This document shows positions 1-64,000 of a stretch of DNA of 64,000 bases, one piece after another (position 1 is the first letter of the stretch; every line of letters begins with the position of its first letter). The stretch covers positions 16,529 through 80,528 of the forward strand of contig NCGX01000012.1 in assembly GCA_002256995.1 (NCBI GenBank), in the 5' to 3' direction. This stretch comes from Hydrogenophilales bacterium 16-64-40. GTDB taxonomy: Bacteria; Pseudomonadota; Gammaproteobacteria; Burkholderiales; Thiobacillaceae. The notes beneath the pieces are model-generated. The model made no database searches, was not told the origin of the DNA, and worked only from the letters and a program-made list of their open reading frames with translations. The translations under genes were made by a program, and so were the position numbers.

Positions 1-459
1 TGCGCCGCCTAGGAAAGGCGCGATGGAGCGGCCGACGATGGTGACCGAGGAATAGGTGGACAGCCGTGTTGCGCGATCGGCCGTGTAGCGTTCGGCGATC
101 GCGGCACTCGCCACGGTGCCGAAGATCGCGGTGGCGAAGCCGTGATAGAAGCGCACCGCCATCAGCTGCCAGGCGGTTTCGATCACCAGATACAGGAAGG
201 GTGCGCTGGCGAACACGAACAGCGACGCCAGCAGCACGCGCCGCTTGCCCAGATGGTCCGACAGCGCGCCGGCAGGGTAGCTGATGAGCACGCCGGGGAT
301 CGTCGAGGCCATGACGATCCAGCCGATTTCCGCCGGCGTGGCGTTGAGCGACAGCGCGAACAGCGGCAGCACCGGCGTTTTCGACAGCGTTGAGCTGAAG
401 ATGGCCAGCCCGCCGATGAGTGCGATGAGGACGAAGAACGAGGGATGGGCGTGTTTCAT
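1..459 (-). CDS. MFS transporter, N-terminal part (truncated by window edge)
   Basis: Reading leftward from the ATG at 459-457, 153 codons stay open to the window edge, so only the N-terminal third or so of the protein is visible. It is strongly hydrophobic, with about four membrane segments. The loop between the second and third carries GALSDHLGKRR, the major facilitator superfamily signature (G-x3-D-x2-G-x-R/K). This places it among MFS secondary transporters, probably drug or metabolite exporters; the substrate cannot be told. No good Shine-Dalgarno precedes the ATG. Four TGCGAA repeats lie just upstream. The family is clear, the function open. Confidence 0.85.
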   Translation of the reverse strand, partial: MKHAHPSFFVLIALIGGLAIFSSTLSKTPVLPLFALSLNATPAEIGWIVMASTIPGVLISYPAGALSDHLGKRRVLLASLFVFASAPFLYLVIETAWQLMAVRFYHGFATAIFGTVASAAIAERYTADRATRLSTYSSVTIVGRSIAPFLGGA

Positions 460-468
460 CGGGCGGCG

Positions 469-529
469 TGCGAAGGGCTTTTTTCGAATGTAGTGCGAAA
501 TCGCGTCGCATGCGAAAAAATCATGCGAA
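469..529. repeat. Four TGCGAA direct repeats upstream of the MFS gene
   Basis: TGCGAA occurs at 469-474, 494-499, 511-516 and 524-529, all within the 173-bp gap between the MFS gene and the ELM1-like gene. The last three are spaced 17 and 13 bases apart. Clustered direct repeats right before a transporter start are typical of a regulator binding region, but no regulator gene is in view. The rest of the gap (530-632) holds no other recognisable element. Confidence 0.4.
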
Positions 530-632
530 GGCCGAACCTCTCACATGTGAAACGCTGAACAATCCGTCAATGCGGGGTCCGCAGGGCCGCAGCATCCCAG
601 TGTGTTGAGGCAAGCATAAGGTGACGAATACA

Positions 633-1553
633 TCAATGTGCCCTTAGCCATTTGAGTATCCAGTCGGCGCAGCGATCCGCCTCGGCCAGCGGGTGCGTGT
701 TGGGCTGCAATGTGCCATGAGCGCACCAGTTCGCGAAGCGGGTAATGCGCTGCGCGTCGGCAAGCTGCGCAATCGCCCGGGCGACGCGGCTTTTCGGGTT
801 GACCGGCAGATCGAACACACCGACATCGGCGCCTGCCGACAGCGCCTCGAACACCATCGAGGCGCTGTCGGGCGTCACCCACACCGTGCCGCATCGCGCG
901 AACTGGGCGGGCAGCCAGTCGCGCGACGTCGCCGTATGGGGAACGATGCTCAAATTGGGATATTGCGGCAGCAGCGCCAGAAAATCCGCCGGGGTGCGGC
1001 GCGAGGTGGTCAGCGTCCATTGCGTATCGGGCGTGCGGGCGAGGATGCTCTTGATCTGCAGCTGCACGGTGTCGCTGTCCCATTCGAAATGCTTGGATGC
1101 GCCGCCGATCAGGAGCAGCCCTTGGCTCGAATCACGGCCCGCCGCCGGGCGGATGCGGTTCAGCGCGCCCTCGGTCGCCAGCGTATGCGCATCTGCCGCG
1201 ACGCCATCGTGCCGGGGAAGGATGCACAGATCGAAGCAGCGGCGCGGCAGGCTTGGCTTCATCAGCACCACGCTGCGTCCGCCGTGAGTGCGCCGTGCAG
1301 CCAGCAGCGTCACGTGCGTGGCGTGCCCCGCGCCGATGATCAGATCGGGCTTGGGGAGCGTGTTGCCGGCAAAGCGTTTCAGCAGCAGCGCCAGCCAGGC
1401 ACGCCAGGCCGGCAGGGCGGGAAGGGTATGGATTTCGGTGGCGGTGGCGCGCGCCAGCGCCTCGGCCAGCCCCAACGACTGGTTGACATGGCCAGGCTTG
1501 CCGTCGCTGACGATCCAGACGATCAGCGGGCGTTTGCCGGCCGGGTCAGACAA
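633..1553 (-). CDS. ELM1-like (mitochondrial fission ELM1 family) protein
   Basis: The 306-aa protein matches the bacterial ELM1/DUF1022 family, which has a two-domain glycosyltransferase-B-like shape. Near the N-terminus it has WIVSDGKPGHVNQSLGLAEA, a family hallmark, followed later by LIIGAGHATH, LLLIGGASKHFEWD and VTPDSASMVFEAL, which resemble nucleotide-sugar-binding loops. Its biochemical role is not established; a link to envelope sugar metabolism is an inference from the fold. The start is TTG at 1553-1551 and overlaps the stop of the preceding small gene by a few bases, so the two are probably translationally coupled. An in-frame ATG is not available near the conserved N-terminus. Confidence 0.8.
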   Translation of the reverse strand: MSDPAGKRPLIVWIVSDGKPGHVNQSLGLAEALARATATEIHTLPALPAWRAWLALLLKRFAGNTLPKPDLIIGAGHATHVTLLAARRTHGGRSVVLMKPSLPRRCFDLCILPRHDGVAADAHTLATEGALNRIRPAAGRDSSQGLLLIGGASKHFEWDSDTVQLQIKSILARTPDTQWTLTTSRRTPADFLALLPQYPNLSIVPHTATSRDWLPAQFARCGTVWVTPDSASMVFEALSAGADVGVFDLPVNPKSRVARAIAQLADAQRITRFANWCAHGTLQPNTHPLAEADRCADWILKWLRAH

Positions 1554-1722
1554 CGGTCAGCCCCGTGTCCTCGTGCAGGTCCAGCGCCAGCCGCGTGCCG
1601 TCGCACGCCACGTGGGTGCGGCAGGGTTTGTCGCCCATCAACGCGCGTTTGGCGACCGTGGTTTCTTTCCCGCGCAGGTAGTCGGCTTCATCGGCAGGCG
1701 AATGGGCATAGGCGTGTGACAT
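1546..1722 (-). CDS. Small conserved-looking protein of unknown function (58 aa)
   Basis: An ATG at 1722-1720 opens a 58-codon frame ending in TGA at 1548-1546, overlapping the TTG start of the ELM1-like gene. The product starts MSHAYAHSPADEADYLRGKE and contains two cysteines (around KPCRTHVACDG). It is hydrophilic and lacks a signal peptide. The overlap with the following gene and placement directly downstream of thiO on the same strand argue it is a real gene in that transcription unit. I do not recognise the family. Confidence 0.55.
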   Translation of the reverse strand: MSHAYAHSPADEADYLRGKETTVAKRALMGDKPCRTHVACDGTRLALDLHEDTGLTVV

Positions 1723-1755
1723 GGATGGGCGCAGGTGGCGGTCGGTTGTCGGCGA

Positions 1756-2997
1756 TTATGAACCGTCAGCCCATCTGCGTTCAAGCGCGGCCTGCCAGCG
1801 ATACGGCGTGGGGTCGAGAACCGGTGTGCGGCCTTCCATCAGGTCGACCAACAGTTCTGCCGAGGCCGGCGCCAGCGTCACTCCGTAGCGGTAATGCCCG
1901 GTGTTGACGAACACGTTCCCGAAATCCGGATGGCGGTCGATCACCGGGATATTATCCGGCGAACCGGGGCGCAAGCCGGCCCAGTGCCGCACCGGTTGCA
2001 TGGCGGCCAGCGCAGGCAGCAGTTCGGCCGCCTCGGCGTGCAGGCGCTGGCGCGTGGCGCCGTCGGTCGACTTGTCGAAGCCGGCATCCTCCAGCGTGCT
2101 GCCCACCAGCACATGGCCATCGCGGCGCGGAATCAGATACAACCCATTGCGATACAGAATCGTATCCAGCACGCCCGGCGCAAGCTTGAACAGCAGCATC
2201 TGGCCGCGAATCGGGCGGATCTGCGGCGTCGCCGCCAGCCCCGCCAGCCCCAGCCCGGACCACGCCCCGGTTGCCAGCACCACGGCGTCCGCCGGAAAAG
2301 TCTCCGCTGCCGTCTGCACCGCCGTCACCCGTCCACCCTGCGTCAGCACCCCGGTGGCAGGGCACTGTTCACGTATCACCCCGCCCAGTTGCACCACCGC
2401 CGCGCGCAATGCCGCCACCAGGCGCGGGTTGCGCACCTGCGCGATGCCGGGCAGCCAGATGCAGTTTTCTTTAGAGACGTGCTGAACGATTCCGTCATCG
2501 CGAGGAGCGAAGCGACGCGGCGATCCAGCAGCCTTTGATTTCGCTGACACGCTGGATTGCTTCACATCGTTCGCAATGATGGAAGTTGTGTTGTTCAATG
2601 TTTCTTTCGGCACGACGCGCGCCAGATGCGGCGTGTCCGGGCAGTCCCACTCCGCCATCATCCCGTGCGCCATACACCAGGCCAGCGCCTGCTCCGGATT
2701 AGCCACATTCAGCGCCAGCATCCCGCAGCGCCAGAATTCCGCACTCCGTCCCGATATCGCCTCGATGCCCGCCACCCAGTCCGCATAGCCCGTCATCGAC
2801 TGCAGGGCCAGCGCCGAAACCGGCTCCGCGTAATCCCACGGCAGTAACGGCGAGAGGATTCCACCCCCCGCCCAGGACGACTCGCCGCCTACGGTGCTGC
2901 GTTCCAGCACGGTCACCCGGTGGCCGCGCTGCAATAAACCTAGCGCCACGCTCAAGCCCGAGACGCCAGCGCCGATAACAAGAATGTTTTGTGTCAA
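1756..2997 (-). CDS. thiO: Glycine oxidase ThiO with in-frame repeat insertion
   Basis: FAD-dependent oxidase of the DAO family that makes iminoglycine for the thiazole ring of thiamine. The N-terminus has the dinucleotide-binding GAGVSGLSVALGLLQRGH (about residues 8-25). Further on are GESSWAGGGILSPL, typical of ThiO, and near the C-terminus HWAGLRPGSPDNIPVI and NTGHYRYGVTLAP. The protein is 413 aa, whereas ThiO is usually about 365-375. The excess sits at residues about 139-169, where a palindromic repeat (2491-2583) is translated in frame, just before LPGIAQVRNPRL. Whether the enzyme tolerates the extra loop is unknown. The frame is intact, so it is annotated as functional. Confidence 0.9.
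   Translation of the reverse strand: MTQNILVIGAGVSGLSVALGLLQRGHRVTVLERSTVGGESSWAGGGILSPLLPWDYAEPVSALALQSMTGYADWVAGIEAISGRSAEFWRCGMLALNVANPEQALAWCMAHGMMAEWDCPDTPHLARVVPKETLNNTTSIIANDVKQSSVSAKSKAAGSPRRFAPRDDGIVQHVSKENCIWLPGIAQVRNPRLVAALRAAVVQLGGVIREQCPATGVLTQGGRVTAVQTAAETFPADAVVLATGAWSGLGLAGLAATPQIRPIRGQMLLFKLAPGVLDTILYRNGLYLIPRRDGHVLVGSTLEDAGFDKSTDGATRQRLHAEAAELLPALAAMQPVRHWAGLRPGSPDNIPVIDRHPDFGNVFVNTGHYRYGVTLAPASAELLVDLMEGRTPVLDPTPYRWQAALERRWADGS
2491..2583. repeat. Palindromic repeat element inserted in frame in thiO
   Basis: Two imperfect inverted arms, 2491-2531 and 2550-2583, flank an 18-bp centre. On the minus strand the arms read like the GCTGGAT...CGATGACGGA and TCATTGCGAACG...ATCCAG halves of a short palindromic repeat I know as common in proteobacterial genomes. 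The element adds about 31 codons to thiO without a stop or frameshift. The A-rich sequences on either side (AAAGAAA on both) could be a target duplication, but this is weak. Confidence 0.75.
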
Positions 2998-3101
2998 TGA
3001 AAAGGCCCGAAATTGCCGTTCATTCTAACAAACGGGCCACCAGTCAGCAGACGCTGGTGTCTGTGCGGTTGGATGGATTAAGTTGGAGCGCATAAACAAT
3101 C

Positions 3102-3629
3102 GTGAAAAACATGACGACCAAACTAACCGGATTCACGCTGATCGAGTTGATGGTCACCATTGCGGTGCTGGGCATTCTTCTGTCGATTGGTATCCCCAGT
3201 TACCAAAACATGGTGCTCAATAGCCGCATCACCGCGCAGGCCAATCAGGTGATCACTGCGCTCAACTACGCCCGCAGCGAAGCGGTCAAACGTGCCGCCC
3301 CCGCAACGGTGTGCTCTACCAATGGTGGGGCGGCCTGCGCCGGTTCCACGAATTGGTCTACCGGTTGGCTGGTGTTTGCCGATGCGAATGGAAACGGAGT
3401 GGTTAACGCTGGTGAGACGGTTCTGCGAGTTTGGCCGGCGCTCAATACCGGTAATACGCTCAACACTGGAAAAGACTTGCGGGTTACGTTCGCGGCCTCT
3501 GGGTTTGCAACAGGGTTTAACGATACGTTCAGGCTATGCGACAAACGCGGAACGGCCGAGGCGCGCAGCATTGTGATCAATTCAATGGGCCGGTCTTATG
3601 TGCAAAAGGGGGCAACAGCGTGTCCATGA
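3102..3629 (+). CDS. fimT: Type IV pilus minor pilin FimT/GspH family
   Basis: 175-aa pseudopilin with a short basic leader and the prepilin peptidase site G^FTLIELMVTIAVLGILLS (Gly, then Phe+1, Glu+5), followed by the hydrophobic helix and a C-terminal GspH domain. It belongs to the initiation complex of the type IV pilus in the inner membrane. The start used is GTG at 3102, preceded by GGAG at 3085-3088; an ATG three codons later (3111) is an alternative. It opens the pilus operon; its stop overlaps the next start (ATGA). The 100-bp upstream gap contains a CACCAG/CTGGTG hairpin and the presumed promoter. Confidence 0.9.
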   Translation: MKNMTTKLTGFTLIELMVTIAVLGILLSIGIPSYQNMVLNSRITAQANQVITALNYARSEAVKRAAPATVCSTNGGAACAGSTNWSTGWLVFADANGNGVVNAGETVLRVWPALNTGNTLNTGKDLRVTFAASGFATGFNDTFRLCDKRGTAEARSIVINSMGRSYVQKGATACP

Positions 3630-4072
3630 TTAGTAGTCATACCCGTGGTGTTAGACATTCCATGCGAGGGTTTACCCTGCTCGAAGTGCTCGTGGCCATC
3701 GTGGTGCTGTCCATCGGTCTGCTCGGTCTGGCGGGACTGATGGCATCCAGCCTGAAAAATTCACACAGCGCCTACCAGCGCACCCAGGCAACCTGGCTGG
3801 CCTATGACGCGCTTGACCGGATGCGTGCGAATCGACAGGTTGCGTTGGCCGGTGGTTATAACCTTGCCCTGGGCGCGACCCCCGGTGGGAGCGATCTGGC
3901 GGCGACCGATCTTGGCGAGTGGGACGCTGCATTGACCAATACGCTGCCAGCGGGCGATGGTTCGATTGCTGTCGGAGCGGGTGGCGCCGTCAAGGTTATC
4001 GTTCAGTGGAACGATACGAGAGGCACCGGCGGGAATGATGCCGAACAATTCATTGTGGATTCGCAACTATGA
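3626..4072 (+). CDS. pilV: Type IV pilus minor pilin PilV
   Basis: 148-aa pseudopilin with leader ending RG^FTLLEVLVAIVVLSIGLLGL, the typical PilV N-terminus (cleavage after Gly, Glu+5), and the PilV-type follow-on AGLMASSLKNSHSAYQRTQA. It helps prime pilus assembly and PilY1 presentation. ATG at 3626 overlaps the fimT stop as ATGA. GTG at 3620 is a real alternative because the purine-rich AGGGGG at 3606-3611 is better spaced for it. The 3' end overlaps pilW by four bases, showing tight translational coupling. Confidence 0.88.
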   Translation: MISSHTRGVRHSMRGFTLLEVLVAIVVLSIGLLGLAGLMASSLKNSHSAYQRTQATWLAYDALDRMRANRQVALAGGYNLALGATPGGSDLAATDLGEWDAALTNTLPAGDGSIAVGAGGAVKVIVQWNDTRGTGGNDAEQFIVDSQL

Positions 4073-5142
4073 AAACAGCCGCCCAGTTGATGCCGTGTGA
4101 AAGACAGCGGGGGTTTTCGCTGGTGGAACTCATGATCGCCATGACGATCGGTTTTATCGTTCTGGCTGGAATCGGTTACCTGTATGTCGAAAGTCGCCAG
4201 GCATTCCGCAGCATGGACAACCTGTCGCGCATGCAGGAAAGCGCGCGTTACGCGCTGGAAATCGTTGCGCGCGATATCCGCATGGCCGGCTATCGGGGGT
4301 GCGCGAGTTCGAGCGGGGATTTTCACAACACGCTGAATGACAGCGGCAAATCTGCCTATAACTTTGGGCTTCCCATCAATGGTTACGATGGGGAAGCCGG
4401 AAGCTGGACGCCTGCCTTGCCAACGGATACGGGGGGACTGAGTTTTGTCAATCCGCCGATTCTTGCGGGGACCGATGTCATCATCCTGCGCAGTGCAACC
4501 GGCAGCGGCACGACGGTAAGCAAGCAGCCCGGCAGCAATTCCTCTGCCGACCTCCAGGTGACAACGCCAAATGACCTCGCAATCAATGACATCGTCATGG
4601 TGACGAACTGCAAGGCTGCCACCGTATTGCAGATCACCAACATGAACGTCAATGGCGCCGGTCAGAACGTTGTTCATAACACCGGTGCTGGTGTCGGTCC
4701 GGCTGCGCCGGGCAACTCCACCAAAGATCTGGTCGAGAATTATTCTGCAAGCGGTGGCGAAATGATCAAGATGCAGAGCAAGAGTTATTTCATTCGAAAC
4801 GGAGCCAGCGGCAGGCCTGCATTGTGGCAGTTCGACAACTACAAACCGGCTGGCGGGGACAATCCAGCGGAGGTCGCGGAAGGCGTAGAGAACATGCAGA
4901 TCCTGTATGGCATCGATGCCGATTCGAACGGGATTGTCGAGAGCTATTCGGCTGCCACTGCGGCACTCAATTGGAACCAGGTGGCAGCGGTGCGCATCAG
5001 TCTGCTGGTGGCCGGCAATGATGACAATGTCGCTACCTCTGCACAGACATACACCTACGATGGCGGCTCGGTCACTGCAGGCGATCAACGGCTGCGCCAG
5101 GTATTCACCACCACCGTCAGTGTGCGTAACAGAACACAGTAG
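4069..5142 (+). CDS. pilW: Type IV pilus minor pilin PilW
   Basis: 357-aa protein with prepilin leader ERQRG^FSLVELMIAMTIGFIV and the PilW continuation of a long globular domain rich in Gly, Asn and Thr. Minor pilin PilW forms the pilus-tip priming complex with FimT, PilV, PilX and PilY1. ATG at 4069 overlaps the pilV stop (ATGA). Two cysteines (GYRGCASS and TNCKAAT) could form a disulfide in the exposed domain. Position and length fit PilW rather than a general-secretion pseudopilin. Confidence 0.88.
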   Translation: MKTAAQLMPCERQRGFSLVELMIAMTIGFIVLAGIGYLYVESRQAFRSMDNLSRMQESARYALEIVARDIRMAGYRGCASSSGDFHNTLNDSGKSAYNFGLPINGYDGEAGSWTPALPTDTGGLSFVNPPILAGTDVIILRSATGSGTTVSKQPGSNSSADLQVTTPNDLAINDIVMVTNCKAATVLQITNMNVNGAGQNVVHNTGAGVGPAAPGNSTKDLVENYSASGGEMIKMQSKSYFIRNGASGRPALWQFDNYKPAGGDNPAEVAEGVENMQILYGIDADSNGIVESYSAATAALNWNQVAAVRISLLVAGNDDNVATSAQTYTYDGGSVTAGDQRLRQVFTTTVSVRNRTQ

Positions 5143-5153
5143 GAGCCAGACCC

Positions 5154-5687
5154 ATGCGCATCACACTATCCAATAACGGTAAACAGCGCCAGGCTGGCGT
5201 GGCCCTCATCACCGGGCTGATTTTTCTGGTGATGCTGACCCTGATCGCCGTCACCGCCATGCAGTCGACCACGCTGGAAGAACGCATGGCGGGCAATTCG
5301 CGCAGCCGCGATGCGGCTTTCCAGGGGGCAGAAGCAGCTGTGCGCGCAGCCGAAGTCGTGCTCAGCGGGGCGAGCCTGCCACCCTTCAACGGTAGCAAGG
5401 TGGGTTACTACGCGCTATTGGACAGCGGTGCTTCGGCCGACTACTGGAAAAACACTCATAACTGGGCCGCGCAGTCGGTGGCGTATAGCGGCGCCCTCGC
5501 CGGCGTGAAGGAAGCGCGCTTTGTCATCGAGGCGCTGCCGCCGGGCTCTGGGGGGAGTGGCGGCGACGACAGCCTGGTGGCGAAGCCGCTCAGTGGCGGC
5601 GAGATCTTCCGCATCACGACGCGCGGCATCGGCACCGACGGCACCTCGAGCGTCATTTTGCAAACCACTTTCCGCAGAAGTATTTAA
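5154..5687 (+). CDS. pilX: Type IV pilus assembly protein PilX
   Basis: 177-aa PilX-type protein. The N-terminus has QAGVALITGLIFLVMLTLIA, a hydrophobic helix typical of PilX in which the usual prepilin FTLxE motif is degenerate, followed by STTLEERMAGNSRSRDAAFQ, the hallmark of PilX N-terminal domains. It works with PilW and PilY1 in the tip complex. AGGAG at 5142-5146 lies eight bases before the ATG. It follows pilW by 11 bases and precedes pilY1 by 31. Confidence 0.87.
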   Translation: MRITLSNNGKQRQAGVALITGLIFLVMLTLIAVTAMQSTTLEERMAGNSRSRDAAFQGAEAAVRAAEVVLSGASLPPFNGSKVGYYALLDSGASADYWKNTHNWAAQSVAYSGALAGVKEARFVIEALPPGSGGSGGDDSLVAKPLSGGEIFRITTRGIGTDGTSSVILQTTFRRSI

Positions 5688-5718
5688 GTAGCCAGGCCGC
5701 AAGGCTCAAGGAGTTTTC

Positions 5719-8700
5719 ATGAAAACCCGCCATCCAATCCAGTCTTTCAGCCTTGTGGCTGCCCTGCTTTTGCCCGCATTGCACGCCCAGGCAGCGGACC
5801 CGATTGCGCTGCCGTCCGCACCCCTGTACCTAGCGGGCGGGGTCGCGCCCAATCTGACGGTGACGCTGGATGATTCGGGTTCGATGGCCTGGGGCTACGT
5901 GCCGGATTCGATGGGCAAAAACGCAAAGGTGACCGACGGATGCGGCCACTCAATTTTTTCTGGCTACGATGGTAGCGAAACTAAAAGATATTTCCTGTCG
6001 GGCGACTACAACGCCCAGTACTACAATCCCAGCACCACGTACCTGCCACCGCTGAAATCCGACGGGACGCCTTACACCACGTCTTACGGTAGCGCGTATA
6101 CCAATGGCTTTGACACCAGTTCCACGGTGGTAAACCTGGCAAGCGCTTATCAGCCTTCATTTGGTTTTCAGCCAAAGTCCAATCAGTGCTACGCAAAGCA
6201 TCCCGCTCTCGACAGTGGGTCAGGCAAACAGTTCAGCAGCGATACAGTCAATGTGCCAGCCTACTATTACAGTTACGATCCGGTGGGGACTGCGTGCGCA
6301 AGCCCTTCTAAAACCACCGAATCCTGCTACGTCTATACAGCGGTCGGGGCAGCCCAGCAGCAGAACTTTGCCAACTGGTATTCCTTTTATCGCACACGCA
6401 ACCTGGCCACCGTAAGCGCAGCAACTCGCGCGTTCAACAACTTGCCGGGCACCATGCGCTTGGCATGGCAGGCATTGAATAGTAGTTGCGACGACTTCTC
6501 CGGCACAAGTTGCGCGGGCTGGGATGACACCAAGATCAACAATAGTATTCGCGCCTTGAGCAGCAGCCATAAGCAGAATTTCTTCAAATGGCTAGAGAAG
6601 CTGCCGGCGAACGGCAGCACGCCACTGCGTTTGGCATTGGGACGGGTTGGGGAGTATTACCGTACATCGACCGCAGTCGTGAACAGCCCGTACGCAGAGG
6701 ACCCCCAAGTCACGGTTGGGACGCAGCATTCCTGCCGCGCCAATTACACCATCATGATGACGGACGGGATTTGGAATGGCAACAATGCAAGCGAGGTGAG
6801 CGGCAATGTGGATAACACAGCCAAGTCATTGCCTGATGGCACCAGCTACTCTCCATCCGCACCTTTTAAAGATGACAATTCAAATTCCCTGGCGGACGTT
6901 GCTTTTTATTACTGGGCCAAGGACCTGCGCACGGATCTGACCAACAACGTTCCGCGCAGCCCGCGTGCGCTAGACAAGTTGGTCGAAGATGGAAAAACCA
7001 TCCCCACAGCAGATTATTTCGACCCAAAGAACGACCCTGCCAGTTGGCAGCACATGGTGACGTATACCGTTGGACTGGGCTTGACCGCTACCTTGCCCGA
7101 GTTGACCCCGGCGCTGACTTGGGCAGGGGACACCTATACGGGAAGCTATGCTGACCTGGCTTCTGGCACACTAAGCCCATTGTGGCCCGTCACCGGCACA
7201 GACAAGCCTGGGAACGTCGCCGACCTCTGGCATGCCGCCATCAACGGCCGGGGCCTGTTCTTCAGCGCCGAAGATCCCCAGTCGCTCAGCGATGCCATGC
7301 AGGAAATGGTGAACAACATCATCAGCCGCAGTTCGTCGGCTGCGTCGATCGCGACCAACTCCAAGAAGCTCGATACCAGCACCGCCATTTATCAGGCAAG
7401 TTTCGACTCAGGCAACTGGACCGGCGAGTTGGAGGCCTTTGCGGTCAAGTCAGATGGTGCTTTGGGCGACTCGCTGTGGAAGGCCAGCACCAAAATCCCG
7501 GCTGAGGCAAGCCGCAATATCAAGACCTTTAATGGTTCGGTCGGCGTGGATTTCGCCTGGGGCAGCATCAGCGCAGATCAACAGGTTCTGGTCTCGGAAG
7601 ATGAGCTGAATTACCTGCGTGGCGACCAGAGCAAGGAGCAGAACAAGGGCGGTACATTCCGCACCCGCACCTCCCTGCTGGGCGATATCGTCAACTCCGA
7701 CCCGCTGTTCGTAAGCGAGGAAAACTTCGGCTATGACAAGTTGAGCGGCGATGAAGGTACGTTCTATGTGGACTACGTTGTGGCTAAAAGCAGCAAAACC
7801 CCGATGATCTACGTGGGGGCCAACGACGGCATGCTCCACGCGTTCAAGGCCAGCGACGGCGGCGAACTGTTTGCCTACGTACCGGGGCTGATTTATGCCA
7901 ATCTGCCGAGTCTGACGAAGCCGAACTACAGCCATAAGTATTACGTGGATGGCGCGCCGGCCGTGGGCGATGTCTTCTATGGCGGAAGCGCATGGAGAAC
8001 CGTACTGGTCACCCCGCTGGGCGCGGGTGGGCGCGGCGTGTTCGCACTCGATGTCTCCACGCCCGACGCTGCCTTCAGCGAGTCAAACGTGCTGTGGGAG
8101 TTTGATGGCGAGAATGCCGCTGCAGGCAGCACGCTCAATGACATGGGCTACCCGGTAGGCGGCGCGACAATCGGCCGCTTCAACGACGGAAAATACTATG
8201 CAGTGTTCGGCAACGGCTATGGCAGTGCGAACTGCAAGTCGGGCTTGTTCATGGTGCAGATCGATGCGCCTTCCAATGTAAAGTTCTTTGACACGGGGGA
8301 AGGCGCCTGCACGACCAGTGCCACTCAGAACGGCATGTCCACGCCGAGCCTGGTCGATTACGACGGCGACCGCATCATCGATGCGATCTATGCCGGTGAC
8401 CTGCAAGGAAAGTTGTGGAAGTGGGATGTCACCTCAGCAACGAACAGTGTTTGGGATTTTGCCGCTGGTGGTCAACCCATGTTTACGACTGCGTCGGGGC
8501 AGCCCATTACCGCTCCGGTTGAAGTAGGTAAAGTGCCATCAGGTCTTTCGGGCGAGGCCATGGTCTATTTTGGCACGGGGCGCTATCTGCTTAGCGGCGA
8601 CGAAGCCAGCAAGACGAAGCAAGCATTTTACGGACTGCTGGACAACGGCACCGCAATCCCTACTACGGGTAACCCACTGGTTGAGCAGACCATTGTTTAT

Positions 8701-9198
8701 GAGAGTGCCAACGCGCGCGTGGTGAGCAGCAATACCGTGAGTTCTCCCAAGCGCGGGTGGTATCTGGACCTGGTTCCGCCTTCAGGAACGCTACAGGGCG
8801 AGCGAGTTCTGAGCGTTCCCTTGTTGCGCTTCGGACGGGTGATTTTCAACACCTCCATTCCGTCAGCCGATCCCTGTGTATTGGGTGGAACCGGCTGGTT
8901 GATGGAGTTGGACGCCGCAACCGGGGGCAATCTGACCTACAGCGCCCTGGATATGGACAGCGATGGATTGTTCAATGAAGGCGACTACGTCGTCATCGGC
9001 CAAGACAAGGATGGGAATGATATTAAATCCCCTGTCGCAGGCAAGGCGTCTGGCTCGATGTCGCTCAACCAGCCGACCGTCATCACTGCGGGTTCCAAGG
9101 AGTACAAGTTCAATTCGGATATCAAGAAGGGGATCAGCGTCACCACCGAGAAATCCGGGACGAGCAATCCGCGCAGTTCCTGGCGGCAACTCCAGTAA
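5719..9198 (+). CDS. pilY1: Pilus tip adhesin / biogenesis factor PilY1
   Basis: 1159-aa secreted protein with a Sec signal peptide (about residues 1-26, ending AQA). A von Willebrand A-like region starts near residue 45; DDSGS at 51-55 is the metal-site (MIDAS) motif. The C-terminal half is the PilY1 beta-propeller, with calcium-binding [15 protein letters not shown] around residue 878 and repeated GG-type blades. PilY1 caps the pilus and controls extension and retraction through calcium. AAGGAG precedes the ATG. Codon use between about 5930 and 7000 is somewhat less GC-rich than the propeller half, fitting a fast-evolving adhesin domain. Its stop TAA overlaps an in-frame upstream ATG of pilE by one base. 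Confidence 0.92.
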
Positions 9199-9227
9199 TG
9201 GCGGGTTCGATCATTGAAAGGATGGGC

Positions 9228-9665
9228 ATGAAAAACAAGAATGACGGTCGCGCTTTTAACGCATGTAAACGGGCTTTCGGCTTTACGCTGATCGAGCTCA
9301 TGATCGTTGTCGCGATCATCGGGATACTGGCTTCAATCGCTTACCCGTCCTATACGCAATATGTGCTGCGGGCGAACCGCGCCGAAGCGAAGGCCATCCT
9401 GACGGAAACGGCGCAGTTCATGGAGCGTTATTTCACGACGAACGGTACCTATGTCGGTGGGGCCTTGTTGTCCGATGGCAATGTGTCGCCCAAGGGGGCG
9501 AGTGGGAGCTCGATCAAATACAACATCAGTTTTTTGGCAGGCCCATCAGCAACAGCTTTTAAGTTGCAGGCTGTTCCTGCGGGTGCCCAAGCCAACGACA
9601 GTTGCGGAACCTTGACCTTGTCGAACACCGGGGTGCAAACGCCGGCTACAGCTGGGTGCTGGTAA
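9228..9665 (+). CDS. pilE: Type IV pilin PilE-like minor/major pilin
   Basis: 145-aa pilin. The leader ends KRAFG^[18 protein letters not shown] (Phe+1, Glu+5), followed by [18 protein letters not shown] and a C-terminal pair of cysteines (DSCGTL and AGCW) that would close the D-region disulfide loop. Last gene of the minor pilin operon, where PilE homologues of this size usually sit. ATGs at 9198 and 9222 are in frame; 9228 is chosen because AAAGGA (9217-9222) is correctly spaced and the leader then has normal length. It could be the fibre subunit or a minor pilin. Confidence 0.87.
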
Positions 9666-9690
9666 TTCCGTAATTGCTCGGTACGGAATT
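9664..9690. terminator. Hairpin between convergent pilE and ispH
   Basis: A perfect 9-bp inverted repeat (AATTCCGTA / TACGGAATT, 9-base loop) fills the space between the convergent stops of pilE and ispH and touches the ispH stop codon. No T-run follows on either strand, so it is a weak or Rho-assisted terminator at best, or an mRNA 3'-end stabiliser. Confidence 0.4.
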
Positions 9691-10616
9691 CAATCCAAGC
9701 CTTTTGGCAGCGGAAATCCGACCTTCTCCTGCACCCCATCCAAGTCGGTCACTGTACCGATTCCAAACTGTTTCAGCCGTTCGATCACTGCGCACACCAG
9801 AACCTCAGGGGCTGACGCGCCAGCGGTTACGCCGACGCGCTGCTTACCCGTTATCCATTGCGGATCGATTTCGCCGGCGTTGTCGACCATGTAGGCCGGC
9901 ACGTCCAGATTCTCGGCAACTTCCCTCAGCCGGTTGGAGTTCGAACTGGTTGGCGACCCCACCACGATCACCACGTCGCACTGCGGCGCCAGCACCTTGA
10001 CGGCGTCCTGGCGGTTTTGCGTGGCGTAGCAGATGTCATCCTTTTTCGGGCCGGCGATGGTGGGGAAGCGCGCGCGCAGGGCGTCGACCACACGCGCAGC
10101 GTCGTCCACCGACAGCGTGGTCTGGGTGACGTAGGCGAGCTTGTCGGGGTCGGACACCTGCAGGCTGGCGACGTCTTCCGGCGTTTCGACCAGGTACATG
10201 CCGCCTTTCGACTGGCCCAGGGTGCCCTCGACCTCGGGGTGGCCCTTGTGGCCGATCATGACGATCTCGAGTCCTTTTTCGCGCATCTTGCTGACTTCGA
10301 CGTGCACCTTGGTGACCAGCGGGCAGGTGGCGTCGAACACGTTCAGCCCGCGCGCCTCGGCTTCTTCGCGAACCGCCTGCGAGACGCCGTGCGCGCTGAA
10401 GATGACGGTGGCGCCGGCGGGAACCTCGTCGAGTTCCTCGACGAAGATTGCGCCCTTGGCCTTGAGGTCGCTGACGACGTAGGTGTTGTGGACGACTTCG
10501 TGGCGCACGTAGATCGGCGCGCCGAATTTTTCCAGGGCGCGCTCGACGATGGCGATGGCTCGGTCGACGCCAGCACAGAAGCCGCGGGGGTTGGCAAGAA
10601 GAATGGTTGGGGTCAT
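9690..10616 (-). CDS. ispH: 4-hydroxy-3-methylbut-2-enyl diphosphate reductase
   Basis: 308-aa last enzyme of the MEP isoprenoid pathway, reducing HMBPP to IPP and DMAPP with a [4Fe-4S] cluster. The three cluster cysteines are C14 ([12 protein letters not shown]), C98 (DATCPLV) and C196 ([10 protein letters not shown]). The catalytic glutamate is E128 in GHPEVEGT, with SSNSNRL for substrate phosphate binding. Cytoplasmic. It is the last gene of the murJ-ribF-ileS-lspA-fkpB-ispH run, a conserved betaproteobacterial order. It lies 16 bases after fkpB. Confidence 0.97.
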
Positions 10617-10632
10617 GGGAGCGTTTCCGGCG

Positions 10633-11070
10633 TTACAGGATGCGAACGATTTCCACTTCGAATTCGATGCACAGATCGGCGAGCGGGTGGTTGAAGTCGA
10701 CTTTCACCGCGTCGTCGCCGATTTCCAGAATGTGACCGGCCATGGTCTGGCCGTTGGGCATGGCGAATTCGACCAGTTGGTCGACTTCAAGTTTCATGTC
10801 GGCGGGCAGGTCGGATTTGGGCAGGGTCTGGATCAGGTCGGGCTGGCTCTCGCCAAAGGCCTGCCAGGGATCGAGCAGGAACACATGGCGTTCGCCGGGG
10901 TGGATGTCGATCAGCCATTGCTCCAGCATCGGCGCCAGGGTGCCGTCGCCGAGCGTCACGGTTTCCGGCTCGGCGTCGTCGAAGTTGGAGACGAGGTCGT
11001 CACCGCCGCGCGGGCGCAATGCGTAACGGAGCTGGAGGGTGTCGCCCGCGGCGACGGCGCGGTCGGTCAT
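10633..11070 (-). CDS. fkpB: FKBP-type peptidyl-prolyl isomerase (SlpA/FkpB type)
   Basis: 145-aa cytoplasmic FKBP of the SlyD/SlpA class. The domain begins [11 protein letters not shown] and has the chaperone insert ([16 protein letters not shown]) in the flap, followed by [20 protein letters not shown] and [16 protein letters not shown], the family C-terminal motif. It acts as proline isomerase and folding helper. The ATG at 11070 overlaps the lspA stop (ATGA), the usual lspA-fkpB coupling; a longer open frame upstream is the lspA shadow. Confidence 0.93.
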
Positions 11071-11567
11071 GCTGCTTCCTTCGGCGTGGCCGGCTTGCCG
11101 AACAGGCTGTCCCAGATCAGCAGGGCAGCGCCGACCGAGATGGCGGAATCCGCGACGTTGAACGCCGGCCAGGCGAAGTCGCGGTAATGGAAATACAGGA
11201 AGTCGACCACGTGCCCCAGCATGACGCGGTCGATCACGTTGCCGAGCGCGCCGCCGAGCACTAGCGCCAGCGCAAAGGCCAGCCGCGGCTCCCGCGCATG
11301 ACGTTTGAGCAAGCGCACGATGATGATGGTGGCGACGATTCCGATCGCGATGAAAAACCAGCGCTGCCAGCCGCCGGCGTCGGCCAGGAAGCTGAACGCC
11401 GCGCCGGTGTTGTGCACCCGCACCAGCGAAAAGAACGGCAGTACCGGGATGGCTTCCTGGTAATCGAGCGTGGACGAGACCCACCATTTGGTGAGGTGGT
11501 CGAGGGCGATGACGGCAAGGGCGAGGCTCAGCCATTTGCGCATTGCGGGGTCAGAGAAGTATTTCAT
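11067..11567 (-). CDS. lspA: Lipoprotein signal peptidase (signal peptidase II)
   Basis: 166-aa inner-membrane aspartyl protease that removes signal peptides from diacylated prolipoproteins. Four membrane helices are visible. The catalytic dyad is D122 (GHVVDF) and D140 (FNVADSAI); GNVIDR (110-114) and VHNTGAAFSFL are also conserved. It follows ileS after a 240-bp gap that contains a repeat and a strong hairpin, so lspA may be partly uncoupled from ileS. It overlaps fkpB by four bases. Confidence 0.96.
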   Translation of the reverse strand: MKYFSDPAMRKWLSLALAVIALDHLTKWWVSSTLDYQEAIPVLPFFSLVRVHNTGAAFSFLADAGGWQRWFFIAIGIVATIIIVRLLKRHAREPRLAFALALVLGGALGNVIDRVMLGHVVDFLYFHYRDFAWPAFNVADSAISVGAALLIWDSLFGKPATPKEAA

Positions 11568-11626
11568 GGCGTAGATGGATTTTTAATCTGTCAGGGGTTC
11601 ATCGTTTGCTTCGCCGCGATGACGTA

Positions 11627-11739
11627 GGAGGCCCGCCCCCGGGCCGATGCCGTGGAGGGTGCGGCGGTGCGAAAATCGGGGCGAGGGTGGACCTCCCACA
11701 GGGTTGTGCCCTTGTGGGAGGTCCGCCCCCGGGCCGATG
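11627..11739. repeat. Duplicated GC-rich repeat with long hairpin between ileS and lspA
   Basis: The 23-bp unit beginning GGAGG and ending GGGCCGATG occurs at 11627-11649 and 11717-11739 with one mismatch. The second copy is part of an inverted repeat, GGACCTCCCACA (11689-11700) against TGTGGGAGGTCC (11713-11724), with an inner GGG/CCC pair around TTGTG. This looks like a REP-type intergenic palindrome with a partial second copy. In the ileS-lspA transcript it would fold into a very stable stem that could stop polymerase or protect mRNA. Confidence 0.7.
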
Positions 11740-11807
11740 GGGGGGCGTCGCCATGCCGCAGCGCCTGTTCGGTCGAATCGCTTCGCACACGATGACGGCC
11801 GGCCGTG

Positions 11808-14597
11808 TCAGGCATGCGTGCGCGCTTCGCCGTCGCCATAGAGGTTGCTGAAGCAGCGCCCGCACAGGCCGGGATGGTCTGCGTGGGCGTCGACGTCGTC
11901 GCGGTAATGCCAGCAGCGCTCGCATTTCTTCGCGGCGCTTGGGGTGACTTCAACGTGGTCGGCATCGGCTGCGACGATCCGCGCCTGCGAGGTGATCAGC
12001 ACGAAGCGCAGGTCGTCGCCCAGCGGCGCCAGCAGGGCCTGGGTGTCGGGACTGGCCCGCAGCGTGACTTCGGCCTGCAGCGACGAGCCGATGGCGCCGG
12101 CGACGCGCACGGTCTCCAGTTCTTTCTGCACCTCGGCGCGAACGGCGCGGATGTGGGTCCAGCGCTCGAGCAGATCGGCTTCGTTGGCCTGCGACGGCAG
12201 TTCGTGCCAGGTATGCAGGAACACCGAATCGTCTTCACTGCCCGAAAGTTCATCCCACACTTCTTCGCCGGTGAACGACAGGATCGGCGCCATCCAGCGC
12301 GCCAGCGCGTGCGTCAGGTGGTGCAGCGCGTTCTGCGCGGCACGGCGGGCGCGGCTGTCGGCACCGGTGGTGTAGAGGCGGTCTTTCAGGATGTCGAGGT
12401 AGAAGCCGCCCAGGTCCTCGGAACAGAAGCTCTGCAGCTTCTGCACGATGAAGTGGAATTCGTAGGCGTCGTAATGCGCCTGCAGTTCGCCCTGCAATTT
12501 TCGGGTCAGCGCCAGCGCGTAGCGGTCGATTTCCAGCCACTCTTCGACCGGCAGCGCTTGTGCTTTGGGATCGAAGTCCGACAAGTTGGCGAGCAGGAAT
12601 TTCAGCGTGTTGCGGATGCGCCGATAGCCCTCCACCACGCGCTTCAAGATTTCGTCCGAGATGGTGAGCTCGCCGGAATAATCGGTGGTCGCCACCCACA
12701 GGCGCAGGATGTCGGCGCCGTACTGGTCCATCACCTTTTGCGGCGCGACCACGTTGCCCTTCGACTTGCTCATCTTGTGGCCTTTGCCGTCGACCACGAA
12801 GCCGTGGGTAAGCAGGGCCTTGTAGGGCGCGTGGCCGTCGATGGCGCAGCCGGTGAGCAGGGACGACTGGAACCAGCCGCGATGCTGGTCGGAGCCTTCC
12901 AGATAGAGGTCGGCGGGGTGGGCGAGTTCGGGGCGGCGCTTCAGCACGCACGCGTGGGTGACGCCCGAATCGAACCAGACGTCGAGCGTGTGGCCGGTCT
13001 TGTTGTAGTGCGCGGCGTCCTCGCCCAGCAGCTCGGCCGGGTCGAGCGCGAACCAGGCCTCGATGCCGGCGGCTTCGACGCGCTTTGCCACGGTTTCCAG
13101 CAGCGCCGCCGTGCGCGGATGCAGTTCGCCGGTTTCCTTGTGGGTGAAGAAGGGCATCGGCACGCCCCAGTTGCGCTGGCGCGACACGCACCAGTCGGGG
13201 CGGTTCTTGATCATCGCCTCCAGCCGCGCGCGGCCCCAACTCGGGAAGAACTGCGTCGCCTCGACCGCAGCCATCGCCTGCTCGCGCAAGCTCGCCTCAC
13301 GCCTCACTTCTGAGGCCTCACCCTTCGCATCCATCCCGATGAACCACTGCCGCGTTGCGCGGAAAATGATCGGCGTCTTGTGGCGCCAGCAGTGCGGGTA
13401 GCTGTGCAGCAGTTTCTCGTGCGCCAGCAGGTTGCCGCTGGCTTCGAGCGTTTCCAGGATCAGCGGGTTGGCCTGCCAGATGCTCATGCCGCCGACCAGC
13501 GGCACGCCGGCATAGAAGCGGCCGTCGTCGCCGACCGGGTTGTCGACTTTGAGGCCGTAGCGGCTGCCGATGACATAGTCGTCAAGGCCATGGCCGGGCG
13601 CGGTGTGCACGGCGCCGGTGCCGGCGTCGGCCGTGACGTGGTCGCCGACGATGACCGTCACCTGGCGATCCTGGAACGGGTGCCACAGCAGCACGCCTTC
13701 GAGCGCCTGGCCGGTGGTGTGCGCGATGACCTGGGCGCCTTCATTCAAACCGTAACGCGTCAGTGCTGCTTCGCGCAGGCTGTCGGCCAGAATCAGCAGG
13801 CCTTTCGCCGTGCGCACCAGCGCGTACTGGAAATCGGGGTGCAGCGCCACCGCCTGGTTGGCCGGCAGGGTCCACGGCGTGGTGGTCCAGATGACGATCT
13901 GGATCGGTTCGTCAAGGGTGGCAATGTCGAAGCGGTGCGCGAGGTCGGCGCGGTCGGCCACGGCAAAGCCGACGTCGATTGCGGGTGAGGTCTTGTCCTC
14001 GTATTCGACCTCGGCTTCGGCCAGCGCCGAGCCGCAGTCGACGCACCAGTGCACCGGCTTGGCGCCCTGATAAAGGTAGCCCGCTGTCTGGATCTGCCCC
14101 AGCGCGCGCAGGGTGTCGGCTTCGAACTGGAAATCCATCGTGCGATAAGGATTGCTCCAGTCGCCCAGCACGCCGAGGCGGATGAAGTCGGCCTTCTGCC
14201 GCTCGATCTGCTCGGCGGCGTAAGCGCGGCACAGTTCGCGGAATTTCGCCGGGGGAATGGCCTTGCCGTGGGTTTTTTCCACCTGCAGTTCGATCGGCAG
14301 GCCGTGGCAGTCCCAGCCCGGCACGTAGGGCGCATCGAAGCCCGACAGCGTCTTCGCCTTGACGATGATGTCCTTGAGGATTTTGTTGACCGCATGGCCG
14401 ATGTGGATGTCGCCGTTGGCGTAGGGCGGGCCGTCGTGCAGGATGAACTTGGGACGCCCGGCGGCAGCGGCGCGGATCGCCTCGTAGCGCTTTTTCTCCT
14501 GCCAGCTTTTGACCCAGCCGGGTTCGCGCTTGGCGAGGTCGCCGCGCATCGGGAAGCGGCTGTCGGGGAGGTTGAGGGTGTGCTTGTAATCAGGCAT
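11808..14597 (-). CDS. ileS: Isoleucine-tRNA ligase
   Basis: 929-aa class I aminoacyl-tRNA synthetase that charges tRNA-Ile and edits mischarged valine. The HIGH motif is at 65-68 ([10 protein letters not shown]) and KMSKS near residue 610 ([11 protein letters not shown]). The CP1 editing domain contains [14 protein letters not shown]. The C-terminal zinc finger has [10 protein letters not shown] and LCGRCF, as in bacterial IleS. Full length for the family. It sits between ribF (12 bases upstream) and lspA. Confidence 0.98.
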
Positions 14598-14609
14598 GGC
14601 GTCTGGGGT

Positions 14610-15539
14610 TTATTTAATCTTGGCCAGGAATTGTTTGGCGTTGTCGACGTCGCGCCTGATCTGCGCGACCAGGCTGTCGAGGTCGGGGTATTTTTCTTCG
14701 TCGCGCAGCTTGTGCAGGAAATCCACCCGCACGCGGCGGCCGTATATCTCCGCATTGAAATCGAACAGGTGTACTTCGAGCACCGGCACCGCGTCGGGGT
14801 TTTTCACGGTGGGCCGTTTGCCCAGGCTGGCCGCGCCCGGCAAGGGCTCGCCATTGAGGCCGTAAACCTCGACCGCAAAAATCCCCAGCAGCGGCGGCCG
14901 GTTGTGCTTGAGCTGGATGTTGGCGGTGGGGAAACCGATGTCGCGCCCCAGCTTGTCGCCGTGCACCACCCGCCCTGAGATGCTGTAGGGACGGCCCAGC
15001 AGGCGCGCGGCGTGCTCGAGTTCGCCCGCGGCGAGTGCCTGGCGCACCGCGGTGGACGAGGCGCGTTCGCCGGCGACCTCGACCGTGGGCAGGAACTCGG
15101 CGTCGAAGCCGAGCGTGTGGCCCAGGCGTTCGAGCAGCGCGAAGTCGCCCGCGCGCTTGGCGCCGTAACGGAAGTCGTCGCCCACCAGCACGTAGCGCGC
15201 CTGCAGCGTCGTGCCCAGCACCTGCTCGATGAAGGCCTCGGCGGTGAGCGCCGAGAACGCGCGGTCGAAACGGAACACGTGCAGCCGGTCGATGCCCATC
15301 CGTTGCAGGCACTCGGCTTTTTCGCGCAGGCTGGACAGGCGTGCGGGCGCCTGCTCGGGGGTGAAAAATTCGCGCGGGTGCGGCTCGAAGCTCAGCACGC
15401 AGCTCGGCAGGCCGCGTGCCTGCGCCACGTCCTGCAGACGGGCGAGCATGGCCTGATGGCCGAGGTGCAGGCCGTCATAGTTGCCGATGGTGACCGCGTG
15501 GGGCGTGCCGAGGGGAGTGAAGCCGTGGGTGATGCGCAT
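14610..15539 (-). CDS. ribF: Bifunctional riboflavin kinase / FAD synthetase
   Basis: 309-aa enzyme turning riboflavin into FMN and then FAD. The N-terminal adenylyltransferase domain has [11 protein letters not shown] (about residues 18-28) and [10 protein letters not shown]; the C-terminal riboflavin kinase domain has [16 protein letters not shown] and, later, [13 protein letters not shown]. Cytoplasmic. ATG at 15539 gives the canonical N-terminus MRITHGF. Between murJ and ileS as usual in this group; about 60 bases separate it from murJ. Confidence 0.97.
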
Positions 15540-15601
15540 TGCCGGTGGGTGCGATAAAGCCGCGAGCGCCGAAAGGGAGCAATTCTAGCCGATTCGGCGC
15601 C

Positions 15602-17140
15602 TTATTCTGCCGCGCGGCGGGCGAACTGGCGTGGGCGGAAGCCCATCAGGCCGAGCGCGGCGAAATACAGCACGATGCCGCCGCCGACCAGCAGCGCCAG
15701 CCGGATCATGCGGTCGAGAAATCCGGCCGCCAGCCACCATTGCGCGTCGCCCATGCTGTAGACGAGCATCGCCGCCATCAGCGCGGCCGCCAGCAGCACG
15801 CGCAGGAAATAGCCGGTCCAGCCCGGCTGCGGTTGGTAAATCTGCTGCTTTTTCAGCAGGTGCAGCAGCAAGCCCGCGTTAAGACAGGCAGCCAGGCCGA
15901 TCGACAGCGCCAGCCCCGCATGGCCGAGCGGGATGATAAAGGCAAGGTTCATCACCTGGGTGGCGACCAGGGTGAAAATGGCGACCTTGACCGGTGTCCG
16001 GATGTTCTGCCGAGCGTAAAACCCGGGCGCCAGCACCTTGACCAGGATCAGTCCGACCAGCCCCACGCTGTAGGCGACCAGCGCCCGCTGGGTCATGGTG
16101 ACGTCGGTCGCGGTGAAGGCGCCGTAATGAAACAGCGTGGTGATCAGCGGCACCGCCAGCACCGCCAGCGCGGCGGCGGCGGGCAGCGCCAGCATCAGGG
16201 TCAGGCGCAGGCCCCAGTCGAGCAGCTTCGAATAGTCGCCCGGGTTGTCGTCGGCATAATGCTTGGCCAGGCTCGGCAAGAGGATGGTGCCCAGCGCCAC
16301 GCCCAGCATGCCGGCGGGAAACTCCATCAGGCGGTCGGCGTAATAGAGCCACGAAACGCTGCCGCTGGCGAGAAAGGACGCGAAGATGGTGTTGATCAGG
16401 AGGCTGATCTGGGCGACCGAGACGCCCAGCGTGGCCGGCGCCATCAGCCTGAGGACGCGCTTGAGGCCGGGGTCGTCGAAGTGCCGGGTGGGGCGCGGCA
16501 GCATGCGGATCTTCAGCAGATGCGGCAGCATCCAGGCCAGTTGCAGCACCCCGCCCAGCGCTACGCCCCAGCCCAGCGCCAGCACCGGCGGGTCGAAATA
16601 GGGCGCCAGCCACAGCGTGGCGCCGATCATGGCGACGTTGAGCAGCACCGGCGCGAACGCCGGCACCGAAAACTTGCTGTGGGTGTTGAGGATGCCTGCC
16701 GCCAGCGCCACCAGCGAGATGAAGATGATGTAGGGAAAGGTGATGCGCAAGAGCGCGACGGTGAGCTCGAACTTGTCCGGGTCGGCGCGGAACCCCGGTG
16801 CGCTGACGTAGGCCACCCACGGCGCGCCCACTACGCCCAGCAGGGCGACCACGACCAGCACCAGCGTCAGCGCGGTGCCGACCTGGTTGACCAGGTTCTG
16901 GGTGGCGTCGTGGCCGCGGCGGTTCTTGTATTCGGCCAGAATCGGCACGAAGGCCTGCGAGAACGCGCCCTCGGCGAACAGGCGCCGCAGCAGGTTGGGG
17001 ATCTTGAAGGCGACGAAGAAGGCGTCGGTCACCATGCCGGCGCCGAACACGCGGGCGATGATGGCATCGCGCACGAATCCCAGGATGCGGGAAAGCAGGG
17101 TCATGCTGCTGACCGCAGCGAGGGCTTTGAGGAGATTCAT
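15602..17140 (-). CDS. murJ: Lipid II flippase MurJ
   Basis: 512-aa polytopic inner-membrane protein of the MOP superfamily that moves lipid II to the periplasmic face for peptidoglycan synthesis. The start [20 protein letters not shown] is the conserved MurJ N-terminus; the open frame extends 20 codons further up but those residues are not family-like. [12 protein letters not shown] and [17 protein letters not shown] are typical, including charged residues lining the cavity (R24, R52 region). About 14 membrane helices. First gene of the six-gene minus-strand run and divergent from rpsT. Confidence 0.96.
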
Positions 17141-17207
17141 GGGCGGTGGCGTTTTGCGCGCATTGTGGGGGGCGGGCGCGCCAACTGCAACCTCATGCAC
17201 AAGCCAC

Positions 17208-17371
17208 TTGATTTATGGCGTGAGTTTCCCGTACAATCGCGGCCTTTAGTGAATCCGCCCCGTGGTCAACAGGGCGCTTCGGATTCAGGATTTAAATTGC
17301 CTCGCCTGCAGGGTGGGGTACCTAAGATTAATTTGCCCTGCCATGGTGCAGGGTTTACAGGAGCAGAACAC
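17208..17371 (+). promoter_or_regulatory. rpsT promoter and structured 5' leader
   Basis: TTGATT at 17208-17213 and TACAAT at 17232-17237 are 18 bases apart and form a good sigma-70 promoter. The roughly 125-base leader that follows can fold: GAATCCG (17251-17257) pairs with CGGATTC (17280-17286) with inner CGCCC/GGGCG, and CCCTG (17336-17340) pairs with CAGGG (17349-17353) just before the ribosome binding site. S20 is known to regulate its own translation in enterobacteria; whether this leader does so is inference. Confidence 0.6.
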
Positions 17372-17638
17372 ATGGCGAACTCCGCCCAGGCGCGCAAGCG
17401 CGCACGTCAAGCCAGCGCGCAGCGCGACAGCAACATGAGCCAGCGCTCGGAACTGCGCACCGCGATCAAGAAAGTGCGCAAAGCGATCGAAGCCGGCGAC
17501 AAGGCCGCGGCGCAGCAGGTCTTCCAGACGTCCATGAGCCTGATCGACAGCATCGCCGACAAGAAAATCGTCCACAAGAACAAGGCCTCGCGCCATAAAA
17601 GCCGCCTGTCCCTGGCGGTCAAGAGCATGGCCGCCTGA
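17372..17638 (+). CDS. rpsT: 30S ribosomal protein S20
   Basis: 88-aa basic protein starting [20 protein letters not shown], the S20 signature, with [14 protein letters not shown] at the C-terminus. It binds 16S rRNA early in 30S assembly. The ATG at 17372 is preceded by CAGGAG; a very long open frame running in from 15539 is the antisense shadow of murJ. It is monocistronic, closed by a clear terminator, and divergent from murJ as in most betaproteobacteria. Confidence 0.98.
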
Positions 17639-17686
17639 GCGTCAGACGCTCAGGCGCTGCATGGGTAGAACCCGCGCAGCACAATT

Positions 17687-17718
17687 AAAAAACGCCGCAT
17701 TTTTGCGGCGTTTTTTAT
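17687..17718. terminator. rpsT terminator (bidirectional shape)
   Basis: Stem AACGCCGCA (17691-17699) / TGCGGCGTT (17704-17712) with a four-base T loop, followed by T6 on the plus strand and preceded by A6, so it can also serve the convergent DUF3579 gene on the minus strand. Confidence 0.9.
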
Positions 17719-17736
17719 TTTCCGGCCTACCCCAAA

Positions 17737-18018
17737 TCAGTCGGCGTTTTCGGTCTGCAATTCATTGCTGCGGGCAAAGGTCTGCAAAAAACGGTAGGCG
17801 TTGGCATCGGCTTCCTTGAGCCGTTTGTCCACCACGATGCAGGGGACGCCGTCCAGCGTGGTGGGTTGCACATAAGGCGAATAATTGGTGCGGTTGTTGG
17901 GATCGATTACCGCGAACGCCCCCGCCAGCCGATCGGCCCAGTCGCTCGGCCGAAACCGGGCGCCCCCGGTGGTGATGCCACGAATGATGAAGGGGGCGTT
18001 GGCGGATGCGTCATCCAT
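17737..18018 (-). CDS. DUF3579 family protein
   Basis: 93-aa cytoplasmic protein matching DUF3579, a family found almost only in betaproteobacteria. Recognisable parts are FIIRGITTGGARFRPSDWAD, NYSPYVQPTTLDGVPCIVVD and NAYRFLQTFARSNELQ. Biochemical role unknown. In this lineage the family often lies close to arginine biosynthesis genes, as here (argD about 0.9 kb away), but no functional link is demonstrated. ATG at 18018 is the only sensible start. Confidence 0.85.
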   Translation of the reverse strand: MDDASANAPFIIRGITTGGARFRPSDWADRLAGAFAVIDPNNRTNYSPYVQPTTLDGVPCIVVDKRLKEADANAYRFLQTFARSNELQTENAD

Positions 18019-18183
18019 GAGAGGGCAGGCGGCTGTAAGGAATTGCCGGATTTTAGCACGCAGCCGGCAGGGTGATGTGGGGGATGCCGCTTGCGCGATC
18101 GGGGCATTTTGAAGATACTGGCGGCGGATTGCCTGACCAAAATGGTCAACAATTCGTTCAAAATTTCAAGCTGAGGAGAGAAC

Positions 18184-18279
18184 ATGAAAAACCCGCTGGA
18201 TTCGCTGTGGGGCACCGTCATAGCAGGCGTTGTGCTCACCGTTGTGCTGTTTGTCTTTGCCAGAAATTTCTTGGGTTAA
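18184..18279 (+). CDS. 31-aa single-helix membrane protein
   Basis: ATG at 18184, preceded by GAGGAGAG with good spacing, opens 31 codons ending TAA at 18277-18279. The product is MKNPLDSLWG, then a membrane helix (TVIAGVVLTVVLFVFA), then RNFLG. The strong ribosome site, membrane topology and 12-base gap to the next gene, whose product is also membrane-embedded, indicate a true small gene, perhaps an accessory subunit of its neighbour. Not a family I can name. Confidence 0.65.
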   Translation: MKNPLDSLWGTVIAGVVLTVVLFVFARNFLG

Positions 18280-18291
18280 GGGGGATCAAGA

Positions 18292-18792
18292 ATGGAAAAT
18301 ATCGATATCGTCTCCGCGCTGTCCCGCTGGACCCATTTCATGGCAGGCATCATGTGGATCGGCCTGCTGTATTACTTCAACTTCGTTCAGGTGGCCGCAC
18401 TTAAAAATGCCGGTGCCGACGGCACCGCAGCGGGCATCACCAAGCACGTTGCGCCGCGCGCCCTGCTGTTCTTCCGCTGGGCCGCCGTCCTGACCTGGAT
18501 TTCCGGCGCGGCCTTGCTGGGCCCGTATTTCATGGATGCCTTCCTGCTGCGCAACGGCATGGGTCCGATCGGTATCGGCGCCTGGCTCGGCACCATCATG
18601 CTGTTCAACGTGTGGGTGCTGATCTGGCCGAATCAGAAGAAGATTCTGGGCATGGTGTCGGCGACCGACGGTGAGAAGAACACGGCACGCCGGGTGGCCT
18701 TCCTGGCATCGCGCACCAACACCATGCTGTCGATTCCGATGCTGTTCTTCATGGCAACCGGGATGTCTCACTCGGCGCTTTTCAGCCTATAA
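18292..18792 (+). CDS. PuuD-like (urate hydroxylase N-terminal family) membrane protein
   Basis: 166-aa protein with about four membrane helices, resembling the membrane domain of PuuD-type urate oxidases (Urate_ox_N). Conserved-looking residues include H15 in RWTHFMAGIMWIGLLYYFN, R62 in FFRWAAVLTWISGAALLG, a second-half WPNQKKILG and a C-terminal GMSHSALF. PuuD proper carries a C-terminal cytochrome c domain, which is absent here, so urate oxidation is not a safe call; a haem- or quinone-linked membrane role is possible. It is preceded by the 31-aa gene and closed by a terminator. Confidence 0.7.
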   Translation: MENIDIVSALSRWTHFMAGIMWIGLLYYFNFVQVAALKNAGADGTAAGITKHVAPRALLFFRWAAVLTWISGAALLGPYFMDAFLLRNGMGPIGIGAWLGTIMLFNVWVLIWPNQKKILGMVSATDGEKNTARRVAFLASRTNTMLSIPMLFFMATGMSHSALFSL

Positions 18793-18814
18793 TCAAGGCG
18801 CTGCATGACAAGCG

Positions 18815-18836
18815 CGGCGGCTTAGGCCGCCGTTTT
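18815..18836 (+). terminator. Terminator after PuuD-like gene
   Basis: Stem CGGCGGC / GCCGCCG around TTAG (18815-18832) followed by TTTT, 23 bases after the stop and before argD. Confidence 0.85.
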
Positions 18837-18891
18837 CTATTCCGCTGCTTTAAATGCTGCAGCGTGATTTGACAGCCTGTAGAGAACGGCC

Positions 18892-20073
18892 ATGACAACA
18901 CATTTGATGAATACCTATGCGCGCCAGCCGGTTGCGTTCGTGCGCGGCGAAGGTGCCTACCTCTGGGACGAGTCCGGCAAGCGCTATCTCGACGCAGTCG
19001 CCGGCGTGGCAGTGAACGGACTGGGCCATGCGCATCCGAAACTGGTGAAGGCGATTGCCGACCAGGCTGCGACCCTGATCCATTCGTCCAACCTGTATCG
19101 CGTGCCGCGCCAGGAAGAACTGGCCGACCGGCTGTGCGAACTGGCCGGCATGGACCGCGCCTTCTTCTGCAACTCGGGCTGCGAGGCCAACGAGGCGGCG
19201 ATCAAGCTGGCGCGGTTGTATGGCCACGGCAAGGGCGTCGAGGTGCCGACCATCATCGTGATGGAAAAGGCCTTCCACGGCCGCACCATGGCAACGCTGA
19301 CCGCGACCGGCAGCCGCAAGATCCAGGCCGGGTTCGAGCCGCTGCTGTCGGGCTTCGCGCGGGTGCCGTTCAACGACCTGGAGGCGGTTCGCCACGTCGC
19401 CGAGCACAACAAGAGCGTGGTCGCCGTGCTGGTCGAGGTGGTGCAGGGCGAAGGCGGCGTCAATTTGATGGCGCCCGACTACCTGGCCGAGTTGCGTGCG
19501 ATTTGCGATGCCCACGGCTGGCTCTTGATGCTGGACGAAGTGCAGACCGGCATCGGCCGCACCGGCACCTGGTTCGGCTTCCAGCACTCGGGCGTGATGC
19601 CCGACGTGATCGCGCTCGCCAAGGGCCTGGGCTCGGGCATGCCGATCGGCGCCTGTCTCGCGCGCGGCGCGGCGGCCGAGGTGTTCACCCCCGGCAGCCA
19701 CGGCTCGACTTTCGGCGGCAATCCGCTGGCGTGCGCGGCGGCGCTGGCGACGCTCGACGCCATCGAGGATGAGAAGCTGCTCGACAACGCGCGGAGCCGC
19801 GGCGAGGCGATCCGCAGCGGCTTGCGCGCAGCGCTCGCCGGCGTGCATGGCGTGGTCGACATCCGCGGCGAGGGCATGATGATCGGCCTCGAACTCGATC
19901 GTCCATGCGCCGAGCTGGTGGCGGTGGCGCGCGACGCCGGCGTATTGATCAACGTCACCGCCGACACGGTGATCCGCCTGGTGCCGCCGCTGATCTACGG
20001 CGCGGCCGAGGTCGATGCACTGGTGGCGGCGGTCTCGGGCATCGTCAAGAACTACCTGCAGCAGGCGGCGTGA
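18892..20073 (+). CDS. argD: Acetylornithine aminotransferase
   Basis: 393-aa PLP-dependent class III aminotransferase that makes N-acetylornithine from the semialdehyde in arginine synthesis (and can act in lysine synthesis). Seen are FCNSGCEANEAAIKLAR, DEVQTGIGRTG and ALAKGLGSGMPIG, whose lysine near residue 243 binds PLP, then GSHGSTFGGNPLAC. Cytoplasmic. The start MTTHLMNTYARQPVAFVRGE is typical. Its TGA overlaps the argF ATG by one base, so the two are coupled. Confidence 0.95.
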   Translation: MTTHLMNTYARQPVAFVRGEGAYLWDESGKRYLDAVAGVAVNGLGHAHPKLVKAIADQAATLIHSSNLYRVPRQEELADRLCELAGMDRAFFCNSGCEANEAAIKLARLYGHGKGVEVPTIIVMEKAFHGRTMATLTATGSRKIQAGFEPLLSGFARVPFNDLEAVRHVAEHNKSVVAVLVEVVQGEGGVNLMAPDYLAELRAICDAHGWLLMLDEVQTGIGRTGTWFGFQHSGVMPDVIALAKGLGSGMPIGACLARGAAAEVFTPGSHGSTFGGNPLACAAALATLDAIEDEKLLDNARSRGEAIRSGLRAALAGVHGVVDIRGEGMMIGLELDRPCAELVAVARDAGVLINVTADTVIRLVPPLIYGAAEVDALVAAVSGIVKNYLQQAA

Positions 20074-20990
20074 TGCTGAAGCATTTTCTGCAGTTCAAGG
20101 ACCTGTCGCGCGACGAACTACTGTATGTATTCGAGCGCGCACGGCTGATCAAGTCGCGCTTCAAGCGCTATCAGCCGTATCACCCGCTGGTCGACCGCAC
20201 GCTGGCGATGATTTTTGAGAAAAGCTCGACTCGCACTCGGCTCTCTTTCGAGGCGGGCATGCACCAGCTCGGCGGCACGGCGATCTACCTCAATACGCGC
20301 GATACCCAGTTGGGGCGCGGCGAACCGGTGGAGGATGCGGGCGAGGTGATCTCGCGCATGGTCGACATCGTGATGATCCGCACCTTCGAGCAGGAAATCA
20401 TCGAGCGCTTCGCCAGCCACTCGCGGGTGCCGGTGATCAACGGCCTGACCAACGAATACCATCCGTGCCAGATCCTCGCCGACATCTTCACCTTCATCGA
20501 GCAGCGCGGCTCGATCAAGGGCAAGACGGTGGCCTGGGTCGGCGACTCCAACAACATGTGCAACACCTGGCTGCAGGCGGCCGAAATGCTCGATTTCAAC
20601 GTGCATGTGTCGACCCCGCCCGGCTATGAAGTCGAGCCGGAGCGTGCCAACCTGTATGGCACCGATCACTTCGAGAGCTTTGCCGACCCGATGGACGCCT
20701 GCCGCGATGCGGATCTGGTGACCACCGACGTGTGGACCAGCATGGGCTGGGAAGACGAGAACGCCGAGCGGATGAAAGCCTTCGCCGACTGGCAGGTCGA
20801 TGCCGACATGATGCGGGTGGCGAAGGCCGATGCCGTCTTCATGCACTGCCTGCCGGCGCACCGCGGCGAGGAGGTCACCGCCGAGGTGATCGACGGCCCG
20901 CAGTCGGTGGTGTGGGACGAGGCCGAGAACCGTCTGCACGTGCAGAAGGCGCTGATGGAATATCTACTCCTGGGAAAAATCGAATCATGA
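20073..20990 (+). CDS. argF: Ornithine carbamoyltransferase
   Basis: 305-aa enzyme joining carbamoyl phosphate and ornithine to citrulline. Carbamoyl phosphate loop SSTRTR (about 51-56), [14 protein letters not shown], the ornithine loop near TSMGWEDE and [10 protein letters not shown] are all present, so the active site is complete. The open frame extends 56 codons upstream inside argD; ATG at 20073 is chosen because it gives the family N-terminus [15 protein letters not shown]. It overlaps the next gene by four bases. Confidence 0.96.
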
Positions 20991-21226
20991 ACATCGCCTA
21001 CTTCAAGGACATGGATTCGTTCTATGTCGAAATCAGTCCCGAAAATCCCGCGCGCTCGTGGGAAGCGCACGAAGGCATCGTGCTCAACCTGTCCGAGGAC
21101 GGCCGCGTCGTCGGCATCGAGATCCAGAAGGCCAGCCAGGCTGCCAACCTCGACATCCTGAAGATCGGCGGCTTCCCCGGCCAGATCGAAATCATCGACA
21201 AGAATACCTCCGGTTCCACTCACTGA
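20987..21226 (+). CDS. DUF2283 domain protein inside the arg operon
   Basis: 79-aa protein beginning [20 protein letters not shown] and containing [16 protein letters not shown] and ILKIGGFPG, matching the small DUF2283 family (beta-rich, about 60-80 aa, unknown function). Its ATG overlaps the argF stop (ATGA) and it ends 14 bases before argG, so it is transcribed with arginine genes. DUF2283 genes are usually scattered, sometimes near toxin-antitoxin-like modules, so the embedded position is notable. Confidence 0.8.
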
Positions 21227-21240
21227 ATCCAAACACCAAT

Positions 21241-22470
<1,230 letters not shown>

Positions 22471-22472
22471 GC

Positions 22473-22787
22473 ATGTCCCAATTCGATAATGTCGCCGTCG
22501 CCAAGCAGGCCAACGTCTATTTCGACGGCAAGTGCGTGTCGCACAGCCTCACGCTGGCCGACGGCAGCAAGAAATCGGTCGGCGTGATCCTGCCGTCCAC
22601 GCTCACCTTCAACACCGGCGCGCCGGAAATCATGGAGACGGTGGCAGGAACGTGCCGGGTCAAGCTGGCGGGCGAAAGCGAGTGGAAGGCCTACGGCGCG
22701 GGGCAGTCGTTCAACGTGCCGGGCAACTCCAGTTTCGACATCGAGGTCTCCGGCGAGCCGTATCACTACGTCTGCCATTTCGCTTAG
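22473..22787 (+). CDS. ppnP: Pyrimidine/purine nucleoside phosphorylase PpnP
   Basis: 104-aa cupin-fold protein matching PpnP (formerly DUF1255), which phosphorolyses a broad range of nucleosides. Family segments are [43 protein letters not shown] and PYHYVCHFA at the C-terminus. It starts two bases after the argG stop and ends three bases before the next gene, so it belongs to the same transcript. Confidence 0.9.
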
Positions 22788-22790
22788 GCC

Positions 22791-23396
22791 ATGACCACCG
22801 TCACCGTCGTCAAGAAGGACGGCCGCATCGCGATTGCGGCCGACACGCTGACGAAGTGGGGCGGCGGCAAGGAGTCGGCCGACTATGTGGCGAACCACGA
22901 GAAGATCATCCGCATCGGCGACAGCCATATCGCGATCACCGGATCGGCCACTTTCAAGCTGATCCTGGCGGACTATTTTTCGTCGCTGGATGTGCTGCCC
23001 AAGTTCGATTCGGCGGCGGACATATTTCGTGTGTGGAACACCATGCACGGCGCCCTCAAGGAGCACTACTACCTGCAGACCGGCGAGGACAAGGAAGAAG
23101 ACCTCGAGTCCTCCCGCATGGACGTGCTGATCGCCAATCCGCGCGGGATTTTCGGCGTCGCGGCGCACCGTACGGTGCAGGAATTCTCGCGCTTTTATGC
23201 CTATGGCAGCGGCAGTCCGTATGCGCTGGGGGCGATGTACGCAGCCTGGCGAGCACCCTCGCTCGACGCCGAGGCCGTGGCGCGGCTGGGGGTGATGGCG
23301 GCGGCCGAGTTCCACGACGAAACCGGGCTGCCGGTGCAGTCGTTTGTGGTGGACATGAACCCGGATTTTAAGGAGCAATCAAGTGCCAAGTTTTGA
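22791..23396 (+). CDS. Proteasome/HslV-like Ntn-hydrolase, betaproteobacterial homologue (BPH)
   Basis: 201-aa protein starting [18 protein letters not shown]. Loss of Met exposes a threonine as in HslV and proteasome beta subunits; counting from that Thr1, D17 falls at the catalytic aspartate position and a lysine follows (K37 in NHEKII, allowing for a small insertion). The length, fold pattern and betaproteobacterial context fit BPH, a self-standing tetradecameric relative of HslV described in Thiobacillus. Partner ATPase and substrate are unknown, and no hslU-like gene is adjacent. The gene overlaps yajQ by 14 bases. Confidence 0.85.
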
Positions 23397-23868
23397 TATC
23401 GTGTCCGAGGTGGACAAGCAGGAAGTGCGCAACGCGGTCGACCAGGTCAATAAGGAAGTGTCCACCCGGTTCGATTTCAAGGGCTCCGACGCGCGCATCG
23501 AGCAGGCCGATTACGTGCTGACGATCCATGCAGACACTGAATTCCAGCTTGAACAGGTGTACGACATCCTGGCGCAGAAGCTCGCCAAGCGCGGGGTCGA
23601 CGTGAAGTGCCTGGACATCGGCAGCGTCGAAAAAGTCTCGGGCAACAAGGTCAAGCGCAGCGTGACAGTAAAGACCGGCGTGGAAACCGAGCTGGCGAAG
23701 AAGATCGTCCGAGTCATCAAGGACAGCAAGCTTAAGGTGCAGGCCAGCATCCAGGGCGATGCGGTCCGCGTGTCGGGCGCCAAGCGCGACCTGCTGCAGG
23801 ACACCATCGCGCTGGTGCGAAAGTCCATCACCGATTTTCCGCTGCAGTATCAGAATTTCCGCGACTGA
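23383..23868 (+). CDS. yajQ: YajQ family nucleotide-binding protein
   Basis: 161-aa UPF0234/YajQ protein starting [20 protein letters not shown] and ending QNFRD. Conserved FDFKGSDA and a pair of ferredoxin-like domains are evident. YajQ proteins bind nucleotides; in Xanthomonas a relative binds cyclic di-GMP and modulates a transcription factor. The start is GTG at 23383 with AAGGAG at 23371-23376. It overlaps the end of the BPH gene. Its stop codon lies inside the left arm of an inverted repeat. Confidence 0.93.
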
Positions 23869-23919
23869 ATGTAGTGTCCTGAGCTTGCATTCAGTCACGA
23901 ATAGCCAATCAGGACACTA
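23863..23919 (+). repeat. Two interleaved inverted repeats between yajQ and DJ-1 gene
   Basis: Arms in order: A GACTGAATG (23863-23871), B TAGTGTCCTGA (23872-23882), A' CATTCAGTC (23888-23896), B' TCAGGACACTA (23909-23919). Both pairs are perfect (9 and 11 bp) and interleaved, so in RNA only one hairpin at a time is likely. Arm A contains the yajQ stop codon and B' ends one base before the ribosome binding site (GGAGG) of the next gene. Confidence 0.75.
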
Positions 23920-23929
23920 GGAGGCGAAC

Positions 23930-24475
23930 ATGACGAAGGTACTGGTTCCCCTGGCAGACGGCTGCGAAGAACTCGAAGCCGTCACAATCATCGATCTACT
24001 GCGCCGCGGTGGCGTCGAGGTGGTGACCGCCGGCCTCAAGCCCGGCATCGTCCGGGCCAGCCGCGGCGTGCAGCTGGTGCCCGACGTCACGCTCGAGGTG
24101 GCGCTGCAGGACGACTACGACATGGTGGTGCTGCCGGGCGGCATGCCGGGGGCATCACATCTGAAGGACGATGCGCGCATCATCGAACTGCTGAAAAAGA
24201 TGGCTGCAGCCGGCAAGTATACCGCCGCCATCTGCGCCGCGCCGATGGTGCTGGCCGAAGCGGGCGTGCTCGACGGCAAGCGGGCAACCAGCTACCCCGG
24301 CTTTCTCGATGGCCTGCCCGGCGTGATCGTCAGTGCCGCGGCCGTGGTGCAGGACGGCAAGGTGCTGACCTCGCGCGGCCCCGGCACCGCGATGGACTTT
24401 GCGCTGGCGCTGGTCGAGACGCTGACCGGCGCCGACAATCGGCGCCAGGTCGAGGCTGGGCTGGTCAGACCATAG
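23930..24475 (+). CDS. DJ-1/PfpI family protein (glyoxalase III-like)
   Basis: 181-aa protein of the DJ-1 subfamily. The nucleophile C102 sits in AAICAAPMVLAEAG and its glutamate partner is E16 in ADGCEELEAVTI; VVLPGGMPGA is the oxyanion loop. Members detoxify methylglyoxal or act as redox-sensitive chaperones. GGAGG six bases before the ATG is a strong ribosome site but lies against the B' arm of the upstream inverted repeat, so translation may depend on RNA folding. Cytoplasmic. Confidence 0.9.
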   Translation: MTKVLVPLADGCEELEAVTIIDLLRRGGVEVVTAGLKPGIVRASRGVQLVPDVTLEVALQDDYDMVVLPGGMPGASHLKDDARIIELLKKMAAAGKYTAAICAAPMVLAEAGVLDGKRATSYPGFLDGLPGVIVSAAAVVQDGKVLTSRGPGTAMDFALALVETLTGADNRRQVEAGLVRP

Positions 24476-24535
24476 CCTGCCGCGCGCCATCGTTCTATCA
24501 TTGACGCACTCACACGCTTACCCCCGGAGATCACC

Positions 24536-24970
24536 ATGCAGATTCGCGAAATTCTCACCCTCAAAAGCGACACCATCCATAGCATTGCACCGACCGATTC
24601 GGTGGAAAGCGCTGTCGCCAAGCTGGTGAGCCTGGGCGTGGGTTCGCTGGTGGTGCTGAAGAACGGCGAGATGGTTGGATTGCTGACCGAGCGCGACATC
24701 GTGCATGGGATGGTCAAGCAGGGCTGCGACCTGAAGGACGCGCAGGTCAGCACCATCATGGTGACCGAGCCGGTGGTGGCCGATGCCGACGACTCGGTGG
24801 ACTACGCGCGCGATGTGATGACCAAGTCGCACATCGGCCACCTGCCGATTCTGGACGGCGGCAAGCTGTTCGCCATCATATCCTTCCACGATGTGGCGCG
24901 CGCCAGCCTGAAGGAAGCCAACTTCGAGAACAGCCTGCTCAAGCGCTACATCAAGCACTGGCCGGAATAA
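24536..24970 (+). CDS. CBS-domain pair protein
   Basis: 144-aa protein made of two CBS motifs: the first around DSVESAVAKLVSLGVGSLVVL to GLLTERDIVHGM, the second around DDSVDYARDVMTKSHIGHLPIL. CBS pairs bind adenosine ligands (AMP, ATP, NAD, SAM) and act as energy sensors. Stand-alone proteins of this size are common in proteobacteria, and their targets are mostly unknown. It lies 60 bases after the DJ-1 gene and converges with the next minus-strand gene. Confidence 0.88.
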   Translation: MQIREILTLKSDTIHSIAPTDSVESAVAKLVSLGVGSLVVLKNGEMVGLLTERDIVHGMVKQGCDLKDAQVSTIMVTEPVVADADDSVDYARDVMTKSHIGHLPILDGGKLFAIISFHDVARASLKEANFENSLLKRYIKHWPE

Positions 24971-24980
24971 GCTCAGTTGA

Positions 24981-25490
24981 CTAGCGGATCGACTCGATGT
25001 CGATCGTCTTGCTCATGATCTGGGGGATGATCAGCGCATAGCCTTGCTGCTGCCAGTGCGCCAGTTCGGTCATGGCATTGGGCACGACTTCGACGAAGTC
25101 CTGAAAGTCTTCCACCGCGTAGCCGAAGTCCTCGGCCGCCTGCCCGCACACCTTGAACGACACCCCGAGATCGGCGTAGTAGCGCATGCGTTCGACCGCT
25201 TCCTGATATTTTTCCTCGTTCTTTTTTGCGACGGTGACGATTTCGGTGCCGTGGATCACGACCACGATGCTCAGGTCTTCAGGCGAATAGCTGTAGGGTG
25301 CAGCCTGCAGTGGGTTCATCAGCGATCGCACCCAGTACAGCGCACTGCCGATTTTCTGTGGGTCGTCCAGATAAAACTCGAACATGACCTTGGCCGGCGC
25401 GTAGGGCGTCGCCACCCATTTTCCAGCGGCCTGCGCCGGCACGGAAAGTCCCAGCCATAGCCCCATCAACACAAGCAGAATTGGTTTCAT
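24981..25490 (-). CDS. Periplasmic DsrE-like protein (first of four DsrE-like domains)
   Basis: 169-aa protein with a Sec signal peptide (about 1-21, AQA^A). The mature part resembles the DsrE/DsrF-like fold: hydrophobic strand LSIVVVIHGTEIVTV, a helix, then SFKVCGQAAEDFG with C115 at the position of the DsrE family cysteine, and QQGYALIIPQ near the end. DsrE-type proteins bind or relay sulfane sulfur; secreted versions are poorly characterised. It has more sequence before the first strand than the two paralogues at 29,956-30,956. Confidence 0.7.
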   Translation of the reverse strand: MKPILLVLMGLWLGLSVPAQAAGKWVATPYAPAKVMFEFYLDDPQKIGSALYWVRSLMNPLQAAPYSYSPEDLSIVVVIHGTEIVTVAKKNEEKYQEAVERMRYYADLGVSFKVCGQAAEDFGYAVEDFQDFVEVVPNAMTELAHWQQQGYALIIPQIMSKTIDIESIR

Positions 25491-25523
25491 GGCCGCTTTC
25501 CCCGTGGTGTGAACCAGCTTGGT

Positions 25524-26417
25524 TTATAGCCGCTGGGCGGCGTTTTGCTGCAGGCGGCGCAGGGTCTGGAACAGCTTGAGGCGTGCCGGGTCGATTTCGC
25601 CTGCGGCGGCGGCTTCCTGTAGCCGGCAGCCCGGCTCGGTCTCATGCTTGCAGTCGCGGAAGCGGCACTGCCCCAGAAACGGGCGGAACTCGACGAAGCC
25701 GCGTGCCAGGGCGTTGGCATCCATGTGCTGCAGGGCGAATTCCTGCAGGCCGGGCGAGTCGATAACCGCAGAGTCGGCATCCAGCCGGTGCAGGCGGGTG
25801 TGGGTGGTGGTGTGGCGCCCGCTGTCGAGTGCTACGGAATACTCGGCGGTGACCACGCTGGCGTTTGGAAACAGCGCGTTGATGAGGGTCGACTTGCCCA
25901 TTCCGGACTGCCCGATCAAGAGCGTGGTGTGGCCGTGCAGGGCAGGGCGCAGGGGCGCCACGTCGGTCAGCGCCGACAGCATGACAAGGGGATAGCCGAT
26001 GCGGGTGAGCAGGCCCAGGCGTTCAAGCGCGGCCGGCGTTTCCGGCAGGTCGGACTTGTTGAGGATCAGCAGGCTGGCGATGCCCTGGTCCTCGGCGGTG
26101 AGGATGCAGCGCTGCACCAGTTCCATCGAAAAGCTCGGCCGCGCCGCCACCACCACGGCAAGCTGGGTGACATTGGCGGCAATGGCCTTGGATTTGAAGG
26201 CGTCGGAGCGGTAGAGCAGGCTGGCCCGCGGCAGCACCGCTTCGATCACCCCCGTGTCGCCGTCGCGCCGGACGGTGACCTGGTCGCCGCACACCACGCG
26301 CAGGTGACGGCCCTTGACCTGACACGGAAGCTCGCCGTCGGCGGTGGCGACGATGAAGCGGCGGCTGAAGGCGGCGACGACCTGCCCGGTCAAGGCGGTC
26401 ACGGGATCAGATGTCAA
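25524..26417 (-). CDS. rsgA: Ribosome small subunit GTPase RsgA
   Basis: 297-aa circularly permuted GTPase used in late 30S maturation. The OB domain is followed by G4 LNKSDLP, then G1 [11 protein letters not shown], then G3 DSPGLQEF, the permuted order typical of RsgA. The C-terminal zinc motif is [14 protein letters not shown]. The first conserved residues need the TTG at 26417-26415, which overlaps the phhB stop by 11 bases; GTG five codons in is an alternative. Confidence 0.94.
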
Positions 26418-26748
26418 ACAGCATGTCGACCTTGGCCGCGCAGATGAAATCGTTCTCGGAAAGTCCGCCGATCGCGTGCGTCCAGTACTCGACCTTGACG
26501 GTGTTGTAGCCCACCAGCAGGTAGGGGTGATGGTCTTCGCGGTGCGACACCCACATCGCCGCGTTGGTGAAGGCCTGTGTCTGGTAGTGGTCCTTGAACT
26601 TGAATTCCTTGACGATCTTTTCGCCTTCGCGCTGCCAGCCGGACAGGCCCTTCAGCAGTGGTCCGATCTGCGCATCGGTCAGCGGGGCGACGCCGCCTTC
26701 GCAGGGTGCGCACTTTTTGCGCACGAGTTCTTCAATGATGTTGGCCAT
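26407..26748 (-). CDS. phhB: 4a-hydroxytetrahydrobiopterin dehydratase
   Basis: 113-aa pterin-4a-carbinolamine dehydratase. The signature runs [20 protein letters not shown], then [20 protein letters not shown], with HREDHHP supplying the active-site histidines. It regenerates tetrahydrobiopterin or acts on related pterins. ATG at 26748 ([13 protein letters not shown]) is chosen over a longer frame that reads through the cytochrome gene. It overlaps rsgA. Confidence 0.92.
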
Positions 26749-26761
26749 GGCGATTCCTTGC

Positions 26762-27067
26762 TTAGAACTTGTAATACTGCTGATTGAGGTAGGCCGCGAC
26801 GTGCGCCTCGTCTTCCGGAAACCAGCCGGCGCCGGTGTTGGCGTTGCAGGCGGAGACGCGGGCGGCGAGCTGCTGTGCGTTCTGGGTCTTGCGGTCGGCG
26901 CGGGTGTAGATCTCACTGCCGTCGCCGCCGAACATGCTGGCATGGCAGCTGATGCAGGCCTTGTCGTGCAAGCCCTTGCCGGACTTGGGGTCGCCCTTGA
27001 CGACGGGCGCGGCGAGGACCGCTGTGGAAAGCATCGTCGCGGCAAATAAAGCGATCAGGATTTTCAT
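26762..27067 (-). CDS. Small periplasmic c-type cytochrome
   Basis: 101-aa protein with a signal peptide (1-20, VLA^A) and one haem motif CISCH at 38-42. [13 protein letters not shown] and [17 protein letters not shown] are typical of single-domain class I cytochromes in which the distal ligand lies within AAYLN or the Met in SMFGG. It carries electrons in the periplasm. It lies 13 bases before phhB and is divergent from orn, sharing a 110-bp promoter region. Confidence 0.9.
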
Positions 27068-27177
27068 GGTGGAACTCCTCTTGGCTATTCTGCATTATCG
27101 TCACAGGGTGGCAATTGCGCCAGCGCCGGACGCATGGTGTGCGAAAATGGCGGCCTGTTTTTCGAAGGAACGTTGAT

Positions 27178-27726
27178 ATGGCCCTGAACCCCACGCATCT
27201 GCTCTGGCTCGACATGGAAATGACCGGCTTGTCGCCCGACACCGACTGCATCATCGAACTCGCCATCGTCGTCACCGATGCCGACCTCAATACCGTGGCC
27301 GAAGGCCCGGTGCTGGTGGTCCATCAACCCGATGAGGTCATGAATGCGATGGACAACTGGAACAAGGGCACGCACGCCAAATCGGGGCTGATCGACCGCG
27401 TCAGGGCCTCGCGCCTGAACGAGGCCGAGGCCGAGGCGCAGATGCTGGATTTCGTGAAACAGCACGTGCCCGCCCGGACCTCGCCGATGTGCGGCAATTC
27501 GATCTGCCAGGACCGCCGCTTCATGGCGCGCTGCATGCCGCAGCTGGAGGCGTTCTTCCACTACCGCAACCTCGATGTCAGCACCCTGAAGGAGCTCGCC
27601 AAGCGCTGGCGGCCCGGCCTTTCCGAAGCGTTCAAGAAGTCCAACAAGCACGAGGCGCTGGCCGACATCTACGAATCCATCGACGAGATGAAGTACTACC
27701 GCGAGCACTTCATCCGCAGCGCATAA
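27178..27726 (+). CDS. orn: Oligoribonuclease
   Basis: 182-aa DEDDh 3'-5' exonuclease that finishes RNA decay by cleaving 2-5 nt oligoribonucleotides, including pGpG from cyclic di-[13 protein letters not shown] (D12, E14) is the first metal motif; [12 protein letters not shown] and the HEALADI region supply the rest. ATG at 27178 gives the family N-terminus; the frame stays open 21 codons upstream without similarity. Cytoplasmic, usually a dimer. Confidence 0.96.
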
Positions 27727-27748
27727 TAAAAGCGGCCCGAAGGCCGCT
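27724..27748 (-). terminator. Terminator between convergent orn and SHOCT lipoprotein gene
   Basis: Stem AGCGGCC (27731-27737) / GGCCGCT (27742-27748). On the minus strand the loop is TTCG and a TTTTATTA tract follows, the better orientation, ending the lipoprotein transcript. On the plus strand it lies right after orn. Confidence 0.8.
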
Positions 27749-27815
27749 GAAAAACAAAACGCTTGTTTCTAGGCGCCCGTTCTTGTGCTCAGTTTCGATG
27801 GGCGCCCGGCCCGCG

Positions 27816-28328
27816 TCAGAGCTTCTCGAGAATACGGCCGCGTAGCTGCTTGTACTCCTCCTCGCTGATCAAGCCTTTCTTGCGCAGCGATTCAATGCGT
27901 TCCAGCCGCTCGATGGTCTGGTCGCCGGTCGCCGTGCCGGCTGGCGTGCCGGGAGATGGGGCAGCCGCCGCGGGCTGATAATTCGGATCGCACTTCAGCC
28001 TGGCGTGAATATCCTTCGACAAAATTGCGTCATTGACTTCGGTCGACCAGGTCTCGCAACCGGGTTTCTTGATCGAGAGCTTGCCGACGTAGCGGTAGGA
28101 AAACCCCACGAAGCCCGAGCGGAAGTGGTTGCCGGGCGCGATCGCCAGTGGCGTCGCGCCAAGTTCGGCGCCGTCCGCATAGGCGATGGCGCCCGCGGGT
28201 TCCGAAGTGATCCTGATTCGCCCGCTCTGGGGCGCGCTGCTGTCGCCCGTGCCGGCACAGCCGGAGAGCAGGCTGACTGCTGCCAGCAGCCCCAACCATT
28301 TGATGTGGGGTGAATGAAAAAAGCGCAT
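27816..28328 (-). CDS. Lipoprotein with PEGA-like and SHOCT regions
   Basis: 170-aa predicted lipoprotein. LLAAVSLLSGC is the lipobox. The mature part has RIRITSEPAGAIAYADGAEL, similar to PEGA-type domains, and ends with RLERIESLRKKGLISEEEYK plus QLRGRILEKL, a SHOCT (short C-terminal) motif often used for oligomerisation. Proline/alanine-rich linker between them. ATG at 28328 gives a normal signal peptide; the longer frame upstream is not plausible. Function unknown; envelope location is clear. Confidence 0.8.
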   Translation of the reverse strand: MRFFHSPHIKWLGLLAAVSLLSGCAGTGDSSAPQSGRIRITSEPAGAIAYADGAELGATPLAIAPGNHFRSGFVGFSYRYVGKLSIKKPGCETWSTEVNDAILSKDIHARLKCDPNYQPAAAAPSPGTPAGTATGDQTIERLERIESLRKKGLISEEEYKQLRGRILEKL

Positions 28329-28404
28329 TGTGTTCCTTTCATGGGAAAGTGTTGTTTGGCGTTGTCGCACGTCGGTGGCTGCACGACAAGCCTGGCCTAT
28401 CCGC

Positions 28405-28433
28405 AAAAAAACCCACCAGTTTGACCTGGTGGG
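28405..28433 (-). terminator. Terminator of the porin transcript
   Basis: On the minus strand, CCCACCAG / CTGGTGGG (28433-28412) is followed by T7 (28411-28405). Confidence 0.9.
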
Positions 28434-28467
28434 CATGAGGAGACCCCTACAAAAACTGTTTTTCTGC

Positions 28468-29868
28468 CTAGAAAATCGCCGTCAGCTGCAAGCCGACCTT
28501 GTTACCCACCCCTTTTAGATTGTAGTTAGGCGTGTTGGGTTCTGGGGCGGTGCATGGGGCCTTCCCGGAATCGCACTCGAAGTCCCGGATCTCATAGTTG
28601 AGGGTGATGCGGGTCTTGGGGTTGAAGTGGTACTGCACCCCCAGGGTCCACTTGTCGAACCTGAACTGGTTCACGCGATCCTCAAGACTGGTATAAGTAT
28701 CGAAGCGGGCATCCAGTTCGAACTTGGTGTTGGGGATGTACCAGCCGCCTTCCGCATACCAGCCGCTGGCCTTGGCGTCGGCACCATTGCCATGAGCTGT
28801 GTTGTTGGTGAAATAAAAATTGGGTTTATCCGGGCCGACGAAGATCATGCCATCCGCTGCGATGTATTCAGCCGTCACGCGGAAGGGCTTTCTCATGTAT
28901 TTCACTCCGACACCCGAGCGATCCCGGTCATAGGAGACGAGGTTGGGAGTACTGTCGTCCGTCTTGTCCAGCAGGCGAGATCCTTTCTGACCCCAGGCGA
29001 AAAACTTCAGGCCTTCGGCTTTCGGGCCTTTGCCGCCGAATTTCTTCTCGGCAGACAGGTAGAGGTACTTGTCATATTCGCCATCGCTGTTGCTGAACTC
29101 GATGCCGTTGCCGTTGCCGATCATCGCCGCATAGGAAACCTCCCAGTCATTGCCGACATCAAACGCGTCGAACACCTGAACCCCTACGTCGCGGAAGGCA
29201 CCAATCGGACTGTCGAATTGATTAAGGTTGGCACCGCCCTGAAGCTGGGCTTCCGTAAAGGGCCCTACGTTGCCTGTGGTTGGATTGGAGCCAACTGCTT
29301 CGGTCCAGGTTTTGTTCGGGAACCGCTCCAGCAGAAGCGCGTTGGTTGCTTCTGTGAAGTTGATGTAGTCGAAGACGTGGATTGCCTGCAGGGCTTCTTC
29401 GGCACCGGGCGTCTTGAACAGGCCTGCGCGAACGCGCGCGCCTGGAATGTGATTCAGGGTCACGCTGGCGTCGGTTAATTTGGCAAAGGCCCCGCCGCCG
29501 TGGGTAATGCCGTTGTTGCCCATCTCGAGCAGCACGAAATAGTTGATCCGGCTGTCGATCGGGAAGCCGGTGCCGCGAACGCCGATGCGGGCGCGGTTGA
29601 TGTTGAAACCGTCCTGAGCGTCGAGTTCAGGCCCAAGCAGTTTGGGTGGCACGAAACCTCCACCGGCACCACCGGCATTGGCGTCGCTGAAGTCCTTCTC
29701 GTACTTGGCCTGGATAAACCCCCACACATTGGCGCGTGCAGCGGCGCCCGGATCTTCGGTGCCCTGCAGCATCAGCCAGTTGGCCGCCTGGGCCGTACCC
29801 GCTGCGGCGAAAGCCAGGGTGCAGGCTGCGCCGATCAGTGCGCGCTTGAATTGTTTGTTCTCTCCCAA
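28468..29868 (-). CDS. OprP/OprO-like porin
   Basis: 466-aa outer-membrane protein with a signal peptide (1-28, AQA^A) and a pattern of alternating hydrophobic strands ending with KVGLQLTAIF, whose terminal phenylalanine is the outer-membrane assembly signal. RARIGVRGTGFPIDSRINYF resembles phosphate-selective porins (OprP/OprO family). The substrate cannot be deduced; anion uptake is likely. The start is TTG at 29868, chosen because GAGGAG is well spaced before it. It follows two DsrE-like genes on the same strand after tandem hairpins. Confidence 0.85.
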   Translation of the reverse strand: MGENKQFKRALIGAACTLAFAAAGTAQAANWLMLQGTEDPGAAARANVWGFIQAKYEKDFSDANAGGAGGGFVPPKLLGPELDAQDGFNINRARIGVRGTGFPIDSRINYFVLLEMGNNGITHGGGAFAKLTDASVTLNHIPGARVRAGLFKTPGAEEALQAIHVFDYINFTEATNALLLERFPNKTWTEAVGSNPTTGNVGPFTEAQLQGGANLNQFDSPIGAFRDVGVQVFDAFDVGNDWEVSYAAMIGNGNGIEFSNSDGEYDKYLYLSAEKKFGGKGPKAEGLKFFAWGQKGSRLLDKTDDSTPNLVSYDRDRSGVGVKYMRKPFRVTAEYIAADGMIFVGPDKPNFYFTNNTAHGNGADAKASGWYAEGGWYIPNTKFELDARFDTYTSLEDRVNQFRFDKWTLGVQYHFNPKTRITLNYEIRDFECDSGKAPCTAPEPNTPNYNLKGVGNKVGLQLTAIF

Positions 29869-29907
29869 TTTCTTGCTCCTCGATTAAGGTTTAAAAGGTA
29901 AATCAGA

Positions 29908-29953
29908 CAGGGCTTGCGCCCTGCAAATAGCCCGGGTGGTTCCCCACCCCGGG
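29908..29953 (-). terminator. Tandem hairpins between DsrE-like gene and porin
   Basis: CAGGGC-TTGC-GCCCTG (29908-29923) and CCCGGGTGG / CCACCCCGGG with one bulge (29931-29953) lie in the 87-bp gap. No T-tract follows, so they may act as partial terminators or RNA processing sites that set porin against DsrE levels. Confidence 0.5.
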
Positions 29954-29955
29954 TG

Positions 29956-30402
29956 TCAGGGCTTGATGTAGATGTAGTCCTGATGAACCAGTTCGCCGAT
30001 GCGCACGACGCCGGCGGGCACCACGCCGGCAGACGGGTTCATCTTTGGCGCTTCGCCCATCAGTTTCGTCATGCCCTTGATGGTATTGCCGCAGGCGGAG
30101 AATTTGACGCCGCTCTGGGCCAGCGAATCGAGGTGTTTGGAATTGGCGTTGTCGGCGAACATCAGGCGCAGGCCGGGACCATAGGCAACCACCTCGACTT
30201 CCACCTCGCCGGGCGGGTAGGCCTTCAGCAGGTTGCTGGCATTGTTCAGGATGAGTTCCTGTTTGGACGGGTCCATGTCGCTGATTTGCAGGACGTATTT
30301 GTATTCAGGACCGTCCTGGCCTGCCGACAGCGCAGGGGGGGCCGCCGAGACCAGCAGAAGCGACGAGGTGACTAGGAAAAGGGAACGGAAATGCTTAAAC
30401 AT
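29956..30402 (-). CDS. Secreted DsrE-like protein
   Basis: 148-aa protein with a signal peptide (about 1-27) and a single DsrE-like domain: KYVLQISDMDPSKQELILNN, VEVEVVAYGPGLRLMF, GVKFSACGNTIKGM with C104, then PAGVVRIGELVHQDYIYIKP. The layout matches the gene just upstream (30537-30956) and the C-terminal part of the anti-sigma factor at 31657-32388. Family relatives bind sulfane sulfur on this cysteine. ATG at 30402 has TTGGAG before it; a longer frame to 30441 is unlikely. Confidence 0.82.
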   Translation of the reverse strand: MFKHFRSLFLVTSSLLLVSAAPPALSAGQDGPEYKYVLQISDMDPSKQELILNNASNLLKAYPPGEVEVEVVAYGPGLRLMFADNANSKHLDSLAQSGVKFSACGNTIKGMTKLMGEAPKMNPSAGVVPAGVVRIGELVHQDYIYIKP

Positions 30403-30491
30403 GGCTTGACTCCAAGTGATGAGTGATGCGAGCGGGGGCAAACTGGCGGCGAACCGTGCCAGGATTCAGTTTGACTTTCCCCGTTGATAGA

Positions 30492-30510
30492 CCGCCCCGT
30501 TGCGGGGCGG
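30492..30510 (-). terminator. GC hairpin between the two DsrE-like genes
   Basis: CCGCCCCG / CGGGGCGG around a 3-base loop, 27 bases after the stop of the upstream DsrE-like gene and about 90 bases before the next start. No proper T-run; likely attenuation or mRNA protection. Confidence 0.5.
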
Positions 30511-30536
30511 CATGGCGTGTATTGTTGTTCTGTCGA

Positions 30537-30956
30537 TCAGGGCTTCAGGTAGACGTAGCCTTCCTGGGCCTGCAGCTTGCCGATTTCGGCCACGCCGGAC
30601 GCCACAATGGTGGCTTCCATGTTCACTGCACTGGCGTCCAGCTTGCGGGATTTCAAGGTGTTGTTGCAGACGCGGAAATCGACGCCTTTTGCTTTCAGGG
30701 CGGACACCACGGGGGCATACTCGCCCTTGTCGTCCTTGGCGTCGTTGAGCAGGAAGTCGATGCCCTTGCCGTGGGTCACCACGACGATCTTGGCGTCCGG
30801 CGCAGCATTAAGATGGTTGTTCACGTTGTTCATGGCAACGCGGGCGTTGGCGGAATCGTTGACGTGGTACACCACTTTTTCTTCTGCGGCGCTGGCGGCC
30901 ATGGGGGCGGTTGCCAGAAACAGGGCTGCGAGGAACGGAGTGAGAATGCGGGTCAT
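30537..30956 (-). CDS. Secreted DsrE-like protein
   Basis: 139-aa protein with signal peptide (1-23, ASA^A) and one DsrE-like domain: KVVYHVNDSANARVAMNNVN, AKIVVVTHGKGIDFLL, GVDFRVCNNTLKSR with C97, and ASGVAEIGKLQAQEGYVYLK. It is the first gene of the minus-strand unit that continues into a second DsrE-like gene and the porin. CAGGAG lies nine bases before the ATG. A GGAATAA-15-CGTCTT promoter-like element lies about 65 bases upstream and mirrors that of the divergent sigma factor gene. Confidence 0.82.
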   Translation of the reverse strand: MTRILTPFLAALFLATAPMAASAAEEKVVYHVNDSANARVAMNNVNNHLNAAPDAKIVVVTHGKGIDFLLNDAKDDKGEYAPVVSALKAKGVDFRVCNNTLKSRKLDASAVNMEATIVASGVAEIGKLQAQEGYVYLKP

Positions 30957-31021
30957 GGTGGGTCTCCTGATTGACGATTAACGTTGTATAAACTGGCCTA
31001 ATGAACAATAAGCCTATTGAT

Positions 31022-31049
31022 AAGACGCATTACATGGGACGCTTATTCC
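31022..31049 (-). promoter_or_regulatory. ECF-type promoter for the DsrE-like genes
   Basis: On the minus strand GGAATAA (31049-31043) is followed after 15 bases by CGTCTT (31027-31022). GGAA-type -35 and CGTC-type -10 elements with this spacing are the common layout of ECF sigma promoters. It is the mirror image of the element at 31072-31099. Confidence 0.65.
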
Positions 31050-31071
31050 ATTCCCGCAGGTAGATTTTTAT

Positions 31072-31099
31072 GGAATAAATGGACCACTTCCCTCGTCTT
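31072..31099 (+). promoter_or_regulatory. ECF-type promoter for the sigma factor operon
   Basis: GGAATAA (31072-31078), 15 bases, CGTCTT (31094-31099). The predicted start point is at or within a few bases of the sigma factor ATG at 31106, and no Shine-Dalgarno is present, so the transcript could be leaderless. The -35 boxes of the two divergent promoters form a perfect 9-bp inverted repeat (TTATTCCAT / ATGGAATAA). Confidence 0.65.
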
Positions 31100-31105
31100 C
31101 CTTAA

Positions 31106-31660
31106 ATGACCATGATCAGCCGCTTACTGCTTGGCCCGTTTCGTCCCGGCATCGAGGCCCAGCGCCCGCTGCTCTACCGCATCGCCTATGCCTGGTGCCA
31201 CGATCCGGCGCTGGCTGACGATCTGGTGCAGGAAACCCTGTCCAAGGCCTGGGCGCGGCGTGCCCAGCTGCGCGACGAGGCGGTGCTGAAGGGCTGGATG
31301 GTGTCGATCCTGAATCACTGCTGGCTCGATTACCTGCGCAGCCGGCGCGACTTCGACGATGTTGACGACTGGCAGGACGAGCTTGTGTCCCATGCCGATT
31401 CGCCCGAGGCATGCTGCAACCGCGAAGAGGTGGTCGCCTGCGTGCGTGCAGCGGTGGCGCGTCTGCCACTGGGGCAGCGCCAGGTGCTGACGCTGGTCGA
31501 TCTGGAGGAATTCGGCTATGCCGAGGTGGCCGGCATTCTGGATATCCCGGTGGGCACGGTGATGAGCCGGCTGTCGCGCGCGCGCGCGAGCCTGAAAAGT
31601 TTGCTGGATCCGGCGACGCAGCAGCCTGCGGTCCGAACCCTGCTGAGGAGCGTGAAATGA
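31106..31660 (+). CDS. ECF-family RNA polymerase sigma factor
   Basis: 184-aa group 4 sigma factor. Region 2 includes LYRIAYAWCHDPALADDLVQ and ETLSKAWARR; region 4 includes LPLGQRQVLTLVDLEEFGYA and EVAGILDIPVGTVMSRLSRA, the helix-turn-helix that reads the -35 box. It directs RNA polymerase to the GGAAT/CGTC elements proposed here. ATG at 31106 and the in-frame ATG at 31112 both lack a ribosome site. Its stop overlaps the anti-sigma gene (ATGA), the usual sigma/anti-sigma coupling. Confidence 0.93.
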   Translation: MTMISRLLLGPFRPGIEAQRPLLYRIAYAWCHDPALADDLVQETLSKAWARRAQLRDEAVLKGWMVSILNHCWLDYLRSRRDFDDVDDWQDELVSHADSPEACCNREEVVACVRAAVARLPLGQRQVLTLVDLEEFGYAEVAGILDIPVGTVMSRLSRARASLKSLLDPATQQPAVRTLLRSVK

Positions 31661-32388
31661 ATCCCCTCGTTTCGGACGAAACCCTGCATGCCTTTGTCGA
31701 TGGCGAGCTCGACGTGGCCGAGAGCGAAACGCTCATCGCCCGGATACGCGACGACCAGGAACTGGCGCAGCGTGTCTGCGCGCTGCGCACCCTGCAGAGC
31801 ATGGTGCGGCTGGCCTATGCCGAACCGCCGGTCGTCGCCGGCCGGGAACTGCGCCCGGCCCCCCGGCGCCAGTTCATGCAGCGCTGCGCTTACGGTTGTC
31901 TTGTCCTGGTTGCGGGACTGGGCGGCGGCTGGACCTTGCGAGGCCTGGAACCGCAAGCGGTGGCCGCCGTTCCGGTGGCGGTCCAGGGCGGCTTTCAGAC
32001 GGTCAGCCTGACGCAGGCGGCCGATCCCAATCGGGTCATGCTGCACCTCGACAGCGCCGCGCCCGACAAGATGCTGGCGGCGCTGGATCAGGCCGAGCGG
32101 CTGCTGGACGCGGCGGAGCGGGAAGGACGGGCGATGCAGCTCGAAATTGTCGCCAACAGCTATGGAATCAATTTGATGCGCGCCGGGGTCAGTCCATATG
32201 CGGCACGCATGGCACGCATGACCCAGCGTCACGCCAACCTGCAGTGGGTGGCATGCAGCCAGACCATTGCCAGATTCTCGGGCGAGGGGCAAAAAGTGGA
32301 GTTGTTGCCGATCGCGCGGGCCGCCCCGACCGCCATCGGCGAGATCATCACCCGGCTCCAGCAAGGCTGGACCTATGTCCGGGTTTGA
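31657..32388 (+). CDS. Membrane anti-sigma factor with a periplasmic DsrE-like domain
   Basis: 243-aa protein. Residues 1-60 look like a cytoplasmic anti-sigma domain (DETLHAFVDGELDVAESETL then EELAQRV-type helix; H11 kept but no CxxC zinc pair). A membrane helix lies at about 74-92. The rest (about 125-243) matches the neighbouring DsrE-like proteins: VMLHLDSAAPDKMLAALDQA, QLEIVANSYGINLMRAG, NLQWVACSQTIARF with C200, and IGEIITRLQQGWTYVRV. I infer a sensor in which a DsrE-like domain outside the membrane controls release of the sigma factor. The fusion call rests on motif pattern, not an alignment score. Confidence 0.75.
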   Translation: MNPLVSDETLHAFVDGELDVAESETLIARIRDDQELAQRVCALRTLQSMVRLAYAEPPVVAGRELRPAPRRQFMQRCAYGCLVLVAGLGGGWTLRGLEPQAVAAVPVAVQGGFQTVSLTQAADPNRVMLHLDSAAPDKMLAALDQAERLLDAAEREGRAMQLEIVANSYGINLMRAGVSPYAARMARMTQRHANLQWVACSQTIARFSGEGQKVELLPIARAAPTAIGEIITRLQQGWTYVRV

Positions 32389-34180
32389 ACGCGCAACAGT
32401 ATTTACCTCCCTGCTGCTGACTTTACTGTTGTTGCCCGTTGCGGTTGCGGCTGCGCCAGTCAATCAGCTCGTCAACCATCCCTCACCCTATCTGGCGCTG
32501 CACGGCAGCGATCCGGTCGCCTGGCAGGAATGGAATGCCGAGACGGTCGCCCGCGCCAAACGCGAAAACAAGCTGTTGTTCGTGTCGGTGGGCTACTTCG
32601 CCTGCCACTGGTGTCACGTCATGCAGCGTGAAAGCTACAAGAACCCACAGATCGCCGCGCTGCTTAACCGCGACTACATTCCGGTCAAGGTCGACCGCGA
32701 ACTCAATAGCGGTCTCGACGACGCCCTGCAGACGTTCTCGGCCCAGCTGAGCGGCGTCTCGGGCTGGCCGCTGAATGCCTTTGTCACGCCCGAAGGCTAT
32801 CCGGTCTTTGTTATCCTCTATGCGCCCCCGGACGACTTTCGCAAGCAGTTGAATCACCTCACCCAACGCTGGGTTGCCGACCGTGCCGGGATCCGGGCCA
32901 TGGCCAGGCAGGTCGCACCGCCACCCGCCGGGCAACCCGTTAGCGCGCCGTTGACGGCCGAACGCAGCGCACGTGCCTGGCAGCAGTTTCTGGCCGGCGT
33001 GTGGCAGGAGGCGGACACCCTGCACGGCGGCTTGGGCCAGGTCAACAAATTCCCCATGGCGCCGCAACTGCATGCCCTGCTGGAGCGGCAGTCGCGGCAG
33101 CCCGATGCCAGGCTGGCCGAGTTTCTGCGCATGACGTTCGACCAGATGGCCGCACGCGGCATGCGTGACCATGTCGGCGGCGGGTTTTTCCGCTACACCA
33201 CGGACCCTGAGTGGGATACGCCGCATTTCGAGAAAATGCTTTATGACAACGCGCATCTGGCCCCACTTTATTTGCGTGCGGCGACGGTGCTGCGCCAGCC
33301 GCGCTATCGCGAGGTCGCGCGCAGCACGCTCGATTTCATGCGCAACGAGTTGCTGGATGCGAGCGGCGGTTTCTACTCCAGCACCTCGGCAGTCGATGAC
33401 AAGGGCCGCGAAGGAGCGACCTATCTGTGGGAGCCGGATGAACTGAAACGTCGCCTGTCGCCCGAGGCCTATGCTGCAGCACGACGGGTGTGGCGCCTGG
33501 ACCAGGCGCGCGAATTCGAAGCCGGCTATCTGCCTGCGGAATACCGCACGCCGACAGCGGATGAGCGCCGGCTGCTGGCCGACGCCATGCGCATCCTGCG
33601 GCCATTGCGGCTGGCGCGCAGCCTGCCCAAGGACGACAAGCTGAACGCCGGCCTCAATGGTCTGGCGCTGTCGGCGTTCAGCCAGGCCAGCCAGCTCGAT
33701 CCGGCCTACCGCCGGCAGGCCGATCGCCTGCAGCTTTTTCTGCTGACGCGGCTGACCCGGGACGGGCGCCTGGTGAAGGCGATGGCCGGTGGGCAGGTGC
33801 TGCCCGATGCCGAACTGGAGGACTACGCCTACGTCGTTCAGGGCTTGCTCGACCATGCCGAAGCGACCGGCAACGGGCAATCGCGTACCCGTGCACAGCA
33901 GCTGGCGCACATCGCGTGGAAATTATTCTGGAGCGAGAAGGGCTGGAAACACGAAACGCGGCCCTTGCTGGCCATGCTGCAGGCCGAGCCGGCGCTGGCC
34001 GACGGCGCCCTGTATTCGCCGTCGGAGGTGCTGGTGCTGGCCAGCCTGCGTTTGCCCGATCCGGCCCTGCGACAGCTGGCGCGAACCGCTGCCGGCTGGC
34101 GCGTGCCTGCAATGGAGCGGGATGCGTATTCCTATCCCACCCGCGTTCGGGTGCTGGCGCAGGCGCCGCCAGACGCATGA
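32375..34180 (+). CDS. Secreted DUF255 (thioredoxin-fold, YyaL/SSP411-like) protein
   Basis: 601-aa protein with a signal peptide (about 1-27). The N-terminal thioredoxin-like domain has ACHWCHVM with C77 and C80, the DUF255 hallmark, preceded by DPVAWQEWN. The rest is an (alpha/alpha)6-barrel-like region with FEKMLYDNAHLAPLYLRA and GGFYSSTSAVDDKGREGATY. Most family members are cytoplasmic and longer (about 670-700 aa); export to the periplasm is notable. It overlaps the anti-sigma gene by 14 bases, so it is probably part of the sigma operon and could act on thiols or disulfides there. Confidence 0.82.
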   Translation: MSGFERATVFTSLLLTLLLLPVAVAAAPVNQLVNHPSPYLALHGSDPVAWQEWNAETVARAKRENKLLFVSVGYFACHWCHVMQRESYKNPQIAALLNRDYIPVKVDRELNSGLDDALQTFSAQLSGVSGWPLNAFVTPEGYPVFVILYAPPDDFRKQLNHLTQRWVADRAGIRAMARQVAPPPAGQPVSAPLTAERSARAWQQFLAGVWQEADTLHGGLGQVNKFPMAPQLHALLERQSRQPDARLAEFLRMTFDQMAARGMRDHVGGGFFRYTTDPEWDTPHFEKMLYDNAHLAPLYLRAATVLRQPRYREVARSTLDFMRNELLDASGGFYSSTSAVDDKGREGATYLWEPDELKRRLSPEAYAAARRVWRLDQAREFEAGYLPAEYRTPTADERRLLADAMRILRPLRLARSLPKDDKLNAGLNGLALSAFSQASQLDPAYRRQADRLQLFLLTRLTRDGRLVKAMAGGQVLPDAELEDYAYVVQGLLDHAEATGNGQSRTRAQQLAHIAWKLFWSEKGWKHETRPLLAMLQAEPALADGALYSPSEVLVLASLRLPDPALRQLARTAAGWRVPAMERDAYSYPTRVRVLAQAPPDA

Positions 34181-34306
34181 TGGTCCGGCGTGAGTTGGCA
34201 GTAGCAGGGTGCGCCGGTAAGGGGACGTCTATAAGCGCAGCGGAATAGGCGCCGGCATCCGTGTGGCCCCCCGTTGAAACGGCCGCGCAAGCGCGATCCA
34301 ATCGAT

Positions 34307-35500
34307 TCAGTTCAGCTCGGGTTCCAGCGCCGGCTCAAGCGTGCGCTGCATGGGGCGCCGTCCGACCTGGACTTTCAGATCCAGCGATTGCTCCTTGCGC
34401 AACACCGTGAGCTGCGCGACCTTGCCCGGCTTCAGTGCGGCGATCAGGTTCAGCAGTGTGGCCGAATTCGACACCTTGTTGCCGTTGACCGCCAGTAGGA
34501 TGTCGCCGGGGCGGACGCCGCCGGCGTCGGCCGGGCCGCTTTTCAGCACGCCTGCAATCAGCGCGCCTTCGGCGCTTTTCAGATTGAAGGATTCGGCCAG
34601 TTCGGGCGTCATGTCTTGCACCTCGACGCCGACCCAGCCGCGCGTCACGCTGCCGGACTGGATGATCTGCTCCATCACCTGGCGTGCGATGCTGACCGGA
34701 ATGGCAAAGCCGATGCCTTGCGAGCCGCCGGTGCGCGAATAGATCGCGCTGTTGACCCCGACCAGATTGCCTGCCGCATCGACCAGCGGCCCACCCGAGT
34801 TGCCCGGGTTGATGGCAGCGTCGGTCTGGATGAAATTCTCGAAGGTGTTGATGCCGAGACTAGAGCGGCCGAGCGCGCTGACGATACCCGCGGTGACGGT
34901 CTGGCCGACGCCGAACGGGTTGCCCACCGCCAGCACCCAGTCGCCGACCTGAATGCTGTCTATCTGGGCGAAGGTGATCGCAGGCAAGTCGTTGGCATCG
35001 ATTTTCAGGACGGCCAGATCGGTTTCAGGATCGGCGCCGACCACGCGCGCAGGCAGTGTCTGGCCGTTTGCCAGCGCCACCTGGATTTCGTCGGCCGCCA
35101 CGACCACATGATGATTGGTGAGGATGTAGCCGTTTGCGCTGACGATGACGCCCGAACCGAGGTTGGACACTTCGCGCGGACGCTCATCCAGCCGGTCGCC
35201 GAAGAAATAGCGGAAGATCGGGTCCTGCAGAGCGGGATGGGCCGGGGTGCGCACCTTTTGCTGGGTGAAGACGTTGACCACCGACGGGATCACTTTTTGC
35301 GCGGCCGGGGCGAAGGATTCGCTCGCGGTGCCCGCGCCTGCCGACGCAGGTTTTGCCTGCTGGATGGTGAGGCTTTGCTGTTGTGGCTGCCAGCGCACGA
35401 GATCCGGCTTGAACAGGACGATGATGAACAGCACGCCGAGTGCCACCGTGGTGGATTGGGCGAAAAGCAACCAGAGTTTGCGCATAGTGATTAAATTCAT
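34307..35500 (-). CDS. DegS/DegQ-like trypsin-type serine protease with one PDZ domain
   Basis: 397-aa membrane-anchored HtrA protease. A helix at about 11-30 anchors it (no cleavage site evident). Catalytic triad: H131 (LTNHHVVV), D161 (PETDLAVLKI), S235 (NPGNSGGPL). A single PDZ domain follows (RGWVGVEVQDMTPELAESF to GVRPGDILLAVNG), as in DegS. It may start regulated proteolysis of an anti-sigma factor or clear misfolded envelope proteins. ATG at 35500 or the MRKLW Met five codons later. Divergent from petA. Confidence 0.92.
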   Translation of the reverse strand: MNLITMRKLWLLFAQSTTVALGVLFIIVLFKPDLVRWQPQQQSLTIQQAKPASAGAGTASESFAPAAQKVIPSVVNVFTQQKVRTPAHPALQDPIFRYFFGDRLDERPREVSNLGSGVIVSANGYILTNHHVVVAADEIQVALANGQTLPARVVGADPETDLAVLKIDANDLPAITFAQIDSIQVGDWVLAVGNPFGVGQTVTAGIVSALGRSSLGINTFENFIQTDAAINPGNSGGPLVDAAGNLVGVNSAIYSRTGGSQGIGFAIPVSIARQVMEQIIQSGSVTRGWVGVEVQDMTPELAESFNLKSAEGALIAGVLKSGPADAGGVRPGDILLAVNGNKVSNSATLLNLIAALKPGKVAQLTVLRKEQSLDLKVQVGRRPMQRTLEPALEPELN

Positions 35501-35640
35501 GGACTTGGCGTGGCTACGCCCTGACTGATTATAACTCAGGGGCGGCGACGCATCGTGGCAATGTCAAGACGGGCTTCCGGAAAGTGCGGCATATTGGTTA
35601 GAATGCCGGTTTTATCGAAACACGTTCAGGTTAGGCAAAC

Positions 35641-36246
35641 ATGAGCCAGGAAGTCGATGGGCAAAAAGTGGACGCACGTAAACGAAAATTCCTGATCGCC
35701 GCGACCAGCGCCGTTGGCGGAGTCGCAGTGGCAGCCGTGGCGCTACCGCTGGTGATGAGCATGATGCCGAGCGCGCGTGCCAGGGCGGCGGGCGCACCGG
35801 TGGAAGTGGATATCGACAAGATCGAGCCGGGCATGCTGCTGACGATCGAGTGGCGTGGCAAGCCGGTGTGGATCGTCAATCGCACCCCGGAAATGCTCGA
35901 TCTGTTGGCCAAGCTAGACGACAAGCTGGCCGACCCCAACAGTGAAATGCCGCAGCAGCCCGAGTACTGCAGAAATGCAACCCGTTCGATCAAGCCGGAA
36001 TACCTGGTGGCGGTCGGCATCTGCACCCACCTGGGCTGCTCGCCCACCTTCCGCAAGGAAGTCGGCGCGGCCGACCTCGGCGGCGACTGGCCGGGCGGCT
36101 TCTTCTGCCCCTGCCACGGTTCGCGTTTCGACCTCGCCGCACGCGTGTTCAAGGGTGTGCCCGCCCCCACCAATCTGGTGATTCCGCCTCATCAATACAT
36201 CAGCGACGCCAGGCTGCTGATCGGTGTGGACGCAAAAGGAGCTTAA
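35641..36246 (+). CDS. petA: Ubiquinol-cytochrome c reductase, Rieske iron-sulfur subunit
   Basis: 201-aa Rieske protein of complex III. N-terminal anchor helix at about 17-40 follows DARKRKF, which has Lys-Arg rather than a twin Arg. The [2Fe-2S] ligands are in CTHLGCSP (C128, H130, C133) and CPCHGSRFD (C156, C158, H159). It passes electrons from ubiquinol to cytochrome c1. First gene of petABC; petB starts five bases after the stop. Confidence 0.96.
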   Translation: MSQEVDGQKVDARKRKFLIAATSAVGGVAVAAVALPLVMSMMPSARARAAGAPVEVDIDKIEPGMLLTIEWRGKPVWIVNRTPEMLDLLAKLDDKLADPNSEMPQQPEYCRNATRSIKPEYLVAVGICTHLGCSPTFRKEVGAADLGGDWPGGFFCPCHGSRFDLAARVFKGVPAPTNLVIPPHQYISDARLLIGVDAKGA

Positions 36247-36250
36247 ATAA

Positions 36251-37486
36251 ATGTCTGCCCTGCAAAAAATGATGGGTTGGGTCGATGATCGCTTCCCGCT
36301 TACCGCTACCTACAAGGCGCACCTGTCCGAGTACTACGCGCCCAAGAACTTCAACTTCTGGTACTTCTTCGGTTCGCTGGCGCTGCTGGTGCTGGTGCTG
36401 CAGATTGTCACCGGCATTTTCCTCACCATGAACTACAAGCCGGATGCGGAGCTCGCCTTCATGTCCGTCGAGTACATCATGCGCGACGTCGAATGGGGCT
36501 GGCTGATCCGCTACATGCACTCCACCGGCGCCTCCATGTTTTTCGTCGTCGTCTATCTGCACATGTTCCGCGGCCTGATGTACGGCTCCTACCGCAAGCC
36601 GCGCGAACTGATCTGGATTTTCGGCGTGCTGATCTATCTCATGTTGATGGCCGAAGCCTTCCTTGGCTACCTGCTGCCGTGGGGCCAGATGTCCTACTGG
36701 GGTGCCCAGGTGATCGTCAACCTGTTCGCCGCGGTGCCTTTCATCGGCGAGGACCTGTCGATCCTGATTCGCGGCGACTACGTGATCTCCGACGCCACGC
36801 TGAACCGCTTCTTTGCCTTCCACGTCATCGCCCTGCCGCTGGTGCTGATCGCGCTGGTGGCGGTGCACCTGGTGGCGCTGCACGAAGTCGGCTCCAACAA
36901 TCCGGACGGCATCGAAATCAAGAAGCACAAAGACCCGGTCACGCACATTCCGCTCGACGGCATCCCCTTCCACCCGTACTACACGGTGAAGGACATCGTC
37001 GGCGTCATCGTCTTCCTGATGGTGTTCTCGGCGATCATGTTCTTCGCGCCGGAAATGGGCGGCTACTTCCTCGAGGCGGCCAACTTCGTTCCGGCCGACT
37101 CGCTGAAGACGCCCGAGCACATCGCGCCGCTGTGGTACTTCACGCCGTTCTACGCCATCTTGCGTGCGGTGCCGCCCTTGTTCGGCTCGCAGTTCCCCGG
37201 TGTGGTGGCGATGGGCATGTCGATCGTGCTGCTGTTCTTCCTGCCCTGGCTCGACCGCAGCAAGGTCAAGTCGATTCGCTACCGTGGCCCGATCTATAAA
37301 ATCGCGCTGGCCCTGTTCATCGTGTCCTTCGTCGGGCTGGGCTACCTTGGCTTGTTGCCTTCGACACCGGTGGCGACGATTTTTGCCCAGGTCTTCTCAG
37401 TGATCTACTTCCTGTTTTTCCTGTTGATGCCCTGGTATACATCGATTGACAAAACCAAACCGGAACCGGAAAGGGTGACTGGCTAA
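36251..37486 (+). CDS. petB: Cytochrome b subunit of the bc1 complex
   Basis: 411-aa membrane protein with about eight helices and paired histidines for the two b haems (MHSTGASMFFVVVYLHMFRG and the later FAFHVIALPLVLIALVAVHL). LPWGQMSYWGAQVIVNL is the Qo-site helix and the PEWY-type loop appears as PEHIAPLWYF. Inner membrane. It is immediately followed by petC with no gap. Confidence 0.97.
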   Translation: MSALQKMMGWVDDRFPLTATYKAHLSEYYAPKNFNFWYFFGSLALLVLVLQIVTGIFLTMNYKPDAELAFMSVEYIMRDVEWGWLIRYMHSTGASMFFVVVYLHMFRGLMYGSYRKPRELIWIFGVLIYLMLMAEAFLGYLLPWGQMSYWGAQVIVNLFAAVPFIGEDLSILIRGDYVISDATLNRFFAFHVIALPLVLIALVAVHLVALHEVGSNNPDGIEIKKHKDPVTHIPLDGIPFHPYYTVKDIVGVIVFLMVFSAIMFFAPEMGGYFLEAANFVPADSLKTPEHIAPLWYFTPFYAILRAVPPLFGSQFPGVVAMGMSIVLLFFLPWLDRSKVKSIRYRGPIYKIALALFIVSFVGLGYLGLLPSTPVATIFAQVFSVIYFLFFLLMPWYTSIDKTKPEPERVTG

Positions 37487-38212
37487 ATGAAACGCTTGAA
37501 GCATTTTCTTTTCCTGCTGGCGGCAGCGCCCGTCGTGGCCTTTGCGGCTGGCGCCACCGTTCACCTCGACAAGGCGCCGGTCAACCTGACCGACAAAGAG
37601 TCCCTGCAGCGCGGCGCCCGCGTGTTCGTCAACTACTGCCTCAGCTGTCATAGCGCCAGCGTCATGCGCTACTCGCGCCTGCAGGACCTGGGCCTGAACG
37701 AAGAGCAGATCAAGGATAACCTGATGTTCGCCGCGGAAAAGCCGGGTGAAACCATGAAGGTCAGCATGGCCAAGGTCGACGGCAAGGCCTGGTTCGGCGC
37801 CACCCCGCCCGACCTCAGCGTGATTTCGCGTTCGCGTGGTGCCGACTGGCTCTACACCTACCTGCGCAGTTTCTACCGCGACGATAGCCGCGCCACCGGC
37901 TGGAACAACACCGTGTTCGACAAGGTCGGCATGCCGCACGTGATGTGGAACCTGCAGGGCGAACTGGCACCCGTCTACAAGACGCAAGGCGGGCATGAAG
38001 TGATCGAACGCCTCGAACTGGTCAAGCCCGGCAGCGTCACCCTGGCCCAGTACGACGCCATGGTCGGCGACCTGGTCAACTACCTGGTATGGATGGGTGA
38101 ACCTGCCCAGGTCCAGCGCAAGCAGCTTGGTGTCATCGTTCTGCTTTTCCTGGCAGTCTTCTTTGTGGTGGCCTATTACCTGAAGAAAGAGTTCTGGAAA
38201 GACATCCACTGA
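37487..38212 (+). CDS. petC: Cytochrome c1 subunit of the bc1 complex
   Basis: 241-aa cytochrome c1 with signal peptide (about 1-21), haem motif CLSCH at 51-55, and the axial methionine probably in VGMPHVMWNLQG. A C-terminal helix (VIVLLFLAVFFVVAYYL) anchors it to the membrane. It accepts electrons from the Rieske protein and passes them to soluble cytochromes. A very strong terminator follows. Confidence 0.96.
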   Translation: MKRLKHFLFLLAAAPVVAFAAGATVHLDKAPVNLTDKESLQRGARVFVNYCLSCHSASVMRYSRLQDLGLNEEQIKDNLMFAAEKPGETMKVSMAKVDGKAWFGATPPDLSVISRSRGADWLYTYLRSFYRDDSRATGWNNTVFDKVGMPHVMWNLQGELAPVYKTQGGHEVIERLELVKPGSVTLAQYDAMVGDLVNYLVWMGEPAQVQRKQLGVIVLLFLAVFFVVAYYLKKEFWKDIH

Positions 38213-38228
38213 ACCCGGTCACGCCGTT

Positions 38229-38267
38229 CGCCAACAGCCGGACTGTGTGTCCGGCTGTTGGCGTTTT
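38229..38267 (+). terminator. petABC terminator
   Basis: Perfect 15-bp stem (38229-38243 with 38249-38263), loop TGTGT, then TTTT. It also contains no promoter-like hexamers, so sspA needs its own promoter at about 38270-38310. Confidence 0.92.
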
Positions 38268-38316
38268 AAGCATCAAACACACGCAACACCATGCAATACC
38301 ATAGGGAGCCCCTGCC

Positions 38317-38916
38317 ATGATGACTTTGTATTCCGGTAGCACCGATCCGTACAGCCACCGCTGTCGCATTGTCCTGTTCGAAAAGGACATGGACTTCGAA
38401 ATCATCGACGTCGACATGCACAACAAGCCGGAAGAAATCGCCAGCATCAGCCCCAGCGGCAAGATGCCGGTGCTGGTCGAACGCGATCTGATTCTGACCG
38501 AGTCCAACATCATCAACGAATACATCGACGAGCGTTTTCCGCATCCGCAGTTGATGCCGCCGGACCCCGTCATGCGCGCGCGTGCGCGACTGGTGCTGTT
38601 CAACTTCGAGCACGACCTGTTCACCCACGTCAACACGCTCGAGCACAGCCTCGGCAAGGGGTCGGACAAGGCACGCCTGGAAATCCGCGACAGCCTGTCG
38701 CAACTGACGCCCATCCTCACCAAACAGAAATACCTGATGAACGACGAGTTCTCCATGCTGGATGTGGCGATCGCCCCGTTGCTGTGGCGCCTCGAGCATT
38801 ACGGTATCGAACTGCCGAAAGTGGCGGCGGCAGTGCTCAAGTACCGCGAGCGTCTGTTCAGCCGTCCCGCCTTCATCAGCGCGCTGACGCCCACCGAAAA
38901 AGCGCTGCGCAAGTAA
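38317..38916 (+). CDS. sspA: Stringent starvation protein A
   Basis: 199-aa glutathione S-transferase-fold protein that binds RNA polymerase. The N-terminal domain TLYSGSTDPYSHRCRIVLFE carries the SspA proline-tyrosine pattern and no catalytic Ser/Cys; then KMPVLVERDLILTESNIINE and the C-terminal helical domain (SMLDVAIAPLLWRLEHYGI). As in many betaproteobacteria it lies just after petABC and before sspB. Confidence 0.95.
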   Translation: MMTLYSGSTDPYSHRCRIVLFEKDMDFEIIDVDMHNKPEEIASISPSGKMPVLVERDLILTESNIINEYIDERFPHPQLMPPDPVMRARARLVLFNFEHDLFTHVNTLEHSLGKGSDKARLEIRDSLSQLTPILTKQKYLMNDEFSMLDVAIAPLLWRLEHYGIELPKVAAAVLKYRERLFSRPAFISALTPTEKALRK

Positions 38917-38927
38917 AGGCAGAACGG

Positions 38928-39332
38928 GTGGCCGAGATTTCAACCAAGCCCTATCTGATCCGCGCGCTGTACGAGTGGTGTGTGGACTCAGGCTTCACCC
39001 CGCAGTTGCTGGTTGCGGTGGATGACCGCACCCGTGTGCCGCCCGGCTTCGTCAAGGACGGCCAGATCGTGCTGAACATCAGCGCCGGCGCAACGCGAAA
39101 TCTCACCTTGGACAACGACTGGATCCAGTTTTCTTCACGCTTTGGCGGCGTCTCGCACGAGCTTTCCATTCCGGTCGATCGGGTCATGGCCATCTTCGCG
39201 CGTGAGAATGGGCAGGGCCTGCATTTCGAGCCCGTCGATACCCCCGAGCCGCCCGATCAGGCTCCGCCCACCCCGCCAGGCGAGGCCCCGCCCCCGCCCA
39301 AGGGCAAGCCCTCGCTCAAAGTCGTCAAGTAA
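38928..39332 (+). CDS. sspB: ClpXP adaptor SspB
   Basis: 134-aa SspB. Substrate-binding domain starts STKPYLIRALYEWCVDSGFT and includes PQLLVAVDDRTRVPPGFVKDG and GGVSHELSIPVDRVMAIFAR. A proline-rich tail leads to GKPSLKVVK, the short C-terminal motif that docks on ClpX. It delivers ssrA-tagged proteins to ClpXP. Start GTG at 38928 with AAAGG eight bases before; the frame continues upstream inside sspA but without similarity. Confidence 0.93.
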   Translation: MAEISTKPYLIRALYEWCVDSGFTPQLLVAVDDRTRVPPGFVKDGQIVLNISAGATRNLTLDNDWIQFSSRFGGVSHELSIPVDRVMAIFARENGQGLHFEPVDTPEPPDQAPPTPPGEAPPPPKGKPSLKVVK

Positions 39333-39358
39333 TCAGTCAATCAAGCGTGCGGCATCGC

Positions 39359-39364
39359 TATAAT
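39359..39364 (+). promoter_or_regulatory. -10 box for tRNA-Thr
   Basis: Perfect TATAAT ten bases before the tRNA, followed by a GC-rich discriminator (GTCGCGCG) as usual for stable RNA genes. No convincing -35 hexamer at 17 bases upstream. Confidence 0.6.
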
Positions 39365-39374
39365 GTCGCGCGTC

Positions 39375-39450
39375 GCCGCTTTAGCTCAGTTGGTAGAGCA
39401 ACCGCCTTGTAAGCGGTAGGTCGTCAGTTCGAATCCGACAAGCGGCACCA
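39375..39450 (+). tRNA. tRNA-Thr (anticodon TGT)
   Basis: 76-nt cloverleaf with CCA encoded. Acceptor GCCGCTT pairs with AAGCGGC; D-arm TAGCTCAGTTGGTAGAGCA; anticodon TGT at 39408-39410 in the loop CTTGTAA; T-arm GTTCGAATCC. Reads ACA and related threonine codons. Confidence 0.97.
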
Positions 39451-39459
39451 GTATTCATG

Positions 39460-39492
39460 CGGTTCCCGGCCATTATGGCGGGAGCCGTTTTT
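39460..39492 (+). terminator. tRNA-Thr terminator
   Basis: CGGTTCCCG (39460-39468) / CGGGAGCCG (39479-39487) with one G-T pair, followed by T5. Confidence 0.85.
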
Positions 39493-39858
39493 GTTGGTGG
39501 CTCCGAATGGATACCACTTCGATCAACTAGCTCCCCATGCCTTCCTGTTCGGTAGGTAGCCTTCGACAAATTTACGACAGCCGGCCCGGAAGCCCGAGAG
39601 GGGTTGGGTTGTCGGGTGCCTTACTCAGGCACCTTCGCCGGTTCAACATCAGTGATGGTCTACATCATGTTCATACTTACTTTCTTCGGTCGTCTCAAAT
39701 CGACCTGTTGCCGTAATTCGCGTGGAATGTGCTGATCGACCGCTCGTCGATTTACGTCCATCGTCCACCTGTCAAAAAAAACGTCCCGGGGCGGTCTATC
39801 AAGGTTAACTCGTTGAGCGTTTGACCCGATTAAGAATGTGCCAAGTCATTTGAGATTG
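39493..39858. other. Gene-poor stretch beside tRNA-Thr
   Basis: About 365 bases with lower GC than the surroundings and no protein-coding gene of recognisable family. It contains a hairpin GGTGCCT-TACTC-AGGCACC (about 39615-39633) and one possible 33-codon frame on the minus strand (39660-39761). Its position behind a tRNA gene is typical of a scar left by an integrated element, but I find no attachment-site copy of the tRNA 3' end inside the window. Confidence 0.5.
39660..39761 (-). CDS. Possible 33-aa small protein
   Basis: ATG at 39761 follows AGGTGG on the minus strand by three to four bases and opens 33 codons rich in Arg and Lys (MDVNRRAVDQHIPRELRQQV, then DLRRPKKVSMNMM). Codon use (CGA, AGA, TTA) differs from the neighbours. 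It could be a small basic peptide or chance. Not recognised. Confidence 0.25.
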   Translation of the reverse strand: MDVNRRAVDQHIPRELRQQVDLRRPKKVSMNMM

Positions 39859-40305
39859 CTAAATACGCGGACCCCCACGCCGGTTTTTCACCCGGCTGAG
39901 CAGCAGCTTACAGTTGACCTTTACGACATGACGGCGCGAAAACAGGTTGCGCCGGACGAAATCCTCCAGCGCCGCGTTGTCCTCGGTCAGGGTGTGAATA
40001 TGCAAGCTGGTCATGTCGCTCATGATGTAGAGGCTTCTGACCTCGGGTTGCTTGGCCAGATCTTCGGCCACCATTTCGATCCCCTGCGGGTCGACTTCGA
40101 CATCGAAGAAAGCCGAGACGAGGGTGCCGACCTTTTCCGGATTCACGATGACGGTGAATTTTTCGATGACGCCTTCTTCGATCAGGCGCTGCACGCGGTC
40201 GCGGGCATGCACCCGGGAAATGCTCAACTCGCGGGCGATGTCGGCAAAGCTCATGCGGCCGTCGTCAACCAGCATGGCAAGAATTTTCTGATCCATATCG
40301 TTCAT
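39859..40305 (-). CDS. Lrp/AsnC family transcriptional regulator
   Basis: 148-aa regulator. N-terminal helix-turn-helix MNDMDQKILAMLVDDGRMSF and ADIARELSISRVHARDRVQR; C-terminal ligand-binding RAM domain with FTVIVNPEKVGTLVSAFFDV and SLYIMSDMTSLHIHTL. Usually binds an amino acid or related ligand. ATG at 40305 has GAGG six bases before; GTG two codons earlier is possible. Likely target is unknown; the nearest genes are the TauE/SafE permease and the peptide transport operon. Confidence 0.9.
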   Translation of the reverse strand: MNDMDQKILAMLVDDGRMSFADIARELSISRVHARDRVQRLIEEGVIEKFTVIVNPEKVGTLVSAFFDVEVDPQGIEMVAEDLAKQPEVRSLYIMSDMTSLHIHTLTEDNAALEDFVRRNLFSRRHVVKVNCKLLLSRVKNRRGGPRI

Positions 40306-40327
40306 AGGCACCTCGTCGTTCAGCTGC

Positions 40328-41131
40328 TTAGTTCAGCACGCTCCACAGCATGCGCAGCGAAATCGCCAGCACCAGTACGCCAAAAATTCGTTTGAGTCGC
40401 TTCACCGGCAAGGCGTGTCCCAGGCGCACGCCCAGCGGGGCCGTCAGTACGGCGGCGCCGGCGATCGCCGCCAAGGCGGGCAGGGATACATAGCCCAGGG
40501 TTCCACCCGGCAACTGTGCGTGCCCCCATCCGGACAGGACAAAGCCCGCCGCGCCGAACAGCGCGATGGGCAAACCTAGTGCGGTGGAAATGGCGATGGC
40601 ACGCTTGAGCTCGAGGTTGCAGGCGTGCAGCAGCGGCACCGTGATGTTGCCGCCACCGATGCCAAGCAGCGCCGACAGCGAGCCGACGCCGACGCCGACG
40701 CCCCACAAGCCGCCGCGACCGGGCAGGCGCCAGTGCGCGGCGGGTTTCCAGTCCAGCATGAACTGGGTGCCGACGAACAGCAGGAATACGGCGAAGAAGC
40801 CCTTCAGCATGGCCGCCGGGATGAAGCCCGCCAGGTAGCCGCTGGCAAAACCGCCCAGCAGCGTGGCCGGGGCCAGCAGGCGCACCACCGACCAGTCGAT
40901 GGCACGGCGTTTCTGCTGCGCCCAGATCGCCGACATCGAGGTGAATACGATGGCGGCCAGCGAGGTGCCGATGGCCAGGTGCGGGATGATTTCCGGTGGC
41001 AGGCCGTGATGCTGGAATATCCAGATCAGGGCAGGGACGATCACGACCCCGCCGCCGATTCCGAGCATGCCGGCGAGTAATCCGGCAAACAGACCCAGGC
41101 CAAGAAAAGAAACGATCTCCAGCACGTGCAT
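40328..41131 (-). CDS. TauE/SafE (TSUP) family permease
   Basis: 267-aa inner-membrane protein with about eight helices. Both halves carry the TSUP repeat motif: LLAGMLGIGGGVVIVPAL in the first and SALLGIGGGNITVPLLHAC in the second. Family members export sulfite or sulfoacetate or move other organosulfur anions, fitting a sulfur-oxidising host, although the substrate is not readable. ATG at 41131 abuts the AGGA sequence, so GTG two codons in (41125) may be the true start. It lies 22 bases before the Lrp gene. Confidence 0.87.
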   Translation of the reverse strand: MHVLEIVSFLGLGLFAGLLAGMLGIGGGVVIVPALIWIFQHHGLPPEIIPHLAIGTSLAAIVFTSMSAIWAQQKRRAIDWSVVRLLAPATLLGGFASGYLAGFIPAAMLKGFFAVFLLFVGTQFMLDWKPAAHWRLPGRGGLWGVGVGVGSLSALLGIGGGNITVPLLHACNLELKRAIAISTALGLPIALFGAAGFVLSGWGHAQLPGGTLGYVSLPALAAIAGAAVLTAPLGVRLGHALPVKRLKRIFGVLVLAISLRMLWSVLN

Positions 41132-41173
41132 TTCCTCATGCGGCCGCAAGCGGCCATTTGTATTGTGGTTGAA

Positions 41174-42775
41174 TCAGGCGCCCGCAGCGGCGCCGTCGCT
41201 GCGCGGATCGGAGGCCGCCTCGCAGGTGCCGTCGTCCAACACGCGGATGACGCCCGCGTGTCCCATCATCTGTGCGTAATCGTCTACCCGTTCAACTTCA
41301 TGCCCCCGCCGCGCGAGTTCTTCGAACACCTCCGGCGCGAAGCGGCCTTCCAGCTTCAGGCTGTCGCTGCTCTGCCCCCAGGTGCGGCCGAGCAGCCAGC
41401 GCGGGCTGTCCAGCACCTCGTTCAGGGGCAGGTGATAGCCCAGTGCACGGGTGGCGACTGCCGCCTGCGTCTGCGGCTGGCCGTCGCCGCCCATGGTGCC
41501 GTAGACCAGCCGGGGCCGGCCGTCCTCCAGATACATGGCCGGGTTGAGGGTGTGGAAGGGACGTTTGCCCGGTTTCAGCACATTGACGTGTTGCGGGTCG
41601 AGCGAGAAGGACGCGCCGCGGTTCTGCCAGATGATGCCGGTTTCCCCGGCCACCACGCCGCTTCCGTATTCGTGATAAATGCTCTGGATGGCGCTGACGG
41701 CGCGGCCTTTCGCGTCCACCACGCCGAACCAGACCGTGTCCGCCGGCCCTACGCCTTTTCCCCATGGCGCGGCGCGAGTGGGGTCGATGGCGGCAGCCAG
41801 GCCGGCGGTCGTGGCGGTCGAGAGCAGGTCGGCGACCGGAACGTCGATATGGTCCGGGTCGGCCACATGGCGGTCGCGCAGGCGGAAGGCCTGCTTGGTC
41901 GCCTCGACCACAAGATGCACGTAATCGGCGGAGAGATGCGGGTGGCGCGCCAGATCGAAGTGATCAAGCTGGCCCAGGATGAGCAGAGAGGCCAGTCCCT
42001 GGGTGGGCGGCGGCATATTGACCGCCAGCCCGTTGCAATAGCGCACGCTGATGGGCGCTACCTGGCGGCAGTGGAACGCTGCTAGATCGTCGGCGCGCAG
42101 CAGGCTGCCGGAATCGGCCAGGCCTTGCACGACACGGCGTCCGAGTTCGCCGCGATAGAAGCCTTCCGCCCCGTCCCGTTGCAGCAGGCGCAAGCTATCG
42201 GCTAGCTGCGGCTGTCGGAAAACGGCCCCGCCCGGTGTCGGTTGCCCTTTGGGCGCATAGATGTCGGTCAGGGTCTGGAACCCGCCGAGTTCCGCCCACT
42301 TTTGCGTCAGAAAGTCGCCCTGACTGGCGCTACACGTGTAGCCTTCTTCGGCGTGACCATGTGCTGTGGCCAGCACCGCCTGCCAGTCCAAACGGCCGTT
42401 CCAGTGCGTGCGGCTGAATGCATGTGCGGCGCCCCATACCGACACCAGACCGGCCACCGTGTTGGCAGCATGGGGGCCGCGAGTGGGAATCGCATCCAAC
42501 CCCTGGCGGGCATAAAAATCAGGGGTGTAGGCCTGGCCGGCGGGACCGGCGCCATCCAGCCCGGTCAGGTTTCCCGATTCGTCGCAGAGCAGCCAGAAGC
42601 CATCGCCACCGAGGCTGTTCATGTGCGGATAGACCACGCTGAGGGTGCTGCCGACAGCGAGTGCCGCTTCAACGGCGTTGCCGCCCGCCGCGAGCACCGC
42701 CTTGCCGGCGGCCGTCGCAAGAAAGTGCGGCGAGGTCACCACGCCGCGCGAGGACTGGGCGTGCCGGGCTGTCAT
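41174..42775 (-). CDS. Gamma-glutamyltransferase (YwrD-like)
   Basis: 533-aa Ntn-hydrolase precursor. Autoprocessing should expose T347 in GPADTVWFGVVDAKGRAVSA. The family start GVVTSPHFLATAAGKAVLAA, NSLGGDGFWLL, TQGLASL and, in the small subunit, YGTMGGDGQPQTQ are present. No clear signal peptide, so like YwrD it is probably cytoplasmic. It hydrolyses gamma-glutamyl compounds such as glutathione. ATG at 42775 overlaps the stop of the ABC ATPase (ATGA), which ties it to the peptide transporter. Confidence 0.9.
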   Translation of the reverse strand: MTARHAQSSRGVVTSPHFLATAAGKAVLAAGGNAVEAALAVGSTLSVVYPHMNSLGGDGFWLLCDESGNLTGLDGAGPAGQAYTPDFYARQGLDAIPTRGPHAANTVAGLVSVWGAAHAFSRTHWNGRLDWQAVLATAHGHAEEGYTCSASQGDFLTQKWAELGGFQTLTDIYAPKGQPTPGGAVFRQPQLADSLRLLQRDGAEGFYRGELGRRVVQGLADSGSLLRADDLAAFHCRQVAPISVRYCNGLAVNMPPPTQGLASLLILGQLDHFDLARHPHLSADYVHLVVEATKQAFRLRDRHVADPDHIDVPVADLLSTATTAGLAAAIDPTRAAPWGKGVGPADTVWFGVVDAKGRAVSAIQSIYHEYGSGVVAGETGIIWQNRGASFSLDPQHVNVLKPGKRPFHTLNPAMYLEDGRPRLVYGTMGGDGQPQTQAAVATRALGYHLPLNEVLDSPRWLLGRTWGQSSDSLKLEGRFAPEVFEELARRGHEVERVDDYAQMMGHAGVIRVLDDGTCEAASDPRSDGAAAGA

Positions 42776-43752
42776 GCTATTGCGACCGGAAATAGACACG
42801 CCACCTGCCGGCCCGCATCCAGTGCGGTAAGGGCCGGATCGGTCTCACGACAGGCAGCCTGGACCTGCGGACAGCGCCCGGCAAAGCGACAGCCCTTGGG
42901 CAGGTTGACCGGACTCGGGATTTCGCCACTCAGCGACGCCTTGAGCGGCATGTCGAAGCGCGGGAAGGCCTGCAGCAGCGCCCGCGTATAGGGATGCCGC
43001 GGCGTGTTGAGGATGGCGTCGGTCGGCCCCTGCTCAACGATGCGGCCCAGGTAAAGCACCGCAATTTTCTCGCACAGGTAGCTCGCCACGCCCAGGTCGT
43101 GCGTGATGAACACGAGGGTGATGCCGGATTCGCGGCAGAGGTCGCGCAGGAGGTTGAGCACCTGGGCCTGGACCGAGACATCGAGCCCCGCCACCGACTC
43201 GTCGGCCATGATGACCTCGGGTTCGGACGCCAGCGCGCGGGCGATGGCAATGCGGCGGATCTGGCCGCCGGACAGCTCGCTGGGAAAGCGTTGCAGCAGG
43301 CCGGCAGGCAGCCCCACGCGCAGCAGCAGCGACTCGAGGCGCGCGGGGATTTCGCGCTCCACACACAGCTGGTGCAGGCGGATCGGCTCGGCCAGGATGT
43401 CCTCGATGCGCATCCTCGGATTCATCGAGCCACGGGCATTCTGGTAGATGAACGCCACCTCGCGCGCAAAGCGTTTTTTTGCTTCGGCGTCGAGTTGGGC
43501 AAGGTCGCGTTGCCCGTACAGGACGCGGCCGTCACTGGCAGGTTCGAGACCGAGCATGAGCCGGATGAGGGTGGACTTGCCGGACCCGCTTTCGCCGACC
43601 AGCGCGAGCGTGTCGCCGCGCTGTACTTCCAGGCGCACGCCGTCGAGCGCCTTGAGTTGCCGCGATGGCGCGCGAAACCAGCCACTGCCGCGCAGCTCGT
43701 AGCTTCGTTCGACATCCAGCAGGGAAAAAATGGGGTTTGGCATGACATGCAC
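42772..43752 (-). CDS. Oligopeptide ABC transporter ATPase (DppF/OppF type)
   Basis: 326-aa ATPase. Walker A GESGSGKST, signature LSGGQIRR, Walker B VIMADESVAGLD (DE present), H-loop FITHDLGV, and the C-terminal Opp/Dpp extension with cysteines GCRFAGRCPQVQAAC. It powers peptide uptake with the DppD-type partner. The ATG directly follows the stop of the upstream ATPase gene; MPN three codons later is an alternative start. Confidence 0.92.
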   Translation of the reverse strand: MHVMPNPIFSLLDVERSYELRGSGWFRAPSRQLKALDGVRLEVQRGDTLALVGESGSGKSTLIRLMLGLEPASDGRVLYGQRDLAQLDAEAKKRFAREVAFIYQNARGSMNPRMRIEDILAEPIRLHQLCVEREIPARLESLLLRVGLPAGLLQRFPSELSGGQIRRIAIARALASEPEVIMADESVAGLDVSVQAQVLNLLRDLCRESGITLVFITHDLGVASYLCEKIAVLYLGRIVEQGPTDAILNTPRHPYTRALLQAFPRFDMPLKASLSGEIPSPVNLPKGCRFAGRCPQVQAACRETDPALTALDAGRQVACLFPVAIA

Positions 43753-44745
43753 CTAGTCAATGAACCAGCAGGCAACCTGGCGCCCGTCGCGGGTTTCGGC
43801 CTGCGGGCGCTGCTCGCTGCAGATCGTCTTCGCCTTGGGGCAGCGCGGGGCGAAACGGCAGCCGCCGGGCATCGCGTTCAGGGGGGGAATCTGGCCGGGG
43901 ATGGGCACGAGCCGCCGCGAACCCAGCTCGACGACGCACGACTTGAGCCCCTGGGTATAGGGATGCAGCGGCGCAGCGAGCACGTGTTCGCTGGGGCCTT
44001 CCTCGACGATCTGCCCGGCATACATGACCGCGATGCGATCGCATACCTGGGCGCCCAGCGCAAGGTCGTGGAGCACGAAGATCGCGCTCGAATTCAGGGC
44101 CCGCACGCGGTCCAGGATGAGCTCCATGATCTGCGCCTGGATGGTGACGTCGAGCGCGCTGGTGGGCTCGTCGGCGAGCAGCAGCTCGGGATTGCAGGCG
44201 AGCGCGACGGCGATCATGACGCGCTGCTGCATGCCGCCGGAAAGTTCGTGCGGATAGGCGTCGAGTCGCATGCGCGGTTCGGGAATGCCGACGCTGTGCA
44301 TCAGTTCCGCAGCCCGTTCCCGGCGCGCCCATCTCGACAGCCGAAGATGGCGCTTGAGCGGCTCGGCGATCTGCGCGCCCACCGTGAAGCACGGGTTGAG
44401 CGCCGCGGTCGCATCCTGAAAAATCAGGCCGATCTTGTTGCCGCGCAGGCGGCGATAGTCCGCCTCCCTGAGTTGGGTGAGCTCGGTATCGCGAAAGCGC
44501 ATGCTTCCATCCAGTTGCACCTCGGGCGCTCGCAGCAGGCCGATGAGAGCCAGGGCAAGGGTGGACTTCCCGGCGCCCGATTCGCCGATCAGCCCCAGGG
44601 TTTCGCCGGGACGAAGGGCCAGGCTGACCCCATCGAGTACGACGGCCTTGCCGCGGCGCAAACTGAGATCGCTCACGTTGAGCAGCGGTTCCTGAATTGC
44701 CGGGATGTCGGCCACCCGGGGGGTTAAAGCAACAGCGCTGTGCAT
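43753..44745 (-). CDS. Oligopeptide ABC transporter ATPase (DppD/OppD type)
   Basis: 330-aa ATPase with Walker A GESGAGKST, signature LSGGMQQRVM, Walker B LLLADEPTSALD, H-loop VLHDLAL, and the peptide-family tail GGCRFAPRCPKAKTICSEQ. It begins right after the dppC-like stop. It pairs with the next gene's ATPase under the two permeases. Confidence 0.93.
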   Translation of the reverse strand: MHSAVALTPRVADIPAIQEPLLNVSDLSLRRGKAVVLDGVSLALRPGETLGLIGESGAGKSTLALALIGLLRAPEVQLDGSMRFRDTELTQLREADYRRLRGNKIGLIFQDATAALNPCFTVGAQIAEPLKRHLRLSRWARRERAAELMHSVGIPEPRMRLDAYPHELSGGMQQRVMIAVALACNPELLLADEPTSALDVTIQAQIMELILDRVRALNSSAIFVLHDLALGAQVCDRIAVMYAGQIVEEGPSEHVLAAPLHPYTQGLKSCVVELGSRRLVPIPGQIPPLNAMPGGCRFAPRCPKAKTICSEQRPQAETRDGRQVACWFID

Positions 44746-45630
44746 CTAGGCGTCCTTTTGGGTCGTGGGGTCGAAGGCATCGCGCAGGCCATCGCCCAGC
44801 AGATTCAGTGCCACCAGCAGAATCGCCAGGGCCACACCGGGCACGCCCGAGATCCACGGCGCCATGGTGATGAAGCCACGGCCTTCGGCGATCATCAGAC
44901 CCCAGTCGGGGGTCGGCGGCACCACGCCGATGCCGAGGAAAGACAGCCCCGACTCCAGCAGGATGGCGATGCTGATCCGCATGCCGGCCTGAACCAGGAT
45001 AGGCGACACCACATTGGGTAAAACGTGGCGCCAGATGATGGCCGCAGTCGGCACGCCCATCATCCGGGCCGCCTCGATATAGGGCTGGCTCTTCACCTGC
45101 AGCACGTCGCCGCGTGTCATCCGCGCGAAGGGCCCGACGAAGGACAGGGCCAGCGCATACACGACATTTTCCGTGCCGAGTCCGAGCACCGCCATGAACG
45201 CCATCGCCAGGATCAGTTCCGGAAAGGCGAGCAGGCCGTCGACGATGCGCATCAGCACCCACTCGGTGCGCCCGCCCATCAGCCCGGCCGCGAGGCCGAT
45301 GGCCACGCCCACGGCCAGTCCGAGGGCAACCGAGGCAAAGCCGATGATCAGCGCCAGTTGCGCGCCGTACAGCAGCCGCGAATAGAGATCCTGGCCGTAG
45401 GAATCCGTGCCGAGCCAGTGCGCGGCACTCGGCCCTTGCAGCGAGGCCATCAGATCCTGGGCAGTGGGATCATGGGTGGCCAGCCAGGGGGCGAACACGG
45501 CCGCAAAAATATAGATGGCGATAATCGCGAGGCCGACCATGGCGCTGCGCTGTCGCAGCATGGGCTGCAGCAAACGCCGCCTCCATTGCGACTCCCGGGT
45601 TAAAGCCGTGACATTGAGTGCTTCAGTCAT
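44746..45630 (-). CDS. Oligopeptide ABC transporter permease (DppC type)
   Basis: 294-aa inner-membrane permease with about six helices, starting with the OppC-type N-terminal region (SAMVGLAIIAIYIFAAVFAP) and HWLGTDSYGQDLYSRLLYGA. The EAA loop that contacts the ATPases is EAARMMGVPTAAIIWRHVLP. ATG at 45630 is the start; a much longer open frame upstream is a shadow of the dppB-like gene. Confidence 0.92.
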   Translation of the reverse strand: MTEALNVTALTRESQWRRRLLQPMLRQRSAMVGLAIIAIYIFAAVFAPWLATHDPTAQDLMASLQGPSAAHWLGTDSYGQDLYSRLLYGAQLALIIGFASVALGLAVGVAIGLAAGLMGGRTEWVLMRIVDGLLAFPELILAMAFMAVLGLGTENVVYALALSFVGPFARMTRGDVLQVKSQPYIEAARMMGVPTAAIIWRHVLPNVVSPILVQAGMRISIAILLESGLSFLGIGVVPPTPDWGLMIAEGRGFITMAPWISGVPGVALAILLVALNLLGDGLRDAFDPTTQKDA

Positions 45631-45632
45631 GC

Positions 45633-46580
45633 TTAGCGTCTCCGAAGGCGTGGATCGAGAAACTGGTAGGTCTGGTCGACAGCAAGATTGACCGCAACGA
45701 ACAGCAGGCCGGTGATCATGATGCCGGCCTGTACCACGATGTATTCGCGGTTGAGCACTGCCGTGGTGACCATCATCCCGAGGCCGGGCAGCGCGAACAC
45801 CACCTCGGTCATCACCGCGCCGCGCAACATGCCGCCGAGCTGCAGGCCGATGACGGTGACCAGCGGCATCAGCACGTTGCGCATGCCGTGCACCCACACC
45901 ACGCGCCAGGCCGGTTCGCCGCGCGCCTTGGCGGCCAGAATGTATGGCTGCCCCATCACTTCCAGCAGGCTGGAACGTGTGATGCGTGCGATGAGTCCGA
46001 TATACCAGGCACCCAGCGTGAAGGCCGGCAGGGTCAGGTGCCACAGTCCCTGCCAGAAGTCCTCCCAGGGCGCGACAAATCCAAGGACCGGGAACCAGCC
46101 GAGGTCGACCCCGAACAGCCAGATCAGCAGGATGCCCAGATAGAAACTGGGGAAGGCGTTGCCGCCGATGGCCAGCGTGGTCGCCAGCACATCCGCCCAA
46201 CTGTTGCGATAGAGCGCAGCCAGCACCCCGGTGGGGATGCCGATCACCAGCGCGATCAGCAGCGACAGCGCCGCCAGCGTCAGCGTCACCGGCAGCGCCT
46301 GCAGCACGGCCAGTTCGAAGATGTCCTGGCTGGTGATGTAGGACGTGCCCCAGTTGCCGCGGACGAAATCGGCCAGCCAGTTGCCGTACTGGAACACCAC
46401 CGGCTGGTCGAGACCGAGCGCATGGGTCAGCTGATCGTAGGACGACTTCGAGTAGTCCGAGCCCAACATGATGCTCACCGGATCGCCCGGCGCCAGCTTC
46501 AGGAAAGCGAAGCTGGCTGCCGAGACGAAGAGCAGCACCAGCAGGGTCTGCGCCAGTTTGGCGGATGCGGCCTGGAACAT
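45633..46580 (-). CDS. Oligopeptide ABC transporter permease (DppB type)
   Basis: 315-aa permease with about six helices. LAQTLLVLLFVSAASFAFLK and APGDPVSIMLG are typical of DppB/OppB N-termini; the EAA loop is ILAAKARGEPAWRVVWVHGM. The ATG overlaps the stop of the substrate-binding protein by one base (TGATG). Confidence 0.92.
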   Translation of the reverse strand: MFQAASAKLAQTLLVLLFVSAASFAFLKLAPGDPVSIMLGSDYSKSSYDQLTHALGLDQPVVFQYGNWLADFVRGNWGTSYITSQDIFELAVLQALPVTLTLAALSLLIALVIGIPTGVLAALYRNSWADVLATTLAIGGNAFPSFYLGILLIWLFGVDLGWFPVLGFVAPWEDFWQGLWHLTLPAFTLGAWYIGLIARITRSSLLEVMGQPYILAAKARGEPAWRVVWVHGMRNVLMPLVTVIGLQLGGMLRGAVMTEVVFALPGLGMMVTTAVLNREYIVVQAGIMITGLLFVAVNLAVDQTYQFLDPRLRRR

Positions 46581-48220
46581 CAGGCCAGCCAGACGGAATG
46601 CAGGTTCAGCAGGTCGACCGGAATGTACTGGAAGCCCTGCACCCGCTTGCTCAGGATCTTGAACACCTTCATGTGGGCAAGCACCGCGAGCGGGGCGTCG
46701 GCCATGAGCAGGTCCTCGGCACGGCCGTAGAGCTTCTTGCGCGTCGCCTGATTGAGCGTGTCCTGCGCCTCGGAGAGCAGCTTGTCGAACTCGGTATTGC
46801 TGTAGCCGACGAAGTTCCAGGGCTTGCCGCTGTGCCACTCGGGGTAGATGGTTTCGTCGGGATCGAGGTCGGCGATCCAGGCTTCGTCGTACATATCGAA
46901 GTCGCCGCCGTTGCGTCGCTTGGTCCAGACCGCGCGGTCGAGCAGTTCAATCTTCGGCTTGATGCCAATTTTCTCCAGCATGGGGAGCAGCAACTGGGAG
47001 TTACGGGTGCCGCTGCCGCCCGAGCCGGTGAAGCCCTGGCTTACGATATAAACTGGGTTGATCTCGCCCTGGACCTTGGATTGCTTGCGGTACGCCATCG
47101 CCTTCTTCAGGTCGAAGAACTGGCCACGGCCGCTCTTGCCTATGTTCTTGTCGTAAAAGTCGGTCATCGGCGGGGAGATGGGGCTATAGGCCGGAATGGC
47201 TTCACCGAAGTAACCCTGTTTGACGATGGAATCACGGTTGATTGCAAAAGCCACGGCCTTGCGCAACATGGGATCGTCGAAGGGCGCACGGCGGTTGTTC
47301 ATGGCGACGAAACTGTAGTTGCCCTCGACCTCGCCGTAGACATTAAGCTTGCGGTTCGCCTTGAGTTGCGGGACGAACTGGAACGGCGACAGACTCATGC
47401 CGTCCACCTGGCCCGACATCATGGCCGCCACCGCAGCGGTCGGCTCCTTGATCAGCAGGATCTGCACACCATCCAGATAAGGCAGGCCCGGCTCGAAGTA
47501 GTCGGGGTTGCGCTCCAGGGTGATCGATTCGTTCTCACGCCAGCCCGCGAACTTGAATGGACCGGTGCCGACGGGATTGCGGCCGAAGGCCTTGCCGTGT
47601 TGCTCCACCGCGCGCTTGCTGACGATGGTGCCGGCCCGTCCGGTGCTGCCGGTGAGCGCGACGGGCAGGAAGGCATACGGCTTGGAGAAGCGCATGCGGA
47701 GGGTGGATTCGTCGACGATGTCGATACCGGCCAGCGTCTCGAATTTCCAGGCGTGGGGCGAAGCGACCGCGGGGGACTTGACGCGTTCGAGGCTCCATTT
47801 CACGGCAGCGGCATCGCAGGGATCACCGTTGTGGAACTTCACGCCCTGGCGCAGCTTGAATACGTGGGTCTTGTCGTCCGGCATTTCCCACGTCTCGGCC
47901 AGGTCGGGCACGAAGGACACTTTCTTGCCGTCGTAGGCCACCTTGAGCAGGCCATTGAAGATGTTGTTGAGAATTTTCACCGACCCCAATGACGCGGTGA
48001 AGTGCGGGTCCAGCGTGTCCACTGCATCGATCCACGCGAGCTTGATGGTGCCGCCCCGCTTGGGCGCGGCGGCGATGGCGTTCTGGACCAGCGAACCGCC
48101 CATGATGGCGCTGACTGCTGCCAGTCCGGCGCCGCTCCCCATCAATTTCATAAAGCTGCGACGGTTAATCCCGGCAGCCAGGACGGCGGCCAGTTTGTCC
48201 TTGTGATTCTGTTCAGACAT
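46580..48220 (-). CDS. Peptide ABC transporter substrate-binding protein (Tat-exported)
   Basis: 546-aa SBP_bac_5 family protein. The N-terminus carries a twin-arginine signal, GINRRSFMKLMGSGAG, then a hydrophobic stretch, so it is exported folded via Tat. Mature features: AWIDAVDTLDPHF, VKFHNGDPCDAAAVKWSLER, AVAFAINRDSIV. It binds peptides or similar nutrients in the periplasm. First gene of the five-gene transporter unit ending in gamma-glutamyltransferase; glutathione or other gamma-glutamyl peptide as ligand is inference. Confidence 0.92.
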   Translation of the reverse strand: MSEQNHKDKLAAVLAAGINRRSFMKLMGSGAGLAAVSAIMGGSLVQNAIAAAPKRGGTIKLAWIDAVDTLDPHFTASLGSVKILNNIFNGLLKVAYDGKKVSFVPDLAETWEMPDDKTHVFKLRQGVKFHNGDPCDAAAVKWSLERVKSPAVASPHAWKFETLAGIDIVDESTLRMRFSKPYAFLPVALTGSTGRAGTIVSKRAVEQHGKAFGRNPVGTGPFKFAGWRENESITLERNPDYFEPGLPYLDGVQILLIKEPTAAVAAMMSGQVDGMSLSPFQFVPQLKANRKLNVYGEVEGNYSFVAMNNRRAPFDDPMLRKAVAFAINRDSIVKQGYFGEAIPAYSPISPPMTDFYDKNIGKSGRGQFFDLKKAMAYRKQSKVQGEINPVYIVSQGFTGSGGSGTRNSQLLLPMLEKIGIKPKIELLDRAVWTKRRNGGDFDMYDEAWIADLDPDETIYPEWHSGKPWNFVGYSNTEFDKLLSEAQDTLNQATRKKLYGRAEDLLMADAPLAVLAHMKVFKILSKRVQGFQYIPVDLLNLHSVWLA

Positions 48221-48628
48221 GCTTTTCTCCTAACAAGTGATACGGTTTAATCAACAATGTTATGGAGTCATGAGCAAACCATGTGCCAGCCAAAAATAAT
48301 TAATCAACTAACTGATATATAAGACAAATATTTTTAATGGCGCTATCCCATGGCGCTCTGCAGTCTGTAACGTGCACCGCCATGTTGCAGCCCGCACCAC
48401 GCACGAATCAGATCGTTTGTTATCAAAGATTATGGTTTTTGCTTACAAAAGTATTCACCGCGGCATACAAGAGGGTGCGGAGACATCCATCCAACGGTTT
48501 TCGGCCCGCTTGTTAGACAGACCTTGAAAAGGCTGCGCGTAGGGCTGCACAGGAATGGTGCGGACGGTGGCCGCATTTGTGAACATATGGAACATAGCTG
48601 TCGATCACCTACTCGGAGCGCACACGTT
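48221..48628. other. Promoter region upstream of the peptide transport operon
   Basis: About 410 bases without a gene. The 48,240-48,345 part is AT-rich (TTAATCAACTAACTGATATA and nearby runs) and probably holds the transport operon promoter on the minus strand. The remainder shows no open frame with family similarity and no repeat that I can recognise. Confidence 0.5.
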
Positions 48629-48656
48629 AAAAAACCCGCACCAAGCGGGTTTTTTT
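48629..48656. terminator. Bidirectional terminator after pilR
   Basis: A-run, CCCGC (48635-48639), loop, GCGGG (48645-48649), T-run: efficient in both directions. It lies downstream of the pilR stop (48680, minus strand). Confidence 0.88.
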
Positions 48657-48679
48657 ATGGGCGCGAGCCAAGCTAGGCG

Positions 48680-49999
48680 TTACTCGATACCCAGGCGCTC
48701 CAGCCGGTAACGCAGGCTGCGGAAGGTGACGCCGAGCACGCGGGCGGCAGCGGTCTTGTTGAAACGCGTCTGTTCCAGCGCTTCGAGGATGGCGACGCGC
48801 TCCATCTGGTCGAGGTAATCCTGTAACGGGTATTTGCTGCCTGGCGCGCCGCCATTGGTCGCGGGCAGGGCGGGGGCAAGGCTGAGATCGGCGGCGCTGA
48901 TGTGCTGGTCTTCGCATAGCGCCAGCGCGCGCTCCAGGGTGTTTTCCAGTTCCCGAACGTTGCCGGGGAAGGCATAGGCGCTGAGCGCCTTTTCGGCGTC
49001 GCGATCCAGTTTGATCTCGCTACCGCCCAGTTTGTCGAGCAGAAAGCGCGCCATCTCGGGGATGTCCTCGGCGCGGTCGCGCAGGCTGGGCATCACCAGA
49101 TCGATGACGTTGAGACGGTAGTACAGATCCTGGCGGAAGCGTCCGGATTCGACCAGCGCGGCGAGGTTCTGGTGGGTGGCGCTGATGATGCGCACGTCGA
49201 CCGGCTCTTCGGTGGTGGCCCCGACCTTGCGCACCTTTTTTTCCTGCAGCACGCGCAGCAGTTTCACCTGCATCGACAGCGGCAGGTCCGCGACTTCGTC
49301 GAGAAACAGGGTGCCGTCATCGGCTGCCTGGAAAAACCCGTTGCGGTCGGCGTCGGCGCCGGTGAAGGCGCCTTTCCGGTAACCGAAAAACTCGCTCTCC
49401 ATCAGCGTCTCGGGGATCGCGCCGCAGTTGACCGCGACGAAGGGCTTGTCTGCACGATTGCTGAGACGGTGGATCAGCCGCGCGGCGAGTTCCTTGCCGC
49501 TGCCCGACTCGCCGGCGATGTGCACCGGCGCCTGGGTGCGCGCGAGCTTGGCGATGCGCGCGCGGATGTCCTGCATGGTGGCGGACTGGCCGATCAGGTC
49601 GCTTGCGGGGCCGTCGGCCTGCATGGCTCCGGGGATTTTCAGTGCAGACTTGACCAGCGCGCGCAGCTGGTCGAGCGCCACAGGCTTAGCCAGGTAATCG
49701 AACGCGCCCGCCTTCAGCGCCGCGACCGCGTTGCCGGCATTGCCGTATGCGGTGATGACCGCCACCGGCACCGGCGCCGCCAGTGCGCTGGCGGTGGCGA
49801 TGACCTCCAGCCCTTCGCCGTCGCCCAGCCGCATGTCGGTGAGGCAGAGATCGTAATGGGTCTGTGCCAGCCGGGTTTGCGCTTCGGCCACGCTGACTGC
49901 GCGGTCGGTTTCCAGTCCCATCTTGACCAGGGTCAGCTCCATCAGATCGAGCAGGTCAGGCTCGTCGTCCACCAGCAGGATGCGCGGAGAGTTGGCCAT
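48680..49999 (-). CDS. pilR: Sigma-54 response regulator PilR
   Basis: 439-aa NtrC-family activator. Receiver domain ILLVDDEPDLLDLMELTL with the phosphoacceptor aspartate in LCLTDMRLGDGEG and AVITAYG, K in YLAKPV. AAA+ domain: Walker A GESGSGKELAARLIH, sigma-54 loop GAFTGAD, Walker B GTLFLDEVADLP. C-terminal Fis-type HTH NKTAAARVLGVTFRSLRYRL. It follows pilS directly and controls pilin transcription. Start ATG at 49999 gives MANSPRILLVDDE; the longer frame reads into pilS. Confidence 0.95.
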   Translation of the reverse strand: MANSPRILLVDDEPDLLDLMELTLVKMGLETDRAVSVAEAQTRLAQTHYDLCLTDMRLGDGEGLEVIATASALAAPVPVAVITAYGNAGNAVAALKAGAFDYLAKPVALDQLRALVKSALKIPGAMQADGPASDLIGQSATMQDIRARIAKLARTQAPVHIAGESGSGKELAARLIHRLSNRADKPFVAVNCGAIPETLMESEFFGYRKGAFTGADADRNGFFQAADDGTLFLDEVADLPLSMQVKLLRVLQEKKVRKVGATTEEPVDVRIISATHQNLAALVESGRFRQDLYYRLNVIDLVMPSLRDRAEDIPEMARFLLDKLGGSEIKLDRDAEKALSAYAFPGNVRELENTLERALALCEDQHISAADLSLAPALPATNGGAPGSKYPLQDYLDQMERVAILEALEQTRFNKTAAARVLGVTFRSLRYRLERLGIE

Positions 50000-50001
50000 G
50001 T

Positions 50002-51582
50002 TCACTCGCCTCCGCGCAGGCTGAGGCGGAAACGGGCGCCGCCCACCCCCGGCACATAGGCCAGCGTCGCATGGTTGGCCTCGGCCAGTTCGCGTGCGAG
50101 GAACAGACCCAGCCCGGTGCCCTGCGCATCGGTGGTGCAGAATGGCTCGAACAGCTTGCCGCGCTGTTCCGGTGCCACGCCCGGCCCATCGTCCGCGATT
50201 TCCAACTGCATGCTGTTGCCCGGCATCTGCGCGTTGAAGCGGATGCTGCCTGCCTGCTTGCGGCTGTAACGCCAGGCGTTGCGCAGCAGGTTCCACAGGA
50301 TTTGCCGCAGGTGGTCGGGGTCGAATTGAAAGCGCAGGGGGGCGGGCATGCTGACAATGACGGCGTCGGGCGGGATTTCTTCAGTCTGCCGCAACTCGTC
50401 GATGAGCGCGGCGAGCGACACGGCATCGAAACTGACCGGATTGAGGCGGTCGCGCCGGTTGAGCGTCAGCACTTCTTCGACCAGGCGGTCGAGCCGCCGC
50501 GCGTTGTTTTCGATGATCGCGGTCAGCCTGGCCTGGGCGGGGTCGTGCACGTCTTCCTGCAGCAGTTGCGCGGCATGGCTGATGGCAGACAGCGGGTTGC
50601 GGATTTCATGCGCGATGTTGGCGGTGAGCCGACCCAGCGCCGCCAGCTTTAGCCGTTGCGCTGCCTGTTCGGCCTGGCTCTGGTCCTCCAGCACCAGCAC
50701 CCGGCTGTCGTCCGGTGTCGCCAGCGGAATGCAGCGCACCCGCACCTGTGCGGTCGGGGTGCTGAGGGTGGGTGCGGTGCCCGGGCCAACCTGTTGCGCC
50801 AGCCGTGCCAGCTCGGGCGAGCAGTCCTGCAGCAGGGTGACGCCGGGAATCACCGGTGCCGTGATGCCGAGCAGGGCCAACGCACGCGGGCTGGCGTGGC
50901 GCACGACGCCGTCGCCGCGCACCGCCAGCAGGCCGTCGGGCGAGTTCTCGATCGCCAGTGCGTTGATGCGGTTCAGCAGCGCGAGTTCGTCCGCCTGCTG
51001 CTGCGCCAGTGTTTCCGAGCGTAGCGCGCGCTGCGTCAGCGCGTGCGCCAGCCAGCCGATGGCGAAGTATCCCGCGCACAGCAGACCGATCTGGAAAAAG
51101 CTGTCTGTCCCATGGCTGCCGCTCAGGATGCTGAATCCGTGCTGCAGCAGCACAGCGATCGATGCCATCGCTGCATACAGCAGCGTCAGCCGACCGCTGC
51201 CGACCAGCCCGCCCGACGCGATGGAAATCACCAGCAGCAGTCCCAGCCCGCCCGCTAGTCGTTCGCTGGTGGTCATCAGCAGCGTCACGAGGATGATGTC
51301 GGCGATGATGTGGGCGGTCAGCTGGATCTGGAAGCCGGGCCAGCGCGCGCGGATGCCGAGCACGAACAGCGCCGCGATCACCAGATAGGCGTAGGCAAAG
51401 CCCTGGAAGCGTTCGCTGGCGCCCGGGCGGAACAGGTCCGAGTCGCTGAAGAGCAGGCTGGTGAACACCAGCGCCGCCGCCAGGGTTAGACGATACAGGT
51501 TGAAGTAATCGAGGCTGCGCCAGTGCGACGCGTAGTAGCCCGGTGTGACCGGACGGGGCAGGACGTCTGCCGGGGAGCTCAT
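50002..51582 (-). CDS. pilS: Sensor histidine kinase PilS
   Basis: 526-aa membrane histidine kinase with about six N-terminal helices (LAAALVFTSLLFS onward), a PAS-like domain (AIENSPDGLLAVRGDGVVRH), the phosphoacceptor HEIRNPLSAISHAAQLLQED and ATPase boxes NLLRNAWRYS (N box), DDGPGV (G1), GTGLGLFLA (G2). It phosphorylates PilR to set pilin levels; in Pseudomonas it senses pilin in the membrane. Overlaps the PP0621-type gene by four bases. Confidence 0.94.
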   Translation of the reverse strand: MSSPADVLPRPVTPGYYASHWRSLDYFNLYRLTLAAALVFTSLLFSDSDLFRPGASERFQGFAYAYLVIAALFVLGIRARWPGFQIQLTAHIIADIILVTLLMTTSERLAGGLGLLLVISIASGGLVGSGRLTLLYAAMASIAVLLQHGFSILSGSHGTDSFFQIGLLCAGYFAIGWLAHALTQRALRSETLAQQQADELALLNRINALAIENSPDGLLAVRGDGVVRHASPRALALLGITAPVIPGVTLLQDCSPELARLAQQVGPGTAPTLSTPTAQVRVRCIPLATPDDSRVLVLEDQSQAEQAAQRLKLAALGRLTANIAHEIRNPLSAISHAAQLLQEDVHDPAQARLTAIIENNARRLDRLVEEVLTLNRRDRLNPVSFDAVSLAALIDELRQTEEIPPDAVIVSMPAPLRFQFDPDHLRQILWNLLRNAWRYSRKQAGSIRFNAQMPGNSMQLEIADDGPGVAPEQRGKLFEPFCTTDAQGTGLGLFLARELAEANHATLAYVPGVGGARFRLSLRGGE

Positions 51583-51815
51583 TTTTTACCGAGTTGTTTG
51601 TGTTCGGGCATGCAAAAGAAGTCGCCGTCGGAGTAGATGGCTTCGCTGCGCGGCAGATTCACGCCGCAATGCGCGCATTTCACCATATCCTCGGCGGCTT
51701 TCTCCCCTGCCGACGCCGGTGGTTTGCCGAGCGAGCGCTGGTAATTGCGGATGACCGCCCACACTGCGAACCCGACCACAAGCAACAACAGAATCTTGAT
51801 CACGCCATCTCCCAT
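51579..51815 (-). CDS. PP0621 family protein
   Basis: 78-aa protein with one N-terminal helix (IKILLLLVVGFAVWAVI) and a small metal-binding-like end: KCAHCGVNLPRSEAIYSDGD followed by FFCMPEH. This matches the short PP0621 family, commonly just upstream of pilS in beta- and gammaproteobacteria. Role unknown; the CxxC...C-x3-H pattern suggests zinc. The stop overlaps the pilS ATG. Confidence 0.85.
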   Translation of the reverse strand: MGDGVIKILLLLVVGFAVWAVIRNYQRSLGKPPASAGEKAAEDMVKCAHCGVNLPRSEAIYSDGDFFCMPEHKQLGKK

Positions 51816-52080
51816 GAAATTAGGCCCAGCATAGCATGGCAGCGCCTTGGACGGCTTGCCGCAGCTGCGTGGGGCGGGGCGGTTTACACTGGTTTCAGGA
51901 AATCCGGGGGAGGGTTCGCCAGCGTATGCGTTCGGTCCGAAGATGGCCGCTTGGCGATCAAGCCGCCGGGCAATTTTGATTTGGCGATTAATGGGGCAAA
52001 ATGGCCTGCGTTACGTTTGCCTTTTGCTCGCGCAAGGCGCCCATCAAACCTGAATTCGCCCGCACTCAGACGGGACAGTC

Positions 52081-53166
52081 ATGACCAAAAAAGCACTCAT
52101 CACCGGCGTCACGGGCCAGGACGGCGCCTACCTCGCCGAATTCCTTCTGTCCAAGGGCTACGAAGTCCACGGCATCAAGCGCCGTACCTCGATGTTCAAC
52201 ACCGACCGCATCGATCATCTTTACCAGGATCCGCACGAGGCCGATCGCAAGTTCATCCTGCATCACGGCGACCTCACCGACTCGTCCAGCCTGATCCGCA
52301 TCATCCAGCAGGTGCAGCCCGACGAAATCTACAACCTCGCCGCGCAAAGCCACGTCGCCGTCTCCTTCGAAGAACCCGAATACACCGCCAACTCCGACGC
52401 CCTCGGCGCGCTGCGCATCCTCGAAGCCATCCGCATCCTCGGCCTGGAAAAGAAGACCCGTTTCTATCAGGCCAGCACTTCCGAACTCTACGGTCTGGTG
52501 CAGGAAACTCCACAGAAGGAAACCACGCCGTTCTATCCGAGGAGCCCGTATGCGGTGGCCAAGCTCTACGCCTACTGGATCACCGTCAACTACCGCGAGG
52601 CCTACGGCATGTATGCCTGCAACGGCATCCTGTTCAACCACGAGTCGCCGGTGCGCGGCGAAACCTTCGTCACCCGCAAGATCACCCGCGCGCTGGCCCG
52701 GATCAAGCTCGGCCTGCAGGACTGTTTGTTCCTCGGCAACATGGACGCCAAGCGCGACTGGGGCCACGCCAAGGATTACGTCGAGATGCAGTGGCTGATG
52801 CTGCAGCAGGAGATGCCCGAGGACTTCGTCATCGCCACCGGCGTGCAGTACTCGGTCAGAGACTTCGTCAACGCCGCCGCCAAGGAATTGGGCATGGCCA
52901 TCCGCTGGGAAGGGCAGGGCGTCGACGAGAGAGGGTTTGATGTCCACGGCAAATGCATCGTCGCCGTCGACCCGCGCTACTTCCGCCCCACCGAAGTCGA
53001 AACCCTGCTGGGCGATCCCAGCAAGGCCAAGGACAAGCTCGGCTGGACGCCGAAGATCACCTTCGACGAACTGGTGGCCGAGATGGTGCGCGAAGACCTG
53101 AAGGCGGCCGAGCGCGACGAGCTGGTGAAGAAGCACGGCTACAAGGCCATGGACTATCACGAGTAA
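52081..53166 (+). CDS. gmd: GDP-mannose 4,6-dehydratase
   Basis: 361-aa short-chain dehydrogenase (extended type). NADP loop [36 protein letters not shown], active-site [10 protein letters not shown] with [15 protein letters not shown] (Tyr-x3-Lys). It makes GDP-4-keto-6-deoxymannose for GDP-fucose, GDP-rhamnose or perosamine. Start ATG at 52081. The following gene begins four bases later and supplies the next step. Cytoplasmic. Confidence 0.97.
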
Positions 53167-53170
53167 GTTG

Positions 53171-54142
53171 ATGGAACCCAACGCAAAAATCTACATTGCC
53201 GGCCATCGCGGCCTGGTCGGATCTGCCCTCATGCGCAACCTGCAGGGCAGGGGCTACACCCACCTCATCACCCGCACCCACGCCGAGCTCGACCTCACCC
53301 GCCAGGCCGCGGTCGAGGCCTTCTTCGCCGAGGAAAAGCCCGACTACGTCTTCCTCGCCGCAGCCAAGGTCGGCGGCATCCACGCCAACAACGAATACCC
53401 GGCCGAATTCATCCGCGACAACCTGGCCATCCAGACCAACGTCATTCACGCCGCGTACAAGAACAAGGTCAAGCGCCTGCTGTTTCTCGGCTCCAGCTGC
53501 ATCTACCCCAAGCTTGCGCCGCAGCCGATGAAGGAGGAACACCTGCTCACCGGCCCGCTGGAGCCGACCAACCGCCCCTATGCGCTGGCCAAGATCGCCG
53601 GCATCGAGATGTGCTGGAGCTACAACCGGCAGTACAAGACCCGGTACCTGGCGGTGATGCCCACCAACCTGTACGGTCCCGGCGACAACTACCACCCGCA
53701 AAACGCCCATGTCATCCCGGCGCTGATCCGCCGCTTTCACGAAGCCAAACTTGCGAACGCGCCGAGCGTGACGGTTTGGGGCACCGGCACGCCCCGCCGT
53801 GAATTCATGTACAGCGAGGACATGGCCGACGCCTGTGTCTACCTGATGAACCTGCCGGACGCACAGTTCGTTCCGCTCTTGGGGCAGGACCACAACGACG
53901 GCTTGCCGCCTTTGATGAACATTGGCGTCGGCGACGACCTCAGCATTCGCGAACTGGCCGAAACGGTGAAGGCGGTGGTGGATTATCGGGGGGCAATCGA
54001 GTTCGACGCCAGCAAACCCGACGGCACGCCGAGAAAACTGATGGATGTGGGACGACTCAACGCCATCGGGTGGGAGGCCAGCACGCCGATGAAGAACGGG
54101 CTGGCTATCGCGTACTCGGACTTCATCGCCGGCGACGGGTGA
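53171..54142 (+). CDS. fcl: GDP-L-fucose synthase
   Basis: 323-aa GDP-4-keto-6-deoxymannose 3,5-epimerase/4-reductase. N-terminal [40 protein letters not shown], catalytic [13 protein letters not shown] (Tyr-x3-Lys), and [20 protein letters not shown]. Together with gmd it forms GDP-L-fucose for surface polysaccharide. ATG at 53171 is used; a TTG directly before is less likely. Confidence 0.96.
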
Positions 54143-54224
54143 ATACACGCCGAATATTTCACCTGAATGCGTCCCCTGCGCTGCGGCCGGGTGTCTGGCA
54201 TGGGGAAAACCTGGGGGAATTGAA

Positions 54225-55235
54225 TTGAAGGTTCTATTGACTGGCGGGGCGGGCTATATCGGCTCGCACACCGCGGTGGAATGCCTGGCGGCGGGGCACG
54301 AAGTGGTGGTGTTCGACAACCTGTCGAACAGCAGCGCTCTGTCGCTCAAGCGGGTAGCGCAGATTGCGGGCAGACCGGTGGCATTTGTGCAGGGCGATAT
54401 TCGCGAGCGCACGGAACTGCGCAAGTTGTTTGCCGACCATGCAATCGATGCGGTGGTGCATTTTGCCGGGCTGAAGGCGGTGGGCGAGTCGGTGGACAAG
54501 CCGCTGCTGTATTACGACAACAACATCGGCGGCAGCATTGCGCTGTTCGAAGAAATGTCCGCGGCCGGAGTGAAGGCCGTGGTGTTCTCGTCGTCCGCCA
54601 CGGTATACGGCGACCCGGCCACGGTGCCGATCACGGAGGACTTTCCCCTGTCGGCGACCAATCCGTACGGCCGCTCCAAACTCTTCATCGAGGAGATGCT
54701 GCACGACATCGCGCGCGCGGACGCGGGCTGGAACATTGCGCTGCTGCGCTATTTCAACCCGGTGGGTGCGCACGAATCGGGACTGATCGGCGAGGACCCG
54801 CGCGGCATTCCGAACAACCTGATGCCGTACGTGGCGCAGGTGGCGGTGGGGCGCCGGCCGTATCTCAATGTGTTCGGCGGCGACTATCCCACGCCGGACG
54901 GCACCGGGGTGCGCGACTACATCCATGTAGTCGACCTGGCGCGCGGGCATGTGGCGGCACTCAACACGCTGCTGCGATTGAGCGGGGTGCAGACTTGGAA
55001 CCTGGGCACCGGTCGCGGGGTGAGCGTGCTGGACATGGTGCACGCGTTCGAAGCCGCCAGCGGGAAGACTGTGCCCTATCGGATCGTGGCGCGCCGTGCG
55101 GGGGATGTGGCGCAATGCTGGGCTGACCCCTCGCGTGCCGCGCGTGATCTCGGCTGGCGCGCGGAATACGACTTGCCGCGCATGTGCGCGGATGCCTGGC
55201 GTTGGCAGCAGGGCAATCCTGACGGGTATGTTTGA
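54225..55235 (+). CDS. galE: UDP-glucose 4-epimerase
   Basis: 336-aa epimerase with NAD loop [69 protein letters not shown] (Tyr-x3-Lys) and [13 protein letters not shown]. It interconverts UDP-glucose and UDP-galactose. Start TTG at 54225 ([10 protein letters not shown]); GGGGGAA lies before it. With gmd and fcl it forms a nucleotide-sugar cluster, but no glycosyltransferase is in view. Confidence 0.95.
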
Positions 55236-55361
55236 AGCGGGCAAGATTCAAGTCTGCGTAAGCTGGTTTCGTTGACGGTATAAAGTGATTGGCCGATGAT
55301 TCTTGAATCGGGCTTGCTTGTCCGAAATGCAGCGACCGTTAAGTTCAACAGGGAGTCCGTC

Positions 55362-56714
55362 ATGCCGCAAACCAAGTTCCTGCTCGACGAATCAGAGATC
55401 CCCACCCACTGGTACAACGTGGTTGCCGACATGCCCAATCCACCCGCCCCTCCACTGGGGCCGGACGGCAAGCCCATCGGCCCCGAGGCGTTGACGGCGA
55501 TCTTTCCAATGAGCCTGATCGAGCAGGAAATGTCGACCGAAAGATGGATCCCGATCCCGGAGAAAGTACGCGAGATTTATCAATTGTGGCGCCCCTCGCC
55601 CCTGTTCCGCGCGCACCGCCTGGAAGCGGCCCTGGGCACGCCGGCCAAGATCTACTACAAGTATGAAGGCGTTTCCCCGGCGGGCTCGCACAAGGTCAAC
55701 ACCTCGGTCGCGCAGGCCTATTACAACGCCGAAGCCGGCATCAAGCGCATCGCCACCGAAACCGGTGCCGGCCAGTGGGGCTGCGCCATGGCGCTGGCCG
55801 GGCAGATGTTCGGACTGGAAGTGCGCGTCTACATGGTCAAGGTGAGCTACGGACAGAAGCCCTACCGCCGTTCCATGATGCAGACGTGGGGCGCGGAAGT
55901 GTTTGCCAGCCCGAGCATGGAAACCAATAGCGGCCGTGCCGCGCTGGCCGAAGACCCGGACAACCCGGGCTCGCTCGGGCTGGCGATTTCGGAGGCAGTG
56001 GAAGACGCCGCCTCGCGCCCCGACACCAATTATGCGCTGGGCTCGGTGCTGAATCACGTCTTGCTGCACCAGACCGTGATCGGGCTGGAAGCCAAGAAAC
56101 AATTCGCGAAGGCGGGCGACTACCCGGACATGATCTTCGCCCCCTGCGGCGGCGGCTCCAACTTCGGCGGCGCGGCCTTTCCCTTTTTTGCCGACAAGGC
56201 AGCGGGCAAGAACGTGCGACTGGTGGCGGTGGAACCTACCTCCTGCCCGACCCTGACGCGCGGCCACTATGCCTATGATTTCGGCGACACCGCCAAGCTC
56301 ACCCCGATGATGCTGATGTACACCCTTGGCCACGACTTCATGCCGCCCGGCATCCACGCCGGCGGTCTGCGTTATCACGGCGACTCGACGCTGGTGTCGC
56401 AGCTCTACCACGAGAAACTGCTCGAGGCGGTGGCTGTGCCCCAGCTCGCCACCTTCCGCGCCGGCGTCACCTTCGCCCGCGCCGAAGGCATCGTTCCCGC
56501 GCCCGAATCCAACCACGCCATCGCCGCCTGCATCGACGAAGCCCTGCGCTGCAAGGAAAGCGGCGAAGCGAAGACGCTGTTCTTTAATCTTTCAGGGCAC
56601 GGCCACTTCGACATGGCCGCCTACGACAGCTATTTCAGCGGCAAGCTGGAAGACTTTGCCTATCCGGAAGAAGCGATCCAGGCCGCGCTGGAGCGCTTGC
56701 CGAAGGTGGGGTGA
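55362..56714 (+). CDS. trpB: Tryptophan synthase beta chain, TrpB2 type
   Basis: 450-aa PLP enzyme of the long TrpB2 class. The PLP lysine is K111 in [17 protein letters not shown]; the phosphate loop is [31 protein letters not shown] and [20 protein letters not shown] are typical of TrpB2. It can make tryptophan from indole and serine without TrpA. No trpA is adjacent, as usual for TrpB2. ATG at 55362 with GGGAG before it. A longer open frame from 55296 is not family-like. Confidence 0.93.
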
Positions 56715-56780
56715 TTGGCCGCACGTGCCATGCACTCTGCCAGGCCGGTTGGCTACATGGCAGGCTGAGGGCGACGGTAT

Positions 56781-56804
56781 CTGCGATCGAGGCGATCGCA
56801 GTTT
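56781..56804. terminator. Hairpin between convergent trpB and recJ
   Basis: CTGCGATC / GATCGCAG around GAGGC (56781-56801), then TTT on the plus strand; a modest terminator for trpB. Confidence 0.55.
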
Positions 56805-56820
56805 CAGCCGCAAGAAAATA

Positions 56821-58572
56821 TCAGCTGGCGGGCTCCCAGTGTTGCAGCTTGAGTTGCAGTGATTGCTGGCCATTGTATTCGTTGGGCATCAGGGCGTAGA
56901 CGGCGCGGATGCGGCCGGGCAGCGGGTCAGGGTGGAAGAAGCGCATGGCTTCGAACACTTCGCCATCACGCGCGAGTTTTAGCTTGAGATGTTTTTCGCT
57001 GACGACGCGCTGCGCCATGACGTCGAAGGTGGCGCTGAACAGCGGGGCGGGGAAGCCTTGTCCCCAGACGGCATGGTCGAGATCGATGGCGAGCTGGTAG
57101 CTGTGGTCGGCGGCGTCGAGCTCCCCATCGGTTTCGATTACGCCCTCCAGATCGGCCGGATCGATCAGTTCGCGCACCACGGCCTCGAATGCCTGGCTGA
57201 ATTCGTCATGACGGCCGGCAGGCAGGCTGAGCCCGGCCGCCATGGCGTGGCCGCCGAACTTGAGGATGAGGCCGGGATGGCGCTTGTCGACCAGATCCAG
57301 CGCGTCGCGCAGGTGCAGGCCGGGGATGGAGCGGCCGGAGCCTTTGAGTTCACCCGAAAGGGGTAGGCCGGTGGGTCCCGGCTGCGGCTGCAGCGACCCG
57401 CCCGCTCCTCCATTTCCACTGTTGGCAAGCACGATGGTGGGGCGGTGGAATTTGTCCTTCAGCCGCGAGGCGAGGATGCCGATCACGCCGATGTGCCAGT
57501 CGGGCTGGTAGGCGGTGAGGCTGTGGCTGTCGGTGGGGCTGAAACTGGCAAGGATGGCGAGCGCATCTTCCAGCATGTCGGATTCGACGTCGCGCCGGGT
57601 GCGGTTGAGCGTGTCGAGCCGTTGCGCCAGTTGCTGCGCGGTGGCGGGATTGTCGGCCAGCAGGCATTCGATGCCGAGCGCCATATCGTCGATGCGGCCG
57701 GCGGCATTGAGCCTTGGCCCGAGCATGAAGCCGAGGTCGAACACGGTGGCGCGCGCGGGATCACGCGCGGCGGCGCGGAACAGCGCGTTGATGCCGGCGC
57801 AGGCCTTGCCCGTGCGCATCCGCGCCAGGCCGTTCTCAACCAGGGTGCGGTTGTTGGCATCGAGCCGGACGACGTCGGCGACGGTGCCGAGCGCGACCAG
57901 GTCGAGCAGGACGCGCAGGTCGGGTTCGGATTGCGCTGCATACGCCCCGCGCTGGCGCAGTTCGGCGCGCAGCGCCAAGAGCACGTAGAACATCACCCCC
58001 ACCCCCGCCAGATGCTTCGACGCGAAACCGCAGCCTGGCTGGTTGGGATTGACGATGCAGGCGGCGTCCGGCAGGGCGTCGCCGGGCAGGTGGTGATCGG
58101 TGACCAGCACCGGAATGCCGAGCGCGTTTGCCGCCGCCACCCCATCGACCGCGGCAATGCCGTTGTCCACGGTGACGATGAGGTCGGGCCGGCGCTCGGC
58201 GGCGAGCTTGACGATGTCGGGGGTCAGGCCATAGCCGTGCTCGAGCCGGTTGGGCACCAGAAAATCGACCTGCGCGCCGAGCAGGGTGAGGCCGCGCACG
58301 CCGACCGCACAGGCGGTGGCGCCATCGGCGTCGTAGTCGGCGATGATGAGCAGGCGCTTGTTTGCGTGAATGGCATCGGCCAGCAGCACGGCGGCGCGCT
58401 CGATGTGCAGCAGGCCGGCGGGCGGCAGCAGCTGCGGCAGGCGGTGCGCGATCTGCTCGGGGTGGGTGACGCCACGCGCGGCATACAGGCGGGCCCAGGC
58501 AGGCGCGAGGCCGGCCTGTTCGAGGGCGGTGCGGGCCTCGGCGGGGCAGGGGCGGATGGTGACTGAAGGCAT
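56821..58572 (-). CDS. recJ: Single-stranded-DNA-specific exonuclease RecJ
   Basis: 583-aa DHH-family 5'-3' exonuclease for recombination and mismatch repair. Metal motifs: DYDADG (79-84), VDNG (136), TDHHLPG (159-161), and later GFMLGPRLNAAGR; DHHA1 motif FGGHAMAAGLSL; C-terminal OB-like domain with ALMPNEYNGQQSLQLKLQ. Start chosen at ATG 58572 (MPSVTIRPCP); ATG five codons earlier (58587) is equally possible, while the longer frame to 58707 overlaps the divergent gene. Confidence 0.95.
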   Translation of the reverse strand: MPSVTIRPCPAEARTALEQAGLAPAWARLYAARGVTHPEQIAHRLPQLLPPAGLLHIERAAVLLADAIHANKRLLIIADYDADGATACAVGVRGLTLLGAQVDFLVPNRLEHGYGLTPDIVKLAAERRPDLIVTVDNGIAAVDGVAAANALGIPVLVTDHHLPGDALPDAACIVNPNQPGCGFASKHLAGVGVMFYVLLALRAELRQRGAYAAQSEPDLRVLLDLVALGTVADVVRLDANNRTLVENGLARMRTGKACAGINALFRAAARDPARATVFDLGFMLGPRLNAAGRIDDMALGIECLLADNPATAQQLAQRLDTLNRTRRDVESDMLEDALAILASFSPTDSHSLTAYQPDWHIGVIGILASRLKDKFHRPTIVLANSGNGGAGGSLQPQPGPTGLPLSGELKGSGRSIPGLHLRDALDLVDKRHPGLILKFGGHAMAAGLSLPAGRHDEFSQAFEAVVRELIDPADLEGVIETDGELDAADHSYQLAIDLDHAVWGQGFPAPLFSATFDVMAQRVVSEKHLKLKLARDGEVFEAMRFFHPDPLPGRIRAVYALMPNEYNGQQSLQLKLQHWEPAS

Positions 58573-58705
58573 GGCGCGCAGGGGCATCGTGTAATTAGAC
58601 CGTGGCGCGATTGTATTGGCAGAAGCGCAGGGCAGGCGAATCCCGAATTCGGAATCGGGTGAATTGCCGATGCTGTCTGTCGGACGCACGTAGTAACATC
58701 GCGAC

Positions 58706-60166
58706 ATGAGTCATTTACTCCCGCTTTCCCGCGTCGCCAAGCTGGTTGGACAGCCGCGCCATACGCTGCAGGAAATGATCCGCAACGGCACGCTGGCGAC
58801 CTTCGACGGCATGGTCGAACTCGACGAGCTGCTGCGCGCGTTTCCCGAGGTGAAGTGGGACGACGACGCGGAGTTCCGCCGGGTAACCGAAATCAAGGAC
58901 AAGGCGTTTGCCAAGCGGGTGCGTGAGCGCGCGTTGCCGGACAAGGATGTGTTAGTGGCACGACTGAACGAGCTGGGCGACGACTACGCGGCGGCCAAAG
59001 CCCTGTTGCTGCACTACGGCAATGTGATGACCTGGCTGGACGAGAAGATCGACGAAATCGAGGAGAACGCGAGCGCCGAGACGCACCATGCGCTGCATAC
59101 GCTGCGCGCGTTTCTATTGCGGAATCTGGCCGAAACGCCGCCGGACGCCGTGTTGGCGCAGGCGGTGATTGCACAGGAAAGGATACTTAAACTCATGTCA
59201 GCTCATGTGACCATTCAGCCCAGTGGCCACGAATTCTATGTGGACGGCAACGACACGCTGCTCGAAGCTGCGCTGCGTAACGGGGTGTCGCTCAGCTACG
59301 GCTGCAGCAACGGCAACTGCGGCGAGTGCAAGGCGCGCGTGGTGTCGGGCGAGGTGAAAAAGGTCCATGCCCACGACTATGTGCTGAAGCAGGCCGAAAA
59401 GGACGCCGGGGTGATCCTGCTGTGCGCGTATGCGCCGGTGAACGATGTGGTGATTGAGGCCAATGTGGCCGAGGCGCGCGACATTCCACTGCAGCAAATC
59501 ACCGCCAAGGTCAAATCGGTCGAGGTGTTCAATCCGCAGATGGCGGCGTTGCACATTCTGGCGCCGCGCAGCCAGCGCCTGCGCTACCTCGGCGGGCAGA
59601 GCATCCAGGTGGAGGCCAACGGGGTGAGCGGGCGCTATGCAATCGCCAGTTGCCCATGCGATGACCGCCACATCGAGGTGCAGATTCCGCGCCGCCCCGG
59701 CGATGCTTTTGCCGAGGCGTTGTTCACCACCTTGAAAGCCAATGACACGGTGAAGATGGAAGGGCCGTTTGGCGAATTCGTTCTGGACGAGGACTCACCG
59801 CGGCCGGTTATTTTTCTCGCGTTCGGCGCCGGTTTTGCACCGATCAAGAGCCTGATCCAGCACGCCATGTCGCTGGAACTGGCCGAGTCGATGGACCTGC
59901 ACTGGCTGGCTGACGCAGCCGGCCATTACCAGGACAACCTGTGCCGCACCTGGACCGACGCGCTGGACAATTTCAACTACGTGCCGCACGCGCAGGGCGG
60001 CGACCCCGATGCGGTGCTGGCAGACATCGTGCTGGATTATCCCGACCTGCATCGCTTCGATGTTTATGCAGCGGGCACTGCAGCCCAACTGGATCCGGCG
60101 CGGGCGCATTTTGTGCGCCATGGCCTGCCGGAAGCACGCTGGTTCGCGGGCGCGATCGACGGCTGA
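58706..60166 (+). CDS. HTH-like domain fused to 2Fe-2S ferredoxin / FAD reductase
   Basis: 486-aa protein. C-terminal 320 aa form an oxygenase-type reductase: ferredoxin ligands C200, C205, C208 (YGCSNGNCGECKA) and C240 (LLCAYAP), FAD motif GRYAIASCPCD, NAD motif FLAFGAGFAPIKSLI. The first 163 aa are unrelated: residues 1-45 look like a MerR/excisionase-type helix-turn-helix (PLSRVAKLVGQPRHTLQEMI), then a long helical region. ATG 164 (59195) has AAAGGA 11 bases before it, so a short reductase may also be made. Redox function is sure, partner unknown. Confidence 0.82.
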   Translation: MSHLLPLSRVAKLVGQPRHTLQEMIRNGTLATFDGMVELDELLRAFPEVKWDDDAEFRRVTEIKDKAFAKRVRERALPDKDVLVARLNELGDDYAAAKALLLHYGNVMTWLDEKIDEIEENASAETHHALHTLRAFLLRNLAETPPDAVLAQAVIAQERILKLMSAHVTIQPSGHEFYVDGNDTLLEAALRNGVSLSYGCSNGNCGECKARVVSGEVKKVHAHDYVLKQAEKDAGVILLCAYAPVNDVVIEANVAEARDIPLQQITAKVKSVEVFNPQMAALHILAPRSQRLRYLGGQSIQVEANGVSGRYAIASCPCDDRHIEVQIPRRPGDAFAEALFTTLKANDTVKMEGPFGEFVLDEDSPRPVIFLAFGAGFAPIKSLIQHAMSLELAESMDLHWLADAAGHYQDNLCRTWTDALDNFNYVPHAQGGDPDAVLADIVLDYPDLHRFDVYAAGTAAQLDPARAHFVRHGLPEARWFAGAIDG

Positions 60167-60613
60167 ATGCTGCGGGTCCTGCTTTATCTGTGGGCGCTTC
60201 CGGTGACCCTGCTCGGCATGCTGGTGGCGTTCATCGCGCGCGGCAGCGGCGGCACCTTGCTGCGGGTGGACGGTGTGCTGGAGGCCGCGGGCGGCTGGCC
60301 GGCAAGGGTGTTAAGGCGGGGTTTCCCGTTCAGTGGCGCGGTGGCGGCGATCACGCTGGGGCATGTGGTGGTGGGCGTGTCGCTGGATGCGCTGACGGCA
60401 ACCCGTGCGCACGAGCGCGCGCATGTCAGGCAGTTCGAGCGCTGGGGGGTATTGCTGCTGCTGTTGTACCCGCTCGCCGGTCTGCTCGCCTGGGCGCGCG
60501 GCGGGCACCCGTATCGCGATAATGTGTTCGAGCGTGAGGCGCGTGCCGCAGAGTCCGCAACGCTCGGCAAACCTGATCGGCCAAACGCCAAGGTTCACTC
60601 TATCGGGCGGTGA
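60167..60613 (+). CDS. Small membrane protein with HExxH motif
   Basis: 148-aa protein with an N-terminal helix (LLYLWALPVTLLGMLVAFIA), a second helix in VAAITLGHVVVGVS, then RAHERAHVRQFERWG, whose HERAH is an HExxH zinc motif, followed by another hydrophobic helix and a basic, Pro-rich tail. This is the layout of small membrane-bound metallopeptidase-like proteins, but no protease family is firmly recognised. It starts right at the stop of the previous gene and overlaps the convergent gene by 19 bases. Confidence 0.65.
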   Translation: MLRVLLYLWALPVTLLGMLVAFIARGSGGTLLRVDGVLEAAGGWPARVLRRGFPFSGAVAAITLGHVVVGVSLDALTATRAHERAHVRQFERWGVLLLLLYPLAGLLAWARGGHPYRDNVFEREARAAESATLGKPDRPNAKVHSIGR

Positions 60614-60870
60614 GCGTCTTCACCGGGCTCGCCGGTATCGGGATCGATCCAGTCGGATATGCCAATCTCGTCTTCTGCTTCTGCCACTGTCTCGCCGGGT
60701 TCAAAGTCGCTTTCGGCGTTGTATTCCATGTCCTGCACAGCTTCCAGTATGCTGGGGAAGGGCCCATATTCCTCGCCGGTATCGGCATCGATCCAGTAAC
60801 AACCATCGGGCCGCTCGATGATGCGGGTGTGGTCATAGTCGGGCGGCGTTTCGGGTATGAGCTGTTTCAT
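60595..60870 (-). CDS. Acidic small protein with duplicated WIDxDTGE motif
   Basis: 91-aa, strongly acidic, cytoplasmic-looking protein. CYWIDADTGEEYGPF near the N-terminus and SDWIDPDTGEPGED near the C-terminus are a duplication, visible in DNA as a 26-bp direct repeat with one mismatch (60628-60653 and 60772-60797). ATG at 60870 has GGAGG in front; the longer frame upstream is unlikely. No family recognised. Confidence 0.6.
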   Translation of the reverse strand: MKQLIPETPPDYDHTRIIERPDGCYWIDADTGEEYGPFPSILEAVQDMEYNAESDFEPGETVAEAEDEIGISDWIDPDTGEPGEDAHRPIE

Positions 60871-60930
60871 TGTGCGTCCTCCGTGTTCCTCCCAACTATA
60901 GGGCGCGAAGCCGGGCAGGGCAAGCGTCAT

Positions 60931-61839
60931 TCAGAGCGTGCGCTCGACGAAGGCCAGGCCCAGCAGCGCGGCCATAATCAGCACCAGATGCGCCCAGCTC
61001 CACAGGCGAAAATGCCGCACCAGTGCGGTGACCTCGCGGTTGGCAACGAGGAAAGGCCGGCCATGCGCGGGCTGCCGCATGAGGTGGATGCCGTCTTTGA
61101 GGCGGATGTCGAGGTGGGTGCGGTCGACCTCGTCGGCCGCGGCCTGGCGCGCGTGCGCCCATTCGTCGAGGCTGATCTCGCCATCGCGGTTGGCGTCGAA
61201 GCGGGCCAGCAGGGCGGCCTTGTCCCGTTTCCATTCGGTCAGCAGGGTGGAAAGATCAGACTTCTTGTCGAGCGTGGCGTTTGGCCCGCCCAGGGTGACG
61301 TGTTCGCCGATGACGTAAATGGTTTCGCCTTCAATCAAGGTCCACTCGGTTCTGCGGTAGCCGTCGGTGTTTGAAATCTGCTTGCGCGAAGTCATGATTT
61401 CGGCGCCGTCTGGGTCGATCAGCACCTGGCCGCTGCCGTCGCTGATGCCGAAGGTGTCGTGCGACATCCCGGATTCGACATGTTCCCAGCGGTCGCCGTT
61501 CTTGCGTTCGATGCGGTAGCGGTACCACAGGCAGGGCAGGCCGCTGATCGGGCTGGCCAAGCCGGCGCCCGGCGGCTGCTGGCCGCGGCCGACCAACTCG
61601 ATATAGCCTTGAGGTGCCGAAGCGATGCGCGAGGTCGGCGTGTCGGCCACGGTGCGATAGCGCTTGAGGTTGGCATACCACGCCCAGAAGCTGGTCAGGC
61701 CGACCAGCGCAAAACTGATCTGCCAGCCGATGCGCGAGTGCAGCTGTAGACCGAGCAGCAGGATGAGCAGGTTGCCGCCGCCCAGCGCGAGATTGGCGTA
61801 ATCGTGCCGCCATTCGGCAGCCCAGCGCGCGCGGAGCAT
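60931..61839 (-). CDS. GIDE-domain membrane protein with EF-hand
   Basis: 302-aa protein with two N-terminal helices (LLILLLGLQLHSRIGW and FALVGLTSFWAWY) and one near the C-terminus (AHLVLIMAALLGLAFV). The middle is a GIDE-type domain, as in mitochondrial E3 ligase MUL1 relatives: GLPCLWYRYRIERKNGDRWE and VLIDPDGAEIM, but no RING. Inserted near residue 215 is a canonical EF-hand loop, DANRDGEISLDE (D215, N217, D219, E221, S223, E226). ATG at 61839 overlaps the lemA stop (TGATG). Prokaryotic GIDE genes often pair with lemA; role unknown. Confidence 0.82.
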   Translation of the reverse strand: MLRARWAAEWRHDYANLALGGGNLLILLLGLQLHSRIGWQISFALVGLTSFWAWYANLKRYRTVADTPTSRIASAPQGYIELVGRGQQPPGAGLASPISGLPCLWYRYRIERKNGDRWEHVESGMSHDTFGISDGSGQVLIDPDGAEIMTSRKQISNTDGYRRTEWTLIEGETIYVIGEHVTLGGPNATLDKKSDLSTLLTEWKRDKAALLARFDANRDGEISLDEWAHARQAAADEVDRTHLDIRLKDGIHLMRQPAHGRPFLVANREVTALVRHFRLWSWAHLVLIMAALLGLAFVERTL

Positions 61840-62423
61840 CAACTATTGAACAGTTGTTTCAGATCGACGTCTTTCTTTTCCTCAGCGGCAAACCGCAGCA
61901 GCGGAAACTGGCGGAAGCCGAACAGTCGTGCGACGACGGTGTCGGGGAACTGTTCGACGCGCACGTTGTTGACGTTGACCGAGTCGTTGTAAAACTCGCG
62001 CCGGTCTGCGATGGCGTTTTCCAGCCCGCTGATACGCGCCTGCAGGTGCTGGAATGTCTCGTTGGTTTTAAGCTCGGGGTAGGCCTCGGCCACCGCAAAC
62101 AGGTTGCCCAGCCCCAGCCGCAATGCGCCTTCGGCCTGCCCCAGCGCGGGAATGTCGTGTGAGGCGCGCGCGCTGGCCACCTGGCTGCGCGCCTGCATTA
62201 CCTTTTCCAGTGTTTCCTGTTCGAATTGCATGTATTGCTTGCAGGTCTCGACCAGCTTGGGAAGTTCGTCATGACGCTGTTTGAGCAGAATGTCGATATT
62301 CGACCACGACTTGCCGACGTTGTGTTTCAGCGTCACCAGCTGGTTGAAGATGAACACGCCGAAAACGGCGAACAGCGCGAGCACGATAAAAAATAACAGA
62401 AGGCCGGACATGTTGTGCTCCAT
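61839..62423 (-). CDS. lemA: LemA family protein
   Basis: 194-aa protein with one N-terminal helix (LLLFFIVLALFAVFGVFIF) and the LemA helical domain: NQLVTLKHNVGKSWSNIDIL, LKQRHDELPKLVETCKQYM, NLFAVAEAYPELKTNETF, and RREFYNDSVNVNNVRVEQFP. Inner-membrane, function unclear. Met5 (62411) is an alternative start. Coupled to the GIDE gene by overlapping stop and start. Confidence 0.93.
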   Translation of the reverse strand: MEHNMSGLLLFFIVLALFAVFGVFIFNQLVTLKHNVGKSWSNIDILLKQRHDELPKLVETCKQYMQFEQETLEKVMQARSQVASARASHDIPALGQAEGALRLGLGNLFAVAEAYPELKTNETFQHLQARISGLENAIADRREFYNDSVNVNNVRVEQFPDTVVARLFGFRQFPLLRFAAEEKKDVDLKQLFNS

Positions 62424-62477
62424 CAGTTGGGTCGCAGAAATAGCGGATGGCGGGCGCTTAACTTGAGCGCGGCGCAG

Positions 62478-63659
62478 TTAGATTCGCGCGATGAGAATGG
62501 CCGCGATTTCGCTGTCCTCAAGCAAGACCGGATTGGTTTTCATGCTGCTGCCGCGGCTGTTGGCCACGATGCGCGGGATATCGGCTGGCATCACCCCGTA
62601 ATGCGAAAGCCGCGGCAGCTTGAGTTCGCGCGTCCAGGCCTCCAGCGTGTCGATCAGGGCGGTATGTGCGGCGGTCTGGTCTAGGTGGCCTTGTTTACTC
62701 AGCAAGCGCCCAACCAGCGCGTATTTTTCCAGCGCAGGATGTGTTGGTTCGCGTGTGCGCAGGTTTTCGATATTGATGCGCGTGGCCGTCGCAACCAGCG
62801 TTCCACACGCGACACCATGCGGAATCGGGAAGAACGCTCCCAACGGCGCGGCCAGGCCATGCACCGAGCCGAGTCCGACCTGCGCCAGCGTGATGCCTGA
62901 CACCAGTGCCGCATAGGCCATCTGTTCGCGCGCGCCCGCGTTGCCGGCGCTGGCATACAGGGCCAGCAGGCCGTCACGTGCGGCCTTCATGCCGCCCCAG
63001 GCGAGCGAATCGGTCAGGGGCGCGGCACGGCTGGAGACGTAGGATTCCAGTAGTTGGGTGAGTGCGTCCATACCGTTCGCCGCGATGACCGCCGGCGGGC
63101 AGGTGGCCAGCAGATCGGGATCGACCAGCGCATATTCGGCCACCAGCTTTTCGTCGCGGAAGGACTTCTTGAAACCATCCATCCCCTGCATGCTCAATAC
63201 CGCATTTTGGGTTGCTTCCGAACCAGTGCCCGCAGTCGTCGGCACGGCAATGAACGGGGTGGCTGGGCCGCGATAGGGCATTTCGGGGCCCACGCCCTCC
63301 AGGTGGTCCATCACCGAATTGCCGGGTTTGAGTAGTCCGGCGATCGCTTTGGCGGCATCCAGCGCGCTGCCGCCGCCAATGCCAATCACGACATCAACAG
63401 GCTCGGTGCGCAGGGCGCGCACGGCTTCGTCCACCATCTGCGGCGAGGGCTCGCCCGGAATGGCAAGATGCAGCCACGACATACCTTGCGCCCTCAACCC
63501 GGCCGTCACGCCGGGCCAGAACGGCGAGCTTTTCAGCGAGCCTGCACCGGTCACAAGCAATGCATGCGCACCGTATCTGCGGGCAATGGCTGGCAATTTG
63601 GCCAGCGCGCCTGAACCGAACTCAATGCGTGGCAAGCGCGATATGGAAAACTCAGTCAT
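62478..63659 (-). CDS. Iron-containing alcohol dehydrogenase
   Basis: 393-aa group III dehydrogenase. NAD motif GIGGGSALDAAKAIAGLL, PTTAGTGSEATQNAV, metal histidines in VGLGSVHGLAAPLGAFFPIP HG, with the usual aspartate in VDPDLLATCPP or nearby. Substrate (alcohol, aldehyde, phosphonate) cannot be told. ATG at 63659 gives MTEFSISRLPRIEFGSGAL; upstream frame (to 63707) lacks similarity. Last protein gene in the window, 55 bases upstream of lemA's start side. Confidence 0.9.
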   Translation of the reverse strand: MTEFSISRLPRIEFGSGALAKLPAIARRYGAHALLVTGAGSLKSSPFWPGVTAGLRAQGMSWLHLAIPGEPSPQMVDEAVRALRTEPVDVVIGIGGGSALDAAKAIAGLLKPGNSVMDHLEGVGPEMPYRGPATPFIAVPTTAGTGSEATQNAVLSMQGMDGFKKSFRDEKLVAEYALVDPDLLATCPPAVIAANGMDALTQLLESYVSSRAAPLTDSLAWGGMKAARDGLLALYASAGNAGAREQMAYAALVSGITLAQVGLGSVHGLAAPLGAFFPIPHGVACGTLVATATRINIENLRTREPTHPALEKYALVGRLLSKQGHLDQTAAHTALIDTLEAWTRELKLPRLSHYGVMPADIPRIVANSRGSSMKTNPVLLEDSEIAAILIARI

Positions 63660-63884
63660 GCGCACAATCAACTCCCTATCCATGCAAGTCGTGCATGGTA
63701 GCGACAAGGACGATGGCCTGTCTGCCTGTAAATTGTGCAGAAAGTCCGGCCATGGTGCGCCTGGCGGGATCGTGGCCCGCCCGCCGTGGCCTGAGCAAAA
63801 TCGGCTGGTCAGCGCCAGCGCATTGAAATCATTGGGTTTCCAGCGCCACGGTCAAGCGGGCCTGATCAAAAAGGCGAAGAAGTG

Positions 63885-63914
63885 TTGACGTCCCCGGGGG
63901 GGCTTTGCTATAGT
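63885..63914 (+). promoter_or_regulatory. Promoter for initiator tRNA
   Basis: TTGACG (63885-63890), 18 bases, TATAGT (63909-63914), then a GC-containing discriminator, 35 bases before the tRNA. The 63660-63884 stretch upstream shows no gene. Confidence 0.8.
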
Positions 63915-63949
63915 TCCGCTTCTCGATTGACGCGAAACATTGCGACAGG

Positions 63950-64000
63950 CGCGGGGTGGAGCAGTCTGGCAGCTCGTCGGGCTCATAACCCGAAGGTCGT
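63950..64000 (+). tRNA. Initiator tRNA-fMet (anticodon CAT), 5' part
   Basis: Begins CGCGGGGTGGAGCAGTCTGG, the initiator tRNA 5' end with its unpaired first base, and has anticodon CAT (63984-63986) flanked by GGG/CCC stem pairs that mark initiators. The window ends in the variable/T-arm. Confidence 0.95.

Follow-up and report, generated by a model that had tools for sequence, protein, structure and literature searches.

The locus considered here raises the question of whether an anti-sigma factor can read the sulfur status of the periplasm with a domain borrowed from sulfur-trafficking proteins. To our knowledge, little is known of how thiosulfate oxidation is regulated in beta and gamma sulfur oxidizers. 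The window, which is the whole stretch of 64,000 nucleotides that was analyzed, comes from the 3.1 Mb genome of Hydrogenophilales bacterium 16-64-40. A preliminary description, made from the sequence alone, had read one gene in it as encoding an anti-sigma factor in which a helix bundle is followed by one membrane helix and then by a DsrE-like periplasmic domain. The features of the locus, in window coordinates, are the following.

28468-29868, minus strand: outer-membrane porin (Porin_O_P, Pfam 1.7e-11)
29956-30402, minus strand: secreted DsrE protein 2 (148 aa, C104; Pfam DsrE 2.4e-4; aligns to the DsrE domain of the anti-sigma factor)
30537-30956, minus strand: secreted DsrE protein 1 (139 aa, C97; Pfam DsrE 4.1e-12)
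31022-31049, minus strand: predicted ECF promoter of the divergent dsrE operon, GGAATAA-N15-CGTCTT
31072-31099, plus strand: predicted ECF promoter of the sigma/anti-sigma operon, GGAATAA-N15-CGTCTT
31106-31660, plus strand: ECF sigma factor (184 aa), regions 2 and 4 (Pfam Sigma70_r2 4e-14, Sigma70_r4_2 3e-16)
31657-32388, plus strand: anti-sigma factor with a periplasmic DsrE domain (243 aa and stop)
31657-31821, plus strand: N-terminal cytoplasmic anti-sigma-like helix bundle, residues 1-55 (AlphaFold2, weak profile matches)
31864-31935, plus strand: single membrane helix, residues 70-93 (AlphaFold2 helix; hydrophobic sequence)
31993-32382, plus strand: periplasmic DsrE-fold domain, residues ~113-242 (1l1s TM 0.89; HMM E 1.6e-15)
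32254-32256, plus strand: invariant C200 codon
32375-34180, plus strand: secreted DUF255 thioredoxin-like protein (Pfam Thioredox_DsbH 1.7e-47)

The periplasmic part of the anti-sigma factor has the DsrE fold and is a member of the DsrE/DsrF family (PF02635) by both fold and sequence homology. A profile of 68 relatives, searched against the PDB, matched MTH1491 (1l1s) with E 1.6e-15 over residues 126-242 and ST0148 with E 3.6e-6. The AlphaFold2 model built from the 68-sequence alignment (mean pLDDT 84.4) contains an alpha/beta domain that is confident from about residue 121 (block-mean pLDDT of at least 94); the linker between the membrane helix and this domain is modeled poorly. The top Foldseek match was again 1l1s (E 1.8e-8, target TM 0.89), followed by ST0148 (target TM 0.86) and an engineered DsrE-like protein, with DsrE of DsrEFH (2hy5_A, target TM 0.60) and YchN (target TM 0.65) at lower ranks. 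Profile-profile comparison with 25 stand-alone DsrE proteins, namely P0002 and 24 from other loci, gave 99.4% probability and E 1e-21. The PDB profile, Foldseek and profile-profile scores speak against convergence or low complexity as the origin of the C-terminal likeness. As a lone query in the genomes of the family, the anti-sigma protein retrieved DsrE-like ORFs with approximately residues 118-242, at E values down to 1.8e-7. The DsrE reading of the preliminary description, which a profile search or predicted structure could have overturned, therefore stands.

The domain is visible only by profile, since the window protein alone matches no DsrE family in Pfam and none in NCBIfam, and Pfam DsrE recognizes 12 of the 68 relatives when these are scanned singly. 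NCBIfam contains no model for the DsrE-type anti-sigma family, as judged by scanning the 68 members; one member each matched a putative anti-sigmaE model (8.4e-7), a generic anti-sigma model and MmpA.

In class I anti-sigma factors such as RseA and MucA, a sigma-binding helix bundle at the N terminus is followed by one membrane helix and a periplasmic C-terminal domain. The layout predicted for the window protein is the same. Its N-terminal helices are modeled at residues 7-14, 20-32 and 34-53, and the best PDB profile matches of residues 1-60 are the N-terminal domains of MucA and RseA, which are weak (E 0.02-0.026). Pfam RseA_N matches the window protein below its cut-off (E 0.0082), and among the N-terminal segments of 24 members zf-HC2 was matched in 12 and RseA_N in three. 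The assignment of residues 1-55 as an anti-sigma domain is less certain than that of the DsrE part, the signals being weak but consistent, and it is this bundle that presumably binds the adjacent ECF sigma factor. Conserved residues in this region are D15, L18, C41 and Y54; C41, the only N-terminal cysteine of the window protein, is a cysteine in 84 of 91 relatives. The signature given for the zinc-binding anti-sigma subgroup in PMC7406223, Hx3Cx2C, is absent from the window protein. Unlike RseA and MucA, the window protein carries in its periplasmic part a DsrE fold with one invariant cysteine.

That cysteine, C200, is conserved in 91 of 91 relatives, so a proposal that variation at this position could have undone is retained. 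C200, which presumably occupies the active-site position of the DsrE/DsrF family, aligns with cysteines of MTH1491 and ST0148, and in profile alignments of the anti-sigma domain with the two secreted DsrE proteins, C200, C97 and C104 align with one another. The motifs that had first suggested this kinship are all present: ACSQT at C200, VCNNT at C97 and ACGNT at C104, together with the C-terminal ends GWTYVRV in the anti-sigma factor and GYVYLKP and DYIYIKP in its two neighbors. In 89 of 91 relatives C200 is the sole cysteine past residue 100, which argues against an intramolecular disulfide in the periplasmic part.

The ECF sigma factor scores above cut-off for Sigma70_r2, Sigma70_r4_2 and TIGR02937 (Pfam, NCBIfam) and has regions 2 and 4 only. 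Its gene overlaps the anti-sigma gene by 4 nt, and an ECF sigma gene lies immediately 5' of the anti-sigma gene at 171 of 172 loci. The sequence of the remaining locus (L242) starts 116 bases ahead of the anti-sigma gene. These adjacency counts and the upstream analyses below cover loci L001, L032-L121 and L199-L277, with L002-L031 and L122-L198 left out. A survey of genomes, of the kind that the preliminary description had recommended, found matches to the factor across family, order and class, which speaks against a gene pair peculiar to a single genome. Matches were found in 93 of 117 genomes of the family to which the window genome belongs, a few of these having a partial match or the DsrE part only; the 24 family genomes without a match are a set drawn partly by elimination. 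At E 1e-20, matches occur in 52 of 399 genomes of the order, which represent 19 of 158 genera; at E 1e-15, 75 of the 369 class genomes match, from 59 of 272 genera. The full-length factor is present in 66 class genomes, several with two or three copies. Among 398 genomes sampled from the phylum 20 match, and matches outside the class start at profile position 60 or beyond.

The genes around the pair are also recurrent. At the 161 loci with enough flank, a stand-alone DsrE gene is divergent at 107, elsewhere nearby at 21, and missing from the examined stretch at 33. In the window, secreted DsrE protein 2 scores just under the Pfam DsrE cut-off (21.7 bits against 22.7). The DUF255 gene starts with an ATG at 32375 and overlaps the anti-sigma gene by 14 nt. 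A DUF255 homologue lies downstream on the same strand at no fewer than 36 of 164 eligible loci, eligibility requiring a flank of 1200 bases downstream or 3000 upstream and all such neighbor counts being lower bounds; at L318-L320 the DUF255 gene is preceded by its own motif site. A gene for a membrane-anchored trypsin-PDZ (DegS-like) protease, at 34307-35500, is convergent with the operon and lies 126 nt past it.

The intergenic region between the dsrE gene (30537-30956, minus strand) and the sigma gene contains both GGAATAA-N15-CGTCTT sites; no further exact copy occurs anywhere in the genome. The motif pair was spotted by eye in the window and then tested; the exactness of the two window sites is thus no independent test, which comes instead from the relatives. 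The 171 upstream regions reduce to 165 distinct ones (some occur twice under two locus ids), many from close relatives. Of these 165, the pattern GGAATA-N15-17-CGTC occurs in both directions in 99, in one direction in 42 and in neither in 24. Twenty rounds of dinucleotide shuffling gave about 0.1 sites per direction and no region with both. The spacing is 16 in 213 sites, 15 in 23 and another value in five. The ECF sigma factor would be the protein that reads GGAATAA-N15-CGTCTT. The core of the motif equals that of the ECF26 group, for which PMC6527743 and PMC3511301 describe promoters of sorT, rpoE4 and sorA that were mapped to a -35 GGAAT and a -10 CGTC and are under the control of sulfite-responsive ECF26 sigma factors. 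According to PMC6527743, the GGAAT/CGTC consensus does not appear upstream of the sulfite-oxidizing-enzyme genes linked to its betaproteobacterial ECF group.

The motif search found no regulon in the window genome beyond the local pair. Allowing one mismatch gave three sites, against three in the backwards control, and neither of two further GGAATA-N16-CGTC sites has a convincing gene. A DsrE gene lies 1.65 kb ahead of a second soxB copy (contig C20 of the window genome, G000), in a stretch with no motif site of fewer than three mismatches; the other soxB, on C24, is not among the motif sites found. Control of sox genes is therefore not predicted for this species.

In the family, GGAATAA-N15-CGTCTW occurs in 62 of 117 genomes, at 95 sites against five in the backwards control, and is present in 60 of the 93 genomes with a factor match versus two of the 24 without. 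As judged by eye from coordinates, here and for the class and order sites below, 22 of the 95 sites are off-locus, two of them (L333, L334) in genomes without a factor match. The first gene behind these 22 sites encodes a secreted DsrE protein in eight cases, a DUF255 thioredoxin in three, a SoxB-like phosphoesterase in three, a TPR protein in three, and a porin, a second ECF sigma factor and an FAD oxidoreductase in one each, with two unassigned. The SoxB-like phosphoesterases are not SoxB itself, as they score 127-178 bits to TIGR04486, whose cut-off is 550. First genes were called as the longest ORF starting within 400-450 bases, other frames being checked at L342, L347 and L351. The DUF255 call at L320 was made from its letters, with no NCBIfam match; L317 is DsrE by our own profile and not by Pfam, and L328 falls under the Pfam DsrE cut-off. 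L322 has DsrE and SoxB-like sites that fit a looser pattern, and the 22 do not include them.

Of 61 factor-bearing genomes taken more widely (45 from the class and 16 from the order, chosen from 66 and 43), 37 have the pattern, at 55 sites against six in the backwards control. Here 21 sites are off-locus. Their first genes are six DsrE genes (four called by our own profile alone), three genuine soxB genes (849-871 bits), two soxX genes, one soxYZAX cluster in which all four proteins exceed the NCBIfam cut-offs, two YeiH-like transporters (PF03601) and one each of TPR, DUF302 and sigma-like genes; the remaining four sites have no convincing gene or are probably due to chance. In soxB genomes lacking any factor match the pattern was found in five of 76, at five sites against eight in the backwards control, one of the five preceding a DsrE gene. 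The promoter pattern thus tracks the factor and not soxB, the contrast within the class alone being 23 of 45 genomes with the factor (soxB was checked in these 45, and one, G558, lacks it) versus five of 76 soxB genomes without. Within the class, the full-length factor itself is found almost exclusively in soxB genomes: 65 of the 66 class genomes with the full-length factor have soxB, the exception being G558, versus 149 of 369 class genomes overall (Fisher p 3e-29, treating genomes as independent, which they are not). This count omits nine of the 75 matching class genomes, whose match is partial or to the DsrE part only, and the eight of these with soxB were kept out of the 76 controls.

Taken with the fold, the architecture, the invariance of C200 and the gene order, the motif, the genes behind it and the co-occurrence with soxB are the sequence-based grounds on which it seems likely that the anti-sigma factor holds the adjacent ECF sigma factor and that its periplasmic DsrE domain senses sulfur status, leading to release and to transcription from the motif promoters. 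The sulfur role that the preliminary description suggested for the sensor gains independent support from the promoter motif of the relatives, from the genes that follow it and from co-occurrence with soxB. The membrane-spanning anti-sigma factor would sequester the sigma factor encoded just 5' of it until a sulfur compound in a reduced or intermediate state (thiosulfate, tetrathionate, polysulfide, sulfite), or else a partner loaded with sulfur, arrives in the periplasm. The DsrE domain would then switch state, most likely by chemistry on its single cysteine, and the ECF sigma factor would be freed. The freed sigma factor would use the GGAATAA-N15-CGTCTT promoters to transcribe its own operon (sigma, anti-sigma and, here, the secreted DUF255 thioredoxin-like protein) and the divergent operon of the two secreted DsrE proteins and the porin; in related genomes it may also transcribe other DsrE, DUF255 and sox genes. 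C200 may be the sensing residue, through which sulfur would be sensed directly, and the ligand of the domain may be a sulfur compound. Counting against this model, besides the weak recognition of the helix bundle, the lack of a wider regulon in the window genome and the negative finding of PMC6527743 on betaproteobacterial genes, are the 33 of 161 loci without a stand-alone DsrE gene in the examined stretch and the 24 of 165 upstream regions without the motif. A more specific version, offered tentatively and rather less likely than not, is that of a dedicated sulfur-oxidation switch: the anti-sigma factor would have acquired the sulfur-carrier fold of its own targets and would read a persulfide or thiosulfonate on C200, the controlled secreted DsrE proteins would load or unload C200, and the switch would drive sox genes in part of the Gammaproteobacteria.

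Other readings differ in what reaches the DsrE domain. The domain could dock the secreted DsrE proteins and read the sulfur on their C97 or C104, so that a target product closes a feedback loop. RseB and CpxP are comparable feedback partners in other envelope systems. Such docking would fit the homology that links the sensor domain to the chief product of the regulon, with aligned cysteines, as well as the complexes that DsrE-family proteins form (2hy5 is the DsrEFH complex) and the divergent DsrE gene at 107 of 161 loci; given the 33 loci at which no stand-alone DsrE gene was seen in the examined stretch, this arrangement is rather unlikely. Alternatively, sulfite might be the signal, in parallel to ECF26 systems in Sinorhizobium and Starkeya, with the DsrE domain as a lineage-specific sensor module beside a retained promoter code. 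The shared promoter core and the role of sulfite as inducer in those systems (PMC6527743, PMC3511301) speak for this. However, no sulfite dehydrogenase was recognized among the first genes behind the 43 off-locus sites, and DsrE3A is described in PMC4175335 as unreactive with sulfite, which makes sulfite a doubtful signal.

Readings that remove sulfur sensing from the DsrE domain fare worse. The protein could be a general RseA-type envelope-stress anti-sigma factor that is cut by a DegS-like protease, with the DsrE domain as a structural or regulatory lid; the link to sulfur would then reflect a regulon made up of abundant thiol proteins in the periplasm. The N-terminal part is indeed nearest to MucA and RseA, and homologues of the trypsin-PDZ protease encoded past the operon occur at 42 or more of 164 loci. 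However, the protease gene adjoins Rieske and cytochrome b genes, so its position may stem from that neighborhood and be unrelated to the operon. The predicted targets that follow the motif (sox, DsrE and DUF255 genes) and the presence of soxB in 65 of 66 genomes point to sulfur and away from general stress, and the invariance of C200 would be left without explanation; the envelope-stress reading is accordingly improbable. It is more improbable still that the DsrE domain is a membrane-anchored enzyme or sulfur carrier with a vestigial N-terminal bundle. DsrE-family members with a conserved cysteine do serve in sulfur transfer. The single invariant cysteine is like that of such family members (PMC4175335). 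However, the conserved D15, L18, C41 and Y54 and the adjoining sigma gene at 171 of 172 loci suggest that selection maintains the bundle along with the sigma factor, and very little room is left for a vestigial bundle. Sensing of sulfur status by the DsrE domain, with release of the sigma factor, therefore remains the preferred reading.

The regulatory theme itself is already known, from sulfite-responsive sigma/anti-sigma pairs in alphaproteobacteria (ECF26; PMC6527743, PMC3511301). RpoE4 of Sinorhizobium meliloti and SigE of Starkeya novella belong to such pairs, and they share with the window pair co-transcribed genes, the GGAAT/CGTC core, a connection to sulfur-compound oxidation and a sulfur inducer, the last two being predicted here. 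As these papers describe them, ECF26 pairs control sulfite-oxidizing enzymes, whereas the predicted targets of the window type are DsrE, DUF255 and sox genes in the beta and gamma lineages. The term "DsrE" is absent from the main text of PMC6527743, and its letters occur in PMC3511301 only because the word DsRed begins with them. The fold is shared with MTH1491, ST0148, DsrE of DsrEFH and YchN, and the cysteine with the first two, but the matched chains of these four proteins (101-130 residues) have neither an anti-sigma part nor a membrane helix. DsrE3A of Metallosphaera cuprina is reported in PMC4175335 to take thiosulfate from tetrathionate on its cysteines, forming Cys-S-thiosulfonate, and to show no reaction with polysulfide, thiosulfate or sulfite. 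Unlike the window factor, it is described there as cytoplasmic, with two conserved cysteines, and as handing thiosulfate to TusA and not acting as a regulator. It is a precedent for the chemistry proposed at C200, though one limited by its cytoplasmic location and by the three compounds with which it does not react. Arcobacter butzleri has seven ECF pairs, for which PMC2147049 gives the targets as unknown.

A search of the open-access literature, judged by title and the start of the abstract, found neither a DsrE-domain anti-sigma factor nor ECF control of sox genes, and no experiment on any protein of this locus type came to light. This agrees with the earlier remark that no anti-sigma factor of this type was known, and the DsrE sensor domain on an anti-sigma factor seems to be new. 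Of the 369 class genomes 149 carry soxB, and in 65 of these the factor is a candidate regulator of thiosulfate oxidation. It comes with an exactly defined promoter code, a list of named predicted targets and a single cysteine for mutagenesis, so that ligand, residue, promoter and targets are each open to direct testing. If the model is correct, a sulfur-trafficking fold has been reused as an extracytoplasmic sensor, and a role is suggested for the secreted DsrE and DUF255 proteins.

The dsrE operon (dsrE1, dsrE2, porin) probably ends with the porin gene. A terminator-like site lies behind this gene at 28434-28411 on the minus strand, the sole one found on that strand in 28400-31200. A porin homologue is located upstream on the opposite strand at a minimum of 61 of 148 eligible loci.

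The predicted ECF promoter motif also precedes genes of other kinds in the genomes searched, including those of SoxB-like secreted phosphoesterases and secreted TPR-repeat proteins (positions are within each stretch):

L323, 2354-4243, SoxB-like phosphoesterase
L327, 2036-4285, SoxB-like phosphoesterase
L335, 662-2632, SoxB-like phosphoesterase
L322, 6646-8001, SoxB-like phosphoesterase
L325, 557-1375, TPR-repeat protein
L329, 3467-4282, TPR-repeat protein
L332, 585-1400, TPR-repeat protein
L359, 575-1429, TPR-repeat protein

The arrangement with the TPR-repeat protein is repeated across distant genomes. The top NCBIfam match of the phosphoesterases is the SoxB model TIGR04486, at 127-178 bits, far under its cut-off of 550 bits; judged by sequence, this motif-linked family would be a relative of SoxB without a name. 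L322 (1780-8001; G050:C156) has another divergent promoter pair, which faces a second ECF sigma gene and a gene for an FAD-dependent oxidoreductase, and a further divergent DsrE/SoxB-like pair adjoins it.

The window's own genome encodes a further DsrE protein (L336, G000:C20, 3110-3520) near a second SoxB copy (5170-6873). The match of that SoxB copy does not cover profile positions 1-24. A good promoter motif was sought in this stretch and none was found.

In the region 31072-31106, the predicted -10 element ends 6 nt ahead of the sigma gene's first ATG (31106). At most Thiobacillus loci, 33-36 nt separate the -35 element from the aligned sigma gene start. Given these distances, the mRNA of the sigma gene may lack a leader, or the start may be at the next ATG (31112).

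Overlapping the anti-sigma gene is a gene for a secreted DUF255/thioredoxin-like protein (32375-34180). In L318-L320, from other genomes, a gene of this kind is at a different place, yet is preceded by the same motif. A membrane-anchored trypsin-PDZ protease of the DegS/AlgW type (34307-35500), adjoined by Rieske and cytochrome b genes, might be the site-1 protease that acts on the anti-sigma factor.

Hairpins lie in two intergenic regions of the dsrE operon:

30403-30536, - strand, dsrE1-dsrE2 gap, z -1.56
29869-29955, - strand, dsrE2-porin gap, z -2.65

The hairpins in both regions lack a T run, and perhaps serve mRNA processing or partial termination.
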